From: a virus
Virus record (IMG/VR): IMGVR_UViG_3300031951_001004
Location: 1 to 27,287 of that record
Length of the DNA stretch: 27,287 bases
Direction: 5' to 3' (one strand)
Positions 1 to 27,287 of this stretch are shown here, in pieces. Numbering within the stretch: position 1 is the first letter of the stretch; every line of letters begins with the position of its first letter. The position numbers were made by a program, and so were the translations under genes. The notes under the pieces were generated by a model, which saw nothing but the letters and a program-made list of their open reading frames with translations, was not told where the DNA came from and did not search any database.

Positions 1-1062
1 TCTTGATGTCCTATCTCTCAACTCTTCCAAGTTAGACGCACCATTAACATTCCACACCTTTCTATTTCCAGCCTTGAATTGATAACCTTGACAATACCGA
101 ATAACATAAGCCATCCAATTTTGAGCGACAGGACTTTCAATTAAGTTTAATAAGTTATAATAATTGATTGGTCTGTTTGTCATTGGAGTTCCTGTTAATA
201 ACCAAAGGTATTCTGAACTTTTAACAAAACTATTAATCAATTTTGTTCTCAATGATTGGGGATTGGCAACATAATGTGCTTCGTCCATTATAATCAAATC
301 AAAATTACCTTTTGTAATTGGGGAGTTTTCTTTATCCTTTAAATCATAAAAGTTTTTAACAATATCATAATTTATAATAACGATATCGTGTTCGGTGGAG
401 AAATTCTTTCCCTCACATATATAAACACTTCTATCAGAATAATTTTTAATTTCCCTCTCCCAATTTAACTTTAATGATGCGGGACATATTATTAAGATTT
501 TCTTAACGTTTGTTTCTAGTAATGCGATAATTGCCGCGGTTGTCTTTCCTAAACCCATATCATCTGCTAATATGAATTTTTTACTACCAACCAATTTTTC
601 AATTGCAATCTTTTGATGTTCCAAAGGCATCCTATGACTATACTTTGAATAATCAATTTTAACTTCAGTTGTGTTATGAGTTTTTAATAAGGCTGCTTTA
701 GGTAACCACATATCTGATAATGTATCACCAGTATTAAACTTACCCCAAATGTGATAAGATTTTTCTTTATCAACCAATAACTTTTCAACCCAAACATCTG
801 TGGGGACGTTTAACATATTTTTTTCATCAGCAATCTTTTTTGCAAAATAAGGTTCAATGTTAACCCATTTCTTCGCCACCTTTGGTTCAACTGAATTATA
901 ATTTACTATATATTCGGATTGTGATCTTGTTGGGTAAAATTTCTTATTAGTATCCTTTAGATATTTTAATTTAAGGATATAGTTATTACCCCCCGAATAA
1001 TTATCTAATATGTCGAGAGCTTTGGTTTCAATAAGATTCGATGTTTTTCCTGTTAAAGTCAA
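1..1062 (-). CDS. SNF2-family DNA helicase, N-terminal part (cut off by left edge)
   Basis: The minus strand is open through the left edge and gives about 354 residues. It shows the first RecA-like domain of an SF2/SNF2 ATPase: Walker A DDMGLGKTTAA near residue 167, the Walker B box MDEAH near residue 258, and motif III LTGTPMTNRP near residue 290. The C-terminal helicase domain lies outside the window. Proteins of this family use ATP to translocate on or remodel DNA; in T4-like phages SF2 helicases act in recombination-dependent replication and repair, so that role is likely but inferred. The start is unclear. The frame is closed by a TAA at 1096-1098, and no ATG occurs before 816, yet the stretch between looks coding. 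I chose the TTG at 1060-1062; ATT at 1063-1065 is another option. The gene diverges from the connector gene at 1111 with under 50 bases between them. Confidence 0.85.
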   Translation of the reverse strand, partial: MTLTGKTSNLIETKALDILDNYSGGNNYILKLKYLKDTNKKFYPTRSQSEYIVNYNSVEPKVAKKWVNIEPYFAKKIADEKNMLNVPTDVWVEKLLVDKEKSYHIWGKFNTGDTLSDMWLPKAALLKTHNTTEVKIDYSKYSHRMPLEHQKIAIEKLVGSKKFILADDMGLGKTTAAIIALLETNVKKILIICPASLKLNWEREIKNYSDRSVYICEGKNFSTEHDIVIINYDIVKNFYDLKDKENSPITKGNFDLIIMDEAHYVANPQSLRTKLINSFVKSSEYLWLLTGTPMTNRPINYYNLLNLIESPVAQNWMAYVIRYCQGYQFKAGNRKVWNVNGASNLEELRDRTSR

Positions 1063-1097
1063 AATAAAGATTTTAACATAAAAATAGTTGAAAGTTT

Positions 1098-1106
1098 AAT
1101 ATTTAT
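1098..1106 (+). promoter_or_regulatory. TATTTAT element, candidate phage late promoter
   Basis: AATATTTAT ends 4 bases before the ATG at 1111. It is one member of the recurring element described in the findings. If it is a -10 box, transcription would begin at or next to the start codon, giving an almost leaderless RNA. Confidence 0.4.
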
Positions 1107-1110
1107 CAAT

Positions 1111-1623
1111 ATGACAAATAAAATGCCTATTACAAGAATTGGGAAATTCTTTGATGCTAATGACTTTGAACTTGATACTGCAATCGGTGCTGAATGGTTA
1201 TACGGTGACATGAATTTTACCGTGGTATTATATCGTATTGATAGGATGAAAACTAAAACTGATGATGTATATGGTGAAGCCTTAAAAGATGGGATTAAAT
1301 TTTTACCACCAATTGAACTTAAGGGGTATGTTCAAATAATGGCACCTGAAAACAAACTAATTGGAGGAAATAAAATAAATCAAGTTGAACCAGGTAATAT
1401 GAGATTCTCAACATATCAAAGACAATTGGATGAATTGGATGTTGACATTCAATTCGGTGATTATTTGGGGTATTATGAAACTGAGGATAGAATTAGATAT
1501 TATGTTGTAAATAATGATGGTAGAGTTGTTTCAGATAACAAACACAACTATGCTGGGTATAAACCATATTATAGAACTATTATGGCTTCAGCAGTAATAG
1601 ACAACGAATTTAGAGGATTATAA
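1111..1623 (+). CDS. Putative neck / head-tail connector protein (T4 gp14-like position)
   Basis: This 170-residue protein has no signal peptide or membrane segment. Visible features are LYRIDR near residue 40, DDVYGEAL near 51, the proline-rich FLPPIEL near 64, FGDYLGYYE near 115, and a C-terminal part with GYKPYYRTI. T4 gp14 also pairs a VxYGE/IFGED-type segment with a GDxIYF-type segment, and the gene lies two upstream of the tail sheath, as in the T4 order 13-14-15-18. The gp14 call is therefore based on position plus weak motif resemblance, not a firm family match. Such proteins join the DNA-filled head to the tail. The next gene starts 2 bases after this stop, so the two are probably translated together. 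Another head-completion protein is the main alternative. Confidence 0.5.
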   Translation: MTNKMPITRIGKFFDANDFELDTAIGAEWLYGDMNFTVVLYRIDRMKTKTDDVYGEALKDGIKFLPPIELKGYVQIMAPENKLIGGNKINQVEPGNMRFSTYQRQLDELDVDIQFGDYLGYYETEDRIRYYVVNNDGRVVSDNKHNYAGYKPYYRTIMASAVIDNEFRGL

Positions 1624-1625
1624 TT

Positions 1626-2663
1626 ATGCCGTTACCTAAAAAAATAAAAAAGAATATACCTTTAACTGAACCTAAAGTAGGTTTAGCTAGACGAGAAGAA
1701 CTTTTAGAAAAAATAAATAGAGATGGAACATATCTACCTAAATCATTATTACACGCTGATTTGGATGGTGGTTTTTTGGATTTTGTTAAAAATGAATTAA
1801 AAACAGTTGTTGATGGTAAAACAGTACCAACAATTGATATATTAATAACAACACAGAATTGGTCTCAATTTACTGAAACTTGGGACTTACAAAATTTAGA
1901 TAAAAACGTAGAATTACCTTTTATATCAATTGTAAGGGTTCCTGAAGTAAAATACGGATCAAATCCATCGTTACTTTATACTATCCCAAATAGAAAACAA
2001 TATTTTTATGCACAAGTCCCTACTTGGGATGGACAGAGAAGTGGAATGGATATTTACAAAATACCCCAACCAGTTCCAGTTGATATTTCATATCAAGTTA
2101 AAATTGTATGTAATAGAATGAGGGAACTAAATCAGTTCAATAAACTTGTGATTGAAAAATTTAGTTCTAAACAATCATATCAAGTAATAAAAGGTCATTA
2201 CATTCCAATAGTCATGGGTGATATCTCAGATGAATCAGTTATGGATGTTGAAAAAAGAAAATATTATATACAAAGTTATCAATTTACTTTGTTAGGATTT
2301 TTGATTGATGAAAATGAGTTTGAAGTGTCACCAGCTAAAACAAGAGTATTACAAGTCTTGGAGGTTGATACACAAACAACAAAAAGAGGTAAAAATAGAA
2401 CTACATCATTACCTAATGTTTTTGACGCAATTTTTGTAACAGGAAATACTATCTTATCTCAAACATTTGATTATACAACAAATCTATCTATTGGTGAGAC
2501 TAATAACATAGATGATTTTGATGTTTATATAAATAATGATTATTACGGTACTAACGTAAATGAAATAATGATAAACACGGGTGATGTTCTTAGACTTGAG
2601 GTGGTAAAAGTTGATACCCTATTAGAATCTTCAATTAAGATAGAACGACCCCTGTTAACTTAG
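1626..2663 (+). CDS. Putative tail terminator / tail completion protein (T4 gp15-like)
   Basis: This 345-residue soluble protein lies directly upstream of the sheath gene region. A central segment (about residues 145-235) reads as a tail-terminator-like core: VPVDISYQVKIVCNRM, then FNKLVIEKFSS, then YYIQSYQFTLLGFLID. T4 gp15 (272 residues) forms the ring that caps the tube and sheath before head joining, and the position and this core fit that job. The extra C-terminal part (about residues 250-345) is acidic and Asn/Asp-rich and may be a separate beta domain. Its TAG stop at 2661-2663 overlaps the stop of the convergent minus-strand small gene. Function is inferred; family assignment is moderate. 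Confidence 0.5.
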   Translation: MPLPKKIKKNIPLTEPKVGLARREELLEKINRDGTYLPKSLLHADLDGGFLDFVKNELKTVVDGKTVPTIDILITTQNWSQFTETWDLQNLDKNVELPFISIVRVPEVKYGSNPSLLYTIPNRKQYFYAQVPTWDGQRSGMDIYKIPQPVPVDISYQVKIVCNRMRELNQFNKLVIEKFSSKQSYQVIKGHYIPIVMGDISDESVMDVEKRKYYIQSYQFTLLGFLIDENEFEVSPAKTRVLQVLEVDTQTTKRGKNRTTSLPNVFDAIFVTGNTILSQTFDYTTNLSIGETNNIDDFDVYINNDYYGTNVNEIMINTGDVLRLEVVKVDTLLESSIKIERPLLT

Positions 2664-2824
2664 TTGTCACCATAGATATCTTTTTTTTCTTTACACTTTT
2701 CAACAATAAGTTTTTCTAAGAATCTATACATCTTGATTCCATTCTTATCACAATAATTCTTAAGTATATTGTGTACCTCTAAAGATATTTTTAAATTCTT
2801 TATTTTATTACCTTCTTTATCCAT
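2660..2824 (-). CDS. Small ribbon-helix-helix-like DNA-binding protein, 54 residues
   Basis: The minus strand encodes MDKEGNKIKNLKISLEVHNI onward, 54 residues, ending YGDN. It has the outline of an Arc/MetJ-type ribbon-helix-helix unit: a basic N-terminus, one short strand (NLKISLE), a first helix (HNILKNYCDKNG), a turn, and a second helix (KMYRFLEKLIVEKCKE). Such proteins dimerise, lay the paired strands in the major groove and act as small repressors or activators. It is the only complete minus-strand gene here, lying inside the late structural block. Its stop overlaps the stop of the gp15-like gene. A 7-base inverted repeat and a direct repeat (GGTAGAA) lie directly upstream of its ATG, consistent with self-regulation. 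The ORF is short, so the gene call itself is likely rather than certain. Confidence 0.7.
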   Translation of the reverse strand: MDKEGNKIKNLKISLEVHNILKNYCDKNGIKMYRFLEKLIVEKCKEKKDIYGDN

Positions 2825-2852
2825 GGTAGAAAAAAGGTAGAATTTATTCTAC
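2825..2852. promoter_or_regulatory. Operator-like inverted and direct repeats upstream of the small DNA-binding gene
   Basis: GTAGAATTTATTCTAC (2837-2852) is a perfect 7-base inverted repeat around a central TT. GGTAGAA occurs twice, at 2825-2831 and 2836-2842, 11 bases (one helical turn) apart. This fits a binding site for a ribbon-helix-helix dimer pair. Read on the minus strand, the hairpin is followed by CTTTTTT, so a weak terminator or attenuator is an alternative. Confidence 0.45.
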
Positions 2853-2900
2853 TCAATTTATTAATACATATCATAAAGTAAAGTTTTTGTGGTTTTAGAT

Positions 2901-2909
2901 AATATTTAT
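2901..2909 (+). promoter_or_regulatory. TATTTAT element upstream of tail sheath
   Basis: AATATTTAT is followed by an A-rich leader of 31 bases with almost no G before the sheath ATG at 2941. It is a candidate late promoter of the recurring class. Confidence 0.45.
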
Positions 2910-2940
2910 CTAAAAATAAATCATTTAAAAATAAAAAAAA

Positions 2941-5900
2941 ATGGCAAATAAAGTATTCGTTTCTCCTGGTGTCTATACTTCCGAGGTCGATTTAAGCTTT
3001 GTGTCTCAAAGTGTTGGTGTAACAACTTTGGGTATTGTCGGTGAAACTATTAAAGGTCCAGCCTTCGAACCAATTTTCATCACAAACTATGACGAATTTC
3101 AAACTTACTTTGGTGGAACTTCTCCTGAGAAATTTATTAACACTCAAATTCCGAAATATGAGGCGGCTTATATAGCTAAAGCATATTTACAACAATCAAA
3201 TCAATTATTTGTTACAAGAATTCTTGGTTTATCAGGTTATGATGCGGGTCCTTCTTGGACAATAACAACAAAAGCAAATGTTGATCCAACAACTGTTGAT
3301 TTCTATTGTCAAAGTGCAATTACATTAAGTTGTGTAACGACTTGTATTGATTATTTAACAATACCTTTTACAGCAAACTTTACAGGTTGTACTAATAGTA
3401 CTGATAGTATTACATTTACTGATCCGACAAATGAACTTCCTGCTGAGTTATTAAACAAATTATATTTACCTTACGAAAAATTTGATGGTAGTGTTTCGAC
3501 AATTTATGCAAACATGACACAACAAATTTTTGATGTAATGAATGATCCATTCAGTGAGAGTGAATCTGTTTATTATTACGGTCCAATTTCAGGTGCTGAC
3601 TATACAAATTTAGTTACGGCTGGATTTACCGCGGCAACAAATGTATTTGGTGTTGAGGATGTAAATAAAGATTTATGTGATTTAACATCATCATTAAATG
3701 ATCCTTGGTATTATGCAACTTTTGATAATTTGGGTAATGCACAATACACAGGTTTTTCAATGTTTAATGTTATTGACATTACATTAATACCTACGACAAC
3801 AACAACTACAATAACTCCAACAACTACAACTACCACAACTAACCCTTGTGTTACTCCAACCCCATTAATAACTACAACAACTACTACGGCTAAACCAGTG
3901 TTCTGTTATACAGGTTCAGTAACAGGTGTTCTATATGTTTGGGAAGGTATGGCGTTCACTGATTATGATGATTTAGTAATTGCAACATTCCGTTCAAGAG
4001 GTTTAGCAACATATAATTCTGATGATGGGGCGGTTTATGAAGTATCAGGTTTAACTGATGTAAGTATGGCTTGTACAGGTGCATACTCAGGGGTAACTAA
4101 AAATCCGTTTGCTACATTTGGATTGAATGTAACAAATAAAGATGGACAAACCTTATTCTTTGAAACTTCGTTTACTAATTCAGATTCAAAATACTTAACT
4201 AAAGTTTTTGGTGTTTCTAACTTTGCTAAGCCTAAAACTACAGTACCATTATTTGTTGAGGAAATATTCCAATCGTTATTAACTTATGGTTATAGAAAAG
4301 GTTATATTAGAGGTTTAAGTTGTTCATTAACAGCGTTACCAAATGCAAGACAACAGACTGATCCAACATCAATTGCTTGGTATTTGGAAAGATATCAATC
4401 ACCTGAATCACCATGGGTGGTATCTGAATTAAGAGGTAATAAAGTGTTCAACTTATTCAAGTTTGTAACAATTGCTGACGGTAATGATGCTAATTATGAG
4501 GTTAAATTATCTATAGGTAATATATCATTCAATAATGGGACTTTTGATGTATTTGTTAGAGATTATTTTGATAATGATTCTAATCCTGTTGTCCTTGAAA
4601 AATTTACAAATTGTTCAATGAACCCTCAAGAAAACAACTTCATTGCTAAGAAAATTGGAACAATGGATGGAGAATTCCAATTGAACTCTAAATATGTTAT
4701 GTTGGTAATGAATGAAGACGCACCAATAGATGCGTTACCTTGTGGTTTCGAAGGATACCAATTTAGAGAATACGCCGGTGTTAGACCTCCATTCCCTATT
4801 TATAAAACTAAATACGATTTTCCTGGTGAAGTTGTATATAATCCACCTTTTGGATTATCATCAGGTGCTGATGACATTGTTAGAAGTGCTGGTGATAATG
4901 TAAGAAGAACATATCTTGGTATATCTGATACAATCGGATATGACTTAGATTTCTTTGCTTATAAAGGTAAACAACTTCCTTTATCAGTATGTACTGATAC
5001 AAGCGGTGACAATTGGTTGTACAAAACAAGAGGATTCCACATGGACGTAAATGCTAGTGGTATTACAATTGGGAATAGTTTTGCAACAAGTGGAACACCA
5101 GCGTTCTATGTTGGTTCCGCTCCATTTACATCAGACCCAACAAATGAATCAAGTCCATATTATAGATTGTTCTCACGTAAGTTTACTTTATTATGTTCAG
5201 GTGGTTTTGATGGCTGGGACATTTATAGAGAGAGTAGAACTAATGAAGATAAGTTTATTTTAGGTAGAACTGGTTATTTGAAAGGTTCTTGTCCTTCATT
5301 TAGATATCCTACAGCATCAGGTTGGGGAGCATTTAAAACAATTACTGTTGGTAATAATAGTGTTGACTACGCAAATACTGACTATTACGCATACTTGTTA
5401 GGACAACAAACATTCTCTAATCCTGAAGCGGTTAATATTAATGTATTTGTTACTCCAGGTATTGATTATGTAAATCATTCAAATCTTGTTGAATCAGCAA
5501 TTGAAATGGTTGAATTTGATAGAGCTGACTCAATATACATTTGTACAACACCTGACTATAAAATGTTTGTACCAACTACTGGTGATCAGTTAGATTTGAT
5601 TTACCCTCAAGAAGCGGTTGATAATTTAGAAACTGCGGGTATTGATTCTAATTATACCGCAACTTACTATCCTTGGGTATTAACAAGAGATACAGTTAAT
5701 AATACACAAATTTACATTCCACCAACTGCGGAAGTATGTAAAAACTTAGCATTAACTGATAACATTGCTTTCCCTTGGTTCGCCGCCGCTGGTTATACTC
5801 GTGGTATTGTAAACGCAATCAAAGCGAGAAAGAAATTGACTCAAGAAGATAGAGACACTCTTTACAAAGGAAGAATTAATCCAATTGCAACTTTCTCTGA

Positions 5901-6267
5901 TGTAGGAACAGTAATTTGGGGTAACAAAACTCTACAAATTAAAGAATCCGCTTTAGATAGAATCAATGTACGAAGATTGTTATTACAAGCTCGTAAATTA
6001 ATTTCAGCGGTATCAGTTAGATTATTGTTTGAACAAAATGACGATAAAGTTAGACAAGACTTCTTAAACGCTGTTAATCCTATCTTAGACGCAATAAGAA
6101 GAGATAGAGGTTTATACGATTTCCGTGTAACAGTTTCTTCAGATCCTGCCGATATAGATAGAAATCAATTAACAGGTAGTATCTATATCAAACCTACAAA
6201 GGCTTTAGAATTTATAGATATTACATTCTACATCACCCCAACAGGTGCATCGTTTGAGAATATTTAA
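2941..6267 (+). CDS. 18: Tail sheath protein, enlarged (T4 gp18 family)
   Basis: This is the contractile sheath subunit that surrounds the tail tube and shortens on infection. The N-terminus is typical (FVSPGVYTSEVDLSFV, then GIVGETIKGPAFEP). The last 80 residues match the C-terminal sheath domain: FLNAVNPILDAIRRDRGLYD, then the LTGSIYIKPTKALEFIDI strand that is swapped between subunits. At 1108 residues it is far larger than T4 gp18 (659). The excess lies mainly between about residues 115 and 450: a Cys-containing beta-like stretch, a Thr-rich linker (285-316), then a small domain beginning FCYTGSVTGVLYVWEGMAF. Such insertions normally project from the sheath surface. The gene has its own upstream TATTTAT element and ends at a strong hairpin terminator, so it is likely a separate, abundant transcript. 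Confidence 0.95.
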   Translation: MANKVFVSPGVYTSEVDLSFVSQSVGVTTLGIVGETIKGPAFEPIFITNYDEFQTYFGGTSPEKFINTQIPKYEAAYIAKAYLQQSNQLFVTRILGLSGYDAGPSWTITTKANVDPTTVDFYCQSAITLSCVTTCIDYLTIPFTANFTGCTNSTDSITFTDPTNELPAELLNKLYLPYEKFDGSVSTIYANMTQQIFDVMNDPFSESESVYYYGPISGADYTNLVTAGFTAATNVFGVEDVNKDLCDLTSSLNDPWYYATFDNLGNAQYTGFSMFNVIDITLIPTTTTTTITPTTTTTTTNPCVTPTPLITTTTTTAKPVFCYTGSVTGVLYVWEGMAFTDYDDLVIATFRSRGLATYNSDDGAVYEVSGLTDVSMACTGAYSGVTKNPFATFGLNVTNKDGQTLFFETSFTNSDSKYLTKVFGVSNFAKPKTTVPLFVEEIFQSLLTYGYRKGYIRGLSCSLTALPNARQQTDPTSIAWYLERYQSPESPWVVSELRGNKVFNLFKFVTIADGNDANYEVKLSIGNISFNNGTFDVFVRDYFDNDSNPVVLEKFTNCSMNPQENNFIAKKIGTMDGEFQLNSKYVMLVMNEDAPIDALPCGFEGYQFREYAGVRPPFPIYKTKYDFPGEVVYNPPFGLSSGADDIVRSAGDNVRRTYLGISDTIGYDLDFFAYKGKQLPLSVCTDTSGDNWLYKTRGFHMDVNASGITIGNSFATSGTPAFYVGSAPFTSDPTNESSPYYRLFSRKFTLLCSGGFDGWDIYRESRTNEDKFILGRTGYLKGSCPSFRYPTASGWGAFKTITVGNNSVDYANTDYYAYLLGQQTFSNPEAVNINVFVTPGIDYVNHSNLVESAIEMVEFDRADSIYICTTPDYKMFVPTTGDQLDLIYPQEAVDNLETAGIDSNYTATYYPWVLTRDTVNNTQIYIPPTAEVCKNLALTDNIAFPWFAAAGYTRGIVNAIKARKKLTQEDRDTLYKGRINPIATFSDVGTVIWGNKTLQIKESALDRINVRRLLLQARKLISAVSVRLLFEQNDDKVRQDFLNAVNPILDAIRRDRGLYDFRVTVSSDPADIDRNQLTGSIYIKPTKALEFIDITFYITPTGASFENI
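3793..3888 (+). repeat. Thr-rich low-complexity tract inside the sheath gene
   Basis: Runs of ACA/ACT/ACC/ACG codons encode two Thr blocks, broken by a short NPCVTPTPLI segment, at residues 285-316 of the sheath. It resembles a flexible linker or O-glycosylated stalk and separates the sheath core from an inserted domain. Confidence 0.85.
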
Positions 6268-6279
6268 TAAAAACTTTGA

Positions 6280-6286
6280 TATTTAT
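6280..6286 (+). promoter_or_regulatory. TATTTAT next to the sheath terminator
   Basis: The heptamer directly precedes the G-rich arm of the terminator hairpin. It may be chance, or a copy of the late element; no gene starts close behind it. Confidence 0.2.
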
Positions 6287-6315
6287 GGGGGAGATTAATT
6301 CTCCCCCTTTTTTTT
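6287..6315 (+). terminator. Strong rho-independent terminator after tail sheath
   Basis: GGGGGAGA (6287-6294), loop TTAAT, TCTCCCCC (6300-6307), then eight T residues (6308-6315). This is a perfect 8-bp GC-rich stem, so it should stop sheath transcripts efficiently. Confidence 0.92.
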
Positions 6316-6325
6316 ATAATCAATA

Positions 6326-6333
6326 TATTTATA
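6326..6333 (+). promoter_or_regulatory. TATTTATA element upstream of the HAD-like gene
   Basis: TATTTATA lies just after the sheath terminator. Its first seven bases end 4 bases before the ATG at 6337, the same gap as at 1106/1111. It is a candidate late promoter giving a near-leaderless RNA. Confidence 0.4.
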
Positions 6334-6336
6334 GAC

Positions 6337-7221
6337 ATGAGAAATACTATTATCAAAATATTAAGAGAATTCGAGGAAAGAGAAATTCCTATGAAATATT
6401 ATGCGTTCGATTGGGATGATAATCTTATGTATATGCCAACTAAAATTTATTTAATGTCTGAAGATGGTAATGAAGTTGGAATGGGTACTGAAGATTTTGC
6501 GACATACAGAACAAAAATTGGTAAAGAACCTTTTGAATATGAAGGTGAAATAATTGAAAATTTTGCCCCCGAACCATTCAGAGATTTCAAAGTAAGTGGA
6601 GATAAGAAATTTTTAAGAGATGTAATGACAGCGGAATTAGCTGAAGACGCTGCTTGGACGGATTTTGTTGAGGCAGTTAATAATGGTTCATTATTCTCAA
6701 TAATTACCGCAAGAGGACATAGACCGACAACTTTAATGTTAGGCGTAAAAAAATTAATAGAATCAGAAAGAGGTGGTATTGATTCAGATATGTTGTATGA
6801 CTCATTAGTTAAAATGAGAGAAAATGCTGGTGAAACTCCTGAAGATAAAGAAACTGAAATTATGAAATATCTACAATTATGTAGATTCTATCCTGTAACC
6901 TATGGTGAGGGTTCCGCTCAAAATCCTGAAGAGGCTAAGATTGTTGCTATGAATAAGTTTAAAAATTACGTTCAATCACAAGCAGAAAAATTAAATATAA
7001 GACTTGCTAATAAAATGGAAAATGAAGTTAATAACAAATTTGTCCCAATGATTGGTTTTTCTGATGACGATATTAGAAACGTGAAAGCAATGAGTAAGGG
7101 AGTTAAGGACATTAAAATCTTTTCAACTCATGGAGGTAAGAAAAAAGAATATAGACCAGAAGAAGATGAATTGCAACTAGAAACTAGAATAAAAAATTTA
7201 TTATATAAATTATATTTATAA
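6337..7221 (+). CDS. HAD-superfamily phosphatase-like protein of the tail block
   Basis: This 294-residue protein has HAD-fold signatures: the nucleophile motif YYAFDWDDNL (D25 and D27), motif II SIITARGH with T124, a possible motif III Lys at 201 (KIVAMNKF), and the acidic motif IV GFSDDDIRNVKAM (242-245). All four catalytic elements appear intact, so a Mg-dependent phosphohydrolase, perhaps on nucleotides or nucleic-acid ends, is likely; the substrate cannot be told. The first 18 residues (MRNTIIKILREFEEREIP) form an amphipathic helix before the catalytic strand. Starting at Met19 would remove it, but the ATG at 6337 sits right behind the TATTTATA element, which favours the longer form. It lies between sheath and tube, so late expression and a virion-related role are inferred. 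Confidence 0.75.
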   Translation: MRNTIIKILREFEEREIPMKYYAFDWDDNLMYMPTKIYLMSEDGNEVGMGTEDFATYRTKIGKEPFEYEGEIIENFAPEPFRDFKVSGDKKFLRDVMTAELAEDAAWTDFVEAVNNGSLFSIITARGHRPTTLMLGVKKLIESERGGIDSDMLYDSLVKMRENAGETPEDKETEIMKYLQLCRFYPVTYGEGSAQNPEEAKIVAMNKFKNYVQSQAEKLNIRLANKMENEVNNKFVPMIGFSDDDIRNVKAMSKGVKDIKIFSTHGGKKKEYRPEEDELQLETRIKNLLYKLYL

Positions 7222-7287
7222 TAACTAACTAGTTCTAGTAAGAGAATAAAATATTTACAGTAAAAGTAAATAGAAAAATAAACAACA

Positions 7288-7301
7288 TACTATTTATAGT
7301 A
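7288..7301 (+). promoter_or_regulatory. TATTTATA element in a palindrome upstream of tail tube
   Basis: TACTATTTATAGTA is a 6-base inverted repeat around a central TT and contains TATTTATA (7291-7298). An A-rich leader of about 35 bases follows, up to the tube ATG. It is a candidate late promoter. Confidence 0.45.
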
Positions 7302-7333
7302 AAATAAAAGATAAAAATTAAAACTTATATACA

Positions 7334-7822
7334 ATGGCTGATTTATTAATGAAAATGCCGATTCCTTATGAACCAAAAAGAGCGAATCGATTTATTTTAA
7401 GATTTCCATCATCATTAGGAATAAACGAATGGTATGTTGAAAGTACAAGTAGACCCTCAATAACAATAAATCCTGTTGAGATTCCATTCTTAAATACATC
7501 AACATATGTTGCAGGACGTTTTACTTGGGGAACTATTGATGTTTCTTTCAGAGACCCTATCGGACCTTCAGCATCTCAAGCACTTATGGAATGGGTTCGT
7601 TTACATGCTGAATCTGTAACAGGTAGGATGGGTTACGCTGCTGGATATAAGAAAAACGTAGATTTAGAGATGTTAGATCCGACTGGTGTTGTTGTTGAAA
7701 AATGGATTATGGAAGGATGTTTTCTAACCAATGTATCCTTCAATAGTGTTGCTTACAACTCTGATGCAATTATGACTATCAAAGGTACATTACGTCCAGA
7801 TCGTTGTATTCTTGTTTATTAA
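7334..7822 (+). CDS. 19: Tail tube protein (T4 gp19 family)
   Basis: At 162 residues it matches the length of T4 gp19 (163). The pattern is that of myophage tube subunits: an N-terminal RANRFILRFPSSLG strand, then WYVESTSRPSI, a FTWGTIDVSFRDPIGPSASQ loop-strand, and the C-terminal strands WIMEGCFLTNVSFNSVAY and IMTIKGTLRPDRCIL. It polymerises into the inner tube through which DNA passes and around which the sheath contracts. It has its own upstream TATTTATA element. In T4 the tube directly follows the sheath; here a HAD-like gene lies between them. Confidence 0.93.
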   Translation: MADLLMKMPIPYEPKRANRFILRFPSSLGINEWYVESTSRPSITINPVEIPFLNTSTYVAGRFTWGTIDVSFRDPIGPSASQALMEWVRLHAESVTGRMGYAAGYKKNVDLEMLDPTGVVVEKWIMEGCFLTNVSFNSVAYNSDAIMTIKGTLRPDRCILVY

Positions 7823-7854
7823 TTTTGTATATCCTTTACAACCAAAAATAATAT

Positions 7855-7888
7855 CCATATATTTATATGTAAAAATATAGATATATGG
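7855..7888 (+). promoter_or_regulatory. Hairpin covering the homing endonuclease start codon, with an internal TATTTATA element
   Basis: CCATATAT (7855-7862) pairs with ATATATGG (7881-7888), and the right arm contains the ATG at 7885-7887. TATTTATA (7860-7867) starts inside the left arm. RNA read through from upstream could fold and hide the start, while RNA initiated just downstream of the element would lack the left arm. The arms are AT-rich, so stability is moderate. Confidence 0.4.
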
Positions 7889-9477
7889 ATTTTCAATTTT
7901 TTATAACTAACAATAGTTCTGGATTTAAAACAAAAGAAAAATGGTTATCCTATAACCATCCTGAATTGTATAATAAAATTATTGAATATTCATCTAAAAT
8001 TAACTTGGAACTTTCTTTTAAAGAAAAGATTTGGTTCTATTATAATAATTTAAAAGAAAGACCAAAATGTGTTTCTTGTGGGGGTGATATAAAGTTTAGA
8101 GAAAGGTTTGATAAACCATATGGTGAATTTTGTTCTTTAACTTGTATTAACACAAATAAAGAAGAAATGGTTAAAAGACAAAGTAAAACATTAAAACAAA
8201 AATATGGTGTTGATTTTTTTCCTCAACATGATGATTTTATTAAAAAACAACGAAAGACAAAACTAGAAAAATATGGGGATGAAAATTTTAATAATCCTCA
8301 AAAAAATAAGGAAACTAAATTACTAAAATATGGTAATCCTGTATTTAACAATTTTGAAAAATATAAAGATACTTGTATCTTAAAATATGGGACGGACAAC
8401 TATAGTAAATCAAACAACTACTCAAAAAAAATAAAAGAAAAATTCAAACATCTTTACCCTGAATTGGAATTTAAAAAGATTGAAAAAGAATTTGTTGAGA
8501 TAAAGTGTTGTGATTGTGGAGAGTCTACTGATATATCCAAACAACTATTATATGAGAGATATAAACGTAATTATGTTATATGTACAAAATGTAACCCAAT
8601 AGGACATAAAAGTAGAAGTGGACATGAAAAAGAGATATGTGAATTTCTAGCAGAAAATAATATTGAGTTTGTAACTAACAAAAAATTTAATAATAGTAAA
8701 ACAGAAATTGATATTTTTATACCTGACTTCAATTTAGGAATCGAAGTTAATGGTGTGTATTGGCACAATGAGTTATTTAAAAATTCAAATTATCATCTTG
8801 ATAAGACATTAAGGTCAGAAAAAGAAAATATAACTTTGATTCATGTTTTTGAGGATGAATGGATATATAAAAAAGATATTGTTAAATCTATTATAAAAAA
8901 TAGATTAAAACTAAATGGTAAAACAATATATGGTAGAAAGTGTGAAATTAGAGAATTAGATACAAAAACTACACAAGATTTTTTAAACCAAAACCATATA
9001 CAGGGTAATGTAAATTCTAAATACAGAATAGGATTATTTTATGAAAATCAATTAGTTTCAGTTATGACATTTGGAAATGGTAGAATAATGATGGGTGGTA
9101 AAAGTAATGAGTTTGAATTAACCAGATTTTGTAATTTGATAAATTATAATATTATTGGATCAGCCTCTAAATTACTTAATTTTTTTATTAAAAAATATGT
9201 ACCACAAAAGATTGTATCATATTCTGACGTTAGATTATTTAATGGGGAATTATATAAAAAATTAAATTTTAATAAAATACATCAATCCAAACCGAATTAC
9301 TGGTATGTTATTGATGACATCAGACATAACAGATTTAATTTTAGAAAATCCATATTAGTTAAACATGGATTTGATAAGAATAAAACAGAAAAGGAAATAA
9401 TGTTTGAAAGAAAAATATATCGAATATATGATTGTGGTAATATTAGATGGGAATTAACACCAAGTTATGGATTATAG
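7885..9477 (+). CDS. Free-standing homing endonuclease, Vsr/PD-(D/E)XK-like
   Basis: This 530-residue protein has a layout familiar from phage homing nucleases. A Cys4 zinc-knuckle-like site lies at C62, C65, C83 and C87. Four KYG-centred repeats (residues 106-108, 129-131, 148-150, 167-169) are probable DNA-binding units. A second Cys cluster lies at C208/C211 and C233/C236. A nuclease core follows, EIDIFIPDFNLGIEVNGVYW, with candidate catalytic D276, E287 and H294, then LIHVFEDEW. The C-terminal 180 residues (SVMTFGNGR, ELTRFC, GSASKLLNFF, IVSYSDVR, PNYWYV) look like a GNAT-related accessory domain common to such proteins. It would cut an allele lacking the gene, with repair copying it in. 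It sits between tail tube and gp26-type genes and does not interrupt either. Confidence 0.88.
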   Translation: MDFQFFITNNSSGFKTKEKWLSYNHPELYNKIIEYSSKINLELSFKEKIWFYYNNLKERPKCVSCGGDIKFRERFDKPYGEFCSLTCINTNKEEMVKRQSKTLKQKYGVDFFPQHDDFIKKQRKTKLEKYGDENFNNPQKNKETKLLKYGNPVFNNFEKYKDTCILKYGTDNYSKSNNYSKKIKEKFKHLYPELEFKKIEKEFVEIKCCDCGESTDISKQLLYERYKRNYVICTKCNPIGHKSRSGHEKEICEFLAENNIEFVTNKKFNNSKTEIDIFIPDFNLGIEVNGVYWHNELFKNSNYHLDKTLRSEKENITLIHVFEDEWIYKKDIVKSIIKNRLKLNGKTIYGRKCEIRELDTKTTQDFLNQNHIQGNVNSKYRIGLFYENQLVSVMTFGNGRIMMGGKSNEFELTRFCNLINYNIIGSASKLLNFFIKKYVPQKIVSYSDVRLFNGELYKKLNFNKIHQSKPNYWYVIDDIRHNRFNFRKSILVKHGFDKNKTEKEIMFERKIYRIYDCGNIRWELTPSYGL

Positions 9478-9502
9478 TTTAGTTTTTTATAAAACTAACT
9501 AT
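9474..9502 (+). terminator. AT-rich hairpin at the end of the homing endonuclease gene
   Basis: ATAGTTTAGTTTT (9474-9486) pairs with AAAACTAACTAT (9491-9502) with one bulged T, over a TTAT loop. It overlaps the TAG stop. There is no clear T tract after it, so it may be an RNA-stability hairpin or a weak terminator. Confidence 0.4.
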
Positions 9503-9520
9503 TATTTAAAATAAAAAACT

Positions 9521-10279
9521 ATGGATTCCAATTTATTTAATGCCGCTACCGAAAACTTTAATCTTCCCCATGATGTAGTCCCATTACCAACTGGAGGTAT
9601 ATTTTATAAAAATAAAAAAAAATCAGTTAAGGTTGGGTATTTGACCGCACATGATGAAAATATATTAATTGGTGCAACTCAAAACTCAAATCAAAATATT
9701 ATCTTAACATTATTAAGAAGTAAAATATATGAACATGATTTAAGACCTGAAGAATTATTGGAAGGTGATATAGAAGCAATTCTTATTTATTTAAGAAATA
9801 CATCTTTTGGTCCTGAATATGTGGTTAATGTGATTGACCCAAAAACTAACAAAAGTTTTGAAACAACAATCGTTTTGGACGAACTTAACATTAAAAAAAC
9901 ACAATTCACTCCTGATGAAAATGGAATGTTTACAACAATGTTACCTCGTTCAGGAAATACTGTTAAGTTAAGACCATTAACATATTCTGAGATTTTGGAC
10001 ATTGATAAGATGTCTGAACAATACCCTGTTGGTAGGGTAGCTCCAACGGTTACGTGGAGATTAAATAAAATGATTCAAGAGGTTGATGGAATTGCTGATA
10101 GAGAAAAAATTGCATCCTTTATTGAAACATTACCAATATTAGATTCAAAATATATTAGAAACTTTGTAAGAGACAATCAACCATCATTAGATTTAGAAAA
10201 AACAGTTATAGCCCCGTCAGGAGAAAAGGTATCTTTCAAGATTACCTTTGGGGTGGAGTTTTTTCGCCCTTTCTTCTAG
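9521..10279 (+). CDS. gp26-type baseplate / tail-assembly chaperone protein
   Basis: This 252-residue protein resembles the T4 baseplate hub gp26/gp51 type: N-terminal LPHDVVPLPTGGIFY, then VGYLTAHDENIL, a helical stretch LRPEELLEGDIEAILIYLR, a small beta region, and LRPLTYSEILDIDKM. It lies directly before the tape measure, the usual place for the tail assembly chaperone that coats the tape measure during tube assembly. The only nearby upstream relative of the late element is a weak TATTTAAA at 9503. The reading ends FGVEFFRPFF. A +1-frame ORF is open from 10212, so part of the product could carry a different C-terminus (see the small ORF entry). Whether it is a structural hub component or only a chaperone is not settled by sequence. 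Confidence 0.8.
   Translation: MDSNLFNAATENFNLPHDVVPLPTGGIFYKNKKKSVKVGYLTAHDENILIGATQNSNQNIILTLLRSKIYEHDLRPEELLEGDIEAILIYLRNTSFGPEYVVNVIDPKTNKSFETTIVLDELNIKKTQFTPDENGMFTTMLPRSGNTVKLRPLTYSEILDIDKMSEQYPVGRVAPTVTWRLNKMIQEVDGIADREKIASFIETLPILDSKYIRNFVRDNQPSLDLEKTVIAPSGEKVSFKITFGVEFFRPFF
10259..10267 (+). other. Candidate +1 programmed frameshift site
   Basis: In the gp26-type frame the codons are GAG TTT TTT CGC, four codons before the TAG stop. A Phe tRNA on the second TTT (10262-10264) can re-pair with TTC (10263-10265) while the seldom-used CGC waits in the A site. The +1 frame is open from 10212 to 10427. Confidence 0.35.
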
Positions 10280-10289
10280 TTATAGACAG

Positions 10290-10427
10290 ATGATGATAGA
10301 TGAGTACTTTGCATTAGGAAAATTTATTGGAACCTCATATTCAGATTTTTTGATAATGCCAACATATTTTAGGAAATATCTGATAAATAAAATAATCGAA
10401 GTTAATAGTCCCCCTGACAATAAATAA
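10290..10427 (+). CDS. Small tail-assembly chaperone extension-like ORF, 45 residues
   Basis: Starting at ATG 10290 it encodes MMIDEYFALGKFIGTSYSDF, then LIMPTYFRKYLINKIIEVNS. The segment MPTYxRKYLINKxIE resembles short ORFs or C-terminal extensions found between the chaperone and tape measure of many tailed phages, where both the short and the frameshifted long chaperone are needed. Its frame is +1 relative to the gp26-type gene and stays open upstream to 10212. It could be made by frameshifting (giving FF-ALSSSYRQMM...) or by re-initiation 10 bases after the upstream stop. Its stop lies inside the following terminator-like hairpin. The gene call rests on motif, position and frame. Confidence 0.6.
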   Translation: MMIDEYFALGKFIGTSYSDFLIMPTYFRKYLINKIIEVNSPPDNK

Positions 10428-10447
10428 TTGTTGGGGGTATTTATTTT
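10410..10447 (+). terminator. Probable terminator before the tape measure gene
   Basis: CCCCC (10410-10414) and ACAAT (10417-10421) pair with ATTGT (10427-10431) and GGGGG (10433-10437), with a small internal mismatch and loop AAATA. TATTTATTTT follows. The tract is only moderately T-rich and contains the late element. Confidence 0.65.
10438..10444 (+). promoter_or_regulatory. TATTTAT element upstream of tape measure
   Basis: The heptamer abuts the terminator stem and is 21 bases before the tape measure ATG. It is a candidate late promoter placed right after a terminator. Confidence 0.4.
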
Positions 10448-10465
10448 ATATTAAAATGAATCAAA

Positions 10466-12283
10466 ATGGGAAAATCTAGTGGATTAAGTCAGTTAACAAG
10501 TGCTTTACAAGCGGCGTCAAAAGCCGCTGATGGATTTAAAAATTCCATAATGGGAATGGAAGATAATGCTATAGCAATTGCAAAACAATTCGGACAAGGA
10601 CGAGAAAATATTACAAATATAAAAGCCGGTTTAGCGGACGCTTCCGATAGTTTGGTTAAAGTTGGGGTTAATATAAAACAAACTATTGAAGAAGCTGGGA
10701 AAATACAAGTTTCCTTTTCAAAAGAAATTGGAAGAAACGCACTTCTAACATCAGAATCTTTTGGACAAATCAAAGCGATGACAGATGTAACTGGTGTTGG
10801 TGTAGACAAACTCACTGCAGGTTTTGCGGATGCTGGTATATCAATTTTGAATTCGGGAAAAGAAATGCAAAAAGTTGTTAATGTGTCTCGGTCTTTGGGT
10901 TTGGATACACAAGCAGTGTCTGGTATGGTGGTTAAAAATTTAGGTGAAACATCTAAATTTAATTTTCAGGGTGGAGTTGAAGGTATGGCTAAGATGGCGG
11001 CACAGGCTGTTAATTTAAGAATAGATATGTCAACAATCCTATCTAAAGCTGAACAGTTATTTGATCCTGAGAATGCTATTAATATGGCGAGTGCTATGCA
11101 GAGATTAGGTGTTGCTCAAAGTTCTTTATTAGATCCACTTAGATTAATGGATATGGCACAAAATGACCCTGCTGAGTTACAAAACCAAATTGCTGAAATG
11201 AGTAAGGAATTTGTTAGATTAAATGAAAAAGGACAATTTGAAATTATGCCCGGGGCTAAAAGGCAGATGATGGAAATTTCTAAAGAATTATTTGGTAATA
11301 CGACTCAATTAAGTAAAATGGCTTTAGCGGGTGCTGAGTTAGAAGATAAATTAAGTAAAATAAAATTACCTGAAGATACTTTTACCGAAGAACAAAGAAA
11401 ATTTATCGCAAATATGGCAACCATGGGACCTGGTGGTGAGTATAAATTAAAAGTTGATGGTGAAGATGTTGGTTTGGATAAGGCATTAGATTTATTTACT
11501 CAAGATAAAGGTAAATTAGATAAGTTTATGGAGGCACAAGCTCCAAAAACTATGGAAGAGTTGGCTAAAGAACAAATTGACATATTCACTAGTATGGCTA
11601 ACGACTTAGATTTTCTTAAAAGTATTGATACACGTTTAGGTATGGTATTAGGTTCAAGTAAAACTGCTGAAAGCATGTTAACTGCGGGTAAAGAATTATC
11701 AAGTGAATTACCTAAGATATTCGGAGAAGAAGAACTTAGTACTAAACAGTTAAGGAAAAAAACTGATGAAGGTTTAACGGGGGTAACTAGTGCTTTAAAG
11801 GAAGGTGATATTGCTGGAGCAGGTAAACAACTCTTGGATAATGTTGGTGGATTTTTAACTTCGTCATTTGAAGGTGTTGTTAGAAGAGGAGAATCAGCAA
11901 TTAAGGAAATAGGTGAATCAAAAAATGAAAGTATACAAGCAATTAAAGGTGCTGGAACTGAACTAATAAAAGGATTAACAGGTGTTGATTTAAAAGATAA
12001 AGAACTTATTGAAAGTAATCAAAAATTAAAAGAGGGTACTGTAAAACCTATGGGTAGTACTGAAGAATTAAAAACAAAAGATAAATCTGAATCGATACCT
12101 AAAGAAGCGTCAACAAATGAAATTAAGTTTACACAACCACTTAAATTAGATATATCAGTATCTGGTGTTTCAGGGTTATCTGAGGATCAAATTAAATCAC
12201 TCATCCAACAAGCCAATTGGGACCAATTACTTTATGATGCAGTACAAAGAGCGGAAAAACAAAAAGTTGGTACACCTAAATAA
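10466..12283 (+). CDS. Tape measure protein (T4 gp29-like)
   Basis: At 605 residues it is close to T4 gp29 (590). It is Ala/Lys/Glu/Gln-rich and mostly helical with few aromatics, as expected for the extended protein that fills the growing tail tube and sets its length. The N-terminal third has small-residue helices (LTSALQAASKAADGF, GMAKMAAQAVNLRIDMS). The middle has long charged helices, and the end contains a compact segment, LDISVSGVSGLSEDQIKSLI. Position between the chaperone ORFs and baseplate genes supports the call. An overlapping ATG at 10456 is out of frame, so ATG 10466 is used. No clear membrane segment is visible. Confidence 0.85.
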   Translation: MGKSSGLSQLTSALQAASKAADGFKNSIMGMEDNAIAIAKQFGQGRENITNIKAGLADASDSLVKVGVNIKQTIEEAGKIQVSFSKEIGRNALLTSESFGQIKAMTDVTGVGVDKLTAGFADAGISILNSGKEMQKVVNVSRSLGLDTQAVSGMVVKNLGETSKFNFQGGVEGMAKMAAQAVNLRIDMSTILSKAEQLFDPENAINMASAMQRLGVAQSSLLDPLRLMDMAQNDPAELQNQIAEMSKEFVRLNEKGQFEIMPGAKRQMMEISKELFGNTTQLSKMALAGAELEDKLSKIKLPEDTFTEEQRKFIANMATMGPGGEYKLKVDGEDVGLDKALDLFTQDKGKLDKFMEAQAPKTMEELAKEQIDIFTSMANDLDFLKSIDTRLGMVLGSSKTAESMLTAGKELSSELPKIFGEEELSTKQLRKKTDEGLTGVTSALKEGDIAGAGKQLLDNVGGFLTSSFEGVVRRGESAIKEIGESKNESIQAIKGAGTELIKGLTGVDLKDKELIESNQKLKEGTVKPMGSTEELKTKDKSESIPKEASTNEIKFTQPLKLDISVSGVSGLSEDQIKSLIQQANWDQLLYDAVQRAEKQKVGTPK

Positions 12284-12297
12284 AAATAAAAAATATC

Positions 12298-12304
12298 TAT
12301 TTAT
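12298..12304 (+). promoter_or_regulatory. TATTTAT element upstream of the 1706-residue baseplate gene
   Basis: CTATTTATTATAAAAAAGT precedes the ATG at 12316, with 11 bases between heptamer and start. It is a candidate late promoter for the baseplate block 12316-24738. Confidence 0.4.
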
Positions 12305-12315
12305 TATAAAAAAGT

Positions 12316-15300
12316 ATGTCAGATAGTTCATTATCATTTATATCTACAGCTAGTTTCAGAAACAGTTTAATGTCTCGTAATTTAGCTCCTTATACATTAC
12401 AAGGAGTGTATTCACCCCCTGTGTCTAATACTAATTACCCGACAGTCATAGGAGATTTAAATGTTATTGATTCACCAAATAATTTAATTGGTGATAGCCC
12501 GTTTCCTGATAGATTATATCCATTAAACGAATATGGACCTGAAGGTGGGTATTCTAATACTGTTATAAATAACAAATATCCATTAAGACCAAACAAAGGT
12601 GAATATGACCCAAATGACACTGAACTTGATTTGGTTAACGAATTTTATATTGACGCAGCTTATATAGAAAACAGATACGGACCTATTGGTGGTTACATGA
12701 GTATGGTGGTAATTGATTCTTTGGAAAATAAGAATAAGTTATATACCCCATATTGGAATCCACCGACATTTATTCCGTCTTCTTATTCACCTTATCAGAT
12801 TTTGTTATCAAATGATCCAACAGGTTCTTCAGGTTTATTATCTCAGGATTCTTTCATCGTTAAGTTGGGCGCTCAAACATTAAAGAATTTATTACAAGAT
12901 AGAGTTGATGTTGAAAATGCTCAAATAAATGGAAGTGCTGGTAGTTTGGACACATTTAGTAATCCTTTGAATTCAACTTTGCTTGTATCAGGTAGACTAG
13001 ATACTACTAATAAAAATTACAAAATTACCATACCTGAACAAGGATTAGGAACATCTCAGTCATTATCTTCAAGGTTATCAGACAATTATTTTCCTGCGTC
13101 ACCAATACCCGGAGATTATTTTATCGAGAGTCCATTTAACGGTGGTTCAAGTGCTCAGATTACAAGTGGTGTAAATGCTTTAAATCAATTAACTGGTGGT
13201 GCATTGGGTGGGATTCTGAATGTTTTAAGAAATCCATCACAAATATTTTTAGCTAATACGGGTAATGGACAACGTTCCATTCTTTTTGCCAATATAGATT
13301 ATAACAGATACCAACCTCCATACGATAGAAACTTGGGAGCCGCAGTTGCCGTAGGACAATTTGCACTTAACGCTCTTGATGTAACGACAGGTGGTTTTTA
13401 TGTTGGTAGTAGAAATGCTGACCCATCAACAATTACCTCACCTCCGAATCAAATTCCTGTTGATGCTTTTGGAAGACAGATTCAGACACCTGTTTATGGA
13501 CCTTCTGAATTGGGAATTTTATTTGAAGGTAATGAAAATAAAATAAATTTTGGTTTAGCAGGTAAATCATTTACGGATGGTGGAGGTATTGATGGACAAT
13601 TTGTTTGGACATCACCAAAATATAAAGGGAACGCTGGATATAAAGCAACACCTGGTGGGGGTGTTGGATCACTTGATACTGAATTCAATCAAATTAGTTC
13701 ACAATATACTAGTAATGAATCAACAAGTATAACATTCAAACCTTCATCAATATTAGATGCTACACAAAGATTAATTGAATCTGCGGATAATGTTGCTGGT
13801 ATAACAAAATTAAAACATGTTGGAAACGCTATAAATCAAGTGAGTAAGGTTTTCAATGATGGGTATAAAGAAATGACTAAAGGTTCAAGGGTTTTATCAT
13901 ATCAAGATAATACAAATGGGGGAGAAGCGGGTATTGAATATTGTAGGGTATTTACAAAAGATACTCCATATTACACTTATAATGATTTACAAAAAACTGA
14001 TGGAATAACAACATCAGGAAGAAGATTTGTGAATTCAGTTTTTGATAATACATACAACCTAAACATAGCACCACTAAGAAATCCTGGTTCTACAAATATA
14101 CTACCTAATGAAAAAGGACAATTAGTTGCTAAGAAATATATGTTCTCTTTGGAAAATTTGGCTTGGAGAACTTCAAGTAGGCCTGGACTTACTTATGATG
14201 ATTTACCTGTATGTGAGAGAGGACCTAATGGAGGTAGAGTAATGTGGTTTCCACCTTATGATTTAACATTTAGTGATACTAGTACACCAAACTTTCAACA
14301 AACCAATTTCTTAGGTAGACCTGAACCAATATATACATATAATAATACAACTAGATCAGGTTCTATTAGTTGGAAAATAATTGTGGATCATCCATCAGTT
14401 ATGAATACAATAATTGAGAAACAATTAAAAGGACAACAAAAAGAAAGGATTGATTCTATAATTGATTCATTCTTTGCTGGATGTGTTAAATATGATGTAT
14501 ACGAACTTGCTAAAAAGTTTAATATGTTAAAACCATCCGATATCTATGAATATCAAGAAATTTTGAATAACCCTAGATTAACTAGAGAGGAATTAGCGGG
14601 TGTTAATTTTGAAATACAAAAAACTGTAACAATACCAGCACCTATAGGTGGAAGTACAAATGGTCAAGGTGGGGATTCAAATATATCAAATGTTGATAAA
14701 AAAACATATCAAGACGATCCTGAACAGAAAAATTTTGAAGATAGATATAAAGAATTGGCGTTTTATTTCCATGATGATATACCAGGTCCTCAAACAGGAA
14801 CTGTATCAAATCAACCTTATTCACAAACTTTTGATTCTTATAAATCTTTGATGACAACATATGAAAATACATCAAATTCATTATTTGGGGACACATCACC
14901 TTTCTGTAAAAAAACAGGAACAGTTAAAGTAACCGAAAATGGAAGAACTCAAGTTGATACTGGTAAGTCACATCAACAGTATTGTAATGAAGCTAAAAAT
15001 GTTAAACAATTCTTTGATACCATAGTTGAATCAAACTATAATGTAATCTCAAAAAATGAGAAAAATTTTATTGTTGATGCTTATAATATTATTAAGAAGG
15101 GAGGTACTGTAACTATCGAAATGATAGGTTCTGCGTCTGCGTTGGGTAATCAAGATTATAATAAAAATCTTTCTTTAAGAAGGATTGATTCAGTTAAGAA
15201 ATTTTTTAAAGAAACAACAATAGGTGACGCTAATTTGGGTAATGAAATTGATAAAAAATTTTTTATAAAATCAGCTCAAGGAGATGGTGAGGATATATCA

Positions 15301-17436
15301 ATACCAAAAGCGGGTACTGGTGATACCTTTGGATTTGAGGTAAACTGTAGAAATGATATTAAAGGTGGAAATAATAACATAACCGACAATTCCAAAGCTC
15401 AGATATATTCAGTTTATGCAATGGCTTGTAGGAGAGTTAAAATTAAAGAAATTAAAGTTACATTACCACAAGTTGAAGTTGAAAATGAAGTTAAAACCAA
15501 TCAAACTGATATTGCCCCAAAAGAACAAAAGGTAGTTGTAAAATCAACAGTAATACCACCTAGATTACAACCAACTATTAGTGTTACTAAAAAATTGAAA
15601 GATGGTATTAGTAAAAAAATATTAAGAAATCTATTTTCCGAATGTGATTACTTTGATGTAATACAGAAAGAAAATCCGATGATATATCAAACAATTAAGG
15701 AAAAGATTAAATACTTCAACCCAGCGTTCCACTCAATGACACCTGAAGGATTGAATGCTCGTTTAACGTTCTTAAATCAATGTGTTAGACCTGGTGAAAC
15801 AATTCCTGTAATAGGTGCTGATGGTAGACCGAAATATAATGATGCAGTTAATACATCATTTGGTGCTCCTCCCATTCTTATTTTAAGGGTAGGTGACTTT
15901 TATAATACAAAGATTGTTCCTACAAGTTTGGGTTTTACATATGAAAGTAATTTATTGGATATTAATCCTGAAGGTATTGGTATTCAGCCAATGATTGTAA
16001 AAGTATCTATGGGATTCAATATGATTGGAGGACATGGTTTATCCAAACCTGTTGAACAATTGCAGAACGCATTATCATTTAATTATTATGCAAATACTGA
16101 AATATATGATGAAAGGGCGACGCCTACTGATGATTCGTATAAGAAGATAGATAAAGAATTAGAACAAGTTATATTAGCTGGTGAAAAACCTGCAACTCTT
16201 AATAATGTTACTAATAATCCTACAAATGATGGTGGTGATACTATTGGTGAAATTCAGACAAATATACCAATTCCTAGTGGACAAACAGGTGTTACCTCAT
16301 ACCAAAAAGTTATGGATAAATTCTTTGATGAAACCGTAACATACTTCAACACTGTGGTTAACCAAATGGAAAAAATCACATTGACGTATAATATGGGTAT
16401 CATGCAATTAGTGAATGATAAAAGGAAAAATACTAATGGAACCATTTATTTAAGTGGAGCTAGTGTAACACCAAATCCTGAAGTAAAAATAATATGGGGA
16501 CAACCTGATGGTGATAATACAAGATTAACTAAACTATTTACTGATGTAATAAAAGATATTGAAACAAATCAAAATCCATTACTCAATGGCGGATTATTAA
16601 AAAATAATTTACAAAATGGATATTTTGGTGCTGAACCCGAAATCAAAGAATTTAAGCTTAATTTAATTAACTATATTAAAAAATTAAGTTCAGACTTTTC
16701 TAATGGTATTGTTACAACTTATACTGATTTAGTAAATTTTGAAGCTAACTATGTTCAGTATTTTAGAAAGATTAATTTAATTGAAACAAAAACCGATGGT
16801 AAAATTTTAGAAAGTAATGTTCCAAGAGTTTATAATATATCAGGAACCAGTGAAGTTAGTAACTCAAGTAAACCACCAGAAGGACAAGAACCAACAAACA
16901 GAGGTGTACCACAAAATACATTTGAGGAATTAGATTTTGATTATACAGATGTGATTCAATCACTCAAAGAGTATAACAAACTTTTGGATTCAAGTGGTAT
17001 AACTACAAGTAATGAATATCAAGATGGTGAGTTTAGACTGGCTGATACTGAAGCTAATTTTGATCTTGAGAATAAACTTTTCTTCATGGTTATTTCTAGA
17101 ATTTTGGATAATAAAAATAAAAGACAAGAATTTGTTTCCGCTTTAACTAAAGGACCTTCAGTAAGTAAAAACAACTTTAAAAATAAATTAGAAAAGGTTG
17201 TTGAAAAGTTACAAAACAAATATTCAAAAGAATTAAGAAAAGAAGAAAAGTTATTTGAGAACTTTAGAAAAAATAAAGAGTTCAAAACATTTGTTAATGA
17301 ACCATTACAAAAATTATTTCCTAAAGGTAAAACAAGAAAATTTGAATACTCAACAGTACCGGGAACTAATGATGTTGCACAGAAGGCTCAAATATTAGCA
17401 CTATACACAAAAAAAACAAATATATTAGAATTCTAA
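12316..17436 (+). CDS. Large baseplate protein with tube-like region and OmpA-like domain, 1706 residues
   Basis: No single T4 gene matches its length. The N-terminal 550 residues are Pro/Gly/Asn/Ser-rich. At about 605-720 lies a tube-initiator-like stretch (GGRVMWFPPYDLTFSD, FLGRPEPIYTYNNTTRSGSI, SWKIIVDHPSVMN). At about 910-1010 lies an OmpA-C-like domain with MIGSASALG and the signature YNKNLSLRRIDSVKKFF; the usual Asp of the GHTD box is not present. At about 1135-1262 lies a second beta-rich region, with ILRVGDFYNTKIVPTSLGFT and SMGFNMIGGHGLSKPVEQLQ. The C-terminus is charged and coiled-coil-like. Its place after the tape measure and before gp53 suggests the role of T4 gp48/gp54 (tube initiation on the hub), enlarged with a possible cell-wall-binding module. 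That function is inferred. Confidence 0.65.
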   Translation: MSDSSLSFISTASFRNSLMSRNLAPYTLQGVYSPPVSNTNYPTVIGDLNVIDSPNNLIGDSPFPDRLYPLNEYGPEGGYSNTVINNKYPLRPNKGEYDPNDTELDLVNEFYIDAAYIENRYGPIGGYMSMVVIDSLENKNKLYTPYWNPPTFIPSSYSPYQILLSNDPTGSSGLLSQDSFIVKLGAQTLKNLLQDRVDVENAQINGSAGSLDTFSNPLNSTLLVSGRLDTTNKNYKITIPEQGLGTSQSLSSRLSDNYFPASPIPGDYFIESPFNGGSSAQITSGVNALNQLTGGALGGILNVLRNPSQIFLANTGNGQRSILFANIDYNRYQPPYDRNLGAAVAVGQFALNALDVTTGGFYVGSRNADPSTITSPPNQIPVDAFGRQIQTPVYGPSELGILFEGNENKINFGLAGKSFTDGGGIDGQFVWTSPKYKGNAGYKATPGGGVGSLDTEFNQISSQYTSNESTSITFKPSSILDATQRLIESADNVAGITKLKHVGNAINQVSKVFNDGYKEMTKGSRVLSYQDNTNGGEAGIEYCRVFTKDTPYYTYNDLQKTDGITTSGRRFVNSVFDNTYNLNIAPLRNPGSTNILPNEKGQLVAKKYMFSLENLAWRTSSRPGLTYDDLPVCERGPNGGRVMWFPPYDLTFSDTSTPNFQQTNFLGRPEPIYTYNNTTRSGSISWKIIVDHPSVMNTIIEKQLKGQQKERIDSIIDSFFAGCVKYDVYELAKKFNMLKPSDIYEYQEILNNPRLTREELAGVNFEIQKTVTIPAPIGGSTNGQGGDSNISNVDKKTYQDDPEQKNFEDRYKELAFYFHDDIPGPQTGTVSNQPYSQTFDSYKSLMTTYENTSNSLFGDTSPFCKKTGTVKVTENGRTQVDTGKSHQQYCNEAKNVKQFFDTIVESNYNVISKNEKNFIVDAYNIIKKGGTVTIEMIGSASALGNQDYNKNLSLRRIDSVKKFFKETTIGDANLGNEIDKKFFIKSAQGDGEDISIPKAGTGDTFGFEVNCRNDIKGGNNNITDNSKAQIYSVYAMACRRVKIKEIKVTLPQVEVENEVKTNQTDIAPKEQKVVVKSTVIPPRLQPTISVTKKLKDGISKKILRNLFSECDYFDVIQKENPMIYQTIKEKIKYFNPAFHSMTPEGLNARLTFLNQCVRPGETIPVIGADGRPKYNDAVNTSFGAPPILILRVGDFYNTKIVPTSLGFTYESNLLDINPEGIGIQPMIVKVSMGFNMIGGHGLSKPVEQLQNALSFNYYANTEIYDERATPTDDSYKKIDKELEQVILAGEKPATLNNVTNNPTNDGGDTIGEIQTNIPIPSGQTGVTSYQKVMDKFFDETVTYFNTVVNQMEKITLTYNMGIMQLVNDKRKNTNGTIYLSGASVTPNPEVKIIWGQPDGDNTRLTKLFTDVIKDIETNQNPLLNGGLLKNNLQNGYFGAEPEIKEFKLNLINYIKKLSSDFSNGIVTTYTDLVNFEANYVQYFRKINLIETKTDGKILESNVPRVYNISGTSEVSNSSKPPEGQEPTNRGVPQNTFEELDFDYTDVIQSLKEYNKLLDSSGITTSNEYQDGEFRLADTEANFDLENKLFFMVISRILDNKNKRQEFVSALTKGPSVSKNNFKNKLEKVVEKLQNKYSKELRKEEKLFENFRKNKEFKTFVNEPLQKLFPKGKTRKFEYSTVPGTNDVAQKAQILALYTKKTNILEF

Positions 17437-17438
17437 TT

Positions 17439-17762
17439 ATGGCTAGACAAATTTATAATCGTTACAATGAATTTCTTGTTGATGGTCAACAAACGGTTGT
17501 TCCATATATTAACTTGCCCGCCAAGTCAACTGATAAAAGATATATTTACAAAGTCGGAATGACAAGGATGGATAAAGTATCACAACAATATTACGGTAGC
17601 CCAACATTTGGATGGTTAATTTTGATGGGTAATCCGATTTATGGTGGACTCGAATGGAATATACCCGATGGGGCAATATTAACCATTCCGTATCCATTAG
17701 TTTCATCCTTGCAAGATTATAAAAACGAGTTAGAAAATTATTTCTTTTATTATGGTAAGTAG
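17439..17762 (+). CDS. 53: Baseplate wedge protein, gp53 type (LysM-like)
   Basis: This 107-residue protein has the core GMTRMDKVSQQYYGSPTFGW, then LILMGNPIYGG and IPDGAILTIPYPL. That is the gp53-type pattern: a LysM-like fold in which a short helix pair follows the xDKxSxxYYG motif. In T4 gp53 clamps wedges around the hub. The start is 2 bases after the preceding stop, and the end overlaps the next gene by 11 bases, so three baseplate genes are tightly coupled. Confidence 0.85.
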   Translation: MARQIYNRYNEFLVDGQQTVVPYINLPAKSTDKRYIYKVGMTRMDKVSQQYYGSPTFGWLILMGNPIYGGLEWNIPDGAILTIPYPLVSSLQDYKNELENYFFYYGK

Positions 17763-20700
17763 ACCTGAAAATATATTAGTTGAATTTGATTACAATAACA
17801 TTACAGTTATAGATCCAAATAAAGTTGTTGATGAATTTGGGGTATCAAAAGAAAGATTAATCCGACATGAGGATTTGGTTATGTATGCAAACTTGGAATG
17901 TAGTTTATTACCAAGAACTAAGTTAGCTATCGGAGTTGCAAATAATGATGCAATTCAGACAATATCAATAGCTAGTATTAACTTTTTGAAACCTGGTGGA
18001 AAACAGTATTTGGATAATTCTTATACTGATGAAATAACAGGTAAAGATACAATCAATGGTGAAGGTGTTAATCAACCTAAAGTTAATTCAATTAAAAATC
18101 CTAATAAATCAAATGATTATTATACTAGACAAACTATTTTGTCAGGAGGAAAACCAGGACCTACGGACAATGGATTATTGGGTATTAAAAGTATTACAAT
18201 TAGACAGAATACTTCATTCACACCTCAAGTTAAAATAACATTGGAAGATGTTAAAGGTAGAGCTTTGTTTGAATCGGGAGATCAGTCCCCATATGCTGCC
18301 TTCTTCAACTTACCTTATCCAACATTTTATTTAACAATAAAAGGATATTTGGGAAAGGCTGTTAGGTTAGCGTTAATGTTAACTAAATTTGGAGCATCTT
18401 ATGATACAGGTAGTGGTAATTTTAAAATAGATTTGGATTTTGTAACATACAAATATACAATATTGGCTGAGGTTTCAATGGGACATCTGTTAGCCACTCC
18501 ACATATGTATAAATCTAAATTAAGTATTCAAAGTACTAAAGGTGGTGGAAGTAATTTTACTGATGTGAGTGATGGTGTAGTTGAAAAAGGATATCAAAAA
18601 ATACAAGAGTTATATAGTGAGTATAAGTCGAAAGGTTTAATTCCTGATGATTTTCCTGAGTTAACAATTTTACAACTAAGAGATAGACTTGATTTTTTTA
18701 TTAAAAACAAGTTGGAAACTTTCGCTAAACAAAATATGACCCCATTAACAAATTTGGAGACATATAGAACACAGTTATCGGATTATCAAGGTGAGGTATT
18801 TCTTTTTGAAGCGGGAAAAAGATCTTGGTTTAATACCTATATGGATAAAACTAATTTCTATGTGTTAGATGATAAAGTTACCAAAGTATATATTTTCAAA
18901 AAAGAATTTAGTTCATCGGTAGAAAGAGAAAAGGCGTTAACTAAACTTAACGGTATTATTAATGAATATAATAAAAAACTTAATGATAATAAAACTTGTG
19001 GAACTGTTGCTAATTCTGGGTATGAAATTGGTGGAAAATTTACACCAGCGTCTATACCAAATAGAGTTACCGTTAATGTATTTAATGTTGACATTAAAGT
19101 TGAAGATGTTGACATAACCGAAACTTATATTAAAAGATCTGGAAAAGAACCAACAGAAACACAAAGATTAGGATTGGAGGCAGAACTTAAAAGTTCATTT
19201 AGAAGTGCGACTCAAATGAAATTACAAAATGGTGAATTACTAACTGATACCACTTTTTATATATTTGAGGGTGAAAATAGATTTATGGATTTAACTAAAC
19301 AGATGGAAACTGAAAGGTTAAAAATTAAAGAAACTGTTGAAACTGAAATCACGAATTTATTATCAGAATTGTTAAAAAACAACAATGATGGAGTTGGATT
19401 TGTACCAAATCTTAGAAATGTACTTGCAGTTATATTTGCAAGTGGGGAAGCATTTATTCGATTAATGGATGATGTTCACACAAAAGCGTGGGAACAAAGA
19501 GATAATGATATTAGAAAAAATGTTATCTTTAATAAAGAAGTTGCTGGAGCATCTCAAGATAACTTAAATTCGGGAAATAATTTTAATACACCAGTATATC
19601 CGTGGCCTCAAGTAATATTAGCGACGAATGGAGATAAGGGACAAGAGAAATATGAGATTAGATATCCCGGTGATAATTCATTAGTCAAGATTACAAAGGC
19701 GGACAACTATGTGGCATGGCCGGAAGTTGAATTTGTTGAAGAATTTATAAAAGGTTTTGTTCAAAGAACTAACCCCAAAAAAGAACTAGGACCAACCCAG
19801 AACGAATTATATGATATCAAGAGGGTTACATTCAACGCCATTGAATTCCCTGTCACAAATCAGTTATTTAGTAATAAAGAAGAAGTAAAATATTTTTATG
19901 AATTATATGAGAGATTAATATTCATTTCAAATTATTCAAAACTATCAAGAGCGTATTTGTCAAATTCTGTGGTTGGACAAATCACTGAGGTAATTGCTGA
20001 AACAGAAAAAATAAATATAGTTAATAGTTTATCTAATGATAATCCTTTTATAATACAAAAACTCAAAAACTATGGAATTAACTCAAGTAATATAACAACA
20101 ATCTTGAAACAATTCTCTAATGGTGGAACAGGTATTAGCTGGCAAAATTATATTAGGGGTATATTCAATACCAAATATATTAAAAATATTATTGAAAACA
20201 GTCAATTTGAATTTATAAGTCCTTCCATATTCAATAATAGATTGTCGCAACCTCAAGTTTCAATATCTGGTGAGGATAAACTTATAAATTACATTACAGG
20301 ATCAACTGATTCAAATAGTATTGATTATACTGATACATTCCCTTTTACTAATTTGGATTGGGTTAAATCAAACTTATCCGATGGAAGTTCAATTTCCGAT
20401 ATCAAATCAAGTTTTGATACTAGAAAGGTATTAAATTACAGTCAGAGTAGAAAAACAATTACAAACTTTTCTGATACCGCTGAAAAAAATAAAATCAAAC
20501 CTTTTACTAATTTTTTAACACAAACACCTCAAGAACCACAACCTGTGGGACAGAATCAGGCGATTAATTTAAAAACTTTTTATGAGGGTAGAATAAATGA
20601 ATATAAGAATCAATTAGTTACTGAGGGAAATATAAGATATAGAAATTATAGTGGATTTGTAAATGCGGAACAGACAACCTCAATGTTGAATACTCCATAT

Positions 20701-23700
20701 TTTATAAATGCAATTCAGGATGGATTAAAAAAATTCAGAGAATATGATAAACATCCATTTGTATCTGCAGCTTATTTATTTTTAAATAGTCTCCCCCTAT
20801 CAACATTAAGGGAAAAGTATAAATCATTAACTAATAATCAACCTGAAGATTTAGATTATATCTTTGCGTCACTTAAAAAGTTTGGCGCGGTACACAAAAT
20901 GCCGTATGCTTGGATATTAAAAATGGGTTCGATATGGCATAGATATAAAAAATATGTTGAGAGTGGTGTTGATATTTTGGATAATTCTTGGAAAAACTTT
21001 GACAGTTTAACTAATTACGATCCAGGTACATCAGCCTTAACCAAAACATATTATTTAACTTATGAAGGTGCTAATATAGATATTATTTTGGAGGATATTA
21101 ATGTTTTGGGTTCACAAACATCGGTTATAATTAACACCGGGTTTTACCCAAAATTAATTAATGATTTTAATATATTTTTACAAGGGTTTGAAATTATTAA
21201 AACTAATACCCAAGTTAATGGGGCGTGTTCGATTAACGGTACAACATTAACTGTTAATCAAATTAATGGGGGGTTATTACAAGTTGGTAATATACTTGCC
21301 GGATTAAATTTAGAACCTAATACAACTATTGTTTCATTTTTAAATGGAGCGACTGGTGGAACGGGTGATTATCAAATTAATATTTCACAAACGGCAACAA
21401 CCGCTTTATTTAGTGTTACTAATGTTCCTTTCGGAGGATTTACAAGTGCAAGTATCAATGATGCTTTTGCGTCTGGTTTAACTTTAAATTATGTTGGGGA
21501 TTCAATTATTGATTGGAGTAATACATTAGAGACAAAAAATATTAGGGTAATACCTTGGTCGATTACGGTTAATAGTGGGGATAATAAATTTGCTTATTTA
21601 TTACCATCACATGGTTCGTTATTAAATCAAGCTAAGTATGAAACATTCAAAAACAATGATTTAAAAATTGAACTAACAGGTAATACATCATTACATAATG
21701 GTTCTGTTAGATTATTTTGGACGGCGCCAAATTATGGTTATTATGATAATACTAAAGTTAGTAAACCATCTCCGACTGATTATATTAAAAAAATATTTTC
21801 AGATAGAGTTAATCAGGAAAATTTCTCAATAAATGGTATATCGGCATATACCAAAATGGATGAAGTTTTATCTGTTTTTGAAAGATCGGTATTGGATGGT
21901 TTTGAGAAAGAGTTCTTAAAATTTTCGAGAACTGTATATGATATTGATGATACTATTGGTTCTTCGGTGGATCCATTACAAATAATGGAATTATCGTCTT
22001 CTGCAGATTTACAGAATCAAATAAATCAGAGTAGTGGAACGGTAAGTGAAAAAAATATTCGTAATTTCCAAGCATTTATGAGGGAAATGATGAAGCTACC
22101 TAAATTAACTGGAAATACGGGAACTGAAATTGTTACAAAATATCAATCAAAACAGTTTGAAATATTCAACAGTTATATCAATCAATTTTTACAGTTTGAT
22201 GTTTATTTTAAATTTGGTAACCCATCAAATTATGATAGAAAACTATTCTATTCATTTTCAAATGTACCTGTTGTAGATGCTTACGAATGGGATAAATATA
22301 CTATAGTAACTCCTGACGCACTACCTACTAATGGTGGTGGAGTATCACTATTAACATCCAAAACAAATTATCCTGACGCATGGAGAACTTTGGAAACCTA
22401 TGTTGGATTCTCAAATATACCTGAATTAAAATACGATAACAACGGTTCATATATTACAGATTTCTTTATTGATTTGAATGTTGCCTTCACCGAGTTTAAT
22501 ATTAAGCAATTTGCTAAAATTATTAAGATGTATGCAACTCAAAAGTTGAACAAATTTCAGTCGAACCCAATAAGTCCACCAACACCTATCCCAAGTACAC
22601 CACCAAATATTGTTGCGATTGCGTTACTTAAAAATCTATATACTATATCAGTAGAACAAAGAGGACCTAAATATAGATCAATTTATAAAAGTCCTGAAGG
22701 TGTTTTATTGTTTGAAAGTGCTTTTACTTTTTATACTATAGTTGGTACAACACCTACTGATATTAAACAAAAATTAATAGATGAGGTTATTATCGGTGCT
22801 TACGGTAGTACAACAACTAATCCGAATGATCCACAGTATATTGTGAGATTAGAAGAAATTGATCCACCAACTTACGATCCGATACCAAGTCCACTTAACA
22901 AAAATGGTATTAATGCGTTCTTTAATGGTATGACAACATTTTTAAATGGGGTTGAAGATTTTCAAGGTAAGATTATAAATGTGTTAATACCTAAATTACA
23001 GAAAGATTTACCTGATGTTAATAATACTATAGAACCTGCAAAGGCTAATGAATTAAATGGAGAACCACAACCTAAAGTTGAACTATGGGAATCATTTAAA
23101 GCTTTAAATGATAAATGGATTGCAGGTAACGATTTTAAAAACAAGACATTATTCGAGGACGTTCTTTTATTAGATAGAGCCAGTAGAAATATTGGTGATA
23201 AAGTTTTAATAGATATTTTTAAATTAAAAGAAACCTTAAATACCATAGCACCAAAAGTTAACATGTTGTCATTTGTTCAGACAATAATCGTTGAAAATAA
23301 TTTTGTTGTTATGAATATCCCATCGTATATTAATTTCTATAATGTACAAGAAGCAACTAAAAATCCTAAACCCAAAGTTGAAGGTAGTGCGGATTTTGCA
23401 AACACACTATTCGGTACATTTTTGAATGTAGATTATAGAGATTCCACCGCAAAAATGGTTTGTTTTTATGGTGGTAAACCGAGTGAACAATTGGATATTA
23501 AAAATGTTGATTATAGATTTAGAAATGACGCTTTTGATTTGAGAAGAGCCAGTGACAATCCATTAATTGAAGATTTAACAGGAAAAAAAGATTGGGATAA
23601 ATCAAACAAAGTTGTTGGATTTAATGTTGATATTGGACCTCAAAATCAAGGGGTATTTAAAACATTTAGTGTTGGACAAAACTCAGGTTTGGCGACTGCG

Positions 23701-24738
23701 GAGTCGTTAGAAATATTAAATCAAATGGCTAATCAAGGTGGTAACCGTGGAGGGACAACTCAAAACATTTCTTTATATAATTTATATAAAAATAGAAGTT
23801 ATTCATGTTCGGTTAGTATGTTGGGTAATGCTTTGATACAACCAACGATGTACTTTAACCTTAGAAATGTCCCGATGTTTAGTGGACCTTATATGATATT
23901 GGAAGTAAATCACCAAATATCTTCAGGAGAATTTTCAACGGACATTAGAGGAATTCGACAACCAACAGCATCATTACCAAAAATTGATAATTATCTACAA
24001 TCACTTAAGACAAATTTAATTAGTAAAATCAATGAAGTAATTACACAAGAAAAAGATGCGGATACTGCTAAGAATCCAACTAATATTGCGGGACTATCAA
24101 GTCAGGCTCAAACTTTATTGGCGACTAATTCTAATACAATTAATAGTAATCAGACATGTACACCAACGATAACTAGGTACGAAAGATTTACAAATGAATC
24201 ACCAAAAAGAAATGAAATAACTGCATTAGATGCTAGAAATATAATTTCTGAAATTATTTTTGTTAATGTAACAGAACAAAATAAAGAGAAAAAATTAATA
24301 TTGGCGATTAGTATTTTTGCAAAAATATATATTGGTAGTAGAAGTTCACAATCCTCAAAATTCCAAGCCTATGGTTATAATTTTATGGGGTTAGATTTGA
24401 AAGCTGATTGGGGTGAATTATCACCATATACTGACAATAAATTTTTCTGTTCTAATAATAATACTCCTTATCTTATTTTTGGAAGTTTTAATAAGAATAT
24501 TGATTTCTTAAAAGCAAGATGGGAACCTAGAATGTTGAATAATACCCAAGTTCCAGCAGGACAAGGAACACAAATAGCTATAGATTTTATTACTAAGTTT
24601 GTTGTTGAAAATGGATTTAATAATATTAATGAGGGTGTTGCGTTCTACAATAAAATAAAACAAGATGGAACATTATCAGATTACACTAAAGTTGTTAGTG
24701 AAGCATTTGTTTTATGGGATTCAATGAGAAATCGATAA
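17752..24738 (+). CDS. Giant baseplate hub-like protein, 2328 residues
   Basis: N-terminal residues 1-260 include ITIRQNTSFTPQVKITLEDV and then SPYAAFFNLPYPTFYLTIKG, a beta-rich region seen in phage baseplate proteins. Residues about 1152-1225 (SINGTTLTVNQINGGLLQVG to ISQTATTALFSV) form a small module typical of fibre and adhesin-like proteins. Residues about 2007-2070 (NALIQPTMYFNLRNVPMFSG, YMILEVNHQISSGEFSTDIR) resemble the end of gp27/VgrG-type hub domains. The last 180 residues look lysozyme/glucosaminidase-like (FQAYGYNFMGLDLKADWG) but lack an obvious catalytic Glu. A T4 gp27-gp5-like hub in one chain is the best guess. The start at 17752 overlaps the gp53-type gene by 11 bases. No intein or frameshift is seen. 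Confidence 0.65.
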   Translation: MVSRPENILVEFDYNNITVIDPNKVVDEFGVSKERLIRHEDLVMYANLECSLLPRTKLAIGVANNDAIQTISIASINFLKPGGKQYLDNSYTDEITGKDTINGEGVNQPKVNSIKNPNKSNDYYTRQTILSGGKPGPTDNGLLGIKSITIRQNTSFTPQVKITLEDVKGRALFESGDQSPYAAFFNLPYPTFYLTIKGYLGKAVRLALMLTKFGASYDTGSGNFKIDLDFVTYKYTILAEVSMGHLLATPHMYKSKLSIQSTKGGGSNFTDVSDGVVEKGYQKIQELYSEYKSKGLIPDDFPELTILQLRDRLDFFIKNKLETFAKQNMTPLTNLETYRTQLSDYQGEVFLFEAGKRSWFNTYMDKTNFYVLDDKVTKVYIFKKEFSSSVEREKALTKLNGIINEYNKKLNDNKTCGTVANSGYEIGGKFTPASIPNRVTVNVFNVDIKVEDVDITETYIKRSGKEPTETQRLGLEAELKSSFRSATQMKLQNGELLTDTTFYIFEGENRFMDLTKQMETERLKIKETVETEITNLLSELLKNNNDGVGFVPNLRNVLAVIFASGEAFIRLMDDVHTKAWEQRDNDIRKNVIFNKEVAGASQDNLNSGNNFNTPVYPWPQVILATNGDKGQEKYEIRYPGDNSLVKITKADNYVAWPEVEFVEEFIKGFVQRTNPKKELGPTQNELYDIKRVTFNAIEFPVTNQLFSNKEEVKYFYELYERLIFISNYSKLSRAYLSNSVVGQITEVIAETEKINIVNSLSNDNPFIIQKLKNYGINSSNITTILKQFSNGGTGISWQNYIRGIFNTKYIKNIIENSQFEFISPSIFNNRLSQPQVSISGEDKLINYITGSTDSNSIDYTDTFPFTNLDWVKSNLSDGSSISDIKSSFDTRKVLNYSQSRKTITNFSDTAEKNKIKPFTNFLTQTPQEPQPVGQNQAINLKTFYEGRINEYKNQLVTEGNIRYRNYSGFVNAEQTTSMLNTPYFINAIQDGLKKFREYDKHPFVSAAYLFLNSLPLSTLREKYKSLTNNQPEDLDYIFASLKKFGAVHKMPYAWILKMGSIWHRYKKYVESGVDILDNSWKNFDSLTNYDPGTSALTKTYYLTYEGANIDIILEDINVLGSQTSVIINTGFYPKLINDFNIFLQGFEIIKTNTQVNGACSINGTTLTVNQINGGLLQVGNILAGLNLEPNTTIVSFLNGATGGTGDYQINISQTATTALFSVTNVPFGGFTSASINDAFASGLTLNYVGDSIIDWSNTLETKNIRVIPWSITVNSGDNKFAYLLPSHGSLLNQAKYETFKNNDLKIELTGNTSLHNGSVRLFWTAPNYGYYDNTKVSKPSPTDYIKKIFSDRVNQENFSINGISAYTKMDEVLSVFERSVLDGFEKEFLKFSRTVYDIDDTIGSSVDPLQIMELSSSADLQNQINQSSGTVSEKNIRNFQAFMREMMKLPKLTGNTGTEIVTKYQSKQFEIFNSYINQFLQFDVYFKFGNPSNYDRKLFYSFSNVPVVDAYEWDKYTIVTPDALPTNGGGVSLLTSKTNYPDAWRTLETYVGFSNIPELKYDNNGSYITDFFIDLNVAFTEFNIKQFAKIIKMYATQKLNKFQSNPISPPTPIPSTPPNIVAIALLKNLYTISVEQRGPKYRSIYKSPEGVLLFESAFTFYTIVGTTPTDIKQKLIDEVIIGAYGSTTTNPNDPQYIVRLEEIDPPTYDPIPSPLNKNGINAFFNGMTTFLNGVEDFQGKIINVLIPKLQKDLPDVNNTIEPAKANELNGEPQPKVELWESFKALNDKWIAGNDFKNKTLFEDVLLLDRASRNIGDKVLIDIFKLKETLNTIAPKVNMLSFVQTIIVENNFVVMNIPSYINFYNVQEATKNPKPKVEGSADFANTLFGTFLNVDYRDSTAKMVCFYGGKPSEQLDIKNVDYRFRNDAFDLRRASDNPLIEDLTGKKDWDKSNKVVGFNVDIGPQNQGVFKTFSVGQNSGLATAESLEILNQMANQGGNRGGTTQNISLYNLYKNRSYSCSVSMLGNALIQPTMYFNLRNVPMFSGPYMILEVNHQISSGEFSTDIRGIRQPTASLPKIDNYLQSLKTNLISKINEVITQEKDADTAKNPTNIAGLSSQAQTLLATNSNTINSNQTCTPTITRYERFTNESPKRNEITALDARNIISEIIFVNVTEQNKEKKLILAISIFAKIYIGSRSSQSSKFQAYGYNFMGLDLKADWGELSPYTDNKFFCSNNNTPYLIFGSFNKNIDFLKARWEPRMLNNTQVPAGQGTQIAIDFITKFVVENGFNNINEGVAFYNKIKQDGTLSDYTKVVSEAFVLWDSMRNR

Positions 24739-24758
24739 TTTTTTTTAATAAACCAATA

Positions 24759-24766
24759 TATTTATA
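24759..24766 (+). promoter_or_regulatory. TATTTATA element upstream of the 74-residue gene
   Basis: It lies inside AATATATTTATATT (24755-24768), a 6-base inverted repeat around TT. The leader TTAAAATAAAAACT follows, before the ATG at 24781. It is a candidate late promoter for the two genes 24781-25699. Confidence 0.45.
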
Positions 24767-24780
24767 TTAAAATAAAAACT

Positions 24781-25005
24781 ATGAGCGTAAAATTAATTTT
24801 AGATAGTTACTTAGGTAAAAATACACGTCATTCTGAAAAAGATATGGGCGATGGAACTAAACAAGTTTGTGACTTGGACACCGGAGAGTGTTACACTGTT
24901 AGAATGAAAGATGGTTTAATTGAAAGAGTTGATAACACTTTGAAAACTAACAGAAAAATTCAAGTTGAAACCACAACAGGTATAAAACAATTATTAAACG
25001 GATAA
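24781..25005 (+). CDS. Unknown 74-residue protein
   Basis: I do not recognise the family. The product begins MSVKLILDSYLGKNTRHSEK and has a central beta-hairpin-like piece, VCDLDTGECYTVRMKDGLIE, with two Cys seven residues apart, then a basic C-terminus. It has no signal peptide or membrane segment. The gene follows a TATTTATA element and is 7 bases ahead of the proline-rich protein gene, so they are probably co-expressed late. A small virion or assembly protein is plausible, but nothing in the sequence proves it. Confidence 0.7.
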   Translation: MSVKLILDSYLGKNTRHSEKDMGDGTKQVCDLDTGECYTVRMKDGLIERVDNTLKTNRKIQVETTTGIKQLLNG

Positions 25006-25012
25006 CCCAAAA

Positions 25013-25699
25013 ATGAGAGTTGATTTAAAAATTATTGAAGAAATCAAAAGACATAATCAGATTACTAGATATATCAATGAACAGGAATTACCACCTCCTC
25101 CACCACCAGGTGATGCAGGGGAATTACCTCCTCCACCTCCAGGTGACGCAGGTGCTCCACCCCCTCCTCCTGCACCTGGTGTAGGTGCTCCACCACCAGC
25201 CGCTCCACCACAACCTGTTGATGTTGCTGCGGATCCTGATGTGGAAAAAATTGGGGATGAAAAGGAAAAGGAAAACAAAGAAGAAATTAAAGTAACTGAT
25301 TTAGTTAAAAGTCAAAAATCTGTTGAAGATAAACAAGAAGAATATTTTGAAACATTATTCAACCACCTCAACGATTTGGAACAAAAACTTGGGACTATGG
25401 ATGACATAATTAACAAGTTAAATACACTAGAGACTAAGATAGAAAAATATAGAACAAAAAGTCCTGAAGAAAAAATGGAATTAAGAACATTGGATTCAGG
25501 ACCATTCAATCAGAAATTGAGTCAATTCTTTGAAGATAAAGAAGAAGACTTTGAAAAATCTGGAAAAGAACAATATATTATAACTCCTGACGATGTTGAA
25601 GGTTACTCACCAAATGAAATCAAAAGAAGTTTTAGAGACTTCGGAGATACGGAAATGACACCTGAAAACGACATGAGCGGATTCAAGAAAATATATTAG
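25013..25699 (+). CDS. Proline-rich coiled-coil protein, possible virion or assembly protein
   Basis: This 228-residue protein of unknown family has three parts. Residues 1-24 form an amphipathic, charged helix (VDLKIIEEIKRHNQITRYIN). Residues 25-68 are a Pro/Gly/Ala tract with two PPPPP(P)GDAG repeats and later PPPP units. Residues 75-165 are strongly charged with heptad-like stretches (YFETLFNHLNDLEQKLG, MDDIINKLNTLETKIEKY), consistent with a coiled coil. The tail is acidic (ITPDDVEGYSPNEIKRSF). It has no signal peptide or membrane segment. The layout of anchoring helix, stiff linker and oligomerising rod suits a structural or scaffold-like role; that is inference from shape and late-operon position. 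The antisense reading of the Pro tract as a Gly-rich ORF is a shadow. Confidence 0.75.
   Translation: MRVDLKIIEEIKRHNQITRYINEQELPPPPPPGDAGELPPPPPGDAGAPPPPPAPGVGAPPPAAPPQPVDVAADPDVEKIGDEKEKENKEEIKVTDLVKSQKSVEDKQEEYFETLFNHLNDLEQKLGTMDDIINKLNTLETKIEKYRTKSPEEKMELRTLDSGPFNQKLSQFFEDKEEDFEKSGKEQYIITPDDVEGYSPNEIKRSFRDFGDTEMTPENDMSGFKKIY
25085..25216 (+). repeat. Proline-coding tandem repeat tract
   Basis: Two imperfect units encode ELPPPPPPGDAG (25085-25120) and ELPPPPPGDAG (25121-25153), followed by degenerate APPPPPAPGVG-type units. CCA/CCT codons and GGTGAYGCAGG make this tract clearly richer in G and C than its surroundings. Confidence 0.8.
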
Positions 25700-25706
25700 T
25701 ACTTTA

Positions 25707-25738
25707 TTTGACAAACCCACGGCTGACACTTACTATTG
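25707..25738 (+). promoter_or_regulatory. Bacteroidota-type primary sigma promoter upstream of the ssDNA-binding gene
   Basis: TTTG at 25707-25710 and TACTATTG at 25731-25738 are 20 bases apart. The known Bacteroidota consensus is TTTG, 19-21 bases, TAnnTTTG, so the second box matches 5 of 6 fixed positions. Transcription would start about 7 bases later, leaving an A/T-rich leader of about 25-30 bases. No TATTTAT element is present here. Confidence 0.5.
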
Positions 25739-25773
25739 TGTATAATATTTCTTAACTTAAAATTTATTAAAAC

Positions 25774-26622
25774 ATGGCGACAAATCCATTAGATGCTATT
25801 TTAGCACAGTACGAACAATCACAAAAATCTGGTAGTAATACCAACAAAATGTCTCAAGATGAAAGAATGAAGAAATACTTCGCAGCTCTTCTTAAAGACA
25901 ATGAAAAACAAGGACAAAAAAGACTTAGAATTCTACCAACTAATGATGGAAGTTCCCCCTTTAAAGAGGTGTGGTTTCACGAAATCCAAGTTGATGGTAA
26001 ATGGCAAAAATTCTACGATCCAGGTAAGAACTCTAATGAACGTTCACCTTTGAGTGAAGTTTATGAAGAACTTATGGCGACTGGAAGAGAATCCGATAAA
26101 GAACTCGCAAAACAATATAAACCAAGAAAATTTTACATCGTTAAGGTTATTGATCGTGATAACGAACAAGACGGTGTAAAATTTTGGAGGTTCAAACACA
26201 ACTACAAGAACGAGGGTATATTGGACAAAATAATTCCAATCTTCCGAGCTAAAGGTGATGTTACCGATTCTCAAAAAGGTAGAGACATTATCCTTGAAAT
26301 GACTAAAGCAAAAACTCCAAAAGGTGGATTCTATACAATTATACAAACTGTTATGTATGATGATCCATCACCTCTACATGATAATGATGAAACATCAAAA
26401 TCATGGATTAATGATGAATTAACTTGGGAAGATGTTTATTCTAAAAAACCTGTAGAATATTTGGAAGCAATTGCAAAAGGTGAAACGCCAAAATGGGATA
26501 GTGAAAAAGGTGGTTATACTTACGGTGATTCATCAACTGGTGAAGTTTCTATTGGTGGTAAATCAACAACCTATAGTGACCCTCAAGAAGATTTTGATGC
26601 TGACGGAGACCTTCCATTTTAA
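25774..26622 (+). CDS. 32: Single-stranded DNA-binding protein, T4 gp32-like
   Basis: This 282-residue protein binds exposed ssDNA in replication, recombination and repair. An N-terminal basic/polar arm (MSQDERMKKYFAALL) is followed by an OB-type core with KRLRILPTNDGSSPFKEVWF, KFYIVKVIDRD and KIIPIF, then an acidic tail. T4 gp32 holds zinc with H64, C77, C87 and C90. Here H69 is kept, but the aligned ligands read D82, S91 and S94 with nearly the same spacing, so zinc binding looks lost. The tail ends DFDADGDLPF, like the protein-interaction tip of bacterial SSB. The gene has a host-like promoter and is closed by a terminator, so it is a single-gene unit, likely expressed before the late genes. 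Confidence 0.9.
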   Translation: MATNPLDAILAQYEQSQKSGSNTNKMSQDERMKKYFAALLKDNEKQGQKRLRILPTNDGSSPFKEVWFHEIQVDGKWQKFYDPGKNSNERSPLSEVYEELMATGRESDKELAKQYKPRKFYIVKVIDRDNEQDGVKFWRFKHNYKNEGILDKIIPIFRAKGDVTDSQKGRDIILEMTKAKTPKGGFYTIIQTVMYDDPSPLHDNDETSKSWINDELTWEDVYSKKPVEYLEAIAKGETPKWDSEKGGYTYGDSSTGEVSIGGKSTTYSDPQEDFDADGDLPF

Positions 26623-26639
26623 AAATATTTTCTAATCTC

Positions 26640-26670
26640 GAACCCCATTTAATAGGTGGGGTTCATTTTT
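26640..26670 (+). terminator. Rho-independent terminator after the ssDNA-binding gene
   Basis: GAACCCCA (26640-26647), loop TTTAATAGG, TGGGGTTC (26657-26664), then ATTTTT. The 8-bp perfect stem plus T tract is a convincing terminator. Confidence 0.92.
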
Positions 26671-26690
26671 AAATTCACTAAAAATTTTAA

Positions 26691-27287
26691 ATGAATCACC
26701 CTTTCATTTCATGTAAATGTATAACTTATGGTAGAGTAAGTTTGTTAGAGGAAAGTTTATACTCTTTTTTAAATCAAAACTATGATGGAAAAAAAGAAAT
26801 GATTATAGTTAATGACTACCCATTACAAACATTAAAATTCGATCACCCTGACGTTAAGATTTATAATCTGAGTGAAACATTTCAAACTATTGGTGAAAAA
26901 GAAAATTATGCAGTTTCGTTATGTTCTGGTGAAATTATTGCGGTTTGGGATGATGACGATATTGCATTACCAAATCACCTATCAAACGTTTCAAAATATT
27001 TTATTAAAGATACCGATTTACTTCATTGGCAAAAAGGAGTATTTTATAACGAACCAAATATTACTGCAATAACAAGTTTGGGAAATTCGGGTATTGTATA
27101 TAGTAAACAAATTTGGGAGAAGGTAGGTAAACACCCAATAGAGAATGCCGGATATGATGCAACATTTGTTCATAACATTATGAGAATGTCTAACAAAATT
27201 GTTAAAGCGTCACCACCTGACAATGAAGTATCGTGGTTTTACATGTGGGGAGGAAGAGATTATCATATGAGTGGGATGGGAACTGAT
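26691..27287 (+). CDS. Family 2 (GT-A) glycosyltransferase, N-terminal part (cut off by right edge)
   Basis: The frame is open from ATG 26691 through the right edge, giving 199 residues. The start HPFISCKCITYGRVSLLEES is the nucleotide-sugar-binding strand-loop-helix of GT-A enzymes. FLNQNYDGKKEMIIVND follows, then the metal-binding acidic box VWDDDDIALPNHL. The later GNSGIVYSKQIWEKVG and ENAGYDATFV fit the acceptor-side region. GT2 enzymes transfer a sugar from a nucleotide donor; in phages they may modify virion proteins, DNA bases or the host surface, and the target cannot be told here. The gene lies just after the ssDNA-binding terminator, with a short A/T-rich leader and no TATTTAT element. 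Confidence 0.85.
   Translation, partial: MNHPFISCKCITYGRVSLLEESLYSFLNQNYDGKKEMIIVNDYPLQTLKFDHPDVKIYNLSETFQTIGEKENYAVSLCSGEIIAVWDDDDIALPNHLSNVSKYFIKDTDLLHWQKGVFYNEPNITAITSLGNSGIVYSKQIWEKVGKHPIENAGYDATFVHNIMRMSNKIVKASPPDNEVSWFYMWGGRDYHMSGMGTD

Follow-up and report, generated by a model that had tools for sequence, protein, structure and literature searches.

Among described systems, those closest to the locus reported here include the head-targeting propeptides of tailed phages. The internal proteins of T4 are loaded by means of such propeptides and leave the head with the DNA on ejection; one of them, IPI, inhibits a restriction system (PMC9391042, accessible portion). Mutagenesis of T4 IPIII has assigned residues 4 and 7 to targeting and residues 8 and 10 to processing, Asp at position 10 blocks trimming while still allowing entry, and the motif of the T4 gp21 protease is given as L/I-x-E (PMC9026906, accessible portion). 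In SPN3US, the diverged paralogs gp53 and gp54 have identical N-termini, according to the available part of PMC5694885.

The DNA analysed here, hereafter the window, is a stretch of 27,287 nucleotides from a large Bacteroidetes-type phage (positions 1 to 27,287 of IMG/VR virus record IMGVR_UViG_3300031951_001004). The most economical account of the N-terminus of its HAD-type phosphatase, and one that we regard as fairly probable, is that of a removable head-targeting propeptide by which the enzyme would be loaded into the virion. The features of the gene are as follows.

6337–7221, + strand: gene for a HAD-fold phosphatase of 294 aa with an N-terminal tag (open reading frame, alignment, AF2 model, structure match)
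6326–6333, + strand: late-type box TATTTATA, 3 nt before the ATG of the HAD gene (position; peaks in relatives)
6337–6369, + strand: proposed head-targeting propeptide M1-E11 (MRNTIIKILRE), E11 being the proposed P1 residue (E11 conservation; similar peptides elsewhere)
6370–6390, + strand: linker F12-P18 between tag and fold (alignment and model)
6409–6417, + strand: HAD motif I, D25-W26-D27 (invariant in 26 of 26)
6706–6714, + strand: HAD motif II, T124-A125-R126 (invariant in 26 of 26)
7063–7071, + strand: HAD motif IV, D243-D244-D245 (invariant in 26 of 26)

The earlier note on this DNA had read the HAD catalytic elements as intact, and this holds for three motifs: the DxD of motif I, the Thr of motif II and the acidic pair of motif IV that characterize the superfamily are all present across 26 aligned relatives, and two lysines that are both invariant in the same alignment, K201 and K254, are candidates for the Lys of motif III. 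A Rossmann-like HAD fold is predicted for the protein by an AF2 model built from the alignment of relatives (mean pLDDT 83.5), the best structural match of which in VIA-align is the T4 Pnkp phosphatase (131 aligned residues at Z 10.5), restricted to its phosphatase domain at chain residues 156-299, followed by HAD-type phosphatases at Z 8.6 and below. Searches by other routes were negative: no HAD model matched the protein or its relatives in Pfam, PHROGs and NCBIfam scans, a PDB profile search gave five matches (E 0.037-0.73) with no HAD phosphatase among them, Foldseek against the PDB returned nothing for the model at E ≤ 0.001, and hhalign against PseT detected no sequence similarity (probability 0.2%). 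The match to T4 Pnkp, and the company of other phosphoesterases described below, permit a guess that the substrate is nucleotides or nucleic-acid ends.

The tail sheath gene at 2941-6267 (Phage_sheath_1C, E 1.5e-9) lies upstream of the HAD gene and the tail tube gene at 7334-7822 (phrog_4542, E 3.1e-28) downstream, as had been proposed from the sequence, and in counts that take in distant relatives the sheath adjoins the gene in 63 of 80 loci and the tube lies close by downstream in 69 of the 77 able to show it. This placement would suit a helix through which the enzyme attaches to the sheath or tube of the tail, but distant orthologs retain the tag with no tail neighbours detected, and similar tags occur on many other proteins, so that docking on the tail is very improbable. 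When the available flanks were searched by tblastn using proteins of the window as queries, a method that diverged tail genes could escape, there was no sheath or tube gene beside HAD in LR745206, LR756501, LR756502, LR756504, G007, G008 or G009. The placement is typical of the window's clade and not general, it says little about function, and the earlier argument for targeting from gene position is not supported by these seven distant records. The sheath protein itself is 1108 aa long and contains threonine-run stretches (for comparison, the gp18 gene of T4 is recorded with a length of 1980 nt). In the interval from the tube gene to a T4_baseplate gene, the window encodes a 530-aa protein (7885-9477) that matches DUF7487 and, below threshold, shows Mom-like and PvuRts1I-like similarity.

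In the window alone, the box TATTTATA occurs at chance level (8 seen, 7.45 expected). In 1192 stretches upstream of ORFs from the window and contigs G001-G009, near-identical contigs being retained, it was found 157 times, 34 of these at 3-5 nt and 63 at 12-15 nt before the start. Because the box piles up at two distances before ORF starts, the description of the element as late-type is reasonable, and the 3-5 nt class hints at leaderless late genes, with the HAD gene among them.

The aligned part of the model begins at residue 16 or 17 in the top VIA-align rows (at 8 or 11 in a few lower ones), which places the extension outside the HAD fold and bears out the view that an N-terminal stretch precedes the enzyme. 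Relatives were collected as 524 IMG/VR stretches at tblastn E ≤ 1e-3, and in the best 80 of these an extension bearing [ILV]xE stands ahead of KYYAFDWDDN without exception (79 by script, representing 26 different strings, one with a truncated beginning, and L019, which reads KFYAFDWDDN, by inspection); poor conservation of the helix among relatives, one half of what the earlier note had named as refuting its proposal, was not encountered in this set. Within residues 1-17, E11 alone is at least 90% conserved among the 26 aligned relatives, and the triplets found in the family are LRE, LKE, INE, LNE, ISE, ITE and VTE; the extensions of G007 and G009 read MLKNRKLIEG... and MKLKLVEG..., respectively. 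A column tally over the HAD extensions was discarded as circular, being anchored on the Glu itself and with some rows misanchored. A separate relative of the enzyme, in L403, a Gracilibacteria MAG contig, shares 35% identity, begins with another N-terminus from which [ILV]xE is absent and contains stops inside its frame under table 11.

The extension might instead lie outside the main product, with transcription starting inside it and translation starting at M19 (MKYYAFDWDDN). The box abutting the first ATG at a distance of 3 nt would accord with such a start, as would the M or V that close relatives have at residue 19. However, L060, G007 and G009 have L or E at residue 19, the box spacing of 3-5 nt is shared by 34 ORF starts, a pattern that leaderless genes would produce, and pN/pS across 13 close sequences is 0.24 for codons 2-18 and 0.15 for the following 60 codons. 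Because this value of 0.24 signifies purifying selection, the extension is counted as translated, and a start at M19 is given hardly any credence.

The translated extension contains the proposed propeptide. Its helix is modelled with block-mean pLDDT of 54-58 over residues 2-11, and exceptional amphipathicity is not supported by a comparison with shuffled sequences, 20% of which reach its hydrophobic moment (residues 2-15). As a sequence pattern only, the tag fits an N-terminal propeptide of approximately 10-20 residues with L/I-x-E. Because aromatics are absent from the places of T4 residues 4 and 7, we do not classify it as a T4 capsid-targeting sequence (CTS), though it probably works like one.

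Relatives of the window encode T4-type head machinery. Peptidase_S77 matches exceed the cut-off in G001 (9.9e-24) and G007 (7.9e-25), and both also carry Gp23 (1e-73), with Portal_T4 in G007 (1e-76); S77 was absent from G002, G003, G008 and G009, all of which are fragments, and the window record, itself a 27-kb fragment, yielded no recognisable head gene. G007 also encodes a 484-aa candidate scaffold protein. Among ten long contigs of tagged genes, seven have S77 above the cut-off, and the same seven have a Gp23-type capsid protein. In all nine capsid proteins that were read (two share an N-terminus), residues 58-60 form [IL]xE and the next residue is A, S or T, which is what a gp21-type site would show. 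The P1' residue in the HAD family is instead F, L, I, Y, Q, G or M, and this mismatch to the capsid site is the main doubt on cleavage of the HAD tag. In LR745206, LR756501, LR756502 and LR756504 only sub-threshold S77 matches were seen, in ORFs of 699-811 aa, which are perhaps enlarged prohead proteases, and in one of 181 aa. A bS21 gene is located on the opposite strand inside the portal/protease/capsid cluster of G001 and G007.

HAD orthologs from two other huge phages carry a different N-terminus. Those of LR756501 (...NFELFLNE) and LR756502 (...RFDQFIRE) begin with an [FY]xx[FY][ILV]xE motif, which corresponds to residues 4, 7, 8 and 10 of T4 IPIII as described in the accessible portion of PMC9026906. 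The LR745206 ortholog reads KFNQFLEN, with N in the P1 place, and that of LR756504 has no extension. A second HAD paralog in LR756501 (41865-42584, − strand) has the N-terminus MIKKYEDYSKNE, a partial T4-type motif. With internal Met positions as the control, the T4-type pattern ^M.{1,9}[FY]..[FY][ILVM].E matches 22 of 965 ORF starts vs 8 of 2631 internal Mets in LR745206, 32 of 555 vs 7 of 1756 in the first 400 kb of LR756501, 12 of 195 vs 4 of 679 in 160 kb of LR756504, and 3 of 272 ORFs, IPII and IPIII included, vs 1 of 810 in T4 itself. The motif is not enriched in the window's clade, where 1 of 664 starts and 10 of 3082 internal positions match.

Two further enzyme families, DHH and 2H phosphoesterases, bear either type of tag, as HAD does. 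The DHH tags take the forms MISKYNQFINEE in LR745206, MKKLIIESG or MKKLIKESG in G007 and G008, and MKNLIRKILKEEGQRLLNESG in L322, and in all 34 loci (33 by script, L428 by inspection) [ILV]xE followed by SG or GG stands directly ahead of the domain, in short and long tags alike. The 2H enzymes begin with MKLKKYKQFIKES in LR745206, MELNEQLTKIKTMMGINEN in G007 and MKDLIKKILKEET in L319, and four of the ten 2H loci found with L319 are without a tag. The G007 2H protein (L246:10113-10673, − strand) matches the anti-CBASS family Acb1 in Pfam at 30.5 bits, above the cut-off of 27, and four other members scanned fall under that cut-off, at 19.1-23.1 bits. That the HAD enzyme keeps company with Acb1-like 2H and DHH phosphoesterases hints at early counter-defence or nucleic-acid clean-up as its role. 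The extension of the Acb1-like protein of G007 ends in INEN, and its relative in LR745206 carries an additional RNase_T exonuclease domain.

Four of the DHH genes are interrupted by a single in-frame stop at the same codon of the catalytic motif:

L428:2001-2180, + strand: interrupted DHH gene
L107 (G002), near 16460, + strand: interrupted DHH gene
L273 (G009), − strand: interrupted DHH gene
L327, + strand: interrupted DHH gene

The interrupted motif reads HQD-CTT-stop-CTN-D-G, with TGA as the stop in L428 and G002 and TAG in G009, and intact orthologs read HQDLDG. Because a skip from the first to the second Leu codon would give HQDLDG, programmed bypass, of which T4 gene 60 is an example, is possible, with readthrough or plain inactivation as alternatives. 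L273 also contains, at 1307-1788 (− strand), a GOLLD RNA (RF02032, 294.9 bits) adjoining a tRNA.

A second candidate for the same kind of address within the window is the proline-rich protein that the earlier note had paired with the HAD enzyme.

25013–25699, + strand: proline-rich protein with the second proposed tag (open reading frame and N-termini of relatives)
25013–25081, + strand: second proposed tag, M1-E23 (MRVDLKIIEEIKRHNQITRYINE), with Y[IL]xE then Q conserved

The pairing gains from the relatives of this protein, since Y[IL]xE then Q is present in all 22 distinct N-termini, which derive from 46 of 51 loci, the other five being without a start. Across 91 ortholog families of G001-G009 and the window, each with at least three distinct N-termini, 14 contain [ILV]xE in every distinct N-terminus, though several of these are not tag-like; the most distinct N-termini among the 14 belong to the 25013 family (8) and to HAD (7).

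Similar peptides are also found on unrelated phage proteins. The HAD ortholog of L039 bears M[KR]xLI[KR]KIL[KR]E[EQ] exactly, the peptide form is matched by the orthologs of L039, L040 and L043 (MRNLIRRILREQ) with a near match in L017 (MKSLIKKILKEY), and the window peptide departs from it at three set positions, T4, I6 and F12. A DNA pattern encoding M[KR]xhI[KR][KR]Ih[KR]E[EQ], ATG included and with h standing for codons with middle T, was scanned against IMG/VR and found in at least 120 viral stretches. Among the 80 loci listed, 97 ORFs begin with the tag pattern, and the 93 of these longer than 60 aa form 38 groups without detectable mutual similarity (all-against-all BLAST at E 1e-3, first 25 residues removed). 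On ten long contigs, most of them picked for holding tagged genes, the pattern has 14 matches against 0 for a reversed control, and G007 and G008 carry the peptide on two non-HAD families (MRDLIKKILKEQ; MRDLIKKILREE and MKDLIKKILREE). The DNA pattern is matched by none of the 80 HAD loci, which counts slightly against head targeting. Three stricter patterns all missed the window protein: on G001-G006 and the window, the first gave 6 N-terminal matches where about 1.6 were expected and the second 10 where about 7.4 were expected, and with the third 6 of 9 matches were N-terminal. Many small proteins of G002, G004, G007, G008 and others begin with one of two other recurrent N-terminal classes, MK[IL][IL]ITE[SNQ] and MKKIVRLTESDLxxLVKRIIxEQ. 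A literature search conducted largely outside subscription papers found no account of such tags, either in huge phages or in phages of Bacteroidetes.

The sharing of tags between orthologs was assessed in two ways, both with a loose definition of the tag and both scoring the DHH of G002 and G009 as untagged on account of the interrupted frame, the upstream part of which has [IL]xE before SG. In ortholog pairs between LR records and G001-G009 or the window, with related contigs counted apart and the window's own HAD scored as untagged, 21 of 37 pairs tagged on the LR side are also tagged on the other, vs 72 of 261 for LR-untagged pairs (p 6e-4); 20 of the 37 are HAD pairs, and without HAD the count is 9 of 17 (p 0.049). 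At the level of families, homologs are mostly tagged in 9 of 10 families with a tagged query vs 56 of 142 with an untagged one (p 0.002), in a small test for which only 10 of the 38 groups were testable.

In 1076 non-redundant ORFs, [ILVM]xE[QNASTGI] has a frequency of 0.268 in residues 1-30 vs 0.192 in residues 61-90, where the corresponding controls, which cover this loose motif alone, give 0.200 and 0.197 with D and 0.262 and 0.218 with K; a tighter motif gives 0.070 vs 0.022. The presence of TATTTATA 3-17 nt upstream is commoner for motif-bearing ORFs (odds ratio 2.1, p 6e-4; tight motif 2.7, p 0.002), with an odds ratio of 1.7 (p 0.18) under a third definition of the motif and control values of 1.5 (p 0.065) for K and 0.8 for D.

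The modularity of these tags and their exchange between orthologs would suit any address, and a destination other than the head, be it the membrane, a replication/assembly compartment, the phage RNA polymerase or a chaperone, deserves weighing. The [IL]xE would then belong to a helix-binding motif and not to a protease site, which accords with the bulky P1' residues and with tags that contain more than one candidate Glu; moreover, none of ten tagged proteins scanned in Pfam is a known head or ejected protein. This explanation nevertheless seems unlikely, given that orthologs swap the tag for a T4-type motif, that the [ILV]xE of DHH enzymes is followed by S or G just ahead of the domain in tags of any length, and that a similar site is present at the capsid propeptide. 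The occurrence of this kind of module on unrelated proteins, its [ILV]xE and the T4-type swap on orthologs lend indirect support to the targeting tag first suggested for this gene.

Head targeting is therefore retained as the preferred reading. The HAD phosphatase would be made late, together with the structural proteins, and its address peptide would dock it on the prohead core. Cleavage by the gp21-type protease of the phage would then follow the Glu of the [ILV]xE triplet (E11 in the window), leaving the enzyme inside the head until it exits with the DNA. More speculatively, and as a reading somewhat less likely than not, huge phages of the Bacteroidetes kind may possess a second class of head-entry address, basic-hydrophobic and with [IL]xE, that is interchangeable with the T4 class and preloads dozens of enzymes, including Acb1-like, DHH and HAD proteins, for counter-defence at DNA entry, before phage gene expression. 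If true, proteins could be loaded into phage heads with a new class of tag, the packaged cargo of uncultured huge phages could be read from sequence alone via N-terminal tags, and many 'hypothetical' proteins would become predicted effectors delivered by the virion, with counter-defence enzymes likely among them.

Compared with known systems, G001 and G007 resemble the bS21-encoding freshwater Bacteroidetes phages, in which bS21 likewise lies within the head cluster, and the GC content of the window (29-33% in 5-kb blocks) is close to the 31.0-33.7% of those phages (the cluster position and this range both from the available part of PMC9723584). The available part of that paper makes no mention of targeting tags, and its main text does not use the word phosphatase. 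The 3'-phosphatase domain of T4 PseT, the best fold match of the HAD protein at Z 10.5, shares with it the DxD and an S/T-x-R element (in PseT by inspection), whereas the 294-aa HAD protein is without a kinase domain and without sequence similarity to PseT. The head propeptides of phiKZ and SPN3US, processed by the proteases gp175 and gp245, also have Glu at P1 and occur on head and ejected proteins, though the motif in SPN3US is A-x-E and several of its propeptides exceed 100 residues (PMC5694885, accessible portion). The T4 CTS of IPI, IPII, IPIII and Alt differs from the window tag, a basic-hydrophobic stretch with no aromatic pair, and tags of the window type sit on many, larger proteins, with targeting and cleavage that are putative. 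Like the window tag, the T4 CTS is a short N-terminal propeptide with L/I-x-E found on unrelated proteins, a T4-type protease and capsid protein are encoded in the window's relatives, and the T4-type motif itself is borne by the HAD enzymes of LR756501 and LR756502.
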